The position numbers were made by a program, and so were the translations under genes. A model generated the notes under the pieces. That model worked only from the letters and a program-made list of their open reading frames with translations, had not been told where the DNA came from and did not search any database. Below are positions 1-64,000 of a DNA stretch of 64,000 bases, in pieces. This stretch comes from Sinohyriopsis cumingii. Taxonomy: Eukaryota > Mollusca > Bivalvia > Unionida > Unionidae. Numbering within the stretch: the first letter of the stretch is position 1; each line of letters starts with the position of its first letter. Location: positions 12,916,314-12,980,313 of the forward strand of contig CM068828.1 in assembly GCA_028554795.2 (NCBI GenBank), read 5' to 3'.

Positions 1-3000
1 CATTCATTTGAGAAGAAAGAAGAAGAAAGTAAGAGGCAGAAACGTGATCTATCGCCTCGTACCAGGGCTGAAATCTTGGCACAAATTCATGCCAGTGATT
101 TTGAAGAGGACATGAGTGAACCAGAATTTGAAACCTCTAAACCAAGTTCACCACCCTTAGTCAATCCTGAAAAATACTATTCCATTCGAGAGACGGAAAA
201 GCGCTCCTCTAGAAAATTTAGAACCACGGCTTACACCTACACGGTGAAGTTTAAAGATTTCAAGTCCGACGTACCCTTGGAGAAAGCAGAAGGGTTCATC
301 ACCGAGATGTGGGATTCTTTGCTCACCGCACTCAAGCGACAATGTCAAGCCAAAGAAGACGATCGCTTGACACTATCCATAGATCACGACGGTTTGAAAT
401 CCCCTGTTTGGATCGAGTTTAGCAGACCCGCAGAACTAACCCCTTCCAAAGTCATGGACAAGATTCAACACGTACAACAATCTAATGACCAGTTTGACAT
501 CACCGATGGTAAAGCCACACTGAAAATGGCTCACGTCTCTTCTACTCAAGGGACAGGACGCAAAAAGATGTTATTGGTGGACGACCTTCGCAACACCAAA
601 AAGAGTCTCGTCCGAATTAACAACCCTCAAGACCAGATGTGTTTAGCCCGTGCCATCGTGGTGGGACGAACCTATGCCAACAAGAACGACACGGTAGAAT
701 GGAAAAGAACCTGGAAAACTATTCAACGATGCGATCGAGCCAAACAACGGAACGAAGCAGAACTCCTGTTACAACAAGCCGGACTGTCCAAAGACACACC
801 CTGTGGCATTCCTGAGATGCAAAAATTGCAAGATGCCCTAGCTCCACGCTACACCTTGAAAGTGCACCCTCAAGAAATACGCGGGCCTCTGTTGTTTCGA
901 GGCCAAGAATTTAAGGACGGAAAATACATTCATGTCTATTATCACGATGATTATTTCGATACCATTACCAGTATTACTGGATTCCTGGGATACGGTTATT
1001 ATTGTGAGAAATGTGACCATGGTTATAACAATCGAGAGCAACACAAGCATTGTGGAATGAAATGCCCAGGATGTCTGGCCTCTCCACCCTGTCTGAGCGA
1101 AGGACCAGTGCCTTGTTCAACTTGTCTGCGCACGTTTGTCAGCTCTACCTGTTACCAACAACATTTGAAGACGCAAGGTTCACAGCAGAAATGCGCTTGT
1201 CAACTGCTGAGATTGTGCCCTACGTGTGGACAAGGCATATGTACCAATACCGTCAAGGCACACGTATGTCGAGGAAAGAAAAAATGTCACATTTGTCACC
1301 ACATCGTCGACTTGGAACACCAATGCTACGTGCAAAAATACCAACCCCCACCAGAGAAAGAGGACGGTCACAAGAAGAAAGGCAATTTCATCTTTTTCGA
1401 TTTCGAATGCATGCAAGAGACCGGCATTCACATTCCTAATTTTTGCGTGGCTCATCGAGCATGCGAGAAGTGCATTCAAGAACCTATCTTCAGTCATTGC
1501 CCTCACTGCAGCAAGATTCCTGGAGGACGTGAAAAAATCTTTCGGGGACCGAACACGCTAGCCGATTTTGCCCGATGGGTCTTAGACCCCATCGACAAGA
1601 CGTGGAGCCAAGAGGACATCGAATGTTACGGAGATTGTCATCGTCATGCCACGGTGATGGCTCAAAATTTCTCCGGATACGATGGACAGTTTCTTCTCAG
1701 ATACTATACGGAACAAGGCACCGAACGTCCTAAAGTGATTTTGAACGGAGCCAAAATCATTTTCATGCAAGTGGGACAAGTGCAGTTTAAAGATTCGATG
1801 AGTTACTTGGCCATGCCTTTGAGCCGAATGCCTAAAACGTTTGGAATGACAGAAATGGCTAAAGGTTATTTTCCTCACTTTTTCAATACGGAAGCCAATC
1901 AACATGCCGTTCTACCCCATTTGCCTGAGGCTCACTATTACGACCCCGACAACATGCGTACCGAACAACGAGAAGATTTCTACGCTTGGTACCAGGCTCA
2001 TGCCTCGGACCCCTTCGACTTTCAGGAAGAAATGCTAAAGTATTGTCGTTCCGACGTGGACATTTTACGACGTTGCTGTGGAAAATTTCGAGAACTGTTC
2101 ATGGAACACGGAGGGGTCGATCCTTTGAAAGAAGCTTGCACCATTGCCAAAGCGTGTTGCTTAGTGTACCGGCAACGATTCATGCCTGAAAACACCGTAG
2201 CTGTCATCAGTCCTCAAACGACCAACTATGTCAAAGTTCAATACTCGGTCAAAACCCTACGCTGGTTACATTACTTGTGCGACAAGGAAGACAAATGGAT
2301 TCAGCATGCCCGCAACGGAGGAGGCGAAAAGACCATCGGAACGTATTCGGTCGATGGCTGGGACTTAGAAAACCCCAAGATCGTGTACGAGTTTAACGGT
2401 TGCTTATTTCACGGATGTCCCGTCTGTTACCCTGACCGTGACACTAAAAATCAGTTTTTGCAACGAACCATGGAAGACTTGTACCAGGACACTTGTCAGC
2501 GACGGCTAAAGTTAGAACAGCAAGGATACCAAGTGGTGGAAATGTGGAAACACGAGTACGATCACCGTTTGAAAACCGATCCCGAGTTTAAACGCCTCGT
2601 GGAAAGTTACCAGTTCATGGACCCGTTGAACCCGAGGGATAGTTTGTACGGAGGAAGGATCAATGCCACCTGTTTGCTGTACCAAGCCGACGAAGAGAAA
2701 GGAGAAGAAATCAAATACTTGGACGTGTGTTCGCTGTATCCCTACGTGTGCAAATATTGTCGCTTTCCCGTAGGGCACCCGCAATTGCTGACGGAACACA
2801 TCGACCTGAAAAACATTCGACAATACGAAGGCTTGATCAAGTGTAAAGTTTTGCCTCCCACGAACCTATACCATCCCGTCTTACCTCACCATTGTCAAGG
2901 CAAACTGATGTTTCCCTTGTGCCGTACTTGTGCCGAAACGTGCAACCAGGACCAACCTTGCCATCACAGCCAGGAAGAACGTGCCTTGACGGGAACCTGG

Positions 3001-4050
3001 GTTAGCGTGGAATTGTTCAAAGCTCTGGACATGGGATACCAACTGTTAGAAGTGTACGAAATTTGCCACTTTCCCAAGACACAACAGTACCACAAGGGTG
3101 ACCCTACTCAGAAAGGCATTTTCGCCGACTACGTGGATGCCTTTTTGAAACTGAAACAAGAAGCCAGCGGCTATCCTTCCTGGTGTCACACTCCCGAAGA
3201 CCAAATACAATTCAAAGAGAAATACTACGAACAAGAAGGCATCTCTTTAGACCACATCGAAAAAAACGAAGGCAGGCGATCGTTTGCCAAAGTGATGTTA
3301 AATTGCTTGTGGGGTAAAATGGCACAACGACCGTGTTTACCCAAGACGGAATATTTGACAGAACCTTCCCGCTACTTTCAGATGATTCACGACAAGACCA
3401 AATACACGAAACACGTGGACGTCGTTCGAGAGGATTTGATCTTGGTCAATTACGAAGAAGATCTGGACTTTGTACAAGACGACCCTTTTGGAAATGTCAT
3501 CATTGCAGCTTACGTGACAGCTCATGCTCGCTTAAAATTGTACGAAGCTTTAGAACTGTTAGAAGAACGCGTCCTGTACTTTGACACGGACAGTTGCATC
3601 TACATCCATCACCCGATTCAACATCACCCTGACATCGAAGGAGACCGTTTAGGAGCCTGGACAGACGAGCATCCCGACGACAAGATTCTAAGTTTCGTCA
3701 GTGGCGGCCCCAAAAATTACGGCTACGAATACCGGGACAAACAAGGAGAAGTGCACACGACGTGCAAAGTGAAAGGACTGACTCTGAATCATCGTACCAG
3801 TCGAGTGGTCAACTTTGGTGTATTGAAAGAAGCCTTGCAATCGGGAGAGGATGCAAACTTTAAAGTCACCACCTATCAACCAAACAAGATTGTACGTTTA
3901 CCCACTCACCACATCGTCAGTCGACCCTTGGAAAAAGTCTATCAAATTGTATACCAGAAGCGAGTGCGACTTCCCAATCACTTTACGTTGCCGTACGGTC
4001 ACGTCGGTATTGGTCTGTATATAAAACGGATCCCTAGGCAAAATCGATAG
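1..4050 (+). CDS. polB: protein-primed family B DNA polymerase (5' partial)
   Basis: Replicative DNA polymerase of the Polinton type, expected to start synthesis from a terminal protein and copy the element by strand displacement. The frame is open from base 1, with no stop upstream of the first ATG, so the true start lies left of the window; at least 1,349 codons are visible. Numbering from the codon at 76, the 3'-5' exonuclease motifs are FFDFE (about residue 440), NFSGYD (about 530) and YCRSDVD (about 655). The polymerase motifs are motif A DVCSLYP (about 882), motif B KVMLNCLWG (about 1072) and motif C FDTDS (about 1168). A cysteine/histidine-rich stretch at about 310-415 resembles zinc-binding segments of these long polymerases. 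All catalytic motifs look intact. The stop at 4048-4050 is followed within about 90 bp by the next small gene. Confidence 0.96.
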   Translation, partial: HSFEKKEEESKRQKRDLSPRTRAEILAQIHASDFEEDMSEPEFETSKPSSPPLVNPEKYYSIRETEKRSSRKFRTTAYTYTVKFKDFKSDVPLEKAEGFITEMWDSLLTALKRQCQAKEDDRLTLSIDHDGLKSPVWIEFSRPAELTPSKVMDKIQHVQQSNDQFDITDGKATLKMAHVSSTQGTGRKKMLLVDDLRNTKKSLVRINNPQDQMCLARAIVVGRTYANKNDTVEWKRTWKTIQRCDRAKQRNEAELLLQQAGLSKDTPCGIPEMQKLQDALAPRYTLKVHPQEIRGPLLFRGQEFKDGKYIHVYYHDDYFDTITSITGFLGYGYYCEKCDHGYNNREQHKHCGMKCPGCLASPPCLSEGPVPCSTCLRTFVSSTCYQQHLKTQGSQQKCACQLLRLCPTCGQGICTNTVKAHVCRGKKKCHICHHIVDLEHQCYVQKYQPPPEKEDGHKKKGNFIFFDFECMQETGIHIPNFCVAHRACEKCIQEPIFSHCPHCSKIPGGREKIFRGPNTLADFARWVLDPIDKTWSQEDIECYGDCHRHATVMAQNFSGYDGQFLLRYYTEQGTERPKVILNGAKIIFMQVGQVQFKDSMSYLAMPLSRMPKTFGMTEMAKGYFPHFFNTEANQHAVLPHLPEAHYYDPDNMRTEQREDFYAWYQAHASDPFDFQEEMLKYCRSDVDILRRCCGKFRELFMEHGGVDPLKEACTIAKACCLVYRQRFMPENTVAVISPQTTNYVKVQYSVKTLRWLHYLCDKEDKWIQHARNGGGEKTIGTYSVDGWDLENPKIVYEFNGCLFHGCPVCYPDRDTKNQFLQRTMEDLYQDTCQRRLKLEQQGYQVVEMWKHEYDHRLKTDPEFKRLVESYQFMDPLNPRDSLYGGRINATCLLYQADEEKGEEIKYLDVCSLYPYVCKYCRFPVGHPQLLTEHIDLKNIRQYEGLIKCKVLPPTNLYHPVLPHHCQGKLMFPLCRTCAETCNQDQPCHHSQEERALTGTWVSVELFKALDMGYQLLEVYEICHFPKTQQYHKGDPTQKGIFADYVDAFLKLKQEASGYPSWCHTPEDQIQFKEKYYEQEGISLDHIEKNEGRRSFAKVMLNCLWGKMAQRPCLPKTEYLTEPSRYFQMIHDKTKYTKHVDVVREDLILVNYEEDLDFVQDDPFGNVIIAAYVTAHARLKLYEALELLEERVLYFDTDSCIYIHHPIQHHPDIEGDRLGAWTDEHPDDKILSFVSGGPKNYGYEYRDKQGEVHTTCKVKGLTLNHRTSRVVNFGVLKEALQSGEDANFKVTTYQPNKIVRLPTHHIVSRPLEKVYQIVYQKRVRLPNHFTLPYGHVGIGLYIKRIPRQNR
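4018..4026 (+). promoter_or_regulatory. TATA-like box inside the polymerase 3' end
   Basis: TATATAAAA overlaps the last codons of the polymerase, 51 nt before the ATG at 4077 and 110 nt before the ATG at 4136. The first spacing matches that of the other TATA boxes in this element, so it is a plausible promoter for the small downstream gene(s). Confidence 0.45.
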
Positions 4051-4076
4051 TTCATTGTTCATTGAAGTAACTTACC

Positions 4077-4184
4077 ATGTCGTTGACGAAGAAGAAACCA
4101 GATTGGTTTGGCTTGAACCCAAGAGGTGACCCAGTATGCACGAGAGTTATTCAAGGAAAAAAGTTACTTTTCAACCTGTGTTAG
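4077..4184 (+). CDS. small 35-aa ORF overlapping the membrane-protein gene
   Basis: This is the first ATG (ACCATG context) after the TATA-like box at 4018. It encodes 35 residues beginning MSLTKKKPDWFG and overlaps the start of the membrane-protein ORF at 4136 in a different frame. I recognise no family. It could be a short regulatory upstream ORF, a real micro-protein, or chance. Its placement at the standard promoter-to-ATG distance is the only positive evidence. Confidence 0.3.
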   Translation: MSLTKKKPDWFGLNPRGDPVCTRVIQGKKLLFNLC

Positions 4185-4429
4185 TGACGGTGCCAGAAGA
4201 ACCCGTCACCCAGGACAGGACTGTCGTGGACAGGCCTGAAAGACCCTTTCGGGAGGACACTTGTGTGACCTTACCCCATACTATAGAACTGGTTACAACT
4301 TTACCCAAAACATGTGGTTGTTGTACAGACACTTGTTTTTATTCCACGTTCATGGTTATCATGTGCTTTTTATTCTTGTACTTATGCCTTTGGCTTTTAT
4401 GTATTTTTGTCTTTCGTATTCATGTTTGA
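4136..4429 (+). CDS. small C-terminally anchored membrane protein
   Basis: A 97-residue protein with a hydrophilic N-terminal part (about residues 1-60, rich in Thr, Val, Pro and charged residues), a CGCC cysteine cluster near residue 62, and one long hydrophobic segment (about 70-93: MVIMCFLFLYLCLWLLCIFVF). The layout suggests a tail-anchored or single-pass membrane protein. No family is recognised. It lies between polymerase and ATPase and ends 8 nt before an AATAAA signal, consistent with its own transcript. The ATG at 4136 is the only one that keeps this frame; an earlier ATG at 4077 is in another frame. Confidence 0.6.
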   Translation: MHESYSRKKVTFQPVLVTVPEEPVTQDRTVVDRPERPFREDTCVTLPHTIELVTTLPKTCGCCTDTCFYSTFMVIMCFLFLYLCLWLLCIFVFRIHV

Positions 4430-4436
4430 AACATTC

Positions 4437-4442
4437 AATAAA
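4437..4442 (+). terminator. polyadenylation signal AATAAA
   Basis: AATAAA starts 8 nt after the stop codon of the small membrane protein and just before the TATA box of the ATPase, so it would separate the two transcripts. Confidence 0.5.
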
Positions 4443-4457
4443 CGTGTTCTGAAAAAG

Positions 4458-4465
4458 TATATAAA
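4458..4465 (+). promoter_or_regulatory. TATA box of the ATPase gene
   Basis: TATATAAA sits 47 nt before the ATPase ATG at 4512 (context CACCATGG), in the short space between the AATAAA signal at 4437 and the coding sequence. Confidence 0.6.
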
Positions 4466-4511
4466 CTCTTGTTTTGTTTGTTTTCGTGTCACAAGTGACA
4501 TTTCTCACACC

Positions 4512-5255
4512 ATGGCTACCTCTGCTGTCTCTGCTCCCTCTTCCTCTACTGTCAAAGTCATCGACGAACACTTAGATCGTGCCAGTTGGGAGGCTTTGTA
4601 TCTTCGCCATCCTTTTAACATGATCATTGCTGGACCTAACGGTTCAGGCAAAACCGAATTCGTCAAACGTTTGATCGAACATAAACATCATTTGATCGAT
4701 CGGCCACCTCAACGGATCGTGTGGTGTTACAAAGAGTGGCAATCGGCGTACAACCTCTTGCGAGAAAGTCAAGGCGATTCCATCGTGTTTGTGGAAGGCA
4801 TTCCTAAAGAAGACGACGGCATCGTCTCTGACTCCCGTCAAACCCATTTGGTCATTTTCGACGACATGTTAGGAGAAGACGAAGAAGAAATTAAACTGTG
4901 GTTCACGCGTAAAGGGCATCACCGTAATGCCAGTGTCGTTTACATCACCCAAAATTTGTTTCAACAAAGTAAAGCCCATCGCACCATCAGTCTCAATGCG
5001 CATTACGTGGTCTTGTTTAAAAGCCCTCGAGATAAATCGCAAGTGCAAGTCTTAGCCAAACAGTTAGGAACGCCTTGGCTGACTCAGGCGTACGACGATG
5101 CCACTCAAATTCCACACGCCTATTTACTCGTCGATTTGAAACCTACGACTCCCGAGGATTTACGATTTCGTACCCACTTGTTTCACCACTGGTGCCAAGA
5201 CGGAGGGCCTGTCCTGTACACGTCTCCGTCCTCGACTTCATTTCACTCCCCATAA
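4512..5255 (+). CDS. A32/FtsK-HerA-type genome-packaging ATPase
   Basis: A 247-residue P-loop ATPase expected to pump element DNA into preformed capsids. The Walker A motif GPNGSGKT is at residues 41-48 and the Walker B motif VIFDD at about 114-118. A following segment (VVYITQNLFQQ, about 140-150) matches the sensor region of this family. Length and motif spacing fit poxvirus A32-like ATPases found in Polintons, adintoviruses and virophages. The ATG at 4512 is chosen because it has a strong CACCATGG context, lies 47 nt after a TATA box, and the sequence before it in frame is non-conserved. The stop at 5253-5255 is followed at once by the TATA box of the next gene. Confidence 0.93.
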   Translation: MATSAVSAPSSSTVKVIDEHLDRASWEALYLRHPFNMIIAGPNGSGKTEFVKRLIEHKHHLIDRPPQRIVWCYKEWQSAYNLLRESQGDSIVFVEGIPKEDDGIVSDSRQTHLVIFDDMLGEDEEEIKLWFTRKGHHRNASVVYITQNLFQQSKAHRTISLNAHYVVLFKSPRDKSQVQVLAKQLGTPWLTQAYDDATQIPHAYLLVDLKPTTPEDLRFRTHLFHHWCQDGGPVLYTSPSSTSFHSP

Positions 5256-5263
5256 AAAAAATC

Positions 5264-5270
5264 TATAAAA
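5264..5270 (+). promoter_or_regulatory. TATA box of the basic core-protein gene
   Basis: TATAAAA lies 9 nt after the ATPase stop and 48 nt before the ATG at 5312, repeating the spacing seen for the ATPase gene. Confidence 0.6.
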
Positions 5271-5311
5271 ACCTCAGACCCTTTTTCGTCTGTCTCACTC
5301 TCAGTGCGAAC

Positions 5312-6256
5312 ATGACGTCCCTTCAGTCGCATCTTCCCGTCAAATTGATTCGTGCCTTGTATGGCATCAGTCGAGAAAAGGATCCACAAACACGAGCTCG
5401 TGTCTTAGAAGCTAGTCTCAAAGAAGTCTTACGATGGTTCACGGTGACGGCACGTCAATTACTCCAAGGAATCATTCAGATTCCTCATCAAACCAAACGC
5501 TTTTTTGATCGAAGCAAAGTCGCTTTGGTCCAACTGGCCGATCCCCGCATCGACACTCAAACCAAAAGACAAATCATTTTGAAACCTGGAGGGAGCGGTA
5601 CTCTAGGAGGGGTCATCATTCGCTCACTCTTAAGATGGGATCCTAATGCCCCCAAAGTTATCCCCAAGACAAAAGTCCAACGAAGCCCCAAGAAGAAAAA
5701 GACCAGGTGCCCAAGGAGAACTTCTCCAGTGGCAGGACCCTCCTCTGACCAGACACCACCCCGGAAAAAGAAAAGAAGCCCCCAGAAAAAGAAACAGAGA
5801 AAAAGTCCCCAGAAAAAGAAAAGTCCACAGAAGAAAACTAGTCGCAAGAGAGGCACTTCGGCCAGGACGCAACCTTACACTCGCAAACCACGATCTGCCA
5901 CGTCGGTGACTGTGTCTCCGGCAGCCTCACGTTTATCCACTTCTCCGTTGATGACACCAGGAACTGAAGAGTACTTGGAGACGTTGATCACACCAAGAAC
6001 TTCTCCGTTGATGACCCCAAAAAGAACTTCCCCAGTGGCAGGACCCTCCAATTTAGTGGCAGTGGCTGCTGCTCACAAAGTACCTTCTCCCAAAATCAAA
6101 GTCCATGAAAGATCGGGCATGTTACAAAGTTTACTGGATTTGTCCAAGCAAGAACTGGCTCGATTTAGTCCGTTGCGTACCCCTGCACGACGTGTCATGC
6201 CTGTCCTCAAACTGATACGCCGTAAAGACAATCAGTGGCGACGCGTTCCAGTATAA
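5312..6256 (+). CDS. basic virion-core candidate with Lys/Arg/Ser/Pro-rich middle
   Basis: A 314-residue protein in three parts. Residues about 1-110 form a helical domain ending in a glycine-rich hydrophobic segment (KPGGSGTLGGVIIRSLL). Residues about 115-195 are very basic, with repeated SPQKKK and KKK blocks that would bind DNA. The rest contains short repeats such as TSPVAGPS (twice) and SPLMTP (twice), then a conserved-looking C-terminus. Residues 38-94 align without gaps to residues 47-103 of the next protein, so the two look like paralogues. A role in packing DNA inside the particle is inferred from composition and place, not from a known domain. The stop codon (6254-6256) lies inside the next gene's TATA box. 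Confidence 0.8.
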   Translation: MTSLQSHLPVKLIRALYGISREKDPQTRARVLEASLKEVLRWFTVTARQLLQGIIQIPHQTKRFFDRSKVALVQLADPRIDTQTKRQIILKPGGSGTLGGVIIRSLLRWDPNAPKVIPKTKVQRSPKKKKTRCPRRTSPVAGPSSDQTPPRKKKRSPQKKKQRKSPQKKKSPQKKTSRKRGTSARTQPYTRKPRSATSVTVSPAASRLSTSPLMTPGTEEYLETLITPRTSPLMTPKRTSPVAGPSNLVAVAAAHKVPSPKIKVHERSGMLQSLLDLSKQELARFSPLRTPARRVMPVLKLIRRKDNQWRRVPV

Positions 6257-6258
6257 AA
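6252..6258 (+). promoter_or_regulatory. TATA box overlapping the upstream stop codon
   Basis: TATAAAA contains the TAA stop of the preceding gene and lies 64 nt before the ATG at 6316. The following bases (AAGGCC) are shared with the TATA-like box at 6698. Confidence 0.55.
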
Positions 6259-6315
6259 AAGGCCTGTGACCAAGTAGGGTATCAGTGTTTTTTTGGTGCT
6301 CCTGAAGACTCAAAG

Positions 6316-6702
6316 ATGTCACCCTCCAGAAAACCCCAAGGAATGAAAAGGAAAGAACTACCACCACGTTTAGCCAAACATGGGGACATGTTATCTGTCC
6401 TGTCCAAAGCTTCTCCACCCCTACGAAAAAAACTCATTCAAACAGCCTCCAAAGAGGTCATCGATACCGTGTGCGAATGTTGTTTGAATGTTTTGAAAGG
6501 CACGATCCCTTTGTCCAAACACCAGAAACAATGCTTAGGCAAACATCGTCACGTTCTTCGCCAAATGGTTCGAAAGAAAATTCCCATTCTTCAAAAAAAG
6601 AAGATGTTAGTGCAACGTGGAGGCATTTTGCCTCTCTTGTTAGGCCCCATACTGAAAGGAGTCTTGGGAACCATGTTGGGAGGACTGGTGCGAGCAAGAT
6701 AA
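6316..6702 (+). CDS. small basic core/membrane-active candidate, paralogue of the preceding protein
   Basis: A 128-residue basic protein. Residues about 40-105 form a helical domain with a CECC cluster near residues 53-56 and a basic stretch ending in QRGG; the last 25 residues (ILPLLLGPILKGVLGTMLGG) are hydrophobic and glycine-rich, like a membrane-active or virion-core peptide. I recognise this as a small protein often seen in Polinton/adintovirus loci, compared by some to adenovirus core or cement peptides; the exact role is not known to me. The ATG at 6316 is used rather than a non-ATG extension to 6235, because the TATA box at 6252 lies inside that extension. The stop overlaps the next TATA-like box. 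Confidence 0.8.
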   Translation: MSPSRKPQGMKRKELPPRLAKHGDMLSVLSKASPPLRKKLIQTASKEVIDTVCECCLNVLKGTIPLSKHQKQCLGKHRHVLRQMVRKKIPILQKKKMLVQRGGILPLLLGPILKGVLGTMLGGLVRAR

Positions 6703-6706
6703 AAAG
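6698..6706 (+). promoter_or_regulatory. TATA-like box overlapping the upstream stop codon
   Basis: AGATAAAAAGGCCC contains the TAA stop of the preceding gene (6700-6702) and shares ATAAAAA-GGCC with the box at 6252. It lies about 50 nt before the ATG at 6752. Confidence 0.4.
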
Positions 6707-6751
6707 GCCCTCGGAAGTCCCAAGATCTCAGAATCGACCCCTGACAACCCC

Positions 6752-7468
6752 ATGGAAGGACGAAAACTAGCTTTAGTGCCTTACAAACGATGGATGGAAT
6801 ACCATCGGTGGCAAGAACAACGCACCCCGCATTTACCTCCCAATCCCAATTTGAGCGAGATGTCCCAGTTACAACACAAATTACAGTCCTTGATGGATCG
6901 CCAAGATTTGTCCGAAACAGAAAAATCGCAAATGTACGGCCAACTCTTGCAACGACTGCAACTCTTTCACCAGAAAGCTTTAGACGAAACAGCTCTACCC
7001 ACTTTGAAAGATTTTAAGACCTTGATGAAAAGTCCAGCACCATCATTATTACCACCACCACCACCACCACTACCACTACTACCATCCCCAGGGGTCACCA
7101 GAGATGCTACCTCACGAAGACCTGAGGAAGAAGAGATGCGAGAAGTGTTTCAAACACCGTCAGCAGCTCCCATTTCAAGTAAGATTGCAGCATCCTTGCT
7201 GACACCGTGCCCCACACCCCAACGAGAAGAAATGAAAGCTTGGGTTAAAAAGATGATGTCCACTCCTCCTTCGACAGAAGTGAAAAAGAAAGAAGGGAAA
7301 CCAGAAGCGAAAAAAGAAAAGAAAACCAAAGCCATTCCATTGCCACCTCCACCTCCACCACTACCTTCGACTTCTACTCCCGTAGCCCATCGGACACGTA
7401 AATCCGTTTCCAAACCACCCTTCCGTCCCACCCAAAGTAACATCACCGAAGAGTGGGTGACTTATTAA
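6752..7468 (+). CDS. proline-rich protein with conserved N-terminal helical domain, unknown role
   Basis: A 238-residue protein. The N-terminal third starts MEGRKLALVPYKRWMEY and includes a likely helical segment (LQHKLQSLMDRQDLSETEKSQ) of a type I associate with small Polinton proteins of unknown function. The middle and end carry polyproline tracts (about residues 100-112 and 194-202), a lysine-rich stretch (about 175-192) and a basic C-terminus. The low-complexity parts suggest a disordered scaffold or tail rather than an enzyme. It ends 10 nt before the integrase start, so the two may share a transcript. Confidence 0.72.
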   Translation: MEGRKLALVPYKRWMEYHRWQEQRTPHLPPNPNLSEMSQLQHKLQSLMDRQDLSETEKSQMYGQLLQRLQLFHQKALDETALPTLKDFKTLMKSPAPSLLPPPPPPLPLLPSPGVTRDATSRRPEEEEMREVFQTPSAAPISSKIAASLLTPCPTPQREEMKAWVKKMMSTPPSTEVKKKEGKPEAKKEKKTKAIPLPPPPPPLPSTSTPVAHRTRKSVSKPPFRPTQSNITEEWVTY

Positions 7469-7478
7469 CACACAAAAA

Positions 7479-8588
7479 ATGGAAAAAGTCTTAGCCAGCA
7501 TTTACTACGATCCCTCCCATCCTGCAGGTTACGCAGGAGTTCAAAAATTGTATCGTGCTGCTAAAACTCGACTGAAAAGTCTCCGTTTACCTCAAGTGCA
7601 ACGATGGTTACAAAAACAAGCTACCTACACTTTACACAAACCCATTCGACGCAAGTTTGCCAGAAGTCGCACCCGAGTGGAAGGCATCGATCATCAATGG
7701 CAAGCCGATTTAGCCGATGTCTCTCATTTGGTCAGCTACAATCGTGGCTACAAATATTTGTTTTGTGTCATCGACGTCTTTTCCAAATTTGCCTGGGTCG
7801 TGCCCTTGACTTCCAAATCCAGCAGCGAGTTAGTGCGAGCCCTGCAACGGGTGCTGAAACAAAGCGGTCGTCACCCTCTTCGATGGCAAACGGACAAAGG
7901 TACCGAATTTCTGAACCAAGCTTTCCAAAAAGAATTAAAGAAACGTGACGTTCATTTTTTTACCACCGAGAATCCCGAAACCAAAGCCAGCATCGTGGAA
8001 CGTTTTCAACGCACTTTGAAAGAACGCATGTGGAAATATTGTACGCATCACCACACTCTGAAGTACATCGACATCTTACCGCACCTGGTGCAAGCGTACA
8101 ACCAATCTTACCATCGAAGCATTGGACGTGCCCCGCAAGACGTGACTCCCGACAACGAAGTGTTGGTGTTTGAGTGTCTGTTTGGTACGTCCCTGACGAG
8201 GGCTGTCCCCAAGAAAAGTGGAGACTTGGCCGTAGGAGATTGGGTGCGCATTGGTAAAACCAAACGCACTTTCGACAAAGGTTACTTACCTAACTGGACG
8301 ACCGAATTGTTTCGCGTCACTGGACGAGTGCATGGCCGTCATCCTGCCGTCTATAAATTGGAAGACATGAACGGAGAAGTGCTCAAAGGAACGTTTTATT
8401 TGCCCGAGTTACAATGTGTCACCAAAAAGGAAGACGACGTGTACGACATCGAAAGCATTCTCGAACGCAGAACCCGTAAAGTGGGCAAACGACGTGTCAA
8501 AGAAGTCAAAGTACGTTGGAAAGGATATCCGCCCAGTTTCGATTCTTGGATCGACGCTTCGCAAGTCATCGATTATAAAAAGAAGTGA
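7479..8588 (+). CDS. int: retroviral-type integrase with C-terminal chromodomain
   Basis: A 369-residue DDE-family integrase that would join the element's ends to host DNA. The catalytic triad is D77 (QADLADV), D139 (QTDKGTEF) and E174 (SIVERF), giving exact D,D35E spacing. An N-terminal helical region (YYDPSHPAGYAG) precedes the core. Residues about 321-365 form a chromodomain (YDIESILE, then VRWKGYPPSFDSWI), the module that in chromoviruses and some Polintons reads histone methyl-lysine marks and steers insertion. No stop or frameshift is visible. The start follows the preceding gene by 10 nt with AAAAAATGG context, and there is no clear separate TATA box. Confidence 0.95.
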   Translation: MEKVLASIYYDPSHPAGYAGVQKLYRAAKTRLKSLRLPQVQRWLQKQATYTLHKPIRRKFARSRTRVEGIDHQWQADLADVSHLVSYNRGYKYLFCVIDVFSKFAWVVPLTSKSSSELVRALQRVLKQSGRHPLRWQTDKGTEFLNQAFQKELKKRDVHFFTTENPETKASIVERFQRTLKERMWKYCTHHHTLKYIDILPHLVQAYNQSYHRSIGRAPQDVTPDNEVLVFECLFGTSLTRAVPKKSGDLAVGDWVRIGKTKRTFDKGYLPNWTTELFRVTGRVHGRHPAVYKLEDMNGEVLKGTFYLPELQCVTKKEDDVYDIESILERRTRKVGKRRVKEVKVRWKGYPPSFDSWIDASQVIDYKKK

Positions 8589-8593
8589 CCATC

Positions 8594-9013
8594 ATGCCCT
8601 TTCACACATCAGACGCAGCTACGTCGACCACTCCTCCTTCACCCAGTTCTTCTGTGCAAGAGTTACAAAAACAACCCTTGTGGGTGTGGTGTGGAGAACG
8701 TGTGCCTAAAACGCAAATCGTCTTTTTCTGCCAAATCTTCGTGGTGTATTGTGTCATCGGGGCAGCCATCGCCAATTTGAGTTTGCAACAAGGAGACAAA
8801 TAATTGTGGACCATTTTATTGAGCAGTTGCATCGGTTACCTGCTTCCTAATCCCTCCCTGAAATTCACCTCGAACGGGAACCCCGGGAACCTTGTGTCCA
8901 GTGCCAGTGCCAGTCACTACTCCAACCACAACCAGAACCCCATTTTGAGCGGAGACACGCCTCTGACGTCCATTAATAACCCCTCGGACAGCCACAGAAC
9001 TCTGGAATTATGA
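8594..9013 (+). pseudogene. small two-helix membrane protein split by an in-frame stop
   Basis: The first part (8594-8803, ATG at 8594) encodes a Ser/Pro-rich head and one hydrophobic helix (QIVFFCQIFVVYCVIGAAIA). A TAA at 8801-8803 ends it. The same frame then stays open to 9013 and starts with a second hydrophobic stretch (ILLSSCIGYLLPNPSL) that, as I know this small Polinton family, belongs to the same protein. The downstream part has no early ATG, and its stop overlaps the next gene's start (ATGA at 9010). The simplest reading is a nonsense mutation between the two membrane segments. A truncated one-helix product or readthrough cannot be excluded. Confidence 0.72.
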
Positions 9014-9933
9014 GTCACCAAAACCAATTTTACTTAACCTTACCCAGTGACAGTTCCATGGAGGTGTTTCCCCACAACACGTTATGCTGTTACACGGCCA
9101 AATTACCTCAGGCTATCCCCTTAGATCACGAAGCCCATTGGGAAGTGGCTTTAGTAGAAATCATTCACCCGACCCAAGTCCTCAATGTCCTTCCCAATGA
9201 AAATTTTTTTGATGTGGAAGTTCATGACGAGCAAATGCAACAGTGGATGGATAGCAATGTCAAATATGACAAGAAAACCCGTACACAAAAGTACACCACC
9301 TATCACTTGTTCATTCCCCCAGGCTATTATTTTAGTGGTCAACGTTTGGTCAGCACCATAACCTCCAGGTTTAATGTCGTGTTTCTGAAAGCTTTGGAGC
9401 ATGTCAACAAAAATGTCACCCTGGAGTACCACAAAGCAGCTCGTCGCTTCTTGATGAAATTTGAACGGAGTAAAATCCTGTCCATTTTATTTTGTCCTGA
9501 ATTGTTTGACATGTTGGGCGGAGACATGAACATGAGAAAGACCATGATCAAGAAAAACGAATTACCCATCGTTTACGACAACGAGTCTTTTAGCAAGTTA
9601 TTTCGTGCCCCGGTAGAACTGAACCAAGGACTGAATTTGATGTTTGTGTACTCCGATGTGGTGGAGTATAACGTGGTGGGACACACCTCCGTACCGTTAC
9701 TGCGTGTCATTCCTTTCAAAGTAGATTCTGCCACGGACGCTGACGAGGAAGGTGGAAACACTTACCACGTTCACCGCGAATTTGTCCATCCTCACTATTT
9801 GCCGGTCAGCAAGTCGTATTTGGACACGGTCAACATTGCTATAAAAGGAGAGCTGGGACAAAATATTCCATTCACCAAAGGAAAAGTCACGGTGAAACTC
9901 CATTTTCGAAAACGGTTCTCTCACGACTCGTAA
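9010..9933 (+). CDS. penton-like minor capsid protein candidate
   Basis: A 307-residue protein, mostly beta-rich by eye, opening with QNQFYLTLPSDSSMEVFPHN and then WEVALVEIIHPTQ. This opening pattern is characteristic of the minor capsid (penton-type) protein of Polintons and adintoviruses. It would form the five-fold vertices of an icosahedral particle with a single jelly-roll fold; the fold is inferred from the family, not shown by the bases. The ATG overlaps the stop of the preceding frame (ATGA), and the next gene starts 7 nt after its stop, so these late genes are tightly packed. The frame is intact. Confidence 0.82.
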   Translation: MSHQNQFYLTLPSDSSMEVFPHNTLCCYTAKLPQAIPLDHEAHWEVALVEIIHPTQVLNVLPNENFFDVEVHDEQMQQWMDSNVKYDKKTRTQKYTTYHLFIPPGYYFSGQRLVSTITSRFNVVFLKALEHVNKNVTLEYHKAARRFLMKFERSKILSILFCPELFDMLGGDMNMRKTMIKKNELPIVYDNESFSKLFRAPVELNQGLNLMFVYSDVVEYNVVGHTSVPLLRVIPFKVDSATDADEEGGNTYHVHREFVHPHYLPVSKSYLDTVNIAIKGELGQNIPFTKGKVTVKLHFRKRFSHDS

Positions 9934-9940
9934 GTAAGTC

Positions 9941-10339
9941 ATGTATCCAGTGTACCGAGGGGTTGCTCGACAGCGAGGACACGGTTTAGGAGACATGTTA
10001 AAATCGGCCTTTCGTTCGGTGGCCCCAATGTTGAAACCGATGGTGACACGCGGATTGCACGCCTTGAAAGATGCGGCACTGACGCAAGGCAAAGAATTTC
10101 TCCAAAATGTCATCATCGACAAACAAAACCCTAAAGAAGCCTTCATGAGGGCAGGCAAAAATGTCTTGCTGCAAACGGGTAAAGACATTTTGGGCCGACA
10201 AGACACACCTATAAATGCCCTGCACGCTACCGAGTCAGGCATTCAGCAAGGACAAGGCAGAAAGAGACGACGAAAAAACACCCTTTCACCAGACTTCAAG
10301 CGAGAAAGGCCAAGAAAAGAAGAACCGTTCGAGACTTAG
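9941..10339 (+). CDS. small basic core or membrane-active virion protein candidate
   Basis: A 132-residue protein between the two capsid genes. It begins MYPVYRGVARQRGHGLGDML, followed by amphipathic helices (about residues 18-85) and a very basic tail (KRRRKN, then ERPRKEE). The Gly-rich N-terminus next to an amphipathic helix recalls adenovirus precursor proteins such as pVI or pX that disrupt membranes or bind DNA, but I see no decisive motif. The position between minor and major capsid genes supports a structural role. It starts 7 nt after the preceding stop. Confidence 0.68.
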   Translation: MYPVYRGVARQRGHGLGDMLKSAFRSVAPMLKPMVTRGLHALKDAALTQGKEFLQNVIIDKQNPKEAFMRAGKNVLLQTGKDILGRQDTPINALHATESGIQQGQGRKRRRKNTLSPDFKRERPRKEEPFET

Positions 10340-10371
10340 ACGTTTTCGATTATTGAGTAAAGAGACAAAAA

Positions 10372-11685
10372 ATGATGCACCGAGAATCTTGCACTTGTTC
10401 CAAGACGGAACTGGATCTGTTTGCCATGCCCCCCACGATGATGACCATGCAAGAATCCCAATGGGTGGAATTTCACCCCGTCTCCTCACTGACCGATTCC
10501 GCTCCCATCGAGTTTGAAATCAAAGGACAGCCCGAAGATTACATCGATCTGAATAGCAGTTACTTGTACCTGAAAGTCAAAATTCTAGATAAGACTGGAG
10601 GTGCTATAGACGATGAAGCAGTAGCTCCCGTCAACAATTTCATGCATTCCTTGTTCAGTGGAGTGGACTTGTACTTGAATAACAAACTGGTCAGTAGCAG
10701 CATGGATACTTACCCTTATCGTGCTTACCTGGAAAATCTCTTGACATACGGAATAGATGCCAAGAACACTCATCTCAATGCCTGTGTGGTATGGGAAGCT
10801 GACGAACCTACCAAGTTTGAACTATTGGAATCTGATGAAAAGAAAGACAACAATGATGGATTTCTAGAACGAAGAAAGAGAATCACGGGAGCCGACACAA
10901 GTTTAGAACTGATGGATCGTTTGCATTTGGACATGTGGTTGCAAGAAAAGTATTTGCTGAACGGAGTGGATGTCCGCCTGAGACTGAATCGTAGCAGTGC
11001 CGCTTTCCATTTGATGGCTGATAGTGACGGTTACAAAACCAAAATCCTAGAAGCCAGACTCTACGTACGCCGTGTGGAAGTGTTACCTAAAGTGGGAAAC
11101 GACATCAGTCAAACATTGAGCAGAACAACCGCCAAGTATCCCATACGACGCGTGGAAGTGAAAACCTTCACCATTCCCAAGGGACAGCGATCCATGATCG
11201 AAGATCATCTGTTCCAAGGACAGTTACCCAAACGTTTGATCGTTGGTATCGTCGAGAATACAGCCTTCAACGGAGCTGCCGAAAAAAATCCTTTCTACTT
11301 TCAACACTTTGGCTTGTCCAAAATCGAAGTCAGTCGCGATGGCAAGACCTTGTGTACCCGACCTTTCGAGCCTGACTTTACCAAGAAGAATTACTTGAGA
11401 TCGTACTTGTCCCTGTACGAAGCCACCGGACAGTTAGGAACCAATACCAGTCACGGTATTACGTACGAGGATTATGCAGGAGGTTACGCTTTGTGGCCTT
11501 TCGATTTCACTCCAGACCAAGGCAGCGACGAGGGACATTTCCACCCTATAAAATCCGGCCAGATTCGTGTGGAAATTCAGTTTAAAGACCGAGACCCTGA
11601 TGAAACGGTGAACGTCATCCTGTATGCCGAATTTGATAATACGATAGAAATCAACAGTTTGAGAGAAGTCATTCTAGATTACTAG
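10372..11685 (+). CDS. major capsid protein candidate (double jelly-roll type)
   Basis: A 437-residue beta-rich protein beginning with a Cys-containing leader, then MMTMQESQWVEFHPVSSL and IEFEIKGQPEDYIDLNSSYL. Later landmarks are a segment near LPKRLIVGIVENTAFNG, NPFYFQHFGL, and a C-terminal stretch containing VNVILYAEFDNTIEI. These match the protein family often annotated as F54H12.2-like in invertebrates, which I take to be the Polinton/adintovirus hexon-type capsid protein. It would form the trimeric capsomers. Two adjacent ATGs (10372 and 10375) are both possible starts. The frame is intact. It is followed by an AT-rich duplicated region with AATAAA signals rather than by another gene. 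Confidence 0.85.
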   Translation: MMHRESCTCSKTELDLFAMPPTMMTMQESQWVEFHPVSSLTDSAPIEFEIKGQPEDYIDLNSSYLYLKVKILDKTGGAIDDEAVAPVNNFMHSLFSGVDLYLNNKLVSSSMDTYPYRAYLENLLTYGIDAKNTHLNACVVWEADEPTKFELLESDEKKDNNDGFLERRKRITGADTSLELMDRLHLDMWLQEKYLLNGVDVRLRLNRSSAAFHLMADSDGYKTKILEARLYVRRVEVLPKVGNDISQTLSRTTAKYPIRRVEVKTFTIPKGQRSMIEDHLFQGQLPKRLIVGIVENTAFNGAAEKNPFYFQHFGLSKIEVSRDGKTLCTRPFEPDFTKKNYLRSYLSLYEATGQLGTNTSHGITYEDYAGGYALWPFDFTPDQGSDEGHFHPIKSGQIRVEIQFKDRDPDETVNVILYAEFDNTIEINSLREVILDY

Positions 11686-11736
11686 AAGCCATGGAAGACT
11701 GTTATTCCTCTTTACCTAGTGGAGAAGCTTTTAGTG

Positions 11737-11916
11737 TTGGATTATTGTTAAAAAATGTTAGAGTTGTTGTTGTTTAGTGTTAAGTGATTTTTGAATAAAA
11801 AATGTTGTGTTTTGAAAAAATTGTTTGATGTTATTTTGTTGGATTATTGTTAAAAATGTTAGAGTTGTTGTTTAGTGTTAAGTGATTTTTGAATAAAAAA
11901 TGTTGTGTTTTGAAAG
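11737..11916 (+). repeat. duplicated AT-rich 3' region with two AATAAA signals
   Basis: A block of about 80 bp (TTGGATTATTGTTAAAAATG, then TTAAGTGATTTTTGAATAAA) occurs at 11737-11817 and again at 11839-11916. Each copy contains AATAAA (11794-11799 and 11892-11897), so this is most likely the duplicated poly(A) region of the major capsid gene. From here to 12,010 I see no gene. Confidence 0.75.
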
Positions 11917-12011
11917 AAATGCCTTTGTCTTTTGTTTAGCTATAAGAATGTTGGATTGATGCTCTTTCATTTCTTACTATCCCTCTAAACGTTGCGACTC
12001 AAAAACTGTGT

Positions 12012-12050
12012 GGGGGATGTTTTCCTTCACGTCCGCGCTTTGACTTTAAG
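12012..12050 (+). promoter_or_regulatory. shared promoter block, copy 1
   Basis: GGGGGATGT, then CCTTCACGTCCGCGCTTT, then a degenerate TATA position (GACTTTAAGAA). The same block recurs at 12881 and 13619, each time shortly before a small charged ORF. Its TATA-like part is the weakest of the three. The ORF ATG at 12105 follows about 60 nt after the TATA position. Confidence 0.7.
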
Positions 12051-12104
12051 AACCGGGGTTGTTTCCAGTCTAACCATCCATTGTCGACTCATCCTCCTAC
12101 TAAG

Positions 12105-12326
12105 ATGTACTCCAAACTAGCTAAGCTCAACGAAGCCTATGTGAATTTGCATAGGGTCAGACACAGTCTGATACCGAAGCCAGAAGAAATAGAGAATGTG
12201 AGAATGTTAAAAATCACTGAAGACCTGATAGAAGAGCTCTTCAGAGAAGAAATGAACAGGGAAAAAGAAGAATGGACAGAGAAGTACAGACTTCAGAGAC
12301 AGCAGCAACAGCAGCAACAACAATAG
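12105..12326 (+). CDS. accessory charged protein 1, probably truncated by TAG in a Gln tract
   Basis: The ATG at 12105 opens a 73-residue protein: an N-terminal helical segment (MYSKLAKLNEAYVNLHRVRH), a Glu/Lys/Arg-rich coiled-coil-like middle and a C-terminal polyglutamine tract. The tract ends at a TAG (12324-12326), but CAG/CAA codons continue in the same frame beyond it, and that frame stays open to a TAA at 12459-12461, 36 nt before the stem-loop at 12498. In the two sister genes the stop-to-stem-loop distances are 31 and 63 nt, so this TAG is probably a CAG-to-TAG change that shortens the original gene. No family outside this trio is recognised. Confidence 0.55.
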   Translation: MYSKLAKLNEAYVNLHRVRHSLIPKPEEIENVRMLKITEDLIEELFREEMNREKEEWTEKYRLQRQQQQQQQQ

Positions 12327-12497
12327 CAGCAGCAACCTGAAGCTGACAGAGGCTTTGTCGATTGCCGTATCGACACCAAAGATTTCTTCTTCTCTTTCCG
12401 AAGAAGCAGACCTATTGCCAGAAAGTCTATAATCAGAGGACATCGCATTCTTAGAAACTAAAAAAGAATGCCATAGTAAACAAAAAAAAAAAAAAAC

Positions 12498-12540
12498 AGC
12501 CCTTTTCAGGGCTACCCCAATACTCTAGAAAAGAAATAAC
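12498..12540 (+). terminator. histone-type 3' processing signal, copy 1
   Basis: AGCCCT-TTTC-AGGGCT (12498-12513) is a perfect 6-bp stem with a 4-nt TTTC loop, the size and loop of the metazoan replication-dependent histone stem-loop. It has an AACA 5' flank and an ACCCCA 3' flank. Thirteen nt downstream lies the purine-rich AGAAAAGAAA (12527-12536), placed like a histone downstream element for U7 snRNA. AATAAA at 12579-12584 could serve as a backup. Confidence 0.72.
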
Positions 12541-12880
12541 AATCCATTTGCCAATGTGTGTAGGTAGAGTAGTGTGAAAATAAACACTAACTCTTTTTTA
12601 AAAAAATGTGAGGGCATGTGTTTGTGTGTTTGTGTTTGTAAGTGGTTAAGTAGGTTGGTATGGATAGTAGATTAAAATGATGTCTTTTTTTTTGGTGTTT
12701 CAGGTGTAGATTAGGAGTTAGATTGGATTGCTTTGCGTATGTGGATAGTCTATTGAAGTGATTTATAAAAAATTTTAAAATAGTGATGGGTAGCATAAAA
12801 AAGTGAGTGAGTGTTTCTTTTAGGTCGGCGCGTTGTTTCTTTTGGTCATGATTTAGGTAAGATTAATTTTATGTTTTTTA
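12541..12880 (+). other. AT-rich spacer between accessory units 1 and 2
   Basis: No ORF is supported. The first 60 bp (CCAATGTGTGTAGGTAGAGT and following, to CACTAACTCTTT) are repeated after the second stem-loop at about 13,420-13,470, so they belong to the duplicated unit. The rest is T/G-rich and unremarkable. Confidence 0.6.
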
Positions 12881-12920
12881 GGGGATGTTTTCCTTCACGT
12901 CCGCGCTTTCACTATAAATT
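12881..12920 (+). promoter_or_regulatory. shared promoter block, copy 2
   Basis: GGGGATGTTTT, CCTTCACGTCCGCGCTTT and a clear TATA box (CACTATAAATT) about 67 nt before the ATG at 12979. Nearly identical to copies 1 and 3 over about 30 bp, while the sequence between copies differs, which argues for functional constraint or gene conversion. Confidence 0.75.
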
Positions 12921-12978
12921 GAAACTCGCTGGGCAGTCTAGCTACCCTTGTTGATTGATCAACACCACCACCAGAAGA

Positions 12979-13341
12979 ATGAACACGAGATTGGTTAAAA
13001 TGTTGGAACTTCATGTGCATCTGGAATATGCCAGGCGCCTGTTGAATGAACTGGCCGCGGAAGCCATTGTGGAAGACGGAAGGATAAGAGAGGAGGAGGA
13101 AAGAAGAAATAAAGAAATGGAGGAAAGAAAATATAAAGAAGAGGAGGAGAGAAGAAAGAAAGAAGAAGAAGAGGAGGAGGAAAAGGAGAGAAGAAGAAGA
13201 AGAAATTTCAGAATCCCAGAGAGCGAAAATTGGGATTCTGAAGCCACATATCCTGCCTCTGCTCTCACCCCCAAAAAGGTAAAAAGTAACTGGGGGATAA
13301 GATGTGTATGTGGCGCCAGGCCTGGAAGGTGCCACCATTAA
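12979..13341 (+). CDS. accessory charged protein 2
   Basis: A 120-residue protein from the ATG at 12979. The N-terminal helical segment (NTRLVKMLELHVHLEYARRL) has the same heptad-like pattern as its neighbours. A long Glu/Arg/Lys run (about residues 37-75) would form a charged single helix or coiled coil. The tail contains NFRIPESENWDSE and ends with CVCGARPGRCHH. It sits between promoter block 2 and stem-loop 2, with 31 nt from stop to stem. I recognise no family; its charge and coiled-coil nature would suit a structural or binding role, but this is a guess. Confidence 0.62.
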   Translation: MNTRLVKMLELHVHLEYARRLLNELAAEAIVEDGRIREEEERRNKEMEERKYKEEEERRKKEEEEEEEKERRRRRNFRIPESENWDSEATYPASALTPKKVKSNWGIRCVCGARPGRCHH

Positions 13342-13372
13342 CCAGGTGCCCATGAAGTTCCAAACAAAAAAC

Positions 13373-13410
13373 AGCCCTTTTCAGGGCTTCCTAATACTCT
13401 AGAAAAGAAA
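13373..13410 (+). terminator. histone-type 3' processing signal, copy 2
   Basis: AGCCCT-TTTC-AGGGCT (13373-13388) repeats the perfect 6-bp stem and TTTC loop of copy 1, again with an ACA 5' flank, and a purine-rich AGAAAAGAAA at 13401-13410. The 3' flank differs slightly (TCCTAA). The AATAAA found downstream of copy 1 is changed here (AATATAAA). Confidence 0.72.
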
Positions 13411-13618
13411 TAACGATCTATTTGCCAATGTGTGTAGGTAGAGTAGTGTGAATATAAACACTAACTCTTTATTGATAGTGCGAGTGTATGTGTTCATGTG
13501 TTTGTGTTTGTGAATGTTAAAGGAAGTTTGTGTGAATAGTAGATTATGGGTTTCTTTATTGTTTCTTAGCGTATGTGGAGAGTATAGTTTGGGTTTGATT
13601 ATATGAAATGAGAAAAGT

Positions 13619-13658
13619 GGGGGGTGTTTTCCTTCACGTCCGCGCTTTCAGTATAAGA
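13619..13658 (+). promoter_or_regulatory. shared promoter block, copy 3
   Basis: GGGGGTGTTTT, CCTTCACGTCCGCGCTTT and TATA-like CAGTATAAGAA, about 47 nt before the ATG at 13698. Confidence 0.73.
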
Positions 13659-13697
13659 ACCCACCACGTTCGTCGTTGGAACCATTCTACAAAGAAG

Positions 13698-14042
13698 ATG
13701 GCTTCTAACCAAATGGACAAAATACAAACCTTGCAAGACGTTTTAGACAACTTAGGAATAATGGAACAGATGCTAATAAGACTCGTTGAAGACCATTATT
13801 CCTATAGTTCCCATCGTGTAAAGATGGAAATTAATAACTTAAGAAAAGCAAAGGACAAGATTAGTGGTGTAATGAAAGAGATAAAGGAGGAGAAGGAGGA
13901 TGAAGAGGAAAGAATAAGAATACGCAAATGGAACGAAAAAATTGAAAAAGAAGAAGAAAATGAAAAGAGGAAGAAAGAAGAGGAGGAAGAGAAGAAGAAA
14001 GAAGAGGAGGAGAAGAAAAAAAGAAAGAGAAGAAGAGTGTAG
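13698..14042 (+). CDS. accessory charged protein 3
   Basis: A 114-residue protein from the ATG at 13698 (AAGATGGC context, first ATG after the promoter block). The first 60 residues form helical segments (MDKIQTLQDVLDNLGIMEQM), followed by an extended Glu/Lys/Arg run to the end (KKKRKRRRV), which could act as a nuclear-localisation-type basic tail. Together with the genes at 12105 and 12979 it forms a family related by layout and flanks more than by residues. No outside family is recognised. Confidence 0.62.
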   Translation: MASNQMDKIQTLQDVLDNLGIMEQMLIRLVEDHYSYSSHRVKMEINNLRKAKDKISGVMKEIKEEKEDEEERIRIRKWNEKIEKEEENEKRKKEEEEEKKKEEEEKKKRKRRRV

Positions 14043-14105
14043 GAGATAAAATAAGAACTTGGTGGAGAAAAAGAAGAAATTAGAAGAAGAAGAAGAAAAC
14101 CCAAA

Positions 14106-14145
14106 AGCCCTTTTCAGGGCCAGCCATATTTCTCGAAAAGAGATA
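14106..14145 (+). terminator. histone-type 3' processing signal, copy 3
   Basis: GCCCT-TTTC-AGGGC with an outer A-C mismatch (14106-14121) keeps the 5-bp core stem and TTTC loop. A purine-rich GAAAAGAGAT at 14135-14144 occupies the downstream-element position. The surrounding sequence differs from copies 1 and 2, so the stem-loop is conserved better than its context. Confidence 0.66.
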
Positions 14146-14164
14146 GCCTTTCAATTGCCTACCC

Positions 14165-14235
14165 CTTTTTTAAATTTAAATTTAAATTTAAATTTAAAAA
14201 AAACGTTTTTTTAAAAAAAAAATCCCAAACTCTAT
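14165..14235 (+). repeat. (TTTAAA)n and A/T tracts near the element's right end
   Basis: Four to five TTTAAA units and A/T homopolymers separate the last accessory gene from the 45-bp repeat array. Low-complexity AT tracts of this kind are common in subterminal DNA, but I cannot assign a function. Confidence 0.6.
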
Positions 14236-14236
14236 T

Positions 14237-14455
14237 CCCCATGTTAATTTCCCCTTGTCGCTAGACAGACCCACACTATAGTTCCATGTTAAATTCCCCT
14301 TGTCGCTAGAGTGACCCACGATTTATTCCCCATGTTAATTCCCCTTGTCGCTAATCTGACCCACGATTTTTCTCCATGTTAAATTTCCATTGTCGCTAAT
14401 CGTTCCCAGGGGGGGGGTCTGTAATGCTAATTCCCATTGTCACTAATGTATCCCT
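14237..14455 (+). repeat. five degenerate ~45-bp direct repeats, probable subterminal array
   Basis: CCATGTTAATTTCCCCTTGT, then CGCTAG and a CAGACCCAC-like part, recurs at about 14239, 14284, 14330, 14374 and (most diverged) 14427, a period of 44 to 55 bp. It appears nowhere else in the window. Its place just past the last gene fits a terminal repeat of the Polinton, but the matching left end is not in the window. Confidence 0.7.
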
Positions 14456-14479
14456 ATAAACTACTCCCGATGCTACACA

Positions 14480-14747
14480 TGTACTATTTTGTTATGTTTT
14501 GCAATTATGGGTTCAATGAGAAAATAGAGACTTGCTGATGTACTCTCTTTTACGAGTGGTCTATGAGCTATCAAATTGTTGTTCCGAAATCAACCGATTG
14601 GACATTCTTAGTCTTGCTCATGAAATGCCCCTTGGCTGGTCATTTAGAAGCTAGTATCACAAGATGTTGAATCATCTTGACTGGGCCAAAATTAAAAGTC
14701 ATGTTTCTAAATACAGTAATCTCGTCACATTTGCCAAAAGGTTGGGA
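14480..14747. other. non-coding host DNA next to the element
   Basis: AT-rich sequence with no supported gene. The junction between element and host should lie at or just before this stretch. Confidence 0.5.
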
Positions 14748-15065
14748 GACCGCTCCTGTGACCTAGTGGTTAGAGCGTCCGCCTCGGATGCGAAAGGTCG
14801 TGGGTTCGATCCCTGGCCGAGTCATACCAAAGACTTACAAAAATGGTACTAACAGCTGCCTCGCTTGGCGCTCAGCATTAAGAGGTTAGTGTTAGGACTG
14901 GTCGGCCTGGTGTCAGGATAATGTGACTGGGTGGGACATCATGCTACATGTCTGCGGCATGATCCCCAGTGCTAGACATCACTATAAACTGCCACACTGT
15001 AGACATTGCAGCGATATGACTGAAAAATTGTTAAAGCTACGTTAAAAATCCAAATCACACACACA
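14748..15065 (+). mobile_element. SINE-A copy 1 (tRNA-derived)
   Basis: The head is tRNA-like with an A-box region (ACCTAGTGGTTAGAGCG at 14761) and a B-box GGTTCGATCC (14803-14812), then an unrelated body containing GTTAGTGTTAGGACTGG and GACATCACTATAAACTGCC, ending in (CA)n. Related copies lie at 18.2, 39.5 and 59.6 kb. This is the most complete + strand copy. Possible diverged target duplications (GGTTGG) flank it. Confidence 0.88.
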
Positions 15066-16079
15066 GACAAACATCAAATGGTTGGAAAACCCCGCTCAAC
15101 AGATACCTAAGGCTCAAACCATTTAACAGAATACGGTAGTGTGTATCGGTCCCTTACATAAGACCAGGTCAGGCAATTAATGCTTGTTGACTGTAATATG
15201 TGCCCCCCCCCCCTACGATTTCCAGAGAACATTCCTTTGAGAAGTATAAAAACTGAAACCATGTTACAATCTTTGATAAATTTTTCTCTCGTTAATATGA
15301 ATATGATTCGCCACCTTAAATGTGTTTTATGATTTTTTTTCATATGCTTCCAATATCCTAAGGCAGGTTATATGAATAAAGTTGTATTTTATTATAATAT
15401 GGTTTTAAATCATTAGTACAGCCCACGTGCACACAGAGATACAATTATATATCAGCAAGGAGAAAAGAGATAGTTTGACTGAGTATTCTGAACAAAACGT
15501 TCCATATCTCCATCTCACTTTTTCAACACACATTACAACGAAATATTTTATTCAAATTTTGTTTTCGATATGTTCAAGCTTATACCATACAAAATCAAGG
15601 TTATTACAATTATGTGCTATACTGACCTCAAACCACTATATACGAGTGGACTGAGGAATTCTTAAACACAAGGATTTGCTAAAATAAAGTCGTCCAATAG
15701 CGCTGTTTTGACGGCAAGTGGCACACACAGCTACTAATTGCTTGACTACTCCATTGCTAAATAATCGGTACATTGTTGACACCTTATTCCATTTTGACAG
15801 GCAATGAATATCAACTATACCTATAAGTTAGGTTTGCGCTAATCGACATGTATACTATATATATATTTTGAATTCGTGCACATTCTTGATTTGTCTCCAG
15901 TTACATACTGTCCATTGTCTTGACATTAAATCCAAATTTAGAGTAGAATAATATTTGTCATAAAATGTAGTCAAGAAAGTACAAAATTAATGTGAACATA
16001 CATGACTTAAGATACGAAATGAAGAATTAAAACGCACATTAAACATACCTCAAGAAAGCAAAGATGATCTTTCTTGATG
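15066..16079. other. AT-rich non-coding DNA
   Basis: No supported gene, RNA or repeat family. Contains a C9-10 run near 15,206 and a short (TA)n near 15,855. Confidence 0.5.
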
Positions 16080-16303
16080 TTTTTTGGTTTAAGACCATTT
16101 TTAGCGCATGGTAGGCTATACATAGACACCATTATATCTGGTAGAGGAAGAACTCGTAAAAATTACAGGAAGAACCCGTGACCCACAGGATACTACTCGA
16201 AGCTTTCTCATGAACCCACGCTGGACGAACCACGAAGACAGTTGAGATGTCTGTGATCTGTAAAGGCGAGCGCCTTAGACCACTCAACTACCCGGGACAT
16301 CTC
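16080..16303 (-). mobile_element. SINE-B copy 1 (strongly diverged)
   Basis: Recognised by similarity to the three better copies at 25.97, 27.70 and 41.58 kb: GTAGGCTATACATAG, AGAGGAAGAAC, GACCCACAGG, CTTTCTCATGAACCCACGC, and GCGCCTTAGACCACTCAACT at the tRNA-like end. The tRNA-like head reads on the minus strand. Confidence 0.65.
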
Positions 16304-16798
16304 ATCTTTCTTGTCAGGCCATAAATGTTAATTAAACCAACAATAACACTAGATTTAAATGAATGTCATTGTTTTGATTTCCCAAAACAATTTTAATATC
16401 TAATTCTTGAATCACTGTTCAAAACTGTCTTATGCCTTCCTATGTTTTACATAAATGTTTGTCAGGATCATATCAAAGATAAGTAGACTTCCCGTTCAAA
16501 ATGTTCACAAGTTTTGAACAATATTCCTAGAACAAAATTTAAAACACAATTTAAATTTGGATAGTTTCAAATAAATACACCGATAATGGCTATCCCATAC
16601 AACTATGCAGGTTTTGATTCTTGATGACAAATTTGGTACACAGGCTGTTCATACTGAATTGCAGTCTGTTTTAAATAAATTGTCCTTTGTGCTTCCCGTT
16701 TGACGTAAATTCGTGACAAAAGAAAAAAGTGAAAATAGTTTCTATATCTGATTACTGGTATATGTAGTGAAACATACACACGCACACGTACGGACGTG

Positions 16799-16800
<2 letters not shown>
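16304..16800. other. AT-rich non-coding DNA
   Basis: Nothing supported. Confidence 0.5.

Positions 16801-16801
<1 letters not shown>

Positions 16802-16877
<76 letters not shown>
16802..16877. repeat. (AT)n microsatellite
   Basis: About 38 uninterrupted AT units. Confidence 0.97.
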
Positions 16878-16879
<2 letters not shown>

Positions 16880-18214
16880 TTGTAATAACTATGAAGATTA
16901 ACTGTCTTGAAAACGTTTAGATTAAGAAGTTATGCCATGCGTAATGGAGAACCGACGTAATCTCCCGTCATCTAACTCGAGCAAATCACTTTTATCAGGG
17001 TACTATTTATTAACCTGTGTACGGTACATATCTTTTACATGCACAAATAGCATTTACATAACTATACAATATAACTGAACCGAGAAAGAGGTCAAACAGC
17101 CAACATACTGGAAGATTGCCAGGTGATCGTCGATAACAAGATCTACCTCGTTCATGTAATGCAGCGTACAAAACGCACCACTTCAAAACTGAATTATTTT
17201 AAAAAGTTCTACAGCACAGTTTGTTCACTAACAAGTTAGTTATGGATAAATAAACATATACAGAAGGAAACCTATATATATAAAATTGATTGATGTTGAT
17301 AATAGCACAGTAAAAACACGATATAAATATACGACCTCGTCCATTTACAAAGCGAGATGAAAACAGTACGCATACTGCTATTGCCATCATACTGGAATTG
17401 TTTCTTGTCAGACACTTTGGAAGATTACAGCCATAAGCCTTAAAAAAGCTTGAAAATGCAATCTTTCTCGAGATTACAAGGAATTTGTTTAATAAAAAAT
17501 ACCCAACCCCTCCAAAACCAGGGAATATATATGTGTATAGATAAATAAATAAATAAATAAAAAATAAATAAATAAATAGATAAATAAATAAATACGGCTC
17601 TTAATATGCCAAATACAACATATTAGCAGTTTAACATCAAGTATCTTATCTTTCTATTTTATTTAAAGGATCTTCTTTCCATATTTAGAAGGACCTCCTA
17701 ATATATAGTACTTTTATTTTAATTCCTAAATTTATCATTAATAAAGCCAGTGTCAAAATCCTATTGCATCAAAAATAGCGAGGTCCGATTTTTAGACAAT
17801 AAAGTAGACAAAATAAACTCTGCATAACCGAGACAGAACACCTCTGCCCTTCTATGTCTCGTCATTGGTAATGGATCCCAATGGATTGATCACCTTTTGT
17901 CCTGAATTAAGGTCATTTCAATATCATTTATAGCACTGAGATCCAATTACAACCTGGCTTCATATGATAAATTACCAGTTTTGTGTTTTGTGCTTTATTA
18001 CGCAGTTTTCTGTTTTGTGTTTTATTGTGCTATATCATTTTCAAAACAACTTAGCATGAATATAAAGTATTCTCAGTTATAACACGGAACACCCTTATTG
18101 CTCACAAGAACAGCATTATTACGGGGTAGCACTGTAACGAGAATACTATAAGTAGTGCGCTAGAAAGGTTTTACTGTTAATTTGCCAGTATATTGATCAC
18201 GGATGAAAATATAA
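16878..18214. other. AT-rich non-coding DNA with an (AAAT)n tract
   Basis: No supported gene. An imperfect (AAAT/ATAA)n microsatellite lies at 17,541-17,594. Confidence 0.55.
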
Positions 18215-18426
18215 CAGGCCGCACCTATTCCTCCGTGAGAGGTCGCGGGTTGGATTCGAGGTAGAGTCATACCAAAGACTTATAAAAATGGTACTGCAGA
18301 TACTTCGCTTGACGCTCACCATTAAGATGTTAGTATTAGGACTGGGTAGGACATGTCTGAGGGATGATGCCCCAGTGCTAGACATCACTATAAACTGCCA
18401 CACTGCGGCTACATTAAAAATCCAAA

Positions 18427-18460
<34 letters not shown>
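18215..18460 (+). mobile_element. SINE-A copy 2, head-truncated, with (CA)n tail
   Basis: It starts inside the tRNA-like head (GAGAGGTCGCGGGTTGGATTC), keeps the body (GTCATACCAAAGACTTATAA, GACATCACTATAAACTGCC) and ends in about 16 CA units (18,428-18,459). The body has lost internal segments relative to copy 1. Confidence 0.82.
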
Positions 18461-19160
18461 TTTTTGGAATATAAATACCTACTGAACATATCTGACATAT
18501 TTCATGCGCTCGTGATTTATGTACTGTAATCTTATTGTTCGGTGTCATAAAGTTTCTCACATGCAATAAAGTCAATGACGTCATGAAAAACCTACATTTC
18601 CTTATTTACAAACCATGTATATCATATCTACAGTAAAATAATTTATATTTCTGACAATTAAATTATATAAATTGTTATACAATGGTATGCTTGGTGACAT
18701 TTGTAACCATTATTATTGCATTAATAAAAAAATCTGTTTAAACTAAAACTAACAACACAAAAACATTCTCAAGTGTATCGCATTATCCAGTTCTTTAAAT
18801 GTTCCATCTCTTCGCTTGTAACCAGTGCTTGCTTGTGTCTTGCTAAAACACCTAACACTAGACAATTTATTTCGGCAGTTGCCAAGTTTTATGTCGTCCA
18901 CTGTGGTTCCAGTTTTACATCCCTTTATATTAAAATGTTGTTAAATTATCTAATTTCATCTCCCTTCACTACTGAGAGATGCATTTTTGAAAATGTGTAA
19001 AGTAGACTAAGTAGATAGGTGATTTCATAATATTTCAAAGCTGTTGAACCATCAAATAATAAAATGTTTCTATTCTTTAATGAGTATCACACACTAAAAA
19101 TAAAATAATTTGTGTGTACATTTACGATATTATATATATTCTTAATGTGTCATTTAATTA
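18461..19160. other. AT-rich non-coding DNA
   Basis: Nothing supported. Confidence 0.5.
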
Positions 19161-19164
19161 GCGT

Positions 19165-19440
19165 CTACTGCTGTGACCATGAACGGCGTTTGTGGGTGGC
19201 AAGTGGGGCGACCGCCCCAGGCCCTGCTCTTGAGGGGGCCCCGCGCTTTAGGCCTAAGGGCGTCCTTATGCGTTTGTCAGGCTATATTCTCCACCAAATC
19301 GCGAAAGTTGATCCGGTCTAGACATATTCAGTGTTTGCAGTAGCATACCAATCGAGATACCTATACTCTGGCCCCGCGCGGTCATGGTCGGCCCTAGACC
19401 CCGCGTACTCCTAAAGCCGCTTCTGGCTGTGACAACACGA
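19165..19440. repeat. GC-rich island, possible degenerate MITE
   Basis: A sharp GC-rich patch in AT-rich DNA contains inverted GGGGCC/GGCCCC-type blocks (CGACCGCCCCAGGCCC at 19,210; GGCCCCGCGCGGTCATGG at 19,370). Its ends carry CTGTGACCATGAA and, inverted, TCACAGCCAGAA, loosely resembling terminal repeats. No transposase is visible. Weak call. Confidence 0.35.
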
Positions 19441-19798
19441 ATGTCGAAGACAAAATCTGTGTTAAACATATATAAACAGTGATTAAAACCAAGGTAGATT
19501 TCATCTGATGTCTTTACTTTTTGATGTTTTACAAGATGATCATTTATTACTTTATACAGCGAAATCATCATAACATCGCTCCGGGGTTGTGGAAATTTGA
19601 CAGCCATTGACTCCCAATAAATCTTATTTGAATCGTAAGGAAGTACGTTGTTTCAACAATAAAGTTTATGAAATCGGTTTAAACAATGTTCAGTTTTTGC
19701 TATAATTGTTGGGCAAGGGATTTAAATTATCCCACGAGCTTCATAAATTTCATTCGAAACGACCACGAAATGAAAATTTACTATTTATTATATACAAT

Positions 19799-19910
19799 GT
19801 ATGTATGCATGTATGTATGTATGTATGTATGTATGTATGTGTTTGTGTGTGTGTGGGTGTGTGTGTGTGTGTGTGTGTGTATTTCAGAGAGAGAGCGAGA
19901 GAGAGAGTAC
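19799..19910. repeat. compound (ATGT)n(GT)n(GA)n microsatellite
   Basis: ATGT units run into GT units and then GA units. Confidence 0.95.
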
Positions 19911-20114
19911 TTACAAGCACAATATACGGATGTTGAGTACATCATTAGCAAGAACAGAAGTCCCCGTTTCCACATTTTCATTATTGTGAATTTGTCACCG
20001 AATATTCCATTCAAAGATTTTATCCCATTTGCGATTAATCCTTTCTCCAGTATAGCTGAACCTGAGCAAGTCTTTCACCGCACAGTACTGCGCGAATTGA
20101 ATGGAGATAAATAA

Positions 20115-20690
20115 TGTACCCGTCTTTCCTGATGACAGTCCAACATTGTAGTATACAGCCGAAAAAAGTCTAACAGGTTTTATCAAACTGGAAGCGCTTA
20201 AGAAATACTTCAGTAATATTCTACTAATTTTATATATTTTCTTTTTTTTTATACAAATATTGCATACTTACAAATCATCTATTACTCATTGGAGAACGTT
20301 GTTTTATTAGCTTATATAAACTATATATAACATGCATTAAGGTGTTTCTACACGACTACAGGAGGTATAATTTGTTCATAGATGACAACTAAAACTTCCT
20401 TGTTGCATTGCAAAACCTTTTGTACGTAAACATGTTTTAATTATGAGACAAAAGACACGCTTAGTCCGATGCTATTTTAGAGTAGATTGCAGGTTAGAGC
20501 AACATTGTAGCAGCATGCTTAATTGTAAGAAAAAGGCACGGGGACCTTTTAATTTCCTTTAATGATAAACATTCTGTATTTCCACCACAATAATGATTTC
20601 GATGTGTTCAGTTCAGTCATAGTGTGAAATGCAGATATAATGCCTATATAGACTTTATTTAGAACATGTTGCCTGAGCCGCACGTTCCTT
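20115..20690. other. AT-rich non-coding DNA
   Basis: Nothing supported. Confidence 0.5.
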
Positions 20691-20698
20691 GTCTAAAA

Positions 20699-20821
20699 AG
20701 GAAAAGTGTCGGCTGCAAAACATAATTTTATTTGTGCATGGCTGTCTTTTTCTAGTCTTTCTAGACTACAAAAAAGACAGCCATGCACAAAAAATATAGT
20801 TTGTAGCCGACACATTTTCTT
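20699..20821. repeat. hairpin element, arms about 60 bp
   Basis: Left arm 20,699-20,758 and right arm 20,763-20,821 are near-perfect inverse copies (GTGTCGGCTGC/GTAGCCGACAC; GTGCATGGCTGTCTTTTT and its inverse) around a loop of a few bases. A foldback MITE or snap-back inverted duplication. Confidence 0.88.
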
Positions 20822-20891
20822 GTAAATAATTCTCTAAATTTGCTTAATAGTCTATAAGTGCTACTACAACAATGACATATCCGGGATATAT

Positions 20892-21046
20892 AGAATCTAT
20901 GTTGGGGTTTGGACCAAGACAAGGAAATCCCAGTCAAGGGGTTACATTATTTGTCTCCCCGCGAGGCTTGCCGAAGGGGGGAGACATATAATGTAACCCA
21001 TCGACTGGGATTTCATTGTCTCGGTCCAAAACTCAACATAGATTCT
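20892..21046. repeat. hairpin element, arms about 70 bp
   Basis: AGAATCTATGTTGGGGTTTG at 20,892 is matched by its inverse ending at 21,046; GGACC-AGACAA-GAAATCCCAGTC and GGGTTACATTAT also pair. The centre is GC-rich (CGCGAGGCTTGCCGAAG). Only about 70 bp from the previous hairpin. Confidence 0.88.
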
Positions 21047-21945
21047 TTTTCTCACCCAATAATTTTATTTCAAGTAAAAACAAACTTCTCACTTGTGCAA
21101 TATCGTTCACGCGCCAATGTTTACATGCGATGCAACAAATAAGTTAATGAGGACTGTGGTGTGACCGTGTCATCCGAAGTACACAGTTGTTATGCGTGAG
21201 TCAAACCAAATAACAACATAAAACTTTGCATATTATCGAGGTATTATCACATTTAATATATGGATGTTATATGAAATTAACAATAAATAGTTAATATTTA
21301 TTACAAGAAAATGTTTCATTTTCATCAGTTGCAATTTAGAAAATTATAGTGTAAATAATGAAACGATACTGGGCCCACACCTGTGTTGTAGTGTATAGGC
21401 TATTATTATAAAGAAAAGTTCCATGTAGCATGAGTGTCCGTGCTTGGGTTATTCATGGTAATTAGTGATTTGTGTCATTATCGTATATAACTCCTTTTCT
21501 ATGGAGGAGGTGAAACTGTTTGTGTCATACTTGTGTTGTCCTTAATATTGATTGTAAATTTACCCCCGTGTATAAAAGACCCTCCAAATAAGGACCCTTG
21601 TGGATAACCATGTGCTAAACTTTCAAGTGCACGGATTCTTTGAAAAGTTATTTTTCTGTCTTGGAAATATGGCAAGTGCTACCGTGAAATTTGCTTATGG
21701 ATTAATGTGTTGACGGATAAATGATTTCTTCTGGTTGGTAAGTGCATTATTTGTCATTAAATATTATAAGTATATTTTTGATAGAACTAGGACACAATGG
21801 ATATGCTTAACAAAATTATAATAAAGCATGTTTGACATAACACATTTTCCGGTCTATTACTAAGTTTTCTGTTGTTGTTAAGAGAGTTGGGAGGCTATGA
21901 AGAGTATAGGTCTATAGTCTATGTGCATGGATCAGTGTTTCCTGC
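21047..21945. other. AT-rich non-coding DNA
   Basis: Nothing supported. Confidence 0.5.
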
Positions 21946-21949
21946 CATT

Positions 21950-22162
21950 GTTCAGTTCACACAGCATTGACAATTTTATCCTATCTGTAGCAGTCATTTT
22001 TCAGGTCAGCCTCGTTAAATGTAGCCAACAGTATATAATTTGTTTCACACGAAGTATTTAAAACTAGTTACGTAGCTTTAGCTACATTTAAAGACGCTGA
22101 CCTGAACATTTATTGAGCGAGGCCTGCATATAGGATAAATTGACCATGCTGTGTGCTACGAA
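21950..22162. repeat. MITE-like element with about 75-bp terminal inverted repeats
   Basis: GTTCAGTTCACACAGCATTG at 21,950 pairs with the inverse at 22,162 (CATGCTGTGTGCTACGAAC). TTATCCTAT and CAGGTCAGC-TTAAATGTAGC blocks also pair, leaving about 55 bp of unique centre. No coding capacity. Confidence 0.85.
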
Positions 22163-22867
22163 CTAGCATGATAACAAAAAGCTCGACATCGTATACGTAT
22201 GTGTCTTGGTCTCACTCGAAATGTTTTTGTATGGTGTGTTCTCAAAGATGGATTTACCTTAGGTTACTCTGTTTTTGTTGTATATTTGTTGTTGTTGTTG
22301 TTGTTTGATTTTAGAACATCTACGTCAGGTACAGCAGAAGACAACAAGGGTTTCTTTTTTTAAAGTAGTTCTGGGCGAGTGGACACTTTGACTGAGATGA
22401 CTGGTCTGAGATGACTAGATTGAGATAAGAAAAGTAAGGTTATCAAAACAGCTAGATTTCTCTGTCACATGGGTGAGAAACAATTTGTCCTTACATAAAT
22501 GTACATAAAAAAAGATGTCATTATGACTCATCGATTTCTTGGTCAATAAAATATTTTCCAGCATCTGCAACAAGTTGAAATAAACTAGTTGAAACATAAT
22601 ACAAATAAAGGTTTGATTCCTGTAGACACAGCCATGTGAAGTTTTGCAAACACAACGACTTTTGTGTTTTATTTGTTTGTCTTGTCTACGTTTTGCATTT
22701 GCCTTTGAAAAAGACTCATTGAGAGTCCAAAGGGCTTAGGCTAGTTAGGTACTAGTTTTGCACTGTTCGTTGTCAGTTTATTGCGTTTATCTTAATCAAT
22801 CCCTGACACACGTAGTCCCTTGCTGGAACCAGTGTACTTGAAAGGACTGTTATTCGCCATTTGATGT

Positions 22868-22868
<1 letters not shown>
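22163..22868. other. AT-rich non-coding DNA
   Basis: Contains a short (GTT)n near 22,290. Nothing else supported. Confidence 0.5.

Positions 22869-22870
<2 letters not shown>

Positions 22871-22939
<69 letters not shown>
22871..22939. repeat. (AT)n microsatellite
   Basis: About 34 AT units. Confidence 0.97.
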
Positions 22940-22942
<3 letters not shown>

Positions 22943-24020
22943 GTGTAAATATATTAAGAATGATATTTTTGTTCAAACTCAGAAAATCTATCTACAATTA
23001 CGATGAAGATGTTGATTTTGATGCAATGTATATGTCTCTACTGTGAGCAATAATAAAGGTAGGAGAACGCTTGACGTTTTTAAAAGTAATAATCTACACA
23101 CAAATTTATTTATGAATGTATGGATTTTCCATTTCCAAAAGAGAAGAGGAAACCCTACAAATATATAGATAGTATATTATGTCGCGTATGACGAATACAA
23201 AATGGTGATAATTTATTTAAGTTTCTTGCGAAAAGTTCACTCTCACTTCTCTCCCTCAATCTTTTCTTTTATTTAAAGATTCAGTCAGCAATCTCAGATC
23301 CGCCAATGGTAATATTGTGAGAGAAAAAAAATGAAAACCCTGTACATACAAACATGACATGAGAAAGTATTATATATACTGTGTGACGTATGATTAAGGG
23401 TGGAAGTGTTATTTGCTCGTATGTCTGAGTTGTCTTCTCTTATTTTTATACTAGACTAAATTCTATTAAGCAGAGGGAACTACCCTCCGTTGAAAACAAA
23501 TAAACACTAATGACTGTATCGACATGTGTTAGAATACGATGAGAGTGTTTGGATGAGTAATAGTGCGAATGAATTTGCATGACTGATGAACAGACAACTT
23601 TTTTAAAGAAGGAAAGTTCTGGTTTATGTTACTCTGTGTAGTATCATTCAATGCTTGTACCTGTTAACCTATCGTACAAATATTTACTGATATACTATTA
23701 TATATAGATTTAATAAAACAATTATATAAAAATCCTCCCAAAACATGAATGCTATGTTTGCTTTTTTCATGCATATATGCCACTTTCTATTATTGGTGTT
23801 GATTACATATTTTGTATCTAAGTACATTTACAATATACATCTGAAAATGTTTGCCAGACGTCCAACTTTCATTTAAGCGATAGTAACTTTCATTTAAGCG
23901 ATAGTAGCGCTTTATCACATAGCATAGTTTCATCCTAATTCAGCTTAATTGTGAAGTTGTATAGTTTAGAATCTGTTCCCTTATGCATTGAATTTAGTAT
24001 TTCATGAATGTCGTGATTCT
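22940..24020. other. AT-rich non-coding DNA
   Basis: A 21-bp unit (AACTTTCATTTAAGCGATAG) is present twice in tandem near 23,867-23,908. No gene supported. Confidence 0.55.
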
Positions 24021-24022
24021 TC

Positions 24023-24101
24023 TGACCTTTACGAGTTGCATACAAATATATGACCTTTACGAGTTACATACATATATATGACCTTTACGAGTTGCATACA
24101 A
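24023..24101. repeat. three ~28-bp tandem repeats
   Basis: TGACCTTTACGAGTTGCATA followed by CAAATATA, three times with small changes. Confidence 0.9.
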
Positions 24102-25950
24102 AGCAAACACATGTCAGTTATCTCCTTCTACATCTTTTGCATTTATTTATCTGACACTAATTAATATATCATCAATAAGGAATATTGAATCTCGTAAGAT
24201 GAATTTGCCTTGCTACATTAAATGCAATTTGTGCATTCTACCTGCTAATGGCATCAGACATATTACAAACAAGGCAGAGACGTGTTGCATTAAATATGTA
24301 CAGTACTATTATCGCCCATTCCTTTCAAAAGAATAGAGTGCACATGAAAACTGTGGTAAATGAATGCAAAATACTATTGCGCACTACGTGGTAATGTATT
24401 CTCTTTTTTGTCGCCAACTTTTTGAAGATTAAATCGTGCAACAAGGTTACTACAACTATACACTACACTGACCCCAAACCGTGCACTCGAAATAACTGAA
24501 CAATGTGGGCTTTTGGAAAAGTTGTCGTGATGAAATTGCGTTATATCCGGTTATCCGTAGAGGTACATGTCAACAATTGATAGCGGAGAATGAAACGTGG
24601 TCACAACTTTGCGAAAGTATTGAAAGACGAATCGACAGAGTAATCAGCACAACATAATTATAATTTGATTTTGCTATCGTCACCAATATTTCATATTCAC
24701 AATGAGGTTGCTGACCAAACTGTCAATAATGTCAGGGACTGACCATTTACTTTCCAAGGGATCTATATTTTGTTTTGTTAATGGGGACGTACTTCTCAAA
24801 TAGCTTGGGAAAACGTGTTTTTGCTCTGATTTGTGAAAAATCGAAATACGTCATATTATGTTGGCTTTTGTTTCTGGAGATAAAGAAGAAACACAATATC
24901 TTTATCTGGCAATTAAATAGTCCCTAACGCTGGGCACTGAGCCAAAACTGAGTGTACAATTATTTATTTTGGGATATCAATAGCATATGAAAATTAAATC
25001 GAAACAATAAATAATAAAATTGTAATTCTTTTCAACTTTCCAGTTTGGTGATTTAGAAAGGGTTGTATTAAGATTTGTCACTTTTCTTCTCTAAGCTATA
25101 AAGTCAATTTGAAATCTGTCGGCTTTACGGGTTTAGGGTTGGGACAGGAGTTCAAGGAGATTCATTTGCATTCCTAAAATACATTTATTTTAGGACAATT
25201 AATCTCCGAGTTGAACTGGCAAGTTGCCAAATGATTTCACTGCCAATCTCTGAATTATCGAAGGCAAATTTATTTAATCCGCATTTTCTTAATGTCCGTT
25301 GCCGATGACAACATCGTGCACAATCGTCCATCGACATGACATCTGCGTGCATCGATAAGATCTCCTTTTTCCAAACATATGTTTACTCTTCGTCAGTGAC
25401 ATATTTAATATTAAAAACTGAACACCCTTTAATCGCCTGTATCATTATTATGGATATTCTCCTATGGCATAAGATTGATGCACCATAGTGTATATTGCAA
25501 TGGATCAGTGCATCTTCTCTAGCGAGACTAACCAGAATGTACCTCTGGCGGAAACCAAGACGTAAACTTGTCACTTCGTATCAATCGTTTCCTAAACCGC
25601 CCGCACTTAAGTACCTGGATTTGTTTAAGTATCGTCATTTGATACGGTCGTAGAGAGGGAGGGCACATGCATCTAGGATGTGCTTGGCCACCCCTATCCA
25701 CCTTTAAGCTAATATTAGTTTCAGTGTTGACATGCAATACTTTTACGTGATAACCTAATTCACTCTAAAGACAAAGTAGGCATGCTTACTTGTTTACAAG
25801 ATTTTATATTTGTAAAAAATCTGCTAGCAAAATATGACCAATTATAATAAACGAAAATATACGTCATTGAAAGTTTTAGAATGACTGCTGAAAGTTTAAT
25901 CTAAACTCAAACAATCAATTTCGGATCACTTTATTAATTCTGTCGAATGA
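24102..25950. other. AT-rich non-coding DNA
   Basis: No gene or repeat family recognised in this long stretch. Confidence 0.5.
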
Positions 25951-25953
25951 AGA

Positions 25954-26233
25954 GTATCAAATGGTTGTTGTTGTTGTTGTTGTAGGGTTTAACGCAATTT
26001 TTCAGCACACGATAAGCCATACATGGTGGCCAGTATTAATGGTGGAGGAAGAACCCGGGAAAACCCCAGAAAGAACCACCGACCCACGAGAAGCTACTGG
26101 TAGGCTTTCTCACATACCCACATTAGCCGAATCCGAGACTGGAACCCACGCACACAGAGGTGAGATGGCAGTGATCCGTAACGGAAAGCGCTTTAGACCA
26201 CTCGGCCACTAGGGGCCACACCGTATCAAATGG
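25954..26233 (-). mobile_element. SINE-B copy 2 with target duplications
   Basis: Read on the minus strand, the element starts with a tRNA-Leu/Ser-like head (GTGGCCGAGTGGTCTAAAGC, then GTGGGTTCCAGTCTCGG) and ends in (CAA)n, seen here as (GTT)n from 25,965. GTATCAAATGG at 25,954-25,964 and 26,223-26,233 is a perfect 11-bp target duplication. Short ORFs read through it are by-products. Confidence 0.87.
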
Positions 26234-27659
26234 TAAATGAGTAACCTATTGTCAAATACTGTCCCTTTGTTTAAATTTAATGAATTCGAAACTAAACGGA
26301 AATAATGCTTGTCATAAATAGTCCCAAAAATGTATTAAATTAATATACAAATAGATGACTTCCGATAGGCTGTGATAAATTTAGATGTAAAATATAAATA
26401 TATCCATTAAATATAGTTATCGAAAAGTTATCAGATTTCTAGACCGGTCTTAAATATTGATGAGAATAACGAGTAGATCTTAATCAAAGTTAGTGGTCAT
26501 ATTTCCCATAACATTTTAACGAGCCAGTGCTCACATCTATTCAAAAACTGTTTTATATCTTGTTATAGTTAGTAGCAGTTACACTGAACAGAACAAAGGC
26601 TTGTCGAGTTACCGACCAACCCCACTGGAAGATTGCCAGTAACTATTATCCCAATCGTATGTGAAATACAGGGTATATAATACACCTCTTCCTGCGTATC
26701 CAGTTTTCATTTACAACATTTATGTGCCGAAGAAAATGTTTTAAATAATCAGTAAGCAACAAAAGAAGCACGAACATCTACGTATTTTGATAACAGAGAG
26801 TCTCAAACACCCTTTCCATTCAATTGCTGATGTATAAACAAACCTTTATAAGTGACAAGGATTGGAAAATATTGCACAAGAATCCAATGGCGTCTATACA
26901 TTTATTAACAACAACAACGTATTCATATTACCACTATACCTGTTGAGATCTGTACCCAATTGTGTCGCGTTTACAAGCATGAAATAATTTAGTTCTATTA
27001 AAATACGGATAATAGGTTTAAGCATCAAGCATAGTACTCAGAGAAAAGACACCCCACCTCAAAAGAAAAGAAAAACACAAAAGCAACAAAGTAAACAAGC
27101 ACATATCTGTCTAGACAGTATTCTAATCTACTGTAGTGTCATTTATTTTCGTTGGGCTGGTTTTGAAAAAAAGGCATTTTCGGTGGTACTTAAATTCGTG
27201 GTTTTGCCTGTCAAAATTTACATATTAGTAGGTATTTAATTTCATGGTTCAACCGCTACAAATACCTAAGATAAAGAATACAAAAATATAAAACTATGCT
27301 GACTCAAACGGCGGTCACTTTAATGTTTGAAACAATACTACCCCCTGTATGAGCACAAATTAAAGACCTGGCAAGTTCAATACTTACACCGTGTTTTCGA
27401 CCAAGTGAATAACATCAGTCAAAGCCGACTCAGCCAACAACACTAAAACAATAATTCCATCTCTATGAGCACAAATTAAACACCTGTCAAGATTAATCAC
27501 GTTTGAGTGCTCAACATCAAAAGGAAGCCGACGCAGCCAACAACACTAGGCCAATTGGTTATTAAAGTACATATGAATGATCTCTTATTTAAACCACTGT
27601 CCGTCAAGTTACACCATCAGTACTTTATGATGATCATGACGTTAACACAGTGGCTTCAG
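26234..27659. other. AT-rich non-coding DNA
   Basis: Around 27,145-27,260 a segment with TTCGTGGTTTTG-like motifs resembles one near 34,000-34,090 and is probably a dispersed repeat. No gene supported. Confidence 0.5.
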
Positions 27660-27682
27660 ATATAAACGTTTAAAGGATTTTA

Positions 27683-27960
27683 TTATTAATATTATAATGT
27701 TGTTGTTGTGGGGTTTAACGCCATTATTCAGCACACGATAGGCCATATATGGCGGCCAGTATTAATGGTGGAGGAAGAACCCGGGAAAACCCCGGGAAGA
27801 ACCACCGACCCACGAGAAGCTACTGGCATGCTCTCTCACATATCTACATTGGCTGAATCTGAGACTCGAACCGGCGCAGACAGAGGTGAGATGGCAGTGA
27901 TCCGTAACGGCGAACGCTTTAGACCACTCGGCCACTCGGGGCCCCTTATTAATATTATAA
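27683..27960 (-). mobile_element. SINE-B copy 3 with perfect 15-bp target duplication
   Basis: SINE at 27,698-27,945, minus orientation, with (GTT)n at its left edge. TTATTAATATTATAA flanks it exactly on both sides (27,683-27,697 and 27,946-27,960). The second copy of the host repeat has the same 15 bases once, uninterrupted, at 31,922-31,936, an empty site that proves the insertion boundaries. Confidence 0.95.
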
Positions 27961-28155
27961 AGTCCAAAAAGAAAGAAATGTTTTGAATAAATTACCCATA
28001 CTTAAAGATAAGATTAATTACTAACTATTAATATTACTATCTCGTAGAACCTTTTAATCTTAACACTGATAGGTGCAACAAACATTTGGGACAGGGTATG
28101 GACCGAACTTAGTCAGGAGCGCATAATGGTGTGATACCAATGCTGCTCGGCTAAC

Positions 28156-28342
28156 GGAATTACATCACAATTAATACTACACTGATATGGTATTACATCA
28201 CAATTAATACTACACTAATATGGTATTACATCACAATTGATACTACAATGATATGGTATTACATCACAATTAATACTACACAGATATGGTATTACATCAC
28301 AATTAATACTACACTGATATGGTATTACATCACAATTAATAA
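28156..28342. repeat. 33-bp minisatellite, about 5.6 copies
   Basis: Unit GGTATTACATCACAATTAAT followed by ACTACACTGATAT. It lies inside the segment that is absent from repeat R copy B. Confidence 0.93.
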
Positions 28343-28903
28343 TTCCAGTTCAGTACCCACGAATGTAGTTCTAGTCTATTTTTAGAACATTTTTTCCTCT
28401 CTCATTTTGGTGGTGATAGAAGAGTTTTATTTATGCATTTTGCTAGGGATTTAAAGGTAACTGTTTATTCTTGATAATATGAGCTCAGGATGTTGTTGTC
28501 TGTATGTATTTTGGCGACATTGCACAGCGAGTAATAAGGCCTTGGTGATGATCCGGAAGTGAAATATGTGTTCTGTTTACATGCTGTTATGTTGACAGTC
28601 AATCATCTAAAAAAAGAGCAGGTCAACCTTTGACAAGAACTTCGCCGTGAAGTCATCTTTGAAGGTATTTTAGATTAACATATGATTTGCATTGAATGTC
28701 ACACAGTGGAGAGGTGATTGCTGAGAAACAAATGTAGAGAACATATAGTAAAATTAATTGTGTACTACGTCCTAACGCGAGGTAGTACGGGTCACACCTG
28801 ATCTTCCCAAAGGGGCGGTCAATAAATAAGAACATCACGAACACAACAACATTGGAGATTAGAAGAACACATTAACAACTACGAGATAGTAAAACCACAT
28901 ACC

Positions 28904-31304
28904 GAACACACATTCAAAATTTTTTAAATAAAGGAAATAAAGTTATCATTGAAGAGTGGGACATTTTAAAGGAAAACTTTAAGAATAAAGCAATTAATTT
29001 TGCGAAAATAAGGATAGCAAAAATTAAAATGGAGAAAGAAGCGATAGAGAACTTGTTAAATAAGGATGATACACCAGAAACAAAAAACATTTTAAAAGAG
29101 AGACTAAATAAATTAATAAAAGAAGAACGGAAAGGAAGAGAAATCAGAGCAGGAAAATTTATTCAAATATATAAGAAGGCAGATGGACTATATAAAAGGG
29201 AAGAGCTAAGAAGGGGGTGGGGGAATGTTTGGAGATTTTAAAATTTGACAATAATGAGAAAACAATAGATACAAATAAAATTTTAAAGCATATAAAAGAG
29301 TTTTATACAAACTTATACAAATCCCAAGAGATAGATAATACTAAAATAGATGAATGCCTACAATAAATAGAATGCGAGATGATATTACCAAAACATAAGA
29401 ACTTATGTGAGGAATTCATCTCGATAAACGAAATTACAAATACAATTAAAAACCTGTCTAAAGGGAAATCACCAGGTAGAGATGGACTCACCGCGGAATT
29501 CTACATGAAGTTCTGCTGCGAGTTGTCGCCCATTTTAGAATGGTTGTATAACAATATTTTATTAAGGAATACTACATTGATATGCAAAGGGAAGGGAGAT
29601 ATGGAGGATTTAAAAAAACTGGAGGCCCATCTCTCTCCTAAATACAGATTACAAGATTTTAAGTAAGATATTAGCAGAACGTATTAGAAAGGGAATGGAC
29701 AAAATAATTAATATAAACCAAACATGATGGGCAAAAGGGAGTGATATCCAAAATAAAATATTAAGTATTAGGACAATAATAGATTATATCAACGATTCTG
29801 GCCAAAAAGGTGCTATGGTACTTTTTGACCAGGAAAAAGCATTCGATCGATTGGAACATAACTACATACAGAAAGTTCTAGAGAAATTTGGTTTTGGAAA
29901 TAATTTCCAAAAATGGACTAAAATCCTGTACAGTAAAATAACCTCAAGAGTACATGTAAATGGAGCGAGCACAGGAAAATTCGACATTAAAAGAACAGTG
30001 AGGCAAAGATGCCCGCTATCAATGCTATTATATATAATAGCAATAGAAATTCTAAGTATAAAAATAAGACTCAATAAGAAAATTGAAGGTATTAAAGTTC
30101 CAAATATCAGAGATGAGGTTAAAATGCTACAACATGCAGATGATTGCACAAACTTTATCAAGGATCCTAATTCCTTTAAACATCTTGAGAAGGAATTCGA
30201 AAAATTTGGGAAAGCCTCAGGATAAAAAATTAACCATGACAAAAATGAAATTTTGAAGATACGGAACTGGTGGGGGTACCATTCCGGTTTACCACCACAG
30301 CAAATAAAGGAAAGAGTTAAAGCCCTATGTGTTTATTTTGGGAAAGAAGAAGAGAAAGAAAACTGCAACCAAACGAAAATAAAAATAAACGAAAATGTGA
30401 AAATCTAGGCGCTCACGCCATTATGCCTCATGGACAGGCCCATGGAAGAGCTTGGAAAAACACCCCATATAGAAAACTTAGCATACACACAGAAACACAG
30501 GGGTTAAGAATGTACGGCATAGGGCATAGGGCATAGGGCTATCACATACTCCAAATGTCTTTCTTCCTTCTCAACTATACAGCTTCCGCACTGTATGGTT
30601 TCTACTTCCCCCTACGGGAAGTTTATAAAAAAAAAGTTTTGGAAACTGATTATTTAATTAAATAAGAGACGGCCTGCTCGAGCTGGCAGAAGTACAACAA
30701 ATAAATAAAGTATAGACCCTGGTTCGAGCACAGCTGGCCACATTCATAACTAGTACGAGAAACGACACAAATGATCACACACATGAAACACTCGGAATTT
30801 TTTTTATACAAATTATCACACCGTTTACTCGCCAAAATTCAAAATTAAAAATAAAATAAAATTTTTCAAATCAAACATCATTGGAGATTATACCCAATGA
30901 ATATATAACAGGACAACTGGGTGTTTAAATTTGATTTCCGGATGCTGTCCACACACTAAAACGATATAGCATACACACATTATAGCATATACACACAGCA
31001 CACATGGGACATAGGCAAACCCTAGCAAGGGTCAACTACAAAACTAGGGAAGGAATTCTGAGTAAGGTGTTTAAAACCTAGCTCGGATGAACAACCCTAT
31101 AGACTACATTTTGGAATTTTAAAATACCCCAACAAAATTTCAAAATGTTTGTTCAAAATCCTTTTATAAAATAAACAAACAACACACCTTTGGGGGATAC
31201 ATTTACACATAAAACACCTTATATTTTTTTGGAAACGTGGGGGCGGGGCTGATCTGTTTGGTGCCCCCCCCCCAAAAAAAAAAGAACATACACCCACACA
31301 ATTA
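28904..31304 (+). mobile_element. 5'-truncated LINE inserted into repeat R
   Basis: The inserted segment is about 28,923-31,284. It ends in an 11-A tract (31,274-31,284) and is flanked by diverged ~20-bp duplications (GAACACACATTC-AAAATT at 28,904 and GAACATACACCCACACAATT at 31,285); copy B shows a single site at 32,764. The insert carries ORF2 remnants from the linker before the reverse transcriptase to beyond its active site, and lacks the endonuclease, as expected for 5' truncation. Confidence 0.82.
29029..30400 (+). pseudogene. LINE reverse transcriptase remnant
   Basis: Fragments in shifting frames: a charged linker (29,029-29,241), the RT region with GKSPGRDGLTAEFY (about 29,460-29,510), then FDQEKAFDRLEH (29,823) and a palm region in which the glycine of the usual QGCPLS motif is Arg (RQRCPLS, about 30,003) and the catalytic YADD motif reads HADD (about 30,134). 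Remnants continue to about 30,400 (ALCVYFGK). Several frameshifts separate these pieces. The pattern resembles the L1/Tx1 group, but the clade is not certain. It is dead. Confidence 0.88.
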
Positions 31305-31889
31305 AGTTTGACCTTACCTGTTTTTCCTTTTATATTCTTCCATTTTTCTACAAAAAAGAGAAAATAATTAGATTGAAACCTGGTTGGGAAAACAATTTCA
31401 TTTGTGAAGAGCCATAACCCTACTAGACCACCATACTTTTCTAGATAGTCCTTCTAAAATAATACAACTTGAATAAAGATTTTATTCCTCAATTGCCGTC
31501 CAAACAAAAACAGAAGCATACATAACAATATAGCAATACACATATAACAAACACTGGACACCATTGATCTTTGGCAAAGATCACTAATTAAAGAAGACTC
31601 AATAAACCATCCTAGGTTTATTCAAATTGAGTCTATACAAAACACTAGTTTAGAACAGTTCATAAATCCTAATCCAAAATTTAACTTTTTAAAATAAAAT
31701 CTAAATTCTATTTGTACACATGTACAATCAGATATAAAAACATTTAATCTTTCGGCAATATTGGGTCCTCTCTATGATGACTCTGAGAGGGACCGCACCA
31801 ATAAAGGTAAAGATATAAATAAAAGAAGCACAACTACAGAAACAGAGAGGAGTGCAAGACAGCCACTTCCTTTATACGAATGATATTTG

Positions 31890-33320
31890 TGATGATTTGT
31901 ATAAAGATTTAAAGAACTTTATTATTAATATTATAAAGTCCAAAAAGGGATAAGTTTTGAATAAATAACCCTTGAAGGGAAAAGTATGAAGGTGGGAGGA
32001 GGGGGCGGGTGGGGGATGGACTACGGTTAATCATTCCATTAGGGGGTGGCACCAGCCAGTGAACAGGGCCGGGTTCGGCTCCCCACCCTTTCACTACACC
32101 CCCATCACCTTCGTACATGATCAAATTAAAAACTTTAAATTTAAAATTCCTAAAATTTAAAAATATAGGCAAATTAATATACTATTCATCACATACATTA
32201 TTAGGCAGTTTTCTAAATGTAATATGGCTGCCCGTTCTAATTTGTTGATATAATATGAGATGGGAGACAGAGACGGGTGGGGATGGAACTGGTATATCGT
32301 CCATTAGGGACAGATTCCTTAAGAGGATAAGATCCATTCTCTCACGCCCTCCCATAGTCACTAATCTCATTCCTGCTCTTGCAAAACTAATAATATTACA
32401 ATAAAATACCTTTTTTTAATTAAAATTTTCATCATTTGTTTTTCTCTCTCCCTCCCATCTAGTAAGGAGGTATGCCATACTTAAAGATAAGATTAATTAC
32501 TAACTATTAATATTACTATCTCGTAGAACCTTTTAATCTTAACACTGATAGGTGCAACAAACATTTGGGACAGGGTATGGACCGAACTTAGTCTGGAGCG
32601 CATAATGGTGTGATACCAATGCTACTACGTCCTAACGCGAAGTAGTACGGGTCACACCTGATCTTCCCAAAAGGCGGTCAATAAATAAGAACATCACGAA
32701 CACAACAACATTGGGGAGTAGAAGAACACCACTAACAACTACGAGATAGTAAAAGCACACACAGAACATACACTCACACAATTTAACTTAAGCGTACCTG
32801 TTTTTCCTTTTATTTTCTTCCATGTTTTCTATATAAAAGAATAATTAGATAGAAACCGTGTAGTGAAAACAACTCCATTTGTGAAGAGCCATAACCCTAC
32901 CAGACCACCATACTTTTCTAGATAGTCCTTCTAAAATAATACAACTTGAATAAAGATTTTATTCCTCAATTGCCGTCCAAACAAAAACACAAGCATAAAT
33001 AACAATATAGCAATACACATAAAACAAAAACTGGACACCATTGATCTTTGGCAAAGATCACTAACTAAAGAAGACATCATTAAACCATCCTAGATTTATC
33101 CAAATTGAGTCTATATAAAACACAAGTTTAGGACAGTGCATAAACCCTAATCCAAAATTTATAACATTTTATCTAAATTCTATTTACTTTTACACGTGCA
33201 CAATCACAGGTAATGGAACAACATACAGACAAAACCATTTAATTATTCGGCAATAGGGGGTCCTCTCTATGATGGTTCTGAGAGGGACCGCACCAATAAA
33301 GGTAAAGAGTGGTAAAATTC
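31890..33320 (+). repeat. dispersed repeat R, copy B
   Basis: Head-to-tail second copy of R without the SINE, the 33-bp-repeat segment or the LINE. Relative to copy A it carries extra DNA at about 31,972-32,473 (including a GC-rich patch near 31,990-32,090), either an insertion here or a deletion in copy A. It ends with GAGGGACCGCACCAATAAAG at about 33,280-33,299. Confidence 0.83.
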
Positions 33321-34340
33321 AACTTAGACACCCTAAGAATGGATAATTGCAGCTCACGGGACAATGAGTGAAATATCGGATCTAAGTATCAGTGGTTTTG
33401 AGAAACCTGGACTTGTTTAATTCAGCAATTTGGGGATAATTTACCTGAGAAGCATTTGTGAATACCACGAGCCTTGAGTGACGCGATGTTGATGCAATGG
33501 TTTGTCCAAATATATGTGAAGTGTGATCTTTAATACTTTGCTGTAATTAATGTACATGCATAGTGTTTCATTAATAATAGTGTTTCAAGAAATAGTTATA
33601 GTATTTTACAGGATTGTTGTTCTTTTGGATTAAAAATGCATGGGCAAAATGAAATGTGCTTTCAGAAGGATTTAAATGTTTCAACAACAGTTGTACTGGA
33701 ATGAACGATCGATTTGAATAAGTATTAAACTTAAAGTTCATATACTGTTTTTTTATTTATTATTGTTTCTTTCATTTTCAGTATTGCCATTGTTTGAATG
33801 CCTTATGCTTTTTCTCTATTTTTTCTCTATCCTTACTTACCTCACATATCGATTTAAGGCAGTGAGTGTAAAATTACGGCTATCGAACGTGTGCATTGAA
33901 ACGATATAAAATGATTTATACTCTCAATACTAGTAGCTGTGTTAATATCTAGGAATGAAACACTAAGAAAACTGGGTGGGGTGGGGTCATCATCCTACGT
34001 GTCTCATTTTTCGTTGGGGATTGATTTAAATTCGAGGTTCGGGGCAGCAACGAAAACCACGAAAATTGATCCCCACGAAAATTGATGATACTACAGAATT
34101 TGAAAAGTGTCCCCTGTTAGATGCATTCAGTTAAATGAATTGCTTATTGGAATATTGACATTTGGGTCGTACCAGATTATGAATGGTTTTCAGCTGTTCA
34201 AATTAAAATCTGAGCGAGTTTCCATGCTATGGTTTGAGAGTTTAGGCCAAATTAAATTCCACCAAAATTAATTGGCATATTTACAGACATTCTATGGGAC
34301 GATGGTAATTTTATCAATATCAATAGATGAATAACGCTTT
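33321..34340. other. non-coding DNA with a small inverted repeat
   Basis: Near 34,006-34,088, TTTTCGTTGGGGATTGATTT is mirrored by AAATTGATCCCCACGAAAAT, with repeated CCACGAAAATTGAT. This resembles a dispersed foldback repeat. No gene supported. Confidence 0.55.
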
Positions 34341-34399
34341 TACGATTCTATGATCTTCATTTTTTCTAAAGTTCTCAAGGCGTTTCATCCCATTAAGAT

Positions 34400-36445
34400 T
34401 GCACAATACCACTTATACATTTCTGTTTTGGTTTCTATTGTAATTTTTGATTTCTTTTTCTATTTGTTGTTGTTGTTGTTTTTGTCCAGTCTGTTGCTTT
34501 TGCTGTTCTTTCTTGTTTTGTTTAAGGTTATGTTTGTCCTCATTTTGTTGCACTTTCTGTCTTACTGTCCCCTTGTTTCTGATTCTCTTGCTGTTGTTGT
34601 TGTATTTGTCATGACAGTTGTTGTTGTTGTTGTTGCTGTTGGTGTTTTATGCATTTGTACGGAGTATGCCCCGTTTCTCCGCATCTGTTACATATTCTAT
34701 GGTAGATGCAGCCCTTGTACCATGTTTTAACCATAAAACCGTAAATTAAAGGTCCTTTTGATTTCCTTCAGCTTGGTCTTTTCGATTTCAACTATTCCGA
34801 TTCCATTATAGATGGAAAATTCTGGGACTTTTGCCAGTCTTGAGTTTTCAACTTTGATTCCAAATTTCTTTTGGAAGCATTCTGCAGTGTCCTCTAGGGG
34901 TATGTCCATGGGGATATCAGACAGGTGGAGTTCATCTGTTCTTGATCTTCTTTGGTATTGGTTCCGTTTTTTGCACTGCTACCATTTCTCCCATGATGTT
35001 TATTTCTCTATACGGTAAGACCGGTGAGTTCCCTCGTGGTGTTACTATGTAGCCTGAAATTTTAGCTATGTTCAAGGGGAGTTGGAAACTTATGTCCGAG
35101 TTGAAGGATGAGGTGAGGGTTCCAGTGAGTAGAAAACCGAAGGCTCTCCTCCCATCCCTCCCCTCGTTCTCGTTCGACCCCCAGCACTTTACATATAAGT
35201 ACTTAATATCATTTAATTAATAGCCTAATTTTGAAAGGAGTGGCAGAATTACAGTTGTATATTTGTATACCAATGGCACAGTAGTACTGAGGCACAGGAT
35301 GGCCCCCTATAATTTGATTCTTTTGGTAGGTAAAAGCCAGAAATATTTTCCTGAGGTGAGAGGTGAGGCCGGGGCTTCAGTTCGCATTTCGCGGTAGACG
35401 CCTCTACGCGGGCGGTAAACCGAAGCCCCTTCCTCACCTCCCCCCCCCCCCCCGGTTAATAACTATGAAGACAGGCTATCTTGCTTTGTACTTTTCTGTT
35501 TTTGGAGGGTGTTCTCTCCTGTTTGATATTCTCAGACCAGTTCGGGAGGCCCTCCTGCCCTACTTGTAAATGTTTGCTATATTGTCTGTTTTGTTATATT
35601 GTATATTGTTTTTTCAGCTTTGAATCAGAAGCTCAGTACTGTTTTGTTCTTTGTTTTGTTTTAAAATTCAAATTTATTTGATATAAATGTTTTCCTTTTA
35701 ATCTAACATTCATCATTTTGTAGAAAGAATTCTTTTGCCATCCTCATTTCTTCCTCTCCTTTCAGCCCTCTTCTTTTCTCTCTTCTCTTGATTCTAAAAA
35801 TTTCTCATTTAGAGTATAATGTTTCTGTAGTTATTGTTGTTGTTGATGATTTGAGTATCTGTTTTTCCGTATTTTGTTCGCCTTGCGTAGTTCTCTTTGA
35901 TAATTGTTTTTCCGTATCTGGATCCCCTTGTGGATTTGTCCCTTGTACATTTGTTTGCTTCTGGTTATTTACTATGTCTCTATTCTCTGTCACTTGTCCT
36001 GCTGTTGTTGTTTTAATTGTTACTTTAGTCTCTCCAATCTGTGTTGCTGCAGTTGTTATTGAGGCTTGTGCTTTCTGGTCAGTTATTGGTTTCTCTTGTA
36101 TTCTGTTTTTTGTGCTGTTGTTGTTTCTGTTGCTTCTGTTGTTCCAGTTTCTGCTGTTGTCGTTGTTGATCCTTTTGTCCAGTTTGTTGTTACTGAGGCT
36201 TGTGCTTTCTGGTCTTTTATTTGTTTCTCTTGTATTCTGTTTTATTTGCTGTTGTTGTTTATGTTGTTCTAATTTCTCTTGTTATCGTTGTTGGTTCTTT
36301 TATCCAGTTTGTCCAGTTTGTTGTTGTTGCTTTTGGTTCCCTTGTCGTTGTAGTTATTATTGTGGGTGATGTATTTGTTCTCTCTGCAGCTGGTTTATGG
36401 TTCGTATTTTTTGTTCTGGTTGTTGTTTCCCAAGTGCAACACTAA
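34400..36445 (-). pseudogene. LINE ORF1 (Gag-like) remnant with CCHC zinc knuckle
   Basis: The plus strand looks like (TTG)n-rich low complexity, but the minus strand reads as protein. From 36,440 downward comes a Thr/Gln/Lys-rich N-terminal region with in-frame repeats (GDPDTEKQ and GEQNTEKQ, 35,805-35,993). Then a conserved-looking domain follows (DELHLSDIPMDIPLEDTAEC, 34,909 and upstream; FGIKVENSRLAKVPEFS to 34,730) and, after a one-base frame change, a zinc knuckle CNRCGETGHTPYKC at about 34,650-34,690 and a poly-Gln tail. Frame changes show it is degraded. No reverse transcriptase follows on this strand. A 134-bp direct duplication lies at 36,054 and 36,188. Confidence 0.68.
35360..35440. 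repeat. GC-rich hairpin inside the LINE remnant
   Basis: GAGGTGAGGCCGGGGCTTC (35,360-35,378) pairs with GAAGCCCCTTCCTCACCTC (35,422-35,440), 17 of 19 positions, followed by a run of about 13 C. It interrupts the ORF1 remnant between about 35,130 and 35,460. Confidence 0.75.
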
Positions 36446-36449
36446 AAGG

Positions 36450-37160
36450 CACTCATTAGTACTGAAAGTAATTTAATATAAAGGCATGGATGATTTCATC
36501 AAATATTTTCTGTTCTTTGCCCATTCATAATCATTATGGACCCCCCTAACCTTACTTTGCACTGTTTGGTCGATGTTTAGTTCATCGTAATTTACGCAGT
36601 ATCAAATGATGTTAAGCTTCGACATGACATTATATAATTGGAAAGAGATGTTGTTTAAAAAACTGAAAATATGTATCCTGATTAGATACAAATCGCCCCC
36701 TCCACGATCTCGTCTGCCTTCATGCCAAAATGATAATGTGTCATCGATTCCCTAAAATACATATGATTTTGCTAAAGCTGTTTCACATCATGTAAGCCAT
36801 TTCTGAGTTTCTTTCAAACAAAACAAAGGCACTTATATATTTCATTATTCTATGGTTGTTTTCATTTTTTTTTCAATCTTCTAATCCTCTGTGTTCGTGT
36901 AGTTGTTTAGAAAGTGGTTCAGCCAGCCGTATGGGATATAAGGATCTTTGGATTGTCACGCACTGATTTAAGTTGTCACATATATTTTTACAAGGCTTTA
37001 AAAGCTGTGTGCATGGTAACAGAGGTTACAAAACAATTGGCACAGCGAAACCACGAGGTTATATGTGATTGGCCAACCATACAGAGCCTATATCATCTAA
37101 TGAAGCTAATAGTAGCTTTGATTTGTAAAGTGTCTCTCGTGTAAATAATTGTTTGATTTT
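36450..37160. other. AT-rich non-coding DNA
   Basis: Nothing supported. Confidence 0.5.
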
Positions 37161-37405
37161 CTAAGTTCCTGGCGTGTACAGTAGGCTTGATTCGCAGAGT
37201 ATCTGGCGTGTACAGTAGGTTTGATTTGCTAAGTTCCTTGCGTGTACAGTAGGTTTGATTTGCTATGTTCCCGGCGTGTATAGTATTTTTGATTTGCTAA
37301 GTTCCTGGCGTGTATAGTAGGTTTGATTTGCTAAGTTCCTGGCGTGTACAGTAGGTTTGATTTCTCAAAGTATCTGGCGTGTACATTAGGTTTGATTTAC
37401 AAAGT
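37161..37405. repeat. 34-bp minisatellite, about 7 copies
   Basis: Unit GGCGTGTACAGTAGGTTTGA followed by TTTGCTAAGTTCCT, with scattered substitutions. Confidence 0.93.
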
Positions 37406-39520
37406 GGGTGATCTGTTCTTTCCACGCTTTTGTGTCCACTATACTTTGTAACTGTACTTTGTACAGGATTTTGAGATGTCTCCAATTTGTAGATCATGTA
37501 GGATATCTGAAAAAGGAAGATACAATTTGAAAATGACAGCAGCGCCGCAAACCAAATTTTTTCCTCTATACATCTGCTGTCATATTGTATTGCAATGGTA
37601 TCCATCTACTTGAGATCATCAATTTGTTCTAAGTAGTTTTGTTCAATTCGCTGCAAAACATATACACAGGAGCTATTGAAAATCGATTATGTATAATTAG
37701 GGTGTCAATTAAAGTGTCCATTTTGTCTCTTCAGTGCTAATCCTTGTGATCCCAACTGGAATACTTCCTCCGTGGTTATTTTTACGTCTGTGAGAGGTTT
37801 TATAAGGAAGATTTTTTGGGGGGTGGGGTGGTTGATCAAGCTGTAGTAATCTATTTGTGAAGCCCGAGTGCTCAGAGTGAGCAATATTGTCAGTAAATAT
37901 CCCTGATCCACATACACATACTTTCAGTGTGATATAACATTTTAACTCGTGATCCGATTACTAAAGATTACTGATGTTTTCAAGTCGCTTACTTAAACAC
38001 ACATTCCTGCCATAATATTTCATCAGTAAGTGCTTCATAATACATTTGTGGCACTATGGCTCAGTTCAGGCACTAAAGTTGTGTTGGAACGGATCAGTAA
38101 GGCATGAAAATTCATTTCGTAAAAATATACAATTCGAGGCTTTAAATACGCTGCAAAACCAAAGAGACAGCAGTGGCTTATGCACAGACATGAAATGAAA
38201 CAAAGAATATAGTAGGATTGTGACAGATACTGCAAAGAAAATGTAAAGACTATACTGTACAACGTATAGCATTAAGGGAAGCAACCCTATGCAAAATAGT
38301 AGTTATAAATACTGAATTGCACGGATTATCTGAGACCATGAGAGATTTTGCCAGGCACATTTTCTCCTTGACCCAAACGCAAACATTCTCCATGCCCAAA
38401 CATATTATTGTACTTTTGGTTCAACTGTAAACCACAACAATTTAAATAGATCTGCGATGGTATCAAACGGCATTAAATTAGAGCATGAAAATATCTATGT
38501 TAGGGGCAACATACGGTACAAAATGTGCAAAGTATTAGAGTATTGCAATTACCAATCTTATGTCATATATGATCAATTTCTCTGCATGGCAGTACCAGTC
38601 ATGTCAGTTTGTACTGTAACTATGCATCTTAATATTTAATACAGCTTTCAGCCCCCACCTCACCTCCCCTACGTCGTCGCTCATACCAGAATGCTGTTAT
38701 TGTCTACATGACTTTTATACCGTGTAAGCCCATTCTGAGTTTAATTCAAACTAAGTAGACAAACTCATATACTGCGTGCAAGTGCGTTTGTTTTCAACTT
38801 CTCAACTTTTCTGTTTCTTTTACTTTTATGCAGTAGTTTAGACAGTCACCCTGAGATTTTTATGGACTGGATTTTTATTTCTCGCACACATAACCTTTTA
38901 ATACGTCTGCACTTAACTAGCTTAACAGGATTACTGTATTTGATAGTCTAAAACACGTAATCTATGCCTCATGCAATTGTATCAGTTGGCATCATGACGA
39001 CATCCCAACCAGTCGAGACTGAGAAATCTGAATTGATACATCGGTAGATTGCAAATCGAATTACGGACTTTTTGAAAGACATTTAAAGATGTGAACACTG
39101 CAAAAAATGCTTCAAAATAATAGTTCAAAACTGGAATATTGTCATGTTATTTGATCATTTGACACCCAAATTCGAAATTTAACGTAATAAAGAATAAATT
39201 CAGATAGGTGCCGCACGCTGGGTTCCTGATAATTATTCATATCATTCACGTTATCTGTAAAACGTAGCGACACATTGTAACGAAATCGAAAGCATTTAAA
39301 TGCCAACCAAACAATGGTCCAAAAACTCACTCGCTAAAGTTATACCATGCAAAAGGTACCATGATAATCTATGGATCTATTCCAGTAAATTCTGAAAAGA
39401 AAGGTCTTCAGTCGGTGCATATTTAAAACAGAAAATATTGCAAAGTTTTTGCTACGAAAGAGCCATCACAAACTGTAAGTCGTCTTAATGAACAGTGACG
39501 CACGCGCGACATCAATGTGT
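37406..39520. other. AT-rich non-coding DNA
   Basis: No gene or repeat family recognised. Confidence 0.5.
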
Positions 39521-39770
39521 GTGTGATTTGGATTTTTAACGTAGCCTTAAAATCTTAATCAGTCATATCGCTACGATGTATGCAGTGTGGCAGTGTATAG
39601 TGATGTCTATCGCTGGGGCATCATGCCGCAGACATGTAGCATAATATCCCACCCAGTCACATTATCCTGATACCAGGCCGACCAGTCACAACACTAACTT
39701 CTTAAAGCTGAGCGCCTAGCGAGTCAGCTGTTAATACTATTTTAAAAAAATGTTGGTATGTCTCGCGCGG
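39521..39770 (-). mobile_element. SINE-A copy 3, truncated at its tRNA-like head
   Basis: Minus orientation: (GT)n with GATTTGGATTTTTAACGTAG, then GCAGTGTGGCAGTGTATAGT, GGGGCATCATGCCGCAGACA and CCACCCAGTCACATTATCC. The similarity fades before the B box. Confidence 0.85.
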
Positions 39771-41335
39771 CTAGAACATAGCTACGTCTCTTGGTAAGGA
39801 AAGGACATTCGAACGCAGTGGTGACAGCTTGAATATAAATTTTTCTTCCGATGGAAGGTACAAATGTGTTAAATTCCACTGTGTCTGAAATGATGGTAAT
39901 CTTAGTTGCCATACTCGAATAGACACTGTCAAGCTACGTCTAGCTTTATTTACAAAATCGTATTTAGCCTTATGGTAATACCAATGTGTCAAGAAATACT
40001 ATCAGGTAATATACATTCAAGATACGACTCTTTCGCGACTTTTACACAATTCCCTACTTCTAAGTGCTTCTTTTTTTTTTAAACTTAAAGGTTTGTAGTC
40101 CCTTCCTGACGTTTGTTTTAAAAACATGTGCTCTGGAGTGCTTCATACCTTAAATAGCACATTGAACCAAAACTGTATACTTCTTTCTCCATGTTAACAT
40201 AACTAGTTTTAATCTCGTTAATCCGCTAGCCTTAAGATTTAACAATTTTATAATTCGTATTCGCTTAAACCTATTTCTACTTTCGCAGAAAATTCTCTTT
40301 AACCCTTTTTCCTAACATGCTCAAATATCAAAGCTGCTCAAACCCTAAGCAGCAAATCATACACAAGGACAATCATACACATATACATAGGTATACAGAT
40401 AGACTCATATATCCATATACTTTCTTTTGTCTGAATATAAAGATTTGTATAGGGTGTTTATTATGTTGACCCTGAATCCCTACTTAAAAGTGGATTATTC
40501 AGACGTATTATTCGTGGATGTGACAACAACACACCAATAAGTATGAGTGATGTTCTTAAGTGTCCAAGATACGAGTGGTATTCGAAAAATTCTGAATATT
40601 TTATTTTAACATTTTTTTGTTTCTTTCAACCTGTCAATAAATCTAAATGCCGACTGAAAGACACAATAACGTTCTGTTAGCTGATTTGCAGATGCAATTA
40701 CAGCACGCCCGGCTTCGTCAGATACACGTGTAACGTAATATGTCAATAGTGACATACACATTTCTGAGAAAGAGAAAAATTCCACTTGAGAGCAAAAGAA
40801 TACTGTAAAATCTAGGTCATCGTATGGTACTCTCTGACTGATATCACGGTCCACTTGGATAAGGTTTACAAATTAAATTCTTTGTTATGTCCTAAAATGT
40901 TTAGGTGGTATCATAGTTTTAATGATGGTGCTAATCCATGGAAGATGACACACATCATGGATTATCATTTTCCGCAAGTGGTGGGCAGTAAGTGGCTGCC
41001 ATGAATGGAAAAAAAAAATTAATGAAGATACTTGATACACGGTGGAGGATATTTCTATTATTACGAATATTCAATAATGGCTGATCAAGAATATTCTCGG
41101 GATGCAATCGACTGTCAACAATTCGTCGAATAATCAACTATTGACGAGAAATGTTGGAATAAGGCTGTCACAGGTGATGATACATACAAATGATTATAAC
41201 AAATTTTGAATCTGAGAAAATGTTCAGAGTTCACAAATCGTAGTAAGAGTGCCGAGTGAGTTTCATACGTTTTATGTTCCGAAGGAAAAAACAACGGTCG
41301 TCCAGCTACCTTTGCTTAACATTACAATTGTAACT
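39771..41335. other. AT-rich non-coding DNA
   Basis: No gene supported. Confidence 0.5.
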
Positions 41336-41339
41336 AGAT

Positions 41340-42120
41340 ATGTCTGAAATTACTATTGTCGACGAATATATGTATGACAGTATTAGTGTCACTGGATATT
41401 TGTATATATGCATGACATTATTAGTGTCACTGGATATGCCTGAAGTTACTAGTGTCGACGAATATATGCATGACATTATTGGTGTCACTGAATATTTGTA
41501 TATATGCATGACATCATTAGTGTCACTGGATATTTGTATATATGCATGACATTATTAGTGTCACTGGATATTTGTTGTTGTTGTGGGGTTTAACGCCATT
41601 TTTCAGCACACGATATGCTATACATGGCGGCCAGTGTTAATGCTGGAGGAAGAACCCGGGAAATGCCCGGAAAGAACCACGGACCTACGAGAAGCTACTG
41701 GCAAGCTTTCTCATATACCCACATTGGCCGAATCCGAGACTCGAACCCACGCAGCCAGAGGTGAGATGGCAGTGATCCGTAACGGAGAGCGCTTTAGACC
41801 ACTCAGCCACTCGGGGCCCTTGAGTGGATATTTGAATATATGCATGACATTATTAGCGTAACTGGATGCTTGAATGTATGTATGACATTATTAGCGTAAC
41901 TGGATATTTGAATGTATGCATGACATTATTAGCGCAAGTGGATATTTGAATGTATGCATGACATTATTAGCGTAAGTGGATATTTGAATGTATGCATGAC
42001 ATTATTAGCGTAAGTGGATATTTGAATGTATGCATGACATTATTAGCGTAAGTGGATATTTGAATGTATGCATGACATTATTAGTGTCACTGAATATTGT
42101 ATGACATTTCTTGTGTCACT
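41340..42120. repeat. ~38-bp minisatellite array interrupted by a SINE
   Basis: Unit TGCATGACATTATTAGTGTC followed by ACTGGATATTTGAATGTA in roughly 14 to 16 copies. The left part favours TAGTGTCACTGG and the right part TAGCGTAAGTGG, so the halves on either side of the inserted SINE have homogenised separately. Short ORFs across the array are by-products of the repeat. Confidence 0.92.
41564..41834 (-). mobile_element. SINE-B copy 4 inside the minisatellite
   Basis: SINE at 41,575-41,820 with (TTG)n at the left edge and the tRNA-like head at the right (minus orientation). Flanks CTGGATATTTG and GTGGATATTTG could be the target duplication but are also array sequence. Confidence 0.9.
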
Positions 42121-44690
42121 GAAGATATTTGTATCTCCCAGAGTGCTGCCAAAAGGAACTTTGCTGTACAACTCAACAGTTTGTACAACTTTTAGCAATC
42201 TTTATGTATATTTCTCATCGTCGTCGTTTCAGTTCAAAGAGAGAACATATGAAGCTGGAGAGTACGTTTAGTGCAGATGTGTATTATAAATGTATTTTTA
42301 GACAATATATTTCACATTTATGCTAATATATAATGGGTCGTAAATAATATCCAAGAAAACGAGGTACTCATTTTTTTAAATATCCATGATACGTCATATA
42401 TGCCTTCAACATTATGATCAAGGTTAACTGTCTTCATTTATTGTTTAAAAAAACCCAAAGGCATCAAACGCCATACACAGTTCAATGGCATTAAGGGACA
42501 TACCAAATATAATGACATAAAATGCTATACAAAACACAATAGTAGCAACGGCCATGCAAAATACGAAGATATCAATGGCCGTACAAATACAATGGCATCA
42601 AAGGACACACAAAACAAATATATGATATATGAATTGTACACTGTTTGCATAGAGCAGACATTAAACGCAACACGACGATAATGTAATCCTTTGATGCAGT
42701 TCAAGCGTTCTAATTCTTTGCAGTGTGCTCTTCAAACATAATAATAATAATATTATTAGTATGTATGTATGTATGTATGTACGTATGTATGTATGTATGT
42801 AGATGTTCTCTTAAGTTTTGACTGATTTGGTCCAACATTGACTGGATTTATAGCAAAGGCTCTCAATGAAAACCTACAACGATGCTTTAAAATATATTGA
42901 AACATTAATGTCTGCTATCAATAAATTAACAGTAATTTGATGACGTGATAAACAAAGCAATAAGTGACAGTGCAATTAATCACAAGGAGATTATTTTGAT
43001 CATCAACGAGTACAATGGGACAACGAGACAAAGCAATGCAATCACGAAATATGTAAACAATAACAGAAGTCAAGACTTCAGAGTCTAACTAAAAAGGCAA
43101 ACTGAGAATCCGAAGAACACTTTCTTGAGGAAGGAAATAAATTGAAAAAGAAAAGGTGCTCGATAAACTTACAATAATTGATCGCAGAGTGATTCAAGCG
43201 AAGAAAGAAATTTTAAAAAAATGAACTCTTGGCTGTTCCTGCTGTACCCGAGGTGTTTTCTGTTTATGGACACAACACATATTATAATAGGCTCTCTTCA
43301 TGCAAGTTCAGTCTCTTGTACAAATCAGTTTGCACGCTCGAGAATAGATTCTATTGCTTGTTGTTATAATGTTTACGTTAAATTAATGATATATACCCCT
43401 GCTGCATTGACAATAAAAGTTCTGATGACGAGACCACTTTGGTCATTAAGAGGTAAAACTGAATAAAAAGGTGAAGCGTTGCATTCAGAAAAATATAAAC
43501 AAGAAAGGCAAGACACTGAAGAATCGCAATGGACAGACATAGCGGATGTCAGGAAAACGTTTTAGAGTAATGAAAGAAATTGCAACATAAATATATACTA
43601 TATATACTCATAGTTACGTGTCACAGAGTGACTGCAAAGAAAGGTGCAAATTAAAATGGACAATGTAAAACCTTAGTTGTCTAGGTCTTCACTGTTTCAT
43701 TTTCTCTACAAAATGACATTTTATATTACAATATGGTCCATGGATGAAAGATAAATGTGTTTTAACAAATCAAGTTCAAAATAGATAGCAAAGGCTAATG
43801 GTACTGCGAGAGAAGATATATTTTTCTGATGGTTCTTATAATATTTCTGATGATCTTTAACTGCACCAGTGTATACTATAACTATTGAGTGCTGTTACAC
43901 TTTGAGATGTACTTGAATAAAGCCAAAGAGTGAATGCTTGCAGATGTGACAACGAAGAAATAATGTTGGATGTTTAAAATATATCTCAAACGTTAAAATA
44001 ACTGCTACCAACAATTGCAAACTGCATTGAAAAATTGTTTAGGTTTAAGAGCTAGTAAACAATGCATACAGGTCCTGAAGTTTGCCGGCGTTAGAACACA
44101 TAAAGAATGATACATGTATCTACGTCAGATGGAAAACACCAAATATTACTCTAATGTCTATTAGTTGTGTTTCCTAGAGTCCAAAATTATTGAAAACGTG
44201 TTTTAGGGCGACTTTATTACATGGAATGCTAACGGCTATGTTAAACACTAATGGAAATTGTTCTATTTAATATATGTTTTTAACATCCAATAAATAATAG
44301 AACTATCTCTAACAGTGCATAATAGAGTCTCTTATTTTGATCATTGAGAAACGCACACGGAGAGATGTAATGATAAATAATTCACACGTCGTCAACTGTC
44401 AGAAATAACTTTATTACTAATCTATCAGAACAAAAGACAATCTTAACGTAGCTAATATAAATTTTATAAAAACTACTCAAGGTATTGGATGAAAAGAGTT
44501 TGAAAGGAATTAAGACGTTGATGTAACGGGTTGACAGGTTGACAGGTTGACAACAGTGAACTGCTTCTGATGATAGTAGCAATAAAAGTACTAAAACGGT
44601 TACAGAAGTATAGAAAATGATGAAAACAGGAAAATGTTCTTTTAGATGCACGTGACTCGTTTGCACGGATCAATAACTGTATCTATAATC
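42121..44690. other. AT-rich non-coding DNA with a (GTAT)n tract
   Basis: A (GTAT)n microsatellite lies at about 42,760-42,802. No gene supported. Confidence 0.55.
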
Positions 44691-44691
44691 C

Positions 44692-44884
44692 CTTTGAGGA
44701 AGTACTGTCCAACCTTTTTGACAACATGGTCCACTGAAAAATGTTTTTCTTGAAGCCGAGGGTCGCAGAAGAAAACTGAAAAGCAACGACTATATAACTG
44801 CTCAAAGTCTGGCGGGCCATTTAAAATTAGCCCGTCGGCCGCATGCGGCCCGCGGGCTGCGAGGTGGACGTCACTGCTTTAAGG
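44692..44884. mobile_element. hAT-like MITE with 8-bp target duplication
   Basis: The element at 44,700-44,876 has degenerate terminal inverted repeats (AGTACTGTCCAACC at the left; CAGTGACGTCCACC as the inverse of the right) and a GC-rich inner palindrome (CGGCCGCATGCGGCCCGCGG). CTTTGAGG and CTTTAAGG on either side form an 8-bp target duplication with one mismatch, the length made by hAT transposases. No coding region. Confidence 0.72.
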
Positions 44885-45795
44885 CAAGACTAGATTACAA
44901 GGATCATTACCAATATATGCAGAGAAACGAGCAGATGATAGAGAATGCATAAGTTGCGTTGGCGACTGATATTCGTCTTCAGTACGATACGATTACTTCT
45001 GAATCAATTGCACATCCAATTAATGACAGGAGTTCGTGTCTGCGTTCCGCACAGTTCTTCTGTTGTATGTCAGGTTTGTTTTTACACTGCGAATATAAGA
45101 CGGCGATACATTTAAATTCACAATAAATAATACACATGGATTGTAAATATTGGTAATATAATTTGTAAAGTTTACTGCAGAATCCTCTTCTGGCATTAGA
45201 GTGATCAAGTTGTTTACATTATTTCATATTACTTTGTTCTCTCTTACATTATCTGGCGTATTCAAATATATTTAATATCAATACTTCTGTCCATGATATT
45301 TATTTATCACTGGTGACATCCACTTTGACAATTTAACATAAGAGTACCCTCAACATTTACTGTACTTTAGGTTTGTTTTTGGGGTTGTTTTTATTCGTTG
45401 CATATTTTGAATGTAAGCTGTTAGATAAACATTATATGACATTTTCTATCTCATATCACCAACAAGGATATTTATGAACTCGTGTTTGTGCTCAGCATGT
45501 ATACACTTTACTCTTTTCTACACGCTGTGTTGTTGGTTTCATATGTGGGGTCGATAATACCAGCTGTACTTGTACAAAACCACGTTTTAAATTTTTTATT
45601 TCTATTGATGATCTTCCTAAATATGCTTCAACGTCGATGGGTTTCTGTGCATATTCTTTCTAATTAATCGTGTTTTATAACTTTCAAAACCATATTTGAA
45701 ACATCATTTAATGAGATATCATATCATTTGTCCAAAGGATGCATATGTTATATGATGATTCTTATTTTTGACTTTGTACAATATATAAGAAATAA
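44885..45795. other. AT-rich non-coding DNA
   Basis: Nothing supported. Confidence 0.5.
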
Positions 45796-45799
45796 TTGT

Positions 45800-45924
45800 A
45801 GGTTACTGCATTTGTATGGGAAAATATGAACGAGTTTTCGGAATGAATACTGCACGAAACTGTGAGTGCAGTATATCCTTCCGACAAAACTAGTTCATAT
45901 TTTCCCATACAAATACAGTAACCT
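45800..45924. repeat. hairpin element, arms about 55 bp
   Basis: AGGTTACTGCATTTGTATGG at 45,800 is matched by its inverse ending at 45,924; GAAAATATGAAC and ATACTGCA also pair. The loop is 13 bp. Confidence 0.88.
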
Positions 45925-48900
45925 TTTTATTATATGCTCATTTTTTTATTCGACCTAAGGTTTAATTATATAAACAAAATACACTACAAGAAACAAAGTA
46001 AATGAATGAATGCCGTATTCCAAACTAAATACACAAGCGCAGATTTGACATTACAAAATGACATCATTATTAATGCGCACATAGCTCCGCCCAGATAATT
46101 TTGAACTTAGTCGCGCGGTCGACATAACTTTCGAAAGAAAATGGCGTGTCTAGTTAAAATTGAAATTTGCAGTCATATTGTGAATGAATGCGCGTTGCAA
46201 CGACTTTTCCATTTGATCTGGAGTGAATATATTTTGGTATTTTGTTTCGATTCGACGAAAGTTTGTGATTTTGAACTGGATTCATCTGTGCAAATTGTAC
46301 ATGAAATACATCGGTTTGAAGTGGCGCGGGAGAAGCGTGTTTACGTCTGCAAATGTGTTTCTGTTTTTGTAATTGAATGTTTGAAATCATAACGTGGGAA
46401 AAATATGAAGTCTTTCAATTGCAATTTTCAAAAAGACGCTATGGAATTTAATATGTATTTCAGTTTGAGTGCAGAAAGGAGGATGCAATTGCACTTATCA
46501 TCGAAATTACAGCACACTTTCGAAATGTGTAATCCAGATTGAAAACATATGATATGGCTCGTGTAATTCGGATTTGCAGAATTAAGAAAAACATTTTGAG
46601 GAAATTCAGGATGTAAAACTGTAAGTATATTTTATTTTGCCATTCTTATCTTGTCACTTGTATGTTATTTGTAAGGACATAATCGTCCGTCTTTTATATA
46701 ATGTAGCTAGCCTAAATCAGTAACATTGTATCAACGCGGAATGTACTAAAACAGCTGGGTTTTTTTTTTTGCAGTCCACGAAAGATATTTTAGTTCATTC
46801 AGAAACAAATTTAAATAACCACAACGTAAAGAGCCTCTTACGCAAGTGTATATGATTTGTTTACAAATCAAAATTGCTGGTGTCTGCGTCATTGTTTGTT
46901 TACAATAAAAAGTAGTTTCTTTATTCACGTGAATGCTATATGTGTATTGTCGCGCGCGTTTAGTATCGGGGAATATTGAACGATTCGGACAATGTAAAGT
47001 TAACGGGGAAAAAAATGAGCATATAATAATATATTAAATTTAACAGATAATACAAAATAATCAAAACCTGAAGCAATTGTTCGTTAGACAAATACTTCTG
47101 AATATAGCATTCAGCAAAATGTATTTGCAGCAAGACGATGCTGTATGCACCACCACCATATTTACTCTCATTCGTATAGTACATCAATAAAATTTCCTTT
47201 CGTAATGTATTTACTCTAAAATTCCATTCATATTGCACTATATATTATTGTACTTCAGTTATCTAGCAATTGAACGATTTTCAAAATGTTCCAAATTAGT
47301 ATAGGTCTATTGATCGCCAATTTTGATTTGTAATATTCTCTTTTTCATAAGCGCAAACATGATGCAGACTTCAACTGCTAATACTATGATAGTTGTTTTA
47401 CAAATGCATGCAAAATACGATACAAGTTTTCATTTGTTATTGCTGTGTTTACTCTTCTAGAATAGGAAATTTACACCTTGGCAAAGGAAGACAGAATAAA
47501 CAAAAGGAAACAAATACAAATAACGCCAACTTAGTAAACACGTTTAGTGGATGTACACTTAGTCTTAAAATGGTTGATTTATGCAATGTAGAATGATACA
47601 TTGCTTCCTTACGTCATATCAGCTGTTTTATATTCTCATGCTATAGATCTTGTACATTTATATTACTGATCAAAATAAACGTTTAGGTGATCTAGTGAGT
47701 TTTAATTTGGTATTTTAAATATTATCCTACCCCTCCCTTCGATACACAAGAACACAGGTAATGATTGGTATAAGTCTGCAACACATATGTTACGCTCATA
47801 TAAATACATTTGTTTCTTCAAATTGTAAAATTCTCCTCCCGAAATACAATTAGTTGATATGATACCAAATAGCAAATACATTATTACGTAGAATGCATCT
47901 ATGTATTGCACCCTTTTCTCACCATTAATATTAATGTTGAACTGAAACATGGACATGACAAACGAAATCCGATTCCGTTTGTTAGCGGATGCAATGAGTG
48001 AGACATATCCATACTTCAGAGATAAAAATTATGAATAAGAATTCAAGGAAACATGTGCCACTTCAGGGTTGTATTCAGGCCCAGATCTTCAAAAGATCTA
48101 TAATATTGTTCTTAAATTTGATATTTACATATTCACTAGACAATTTGGCAAGCACGTATTATTATAATACAATCATGTTTTAAGGAATAGTTCATAAAAG
48201 GGCCCTACATATCTAAGAAGGCATTGACATTTTAACACGCTTGAGAAATTCCTCAGCGATCGTGTTGTTTTTCAAAATTCATGGATTCTTATACAGATAA
48301 TTAAAAATACACTATAGGGTTTCATCATTTACAATCTGATCTCAGATAAATCCAGTTTTGTAAGAAGTATATAAGCAAGATAATCTGATTCACAATATCG
48401 AGAAATATGGTGAAACCAGAGCCTATTGTGCTATTTGTTAACGTCTGAATAAATTTACTTACTTTATCCATCAAGCATATTATCGCTTTCGGCGATGCCT
48501 CATTTTTATGCTCATTGACTAGGCTGCAACAACTGACCAGGAACAATACAATATTTCATCGTGCTAAAGCAACAATTACAACTTTGGCAACAACGACGAC
48601 AACAACACCTACAGCAGGAATATGATAAAAATATTACTAACCAGAGGAGAAAAGAAACAGACGACGAAGAAAACACAAAGATAATATAATTTAATGAAGA
48701 TTCTATCTTTCTCGATTGCCACAATGTACATTGGAACGTACACTTGTATGACATACATGTGTAGTATATCCAAATACAAAGTATTCACTGAAGTATAAAG
48801 TGAGCGTATCTTGATATAGTCTACCTTTGGTAATCTGAAGTGCCCATGGATACCTTAACATATTGGTTCAACTTCATTTTTCAGCATTATTAATTTATGG

Positions 48901-50720
48901 CTGCAGCTCTTGACAGCGTTGGAAATATCAGTCTTTGTCCAACAATATTATATGGGTGCAGCTCTTGATAGCTTACATATCCATTGTGCACATTACTTCC
49001 ATTTCACCCAAAACTTTGAAGTAGATTATCTATAGTTTTGCATTCTATATGAATATAAATATTTCAATTGTATATGTATTGTTGGGAATGTTACAAAATG
49101 AACTATGTTGAATTTAAATCTGTTTAAATAATTATATCAATAACAAGCATGGCAATATTAATCAAAACAACATTAAAAATAAAATGAACACTAGTACTAC
49201 TGTTATTCTTGGGTGTTTCATCATACCTGCATAGCACATAAAGGCATAATAATAAGTAGAATAAATTGCTATAGTAAAACTTGTATTATTCATGTGCGTC
49301 TTGTTTCCTTATGAGAACGTCTTTTTCTAAGAAGGATATTCAATTGTATGCACCTTTAATTACGAACATCACCGAAAACCTATGCTTATTTGTTTTGTTC
49401 TTTCTTCCAATAATACATTACCTATATGATCATGCTGTTATAATTACGAGGACTACTCTAGGTATGTAACACGACTAGAAGCAGAGTTCCCAAATCCTGT
49501 TGACTAATTCTGAAATGGTGTTTCATTATGATGTCGAATCCTGGTATAAAAGCGATTTTTGATTTGGTGGCTGCGAGTAAGTGTTTTACATTTTTAAAGC
49601 AATATCCACTAAACGTAGAGATAGGAACTAACACAACACATATCACCATAAAGAAATAATCAATGATCTACGTATATTGTAGTCCATATTGGGATAAATG
49701 AAAACTCTGCAATTGTCAGCATCCTTATATATATTATGTACGTGAAATGGGACAGGAGACAACACTCCATCTGGTCTGACACCATGTTTTAGCTCAAAAG
49801 GGTTTACAAATCTTCGTCACACAAATACCAGACTATCTGCGTATTATATTTGTTACATACTAAGTTTCTATATATAGTAGCACCTTACATCAAACAGTTT
49901 TACAAACATCAATAAATAGTTAATATTTATAAACGCATCTGCAGTGTCAACAAGACGTAAACAGGGCTTCGGTTATTTAATAATATATTGCTCATATCTT
50001 GAAATGCATTTAGACCTGTTTTTTGGTCAAAATACATCTGACTAAATCGAATGATTTTAAAATGAGTACAAGAATGATTAGATTAAGTGATAAAGTTTTA
50101 TTAAGGTGTACGAGTAATCAGTGCGATACATTGAGAACTCCTTTAATTAGATTTATCAATTGCCCAAGATTGTACTACAAGATACACGTTCGCCACTCAA
50201 AAGTGTGTAAAGTAATGCACACATTGCATGGAAGAAACATATGACGTCTTCTGCAAGTGATAACCTGAAAATATAGTGTGCATTTGTACAAATATCCTGT
50301 TCTTACTGTATTATCTTATCAAATTAATGGTTTAAGAAAAAATCACAAAAAGTCTACAAGGATACAAAAAAGACAACAAAAATCTCCGTGGAAACATACA
50401 ATGACTAAACTATTCCAATATAGGAAAATATTCAGTTTTTGAGCTCGACATGCATAAATGTTTAGAACAAAACATGAGCTTGCCGGTAGACAAATCACAA
50501 GCAGGAATCGTCTTAAACAAATTAGACGCCATATATAGATGTATTTCTTGTAAGCTATGCATCTATCTTAATCTAATATAATGATTTTATTCTTTATATA
50601 TTTTGAATGATGCGATCGATTTCTGAGGCCATTTGGAAAGGATGGTTTGCAAAACTAGCAATATGGTATCGATGGTAATATCATCGTTCCTGCTTCAAAT
50701 CGGAAGGAAGGATAAAACGA
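45925..50720. other. AT-rich non-coding DNA
   Basis: No convincing gene. An 83-codon ATG-initiated ORF at 46,141-46,392 in a locally CpG-containing patch, followed by a donor-like CTGTAAGTAT at about 46,620, could be a 5' exon, but nothing else supports it. Confidence 0.45.
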
Positions 50721-50724
50721 TTTA

Positions 50725-51108
50725 GGCCTTGGAGGCAAAGAACATTTAGGCCTATTGGAGCCTAATAATATTTAGGCCTATTGGAGGCAGATAATATTTA
50801 GGACTATTGGAGTCTAATACCTTTTGTGCCAATTGGAGGCTAATAACATCCAAGTCTATTGGAAACTAATAACATTTATTCATACTGGAGGCTAATAACT
50901 TGTAGGCCTAATGAACGCTAATAACATTTAGAGCTATTGGATGCTAATAACAAATAGGCCAATTTGATGCTACTGACATTTAAGCCTTATGGGAGCTAAG
51001 ACATTAAGGACTATTGGAGGCCAATAACCTTTAGGCCTATTTGTGGTTAATAACATTTATGCCTACTGGAGGCTAATAACATTTAGGCCTATTAGAGGCG
51101 ATATACCT
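50725..51108. repeat. 26-27-bp minisatellite, about 14 degenerate copies
   Basis: Unit TTTAGGCCTATTGGAGGCTA followed by ATAACA, strongly diverged between copies. Confidence 0.9.
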
Positions 51109-51328
51109 TGTTTAGAGGACTGCACGCTGCGTACATTTCCTCTTTATGTGCTAAAACGTTTCTTCCTCAAAGTCTTGCAAGCTTCAGCTCTAAATTCGTG
51201 AGTAATTATTTATATTTTCAAATAATATACATGTTAAATGATTTGAAACATTGTTCTCAAGCCAGAGGGGGTAGGTAGGATTTTAAGCGAGTAGTAGATA
51301 GTATGCAGGTATCAAATATTTTATGTCA

Positions 51329-51819
51329 TCAGTATTTCCCTGTGCTTGTACGAAGACCTTGGTGTCCTCTTGTTTGCTGTTCCAGCATATCCCAAGGTTG
51401 GTAGCGCACAGTCTCCTCACCGTTGGAAGAACTTCCATATAGTTTGAAATCCAGAGAGGAGCTGGTTAAATATCCATTACTATCTTCGCCAGGGAGTGAC
51501 ACGTTTGGGTGATTAAGTCCTTGTTGTAAGGATCCAGCTACTGATGGTTTAAGGTAGTCATCACTGACGATCTGCGATGGTCTTTTGCCACGGACGGTAT
51601 TCTGCTTGTAAGGGTCATTGTTTGAAAGTTTTTCGTACTCTAACTGCGCTTCAGAAAGCTCCAAATAAGGCGGCGTTTGGGTATAAGCTCCTTCGTACGA
51701 CGATGTTGAATCATTAATGTAGTCATATATTTCTGTCTCTTGTTTTTTGAACTCGTCCATTCGTGGTGGTGGCATTGGTGATCGCAACCTGTTTACTACT
51801 CGAAGCTGTGGTTTAGCCC
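51329..51819 (-). CDS. last exon of a single-pass receptor: cytoplasmic tail with tyrosine motifs
   Basis: Minus-strand exon with a splice acceptor (TTTTGTAG) before GGCTAAACC at 51,819 and a stop at 51,329-51,331, coding about 162 residues. It reads AKPQLRVVNRLRS, then a tail rich in tyrosine motifs (IYDYI, PPYLELS, YEKLS, DPYKQ, DDYLKP, NGYLTS) that could recruit SH2 or PTB proteins once phosphorylated. It joins in frame to the upstream exon at 52,148 through a split AG|G codon. Polar composition, no enzyme domain. The layout fits the cytoplasmic end of a signalling or phagocytic receptor, but the ectodomain is not visible and the family is not identified. Reading upstream of the acceptor is intron. 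Confidence 0.75.
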
Positions 51820-52147
51820 TACAAAACATTATATATGGGATATAGTTTTGTGTTTCATAATCACGTTTTCTATCAAATACTAATATAAACAGGAACACTA
51901 TAATGAAGTTATATTCAAAACAAAAGCTAATTGTAGTGAACATACTGGTGACATCTTCTATCTGGAAATATATTTAGGGGATTAGTCTCGTATCGGTTTT
52001 CTACATGGCAAGCTGTAGTAACAGCATTGTATTAAAAGTCATAAATTATGCTTGTTACCGTTTTGTAGACAAGAAAGTTTATTAGAAAGTTTGTAATTTT
52101 CTATATTTTCAATATTTAAACTTGAAACAATCAGAGACAAACCATAC

Positions 52148-52250
52148 CTTTTGCGTCGGAGATACAGAACCAGTACAATAACTACAGTGACTACCAAAAG
52201 GAACCCGCCTCCTCCAACAACGCCTCCTATGATGGTGTAAGAAACTGGAC
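52148..52250 (-). CDS. transmembrane exon of the same receptor gene
   Basis: A 103-bp minus-strand exon with acceptor CAG at 52,251-52,252 and donor GT (AAAAG|GTATGG) at 52,146-52,147. It encodes PVSYTIIGGVVGGGGFLLVV and then a hydrophobic run closing with LYLRRKR, a classic single transmembrane helix with a basic stop-transfer cluster. The Gly-rich entry to the helix and the basic exit place the next exon in the cytoplasm. Frame and splice phase agree with the exon at 51,329-51,819. Further 5' exons must lie above 52.25 kb or outside the window. Confidence 0.75.
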
Positions 52251-52392
52251 CTGAATTTGCACATGAAAAGAAGGCGTGACAATTATCAAAAAAGGCTATT
52301 CAAGGAATCAAAATAAGACTTGCTCGTTTTGTAATTAACTTAGATGATGTCGTCAGTTATAATAAGCAATTTATGTCACCATAGAGCTTTCA

Positions 52393-52397
52393 TATAT

Positions 52398-52478
<81 letters not shown>
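52393..52478. repeat. (AT)n/(ATAC)n microsatellite
   Basis: An ATAC-containing start followed by about 36 AT units, in the presumed intron upstream of the receptor transmembrane exon. Confidence 0.96.
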
Positions 52479-52480
<2 letters not shown>

Positions 52481-52701
52481 TAGGTTGATGTTCGCAAAGG
52501 CACTAGCTCGGTTGATCTGTGCATGATATAGTCTATAATGTGTTTAGTAAGGACATGGAAACAGTTTAACCAACAAAGCAAGCAGTCAATTAAAGCAGGA
52601 TTCGAATCGGTGCCGCGCGTAACGGCACCTATTGGACATTTTCCATGTACCGACGCTCTGATACACTTTGCAATCCCTAAACAAAAGAAGAGTTTGTTCA
52701 T

Positions 52702-53600
52702 GTGTGGCCGGTGGTACATGGTGCTAATCCAAATTTCAACTTAGGATTTTCAGCACGTCGATCAATGCTGAGAGATAGAAGTAGAACATTTTCACGTGCA
52801 ATTCCACTGTCCCACATCTTTGGATTTGGCAGAAATATCAGAAAAGGCATTTCCGGAGCCAAGCATACATTAGTACATGTAAGAAAGGCTACTAACGATG
52901 ATGCAATCTGGCAACCTGATGGTGCTGCTGGTGATGTTGGTAAATTAATACTGACAAAACGTTCACTGTGGATGCCAATAATGATTCCATCGCTTACTGA
53001 AGAACAACACTCTCTTTTATGGACTCAGGTGGTAAATCAACATTATCATGGTTGACGCTGACCACAGTGTTCAAAGTACCTCTAATGGTTTATTCACATG
53101 GCAGATAGCATCACAACAAGGTGATTCTGCACCACGACATATATTTGTTGCTTTCCAAAATACTGAACAAATAAATTCACACAGTATAATGATATTTGAC
53201 AAGCTTGGTGTTACTGAAGTTTCACTGAGAATAAATGAACATCAAGAACCATACGAAGATATATTACTAAATTGTGAGAATAATCATGTAGCACGTGCAT
53301 ATCATCGTTTGATGACATTCATGGGACGTGATCAAAATATTGATTCTGGTCTACAAAGATCACAACTAGATTTTACAACGCTTTATCCGATCTATTACAT
53401 TTCACTGGAACATCTTAATTTAATTAAACAAGCGTTGATAGCCGCTGAAGCACCAGCTGTTGCAAAATCAGCTGCACTTGGTGCTGTTGGAACTGCCGCT
53501 GGGATGGCACTAAAGAAAACAATAGGTCACGGAATAAACACCTCCAAAGTAAGGGAAAGGTTCTAAGACTACCAGGTGGTACGGGAAAGGTCAAAATTTG
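52702..53600 (+). pseudogene. capsid-protein remnant fused to a small Ala/Gly-rich virion-protein remnant
   Basis: The first piece (52,702-53,055) contains NPNFNLGFSARRS, IFGFGRNIRKGISGAKHTL and DDAIWQPDGA. After a one-base frame change, the second (53,048-53,566) contains STSNGLFTWQIASQ and later DFTTLYPIYYISLEHL. I know this set as a jelly-roll capsid protein found in arthropod and other invertebrate virus-like loci; the exact clade is uncertain. The capsid part then stops short and runs directly into an Ala/Gly-rich segment (APAVAKSAALGAVGTAAGMA) of a different kind of small virion protein, whose end (GKGLRLPGGTGK, about 53,545-53,590) lies in yet another frame. A deletion joining two genes is the simplest explanation. 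Confidence 0.72.
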
Positions 53601-54270
53601 ATGCGGTAAATAATACTCAAAATAATGAAAATCAATCAGACTTCATAATTTGTTGGTGTAAGTGGTACTAAAAATAATAAAAATCTCATCGAAAACAAAA
53701 AAATAAACAAATATATTATAATAATTTATTTCATGACTTTATCAAAGAACAAAAAAAAATAATCTGAATCAGAATAAATATTACACGTGTTATTATTCGT
53801 TGTTGACACTTTTACTTTCACAATCACTAGTGACAACGCTTTCATTTTTACAATGAATCGTCTCACGATCTCACATTATCTTTCTCAACTGCCTTAGACG
53901 CATATTCACAATCCTTCTTATTTCGTATTCGTGAGATAATTCTGATCTAATGTTTTCAATCGAGAGAAACGAAATTTTCAACTTCTGTATATTTGACTGT
54001 CGCCAGGGATTGTAACATAGAATGTTGAATCAGCTTAATGAATCTGCATTCTGCTGGTGATGTATATCTATCTACAAATTCTCATTGTCGTGATGATTCA
54101 AAATCACAATTAATTCTTTCGAGATTAAGTTTATCATTAATTTATTTACGTCATGATGCAATTTTTAATTGCAGAAATAATGGCATAAATATTTTCGTAA
54201 TTTATTATAAAATAAATATTTATTTAAATGTATTTCTAAACAACAAATAAACAATAGAAATGATGAGCAG
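53601..54270. other. AT-rich part of the decayed element, no gene called
   Basis: On the minus strand, about 53,800-54,170 gives a few short frames with charged, helical-looking residues (for example HEYEIRRIVNMRLRQL), possibly the remains of another gene, but nothing I can identify. Confidence 0.4.
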
Positions 54271-54274
54271 TTAC

Positions 54275-54645
54275 CATTCCATGGAGTCCCTTCATTTGCC
54301 TTTTGCTTTTCCATAGGGTCTTTTTGTGAGACCATTCTTATGGGCGCCCCACGAGCTTTTTGGCTGCCATTTTTTCTGAATGTTCTTTTGTGGGGTACCC
54401 TTCATAAATATTGACAGATCACAGCGCTCTGCTGTTTATTTTTGGAGGCTCCATAAATTCTTGCATAGACAACCCCCAGCGCATCCCTAACCGAAACGAA
54501 ATATTAGAGATTCTTTGGGTTGTCTAGGCCTTTGAATTTCACACGCACCAAACCCCGGGGAGAGTGCAAAACACACTCACCACGTTATTTGACGTGGTGA
54601 GGGGTGTACATGAAATCCCTTTTTGGCTGAAGCCCCGTCTTATAA
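54275..54645 (-). other. GC-rich block with several hairpins, possible structured RNA or small transcription unit
   Basis: A 370-bp island stands out from AT-rich surroundings. Read on the minus strand it starts with a TATA-like TATAAGACGGGG, then an 11-bp-stem hairpin (CTCACCACGT around TCAAATA, 54,573-54,602), a longer pairing of AGACAACCC with GGGTTGTCT (54,468-54,525), and a pairing CCATAAGAATGGTCT with AGACCCTATGG near 54,310-54,345. Short ORFs exist on the minus strand but none looks conserved. It could be a small RNA gene, a promoter-leader or an unrelated repeat. Confidence 0.4.
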
Positions 54646-56028
54646 AATGAAAAAGTGAGAAATAACACTGTACCACGAACCCATCCTTGCCAATATATGC
54701 TTAAGAAATTATTATGAAGTTACCTACGGGCAATTCCTACAAATGGTCATTATACTGAGTAAATCATAATTGTTATAAACTACACCGTGGATTTATTTCC
54801 ATGTCCTAACACACCACATAAAATAATAGCACATATATTTCTGCCGAGTTAAAATACATGTAAGTCTGTATATAGCTATCTTACCTAGAGATCTAAAAAA
54901 TAACTGAGCTGCATTTCATAAGCTGGCGTGACTTACTGTTGTACTGAATTTATAAGGGATGAAGTCAAAAGGTCTAAATATCCTTTTGCGAATCCGCACT
55001 GTTTCAAATTACGCTATTACACTTACACATAGGTAGTTAAATTACTGAACATAACAATTACGATGACAAAAATAAATAAATAATCGCGTTATTCACACAA
55101 CATTGCGACTTAAGCAGCAAGGTAACTACTTAGTAACTCTGAGAGAGCTTTGCTTGACAAAGTTATCTCCCTTCACAATTCTTGCTATGTGTAATACTGA
55201 AATATTATTTTTTGTTTGTATTTCCTTGAAAATGCTGTGTTCGTTATATTATTTGCGACAAAGTAAATTGAAAGCCTGCAAATATCAAAATATTTTCCAG
55301 ATTCATATGTCAATGAAAATGTTATTTCTTCGCCTATCTCTTCATTTGTGGATACAGCTGCTCTAGCGCTCTTATTATTACAGCCCGTATTTCCAAATTC
55401 GTTTTTTTTTGACTCTGTGTAATAGCTTATAAATAACCCAAGGAATTATCTTTCAGATCTGAATTAATATAATCGATCACGGAATTTTTTCAATTAGTCC
55501 ATGAAAACATTCATAAATAAATTTATAACAAAGATAATGTTTATACACCTGGTATTGTATATGAGATTACCAGTATTAATGGCATTACCGATTGTTCTTT
55601 TAGTCGACAGTTCCTGATTCGAAATGCTTCACAATTTTTGATGACGGATGTTTCACAAATTAATTTTGTTCCATTTACATATAATAATATTGTATGTTTA
55701 AATAATTATTTTGAAAATCTGGCGAGAAGGTCTTCGGCGTTTTTTTTAATAACTTTGTTCTGCCAGCGATAATGTTTTAAAATCATAATATCGTTTCAAC
55801 CGTCTGTATTTTTTACCACCACATTGGGCACACAACTGCATTATAACCCCAACACCACACTTCAAACATGGTTTTGGTCCTAGACTCCCTCTTCACACGC
55901 TTTGTAGGTGAAATCCACAGAATTCATTTACGCAAGACCGATTACAAAGAACTGAAGAACCGATCGTTAAACATTTACAGTTATTCTTTGCTTGAAACAT
56001 TAGTTTCTGCTCATTTTATTTTAAATAT
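54646..56028. other. AT-rich DNA, no gene called
   Basis: Nothing supported between the GC-rich block and the next ORF. Confidence 0.5.
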
Positions 56029-56048
56029 ATGTTTGTCTTAATTATGAT

Positions 56049-56498
56049 ATGGGGGAGTTTGAGAGATTATCTACAATCGAACCTTCGAAAGTTATCTTCG
56101 ATGTGGACAGAAGAACCCCTGACTTGCGGAGGCGAGAACTGGCTGATCAGTCAAAAACTCGGATTAAAAGAATTCATGACGCCAGGAACGAATTTGGCGG
56201 TGATGGTGCATCTCATGTACGGTCAACATTAAGATTCATGCACAACACCGAAGGTGTTATCGATGCTGCAATGAATGAACAACGAGCGGCGACGTTTATT
56301 ACTTTTCAAGACAATCAAATATATTATTTTAGAGTAAAATTTATTGCGGAACTAGACGATATTTGGATTATCCGTGACAAACGTGACCCTGTTCGATTGC
56401 ACCATGGCGTTGGAAATGCTATTGGAAATATTGTTACGTTAAATAAAAATTCCACACCAGGAATGTTGACTGATATTGACAAAATATATTATGGATGA
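56049..56498 (+). CDS. uncharacterised 149-aa ORF of the decayed element
   Basis: ATG at 56,049, 149 residues, hydrophilic with many charged residues (IFDVDRRTPDLRRRELADQS) and a beta-looking middle (ATFITFQDNQIYYFRVKF). It is one of the few unbroken frames of this element and lies just upstream of the polymerase remnant on the same strand. No family recognised. It could be a surviving gene, or one fragment of a longer broken reading frame. Confidence 0.45.
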   Translation: MGEFERLSTIEPSKVIFDVDRRTPDLRRRELADQSKTRIKRIHDARNEFGGDGASHVRSTLRFMHNTEGVIDAAMNEQRAATFITFQDNQIYYFRVKFIAELDDIWIIRDKRDPVRLHHGVGNAIGNIVTLNKNSTPGMLTDIDKIYYG

Positions 56499-56529
56499 GC
56501 GTATCCGGTGACTGCAGGTTTTTTGCAAA

Positions 56530-57375
56530 TTATCCGCTAGCGTTGATGATCTCAAACCAATGACATTTTCGACGCTAAATTGTGTATCCGAGCGAATTAC
56601 AGAACATTTCACAAACACGATACGTGGAAACGGTTCAACAGATCTAAGATGTAAAAATAATAAATGAGTGGGCATAAACAGTTAAATATATCTTTGCGTC
56701 TATCAAAGATGTTGCTAAACTGGGAATGAAACTAAAATTTCCAATAGTGATAAAAACAATAACCGAAGAGATTTTGTACGAATCGAAATATAAATATAAA
56801 ACGAAAGGAGCTCCGATAAATATTGTTGATTATAATGCGCATGCGTGGACTTCGGCTTCGACAATGTTTCCACGAAATCGAACTGTTAAGTTCTATAACG
56901 GTGATATATTTGATTTTATCAGAAATATCAGTAAAGTAAAAGCCATATTGTATCAGTGTTTCTGTTTCAAAGTTCCATGATGGGAATTATAATTAATTTG
57001 TACGGCCCAATGGAGATATTTATAGTACAGAATCTTTCCACGAAGGTATGAAAAATGTTGCGTTGAAATATATCCTTTACGATGCTGAACAATTACTGAG
57101 CAACCGTTTTACCATTCCGTCAGCTGCTGCTCAGTTTGGTCAGAAGGAAAATTCATGGCAACTAAGACGGTTGGAATTTGTCGAAGAAATACAATGCAGT
57201 TGTGTGGAATATGGACACGGCGTATTGTGGACTACCGGATACGATTATAAGGATGTTATCTCGGTTGATATGTTTGCCTGTTATCCTGGAAGTTTTCTTT
57301 GAATGGGAGCATGTTCTAAATACTTAAAGAGATTTAGACATCCAACACACGAGATGACCAGAGTTATACAGGACT
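56530..57375 (+). pseudogene. family B DNA polymerase remnant lacking the palm
   Basis: Pieces in shifting frames: a segment around INIVDYNAHAWTSASTMFPR (56,815-56,875), another (57,048-57,302) leading to motif A in the form VISVDMFACYPGSF, and HPTHEMTRV (about 57,340-57,366) in a third frame. I recognise these as parts of a large polymerase-helicase type protein of virus-like elements. After this only about 140 bp remain before the helicase Walker A region, too little for polymerase motifs B and C, so the palm has been deleted. No exonuclease motifs can be pointed to with confidence. Confidence 0.68.
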
Positions 57376-57511
57376 TCTAGAACAACTACATATCGGCGCT
57401 GATGCATCATGAGGCGAATAGAGAATAAAGCAAGAAAAAATAATTAGTTATTATGAATCTGCTGACGTTGAAATCAAGAATATTTAGTATAAAAATAATC
57501 AAATATCAAAA

Positions 57512-58480
57512 GTGTCATCTGCATCATCGGTTTATGATCCTTTGATCAGACATAAGACTGTTTATCTTAATGGACCTGGAGGTTCTGGTAAAATAACACG
57601 TGTGATCGAATTATTTCGTGGACTTGATAAAATTGTGTTAACTCCTAGACATAGACTCGCCAGAGAAATGAACGAACGTGGAGTTAAATTTCATATTTAT
57701 CACAGTTTTTTCCGATGGAATGGAGATACAAGGACTTCTGAACGAATGGGTGAAAAATGTGTTCCAAAGATTATTATTTGGGATGAAATGTGTACAGTGT
57801 CGCTGGAGACATTAAAACTATTTCTTGATTGGTTGCTGACAAAAAATACCGCTGTGATAATGTGTGGTGATCATGGTCAACCGCCACCTTTTGTTGGATT
57901 GTCTCAATATGAGCGGCTAAAAAAGTTCGTTGATTGTTATGAGGAAATAACTGATGATCATTGAGCGCTTGAACCAGAATTAAGAGAGTTTAAAAAATTA
58001 TTCAGACTACAACCAAATAAAGTTAAGTGTGAAGTAATGCGTGATATAATTTCAGAAACTCAAATGCATAATTTTAGAAATATGTGGAGAAAAGATGTTT
58101 TGATAGTTGCAAGTAGAAAGATAGTTCGTGATACACTTCAACAATGACTATTTCTGTTACATAAAGTAAAGTTTTCAAATCTACCTGTACGATTGTGTTA
58201 TCGCCCAGCAGATACTCAACGGCAAAATATCGACGTTTTAAATTCCAGGTTGCGGTAGTAAACAAAATGTTGTGTTAGATGATATTGTTTTAGTTCCTGT
58301 CAATGTTGTTGAGAGCGCGTTAACAATGGACAAAACTCCATGGACGCTAGGATATTCTATAACGATTCTTTCGTCACAAGTATTAACTATTTCGGATACT
58401 AATATTTGGATTGTTGATGATCGTATTGAATGATCACATTTAGCTTATCTCGCAGTATCTCGAGTCAGAAGAATATGTCA
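57512..58480 (+). pseudogene. Pif1-like superfamily 1 helicase remnant
   Basis: Walker A reads GPGGSGKIT (about 57,570-57,596), Walker B IIIWDEM (about 57,772-57,790) and a motif III-like CGDHGQPPP follows (about 57,860-57,890). A TGA at 57,962 and another at about 58,145 interrupt the same frame, then a frame change leads to C-terminal motifs GYSITILSSQVLTI and LAYLAVSRVRR (to about 58,480), with another TGA between them. The motif set and order fit Pif1/RecD-type helicases encoded next to viral polymerases. It is broken and not expected to work. Confidence 0.8.
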
Positions 58481-58559
58481 GCTGCTGAGGGTTATCATAG
58501 ACCACAGAAAATAATAATCAAACTGCTAGCAATGGCGATGATGTAGTAAGATCAAAATG

Positions 58560-58815
58560 AATTAGTTATAAGGCGTGTGACAAAAAATAAGCGCGACTTT
58601 GATCTTGAAGCTGAATTTATCATGATATTTAAACAACAACGGAATAATCAGTGTGGTAGCTGTTACATAGTAATATTGTGGCAATATTCAAATAATAATC
58701 CAAGACAGTTTACCGTATATGGAAGTAATAGTAGTCTTGGTCACACACACACGAAAATGTGATGCTGACCTGTCTTGAATGTAATCAACATCGAGGCGGC
58801 AGTTCACAAAGGTGA
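58560..58815 (+). pseudogene. HNH-like/zinc-ribbon nuclease domain remnant
   Basis: Contains CGSC (about 58,647), PRQFTV, SSLGHT and, after a frame change, LTCLECNQHRGG (about 58,765-58,800). Paired CxxC motifs separated by an LGHT-type segment are typical of HNH/endonuclease VII-like domains. It follows the helicase directly on the same strand, so it may have been the C-terminal domain of the same large protein. Confidence 0.55.
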
Positions 58816-58829
58816 ACGCGGTGGTAATT

Positions 58830-60122
58830 GTGTGTCTTCAGGAATTACTTGTAATTGTTCACGTACAAATCCATGTTGAGGAGCAGTTGAATCTGGTCTG
58901 TAGATTGCAGGTCTACCAGTAGATCTCACCACGCTAGAAATTTTATGTGTCGTTACACACTAAATAGGATCAGTTGCTATTTTTTTTACCACCTTCAAGT
59001 TAGCCCTGATTCATATAAATATCTTTCAGTCACATTACATAGTACTGATTGTTTTGTGAAGGAGTCATGTATTTGTATTGGTATATGTTTTTTTTGTGAT
59101 GATATTAATGGGTTTCATAGAAATTGCACGAGTAATTTCATTATTTAACGCAGATGTTACACTTGGTAGTCTTGCAACCCATTCGCGAGATCTCATATCT
59201 TTCTGAACTTTGTTCAGGGATATTTCCTGCGCATACTGATATCGAAATAACCGTTCAGCAGGTGTTCTATTAAATCGCTTAACGATTGCCTGATCACGAT
59301 GAATTGCATTATGTGCTTGTCTGATTTTGACGTTATGTTTTTCATCAGAGATGATACTACATCAAGAAATTCCTTGCCAGGATCAACCTGTAGCAACTGT
59401 GGCCATCGTAGGCTACCTTGTGGTCCGGATCCTCGTTGATAAATTCGTTCAAAAGCAGATGCAACTTCAGTTGCTGTCTTAGTTGCTAGTGGTTCTGCTT
59501 CTTTATATCTACTTGCAACGTCAACGACAGTTAGCTCGTATTTGTATGTGTGTGATTGACGTCTACGTGTTTTAAAAGTGTCATGTGGTAAGAAGAAATT
59601 ATTTGCTTGATGAACCTCATTGGGACCGCTGACATCAAAATGTGATGTGATCTGATTTTGATTTTTTAACGTAGCTTTAACAATTTTTCAGTCATATCGC
59701 TACGATGTCTGCAGTGTGGCGGTTTATAACGATGTCTAGCATTGGGGCATCATGCCGCAGACATGTAGCATGATGTCCCACCCAGTCACCCGGCCGACCA
59801 GTCCTAACACTAACCTCTTAATGCTGAACGCCAAGCGAGGCAGCTGTTAGTACCATTTTTGTAAGTCTTTAGTATGACTCGGCCGGGGATCGAACCCACG
59901 ACCTCTCGCATCCCAGGCGGACGCTCTAACCGCTAGGCAACCGGAGCGGTTGACATCAAAATGTGCATAGTGAATTTGTTTTGGTGGTCTTAGCTAAATT
60001 TGCTTTATTGCCTGTCTTGGTAACCAAGTTTCAACAACAGAATGTGTGACATTTTCTGCATCAGCGAGTATACTAATCGCTGCTCTACCCCTCCAATTTC
60101 CCCTTGTGCTATAATATATCGA
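58830..60122 (-). pseudogene. integrase remnant with altered catalytic residues, split by a SINE
   Basis: Read on the minus strand from 60,122: YYSTRGNWRGRAAI, VETWLPRQAI, then after the SINE PNEVHQANNFFLPHD, KYELTVVDVASRYKEAEPL, LQVDPGKEF, IVKRFNRTPAERLF, REWVARLPSV, and a C-terminal region ending near GFVREQLQVIPE (about 58,870). In the catalytic core the first Asp position seems replaced (ANN), the second Asp (VDPGKEF) is kept, and the Glu expected in IVERF is Lys (IVKRF). There is also a stop before the SINE and a one-base loss in an A run near 59,340. It is clearly of a different lineage from the integrase at 7.5 kb. Confidence 0.78.
59630..59965 (-). mobile_element. SINE-A copy 4, full-length, with perfect 15-bp target duplication
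   Basis: SINE at 59,645-59,950, minus orientation: body first (GTCATATCGCTACGATGTCT, GGGGCATCATGCCGCAGACA), then the tRNA-like head with an inverted B box (GGATCGAACCCACGACC) and GACGCTCTAACCGCTAGGCA. TGACATCAAAATGTG occurs exactly at both ends (59,630-59,644 and 59,951-59,965). It was inserted into the integrase remnant. Confidence 0.95.
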
Positions 60123-60149
60123 TTCCACTATAATAATAATAATCGGTGA

Positions 60150-60529
60150 TTAATTATCGGCCCCTAATACTAGTTTACCTTTCATCACGGATTTTACTAG
60201 GAAGTTAGCAACTATTTCTCTGAGAGATTTATTTTTTAAGGAATTTAACGAGTGAATCAACTTGACATCTGCATTATGTCGTTGTAAATCCTTATTGTTA
60301 TACGCTACATCCTGAACGTGACATGCTTGATCAATCGCATTTATTGGATACTCTTCAGGTCTTGGTTGATCTTTCTAGTCAAGTTTGATATCATGTCGGG
60401 TTCAAGGACCGCAATAATTATATCCAAGAAGATGGTTTTCTCCTGGGTATTTATCCCGTGGAGCTCCTGGTAATTTTTCTAATGGAGCAGCGATATCACC
60501 ACCTGTTTTCCTTGACTTGTCAAGGGAGA
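60150..60529 (-). pseudogene. phospholipase A2-like domain remnant
   Basis: Minus-strand frame of about 126 codons ending at 60,150 with two internal stops (60,402-60,404 and 60,375-60,377). It contains LPGAPRDKYPGENHLLGYNY, then the calcium-loop motif YCGP, and DQACHVQDVAYNNKDLQ, which matches the PLA2 active-site region except that the catalytic His position (HD) is Gln (QD). In parvoviruses such a domain breaches endosomal membranes during entry; here it is described only as a broken fossil. It lies just upstream of the integrase remnant on the same strand. Confidence 0.75.
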
Positions 60530-60619
60530 AAAATTTGTGTTTTTTGAACCATATTTCACACACATGCCTGTAAGTGCGCGGTTTTTATTTTTTGTTATTA
60601 TTGTTGTTAATTCACTGGT

Positions 60620-61301
60620 GGGGGTGGATGCTCTGCATCGAACACAATATAATCCATATTATTTATTATATTTGTACAACATCGATGTCATTGATTTCTC
60701 AGCGTTACGAAAGATAGAGCCTGTCAAGTATCACCCAGCGCTACCAAATTCTATCAGAGCAATTATCATAGGTCCATCTGGGTCTGGTAATAGGCAATTG
60801 TTGCTTAATTTCATAATGAGATGGCACAAGTGGGATAAATTATATTTAGTGGCACCATCTGTAGATGATCAGAGATGCTACGATGTACTTACAGATTTTA
60901 ATAAAAACGCGAAATTCTTGGACGAGGATGGTAATGATATTATTGATTTTATCATTGATATTGATGAAGCCCCATCTGTGGACGACCTCGATTGATTTAT
61001 TAGTAATCTCGTAGCATGCGATGATGGGATGCTTGACAAACAATCAAATCCAGCTCGAATATTTTCTCTATGCAGGCATAAAAATACAGACGTGATTTAT
61101 GTCACTCATCGATATACACAAATACCTACGGTGATCAGAGATAAGTGTACTATTTTAGTTGTGTTGAATGGAGTCGATACACATACTCTGCGAAATATTC
61201 ATCAGACTTGGTGGTCAGGGGATATGGATATGACTAAGTTCACAACTTCTTTTCACCTGCGCAACCTACCCCACACGGATTATCACGATAAATTGACATG
61301 A
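60620..61301 (+). pseudogene. A32-like packaging ATPase remnant with damaged Walker A
   Basis: The frame runs from about 60,620 with KIEPVKYHPALPNSIRAIII, then GPSGSGN (60,771-60,791) where the Walker A Lys is Asn and the following Thr/Ser is Arg. The region IIDFIIDIDEAPSVDDLD occupies the Walker B neighbourhood. A TGA at 60,993-60,995 interrupts, then the same frame continues (61,029-61,301) with DVIYVTHRYTQIPTVIRDKC, the sensor-like part of this family. It is shorter and clearly different from the ATPase at 4.5 kb. Confidence 0.75.
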
Positions 61302-62835
61302 TCCTCGGTCGCGATATTCGTGTAGGTCTTGCTGAAATGTTTGGTTTAGAAACAAGCAGCAGGGAGGGTGACGACCAACAATGAGTGTCCGGAAGGGTAA
61401 ACACGAGCGGCAAAGATAAAGTAACAAAATGATCTAACAATTACAGAAAATCTCGGTCCGTTAGAGGCTTCATTTTGACTTAATTGACCTTGTATTTTCA
61501 TTTTCGTAGGAAGCTTTATTTTCGTGAATACACCCTTCTAAAATGGGCTGTTCACCCTCCCTGCTGCTTGTTTACATGTACTGAAGGAACATGAATAGTC
61601 CTCCTTTTTAATAACAGAATTGCTGCATATCATTGTAGAAATACATGTAAAATATTTTGTACTTTCTCTATCCATATTTGTTCAACTGATAACTATTTCC
61701 GTTATCAGCCTTGTTTTTTGTATGCCATATAAGGACATTGCTACCTTATTTGGAAAACATATAGAGGTCGCTATAGTATGAATCAAATAATGTATAGTAG
61801 AATATTCAAATATGTTATAGCAAGCCTTATTCTGGAACGCACGTTACCGTGAGAATTTCGTGTTATCTTTTCGATTGGACAAAATACAGTTAGCTTAAAA
61901 ACAATAATTTACCTGATATATACTTATTAACTGTATAATTAGTAGAAACAAATTAAAAAATATAACTCTACTTAGTACATTTTAAATACAGCTATCTTCT
62001 TGTCCTTGGCAATAGTTGTATTTTCTCCATTGTAAGGCGTAAAATCAAATTGTAGCTGATCAGACAATAAACACTGAAGTATTTACCTCATTATCAGCAG
62101 GCGAATGTTCCTCTCCTTAAACGGTACCGTTATCAATCGCCACCTTGATGCTACCACTTTCAACAAATCGATGTTTTTCGAACATCAATTCGTTTGTTTC
62201 CGAAGTGGTAATACTTCAAATGAACATAGCTAAAATGAACCCACACCAAAAGAGGCGACGTAGACCATAGGATGTCAAATGTAAGGTGTTTACTGTTTCG
62301 TTAGGAATAAACATTTACAGCAAGATATAGATGACTGAACATTGAATTTTAAATTACGTCTTTCGGTGAACATCTTCTGTCAGAAAAACAAACTTCACAA
62401 TGTAAGCGTAAATAGGACTGGTGGGAAGTAGATATAGAGTGTTGGGGTACAATGGTCGTTACAAATGAAAATACAATTATCGGCAATCGATGTATGGTAG
62501 GGGGATCGAGATATGTAACAATATAATTGACCGATATTCTTAATATCATTTGTAACGAGCATCTGTGGTACAGTCTAGTCCTATATTGCAAGACGCCGAA
62601 CCTGATATTCATGACAGTGACGGGTCGACCAGTCCCTATCATAGATATCAAAGTGGAGTTCTTGCAGTGAAGGGCTACGAGTATTACCACCTTTAACATC
62701 AGATTTGCAAGCTTATCAAGGGGTGGGGGTATTGCAACTCATACTGGTAACTCATTAATTTAAGCCCATGATAGTAAATATCATATCTTATAAAAGTTTT
62801 CCCACCAGCTTAAAATCCATGTACCGATCTCCACC
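61302..62835. other. AT-rich non-coding DNA
   Basis: About 61,310-61,390 may still hold a few codons of the decayed element (LAEMFGLETSSREGDD). Beyond that I see no gene. Confidence 0.45.
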
Positions 62836-62838
62836 TTC

Positions 62839-64000
<1,162 letters not shown>

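Follow-up and report, generated by a model that had tools for sequence, protein, structure and literature searches.

What are the end signals of histone mRNAs doing behind genes that encode no histone? In the window, as we call the whole 64 kb stretch of Sinohyriopsis cumingii DNA analysed here, three small genes at the right end of a Polinton are each followed by a hairpin with a TTTC loop, and the sequence-only reading of this stretch had taken these hairpins for histone-type 3' ends. According to the available text of PMC6303110, with a similar statement in that of PMC12775136, histone mRNAs alone among known animal protein-coding mRNAs end in a stem-loop and not in poly(A). Our literature search, which covered titles and abstract openings and few subscription papers, found no account there of Polintons, transposons or viruses with 3' ends or promoters of the histone type. 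From the sequence evidence set out below, we consider it probable, at roughly 0.83, that the three right-end genes, together with two left-end ones, bear the regulatory signals of replication-dependent histone genes, and that they would give rise in S phase to non-polyadenylated mRNAs processed by SLBP and U7.

A decayed Polinton and the hairpins behind its small genes

The element that covers this part of the window is a Polinton, about 16.7 kb in size and decayed. The window begins inside it, and its left end, which lies outside the window, was read as a separate locus, L093; the size of the element follows from its two terminal inverted repeats, the right one at 14097..14454 in the window (no strand assigned) and the left one at L093:764-1034. 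The identification as a Polinton, already made in the sequence-only reading, holds, because in addition to these repeats the element contains, all on the + strand, an open frame with a packaging ATPase (4287..5255; PF04665, Pox_A32), an integrase with rve and chromodomain (7461..8588; PF00665, PF00385) and an open frame for the Polinton major capsid protein (10357..11685). The capsid frame has 1,208 homologs, and among the best 120 of these those that carry an animal name are 'F54H12.2-like' proteins of bivalves. The type B DNA polymerase is present as a relic only (2263..2613, + strand), which matches at 34% an open frame of the distant Polinton contig L089 that itself matches PF03175; ten open pieces taken alone matched no polymerase family. 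We regard the window's copy as decayed because it retains no long polymerase frame and because its gene 1 is interrupted by an in-frame stop. No clear 6-bp target duplication was seen in the element flanks when these were read by eye. Past the gene 3 signal and before the end of the element, the terminal repeat contains an array of ~45-bp repeats (TTCCCCTTGTCGCTA...) at window 14224-14398.

The three small genes all lie on the + strand. Gene 1 (12105..12326) comprises the first 73 codons up to an in-frame TAG, beyond which the frame, read by eye, stays open until a TAA at 12459-12461; gene 2 (12979..13341) encodes a charged protein of 120 aa, and gene 3 (13698..14042) a Lys/Glu-rich protein of 114 aa. 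None of the small proteins has a convincing Pfam or PDB family (gene 1 has no Pfam match at all), and, having no Pfam histone match, the genes encode no histone. Their hairpins lie on the same strand and begin at 12498, 13373 and 14106, as first reported. Behind gene 1 (12498..12513), AGCCCT-TTTC-AGGGCT forms a 6-bp stem with a TTTC loop and is followed by ACCCC; behind gene 2 (13373..13388), the same hairpin is followed by TTCC and not by ACC; and behind gene 3 (14106..14121), the hairpin, which sits within the right terminal inverted repeat, is indeed a 5-bp version (AGCCCT-TTTC-AGGGCC) with A.C at its base and AGCC as its flank, the ACC flank being lost in two of the three (at 13389 and 14122). 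Measured by eye, stop and stem are 31 nt apart in gene 2, 63 nt in gene 3 and, through the extended frame, 36 nt in gene 1, which agrees with the 31 to 63 nt given before; from the in-frame TAG of gene 1, ending at 12326, the distance is 171 nt. The purine-rich stretch reported downstream is also there: an HDE-like element on the + strand, AGAAAAGAAA behind genes 1 and 2 (12527..12536 and 13401..13410) and GAAAAGAGAT behind gene 3 (14135..14144), starts 12-13 nt past the stem at all three hairpins. CTAGAAAAGA, part of the HDE evidence for gene 1, is also found in the 3' ends of host H3, H4 and H2B.

When 2.6 kb were compared with 4,227 families by cmscan, the histone stem-loop family RF00032 was returned for the three hairpins with E = 1.1e-5, 3.2e-4 and 3.1e-3. 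The histone covariance model, suggested earlier as a test, returns all three, but none reaches the gathering cut-off of 34 bits: the scores are 29.3 bits for gene 1 (12493-12537), 22.7 for gene 2 (13368-13413) and 25.4 for gene 3 (14101-14146), and across the whole window there were 0 RF00032 matches at that cut-off. Perfect matches to CCCTTTTCAGGG number 3 in the 64 kb and fall exactly at the three hairpins; with up to 3 mismatches there are 33 in the window, as many as in shuffled sequence (mean 34.3). Compared with shuffles, the hairpins fold with z of -2.5, -2.3 and -2.7, 5, 6 and 3 of 200 shuffles folding as well. The hairpins at 12498 and 13373 are parts of a 112-nt repeat pair with 84% identity, and the third resembles them over 57 nt with 70% identity.

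Two further small genes, c and d, stand at the left end of the element. The stem-loop behind gene c (L093, - strand) scores 23.7 bits with RF00032, below the cut-off, and that behind gene d (L093, + strand) scores 41.2 bits, over it, bringing the total for the element to five, one in each terminal inverted repeat and three internal. Gene d has relatives in other datasets (20 proteins, 55-88%), and no relatives of either gene d or the capsid were found among the viral contigs. Adjoining gene d on the minus strand, at L093:2350-2860, is a gene in which two zinc-knuckle-like CxxC...H...C motifs can be made out by eye. In the gene 3 and gene d forms (window 14101-14146; L093:2084-2128), the purine element can pair with its own 5' spacer, and such folding might hinder U7 or hide the element from it.

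Histone-type promoters and the histone genes of the host

Three findings go beyond the sequence-only reading, namely the two left-end hairpins, the status of the window's copy as a decayed member of its family, and the presence of histone-type promoters. An H1/H2B-type promoter element, GATGTTTTCNNTCACGTCCGCGC, matches three times in the window, once before each small gene and each time on the + strand: with 0 mismatches at 12016..12038 (gene 1) and at 12884..12906 (gene 2, with TATAAA just downstream), and with 1 mismatch at 13623..13645 (gene 3, with a TATA-like box downstream). In 100 shuffles it had 0 matches, and from this and the RF00032 E-values we rejected an explanation by chance hairpins. 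Upstream of gene 2 there is in addition an H4-type promoter element (12814..12832, + strand) that is one base off the host's TTTCTTTTAGGTCCGCGCG; gene 2 combines two histone promoter types in one gene, the H4-type upstream of the H1/H2B-type. TTTCTTTTAGGTCCGCGCG itself is exact in three other copies of the element (L029, L034 and L050). When up to 2 mismatches are allowed, the H1/H2B-type motif is found at least once in 13 of 13 loci with right-end genes, and the other 17 of the 30 loci are without it, as are the two left-end genes of L093.

The host's own histone genes provide the closest comparison. They lie in tandem repeats of ~8.3 kb, and the repeat that we read (L094) holds H3, H4, H2B, H2A and H1, each followed by a stem-loop (RF00032 35.0-39.4 bits) and by a GAAAAG core 13 or 14 nt behind the stem, the value for H4 being taken by eye because the script had chosen an earlier purine run. 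The Polinton small genes are like these genes in their 6-bp GC-rich stem, in their GAAAAG core at 13-14 nt and in their short 3' spacer, and the two share promoter sequences as well: GATGTTTTCNNTCACGTCCGCGC is exact twice in the host repeat, in the H2B and H1 promoters, and TTTCTTTTAGGTCCGCGCG is that of host H4. At L094:3533-3552, upstream of H2A, a near copy of the H1/H2B promoter element stands in reverse orientation. The loop is TTTC in nearly all element copies seen, whereas the host histone genes have TTTC, TTTT or TTTA, and the flank is ACCC in the element as compared with ACAC, ACAA, ATAC or ACTT in the host histone genes. Unlike host histone genes, the element genes have no histone product, are borne by a Polinton and are dispersed over the genome.

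The resemblance continues for some distance behind the stem. Over the following 46 nt, the likeness of d to H2A, of c to H3, and of g1, g2, g3 and d to H2B exceeded that of all 500 shuffles; others among the 25 comparisons did not do so (e.g., 217 of 500 shuffles reached the score for g3 against H4 and 115 of 500 that for d against H1). This likeness fits a capture from a histone gene, although it is no proof of one. Elsewhere, positions 1-12000 of the element showed no similarity to the histone repeat at E<=0.01, and 49.5 kb of host flank gave one simple-sequence stretch, matching the repeat at two places. The signals were most likely taken from the histone genes of a mollusc host.

The signals across the genome

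A search of the 2.9 Gb genome with RF00032 yielded 589,472 first-look candidates, and the 75 that were scored are the best of this large set and no fair sample of it. All 75 exceed the cut-off (69 score 42.6-45.6 bits, the other 6 score 34.5-36.5 bits), and each follows a small gene of this Polinton family on its coding strand, with 0 behind histone genes. That host histone genes might be hidden among these matches was considered and rejected: the first 30 loci contained 0 of 9 histone peptide motifs, and for each of the other 45, when element genes were set against host histones, the best match was an element gene. The family copies share the structure and consensus of RF00032 (Histone3) behind genes that are not histones, and the window's copy, with its three hairpins below the cut-off, belongs in decayed form to a family in which the best copies outscore the five genes of the host histone repeat (42.6-45.6 versus 35.0-39.4 bits).

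A set of 32 sequences (30 loci, L093 and the window) yielded 63 stem-loops with at most 3 mismatches, and each of the 63 follows a gene of one of six types: c, d, e, g1, g2 or g3. In the reverse test, starting from the genes, a stem-loop was found behind 20 of 20 c genes, 5 of 5 e, 1 of 1 g1 and 9 of 9 g3; behind 17 of 19 d genes, the misses (L041 and L055) being 3'-truncated gene matches; and behind 13 of 13 g2 genes, 11 with at most 3 mismatches and two (L032 and L048) with 4. Because most c, e and g3 genes had served as search anchors, only d and g2 provide a fair test. Intact frames mostly end 15-36 nt before the stem, with some outliers. The sequences show that six non-histone gene types are followed by a histone stem-loop with an ACCCA-type flank and by a purine-rich HDE at the host's spacing.

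One could instead regard the hairpin as a DNA-level part of the element, be it a feature of the terminal repeats or a replication or packaging signal, that merely resembles the histone signal, since each terminal inverted repeat does contain one stem-loop. We consider this very unlikely. Three of the five stem-loops are internal, which excludes a pure terminal-repeat feature, and every one of the 63 examined is on the coding strand behind a gene; moreover, the asymmetric parts of the signal, which are the ACC flank and the purine element at 13 nt, have their match in host histone genes, as do the promoters.

The signals are far more numerous than the genes they resemble. The exact motif of stem, ACC and purine element occurs 29,227 times in the genome, as against 662 first-look candidates for host histone genes, and the exact promoter motif occurs 31,228 times; the reversed pattern of each occurs 0 times. 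The first 100 of the 31,228 promoter sites, all from the opening 6.7 Mb of a single contig, form 44 same-strand clusters, in which most spacings are close to 690 or 860 and comparable with those of the window, and 48 of the 100 have a listed exact stem-loop no more than 900 nt downstream on the same strand (median 480), compared with 0 on the opposite strand. Scaled up, the clustering suggests more than 10,000 Polinton right ends, which implies a very large Polinton expansion, to an estimated >10,000 copies. The histone-type 3' signal first proposed for three genes is present in the family at high copy, and it agrees with that of the host histone genes in its stem, its class of loop, its spacing and its downstream element.

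Mean pairwise identity in the five gene types aligned is 0.96-1.00 for the stem-loop, a value inflated by the choice of copies by score or by at most 3 mismatches, 0.89-1.00 for the ACCCA flank and 0.84-0.93 for the HDE, compared with 0.73-0.92 at 31-100 nt upstream, where most of the sequence is coding, and 0.60-0.87 farther downstream. In gene d, the HDE shows no excess conservation (0.91 versus 0.92 in the upstream stretch), and in g3 it stands at 0.88 versus 0.90 just before the stem. The 33 non-anchor stem-loops have 6 pairs in 27 cases and 5 pairs in 6, with a TTTC loop in 32, ACC following in 26 and the purine core in all 33. In the element copies the core lies 13 nt behind the stem in 58 of 63 and 14 nt behind it in 1, the strict pattern failing in 4 of 63; the anchored copy L030 lacks the GAAAAG core, and L031 has the core with an altered end behind. 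In an alignment of 25 sequences, five of them the host histone genes, 12 have G-C as the outer pair, 7 have A-U and 1 has G-U, and in 5 these positions are unpaired. Pairing is found in 96% of cells, and 0 of 500 shuffles reach that value or the covariation score, in a comparison that leaves sequence relatedness uncontrolled; 2 pairs are changed on both sides, a number reached by 30 of 500 shuffles, and there are 4 pair types, reached by 495 of 500.

These figures bear on whether histone flanks were captured once and have since been copied along as passive relics with no current role. Such relics would be in keeping with the relatedness of the copies by descent, with the decay of the window's copy, seen in the in-frame stop of gene 1 and in the A.C pair at 14106, and with an HDE that in d and g3 is not conserved above all neighboring stretches. 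However, the stem-loop exceeds the stretches 30-100 nt away in all five aligned gene types (a difference inflated by copy selection), the outer pair has changed on both sides, and the stem-loop has been kept on all small gene types seen. We therefore give the relic explanation even less credence than a DNA-level role.

Related Polintons were searched for the same signal. Copies of this family across the genome have it; in four distant Polinton contigs (L089-L092; 8-21 kb, possibly incomplete), RF00032 matched nowhere at E<=0.05, and the H1/H2B-type promoter motif was absent even with 4 mismatches allowed. One of them, L089, which was binned with a tubeworm symbiont genome, resembles the window's Polinton in having PolB, packaging ATPase, integrase and capsid in the same gene order. 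All four come from bacterial MAGs (Escarpia and Bathymodiolus symbiont bins, and two further ones), where they are probably contamination by animal DNA. Among viral contigs, 28 contain AGCCCTTTTCAGGGCT and look unrelated because they have no ACC flank; the patterns GGCYCTTTTCAGRGCCACC and GATGTTTTCNNTCACGTCCGCGC occur 0 times in the viral contigs.

Expression of the element genes

The reading that best accommodates these observations is that the Polinton captured both ends of histone genes, as a result of which its genes would make SLBP/U7-processed, non-polyadenylated and probably S-phase mRNAs; the small genes may thus work like replication-dependent histone genes although they are not histone genes. 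Under such circumstances, host SLBP and the U7 snRNP would cut the small-gene pre-mRNAs just behind the stem, leaving no poly(A), and transcription, stability and translation of the small genes would track S phase (or the histone-rich setting of germ cells and early embryos), the time at which the element is able to replicate. SLBP/U7 processing, the missing poly(A) and S-phase expression are what we infer from the signals. As regards the host factors, a search with RF00066 pointed to three weak places (the best at 29.3 bits, E 0.27, below the cut-off) and to no convincing U7 gene. A search for SLBP gave 0 matches and is uninformative, as exons were searched singly and the control had no match anywhere.

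Alternatively, the stem-loop could be bound by SLBP, or act in translation or export, on mRNAs that are mostly polyadenylated further on. AATAAA occurs 66 nt behind the stem of gene 1 and also behind both left-end genes (at L093:2327 for gene d and, on its own strand, at ~L093:929 for gene c), so the use of poly(A) by these genes is possible, and histone mRNAs can themselves be polyadenylated in non-dividing cells. Against this, the + strand between the gene 2 stem and the right end of the element contains neither AATAAA nor ATTAAA, and the downstream element has been kept at the host's spacing. We consider polyadenylation of this kind improbable, although it is the alternative to which we would give the most weight.

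If the small genes are indeed processed in the manner of histone mRNAs, the capsid gene, which has AATAAA downstream at 11794 and 11892 as first reported, would take the ordinary poly(A) route, and the element would run two expression programmes. We think it likely, with somewhat less confidence than we have in the signals themselves, that a Polinton lineage has made its own genes at both ends into histone look-alikes that would be co-transcribed with the host histone genes, perhaps in the histone locus body, and processed by SLBP and U7 without poly(A). Because the element signals far outnumber the host histone genes, they might compete with them for SLBP and U7.

If this is true, there would be a class of animal non-histone mRNAs with histone-type processing, and thousands of histone-style genes in a mobile element would be an exception to the rule that the stem-loop belongs to histones only. 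It would show how a DNA element can tie its expression to S phase, and it would explain such transcripts escaping RNA-seq that selects for poly(A). The many copies would also form a natural sequence set that could reveal which portions of the histone promoter and of the 3' signal are important in molluscs.
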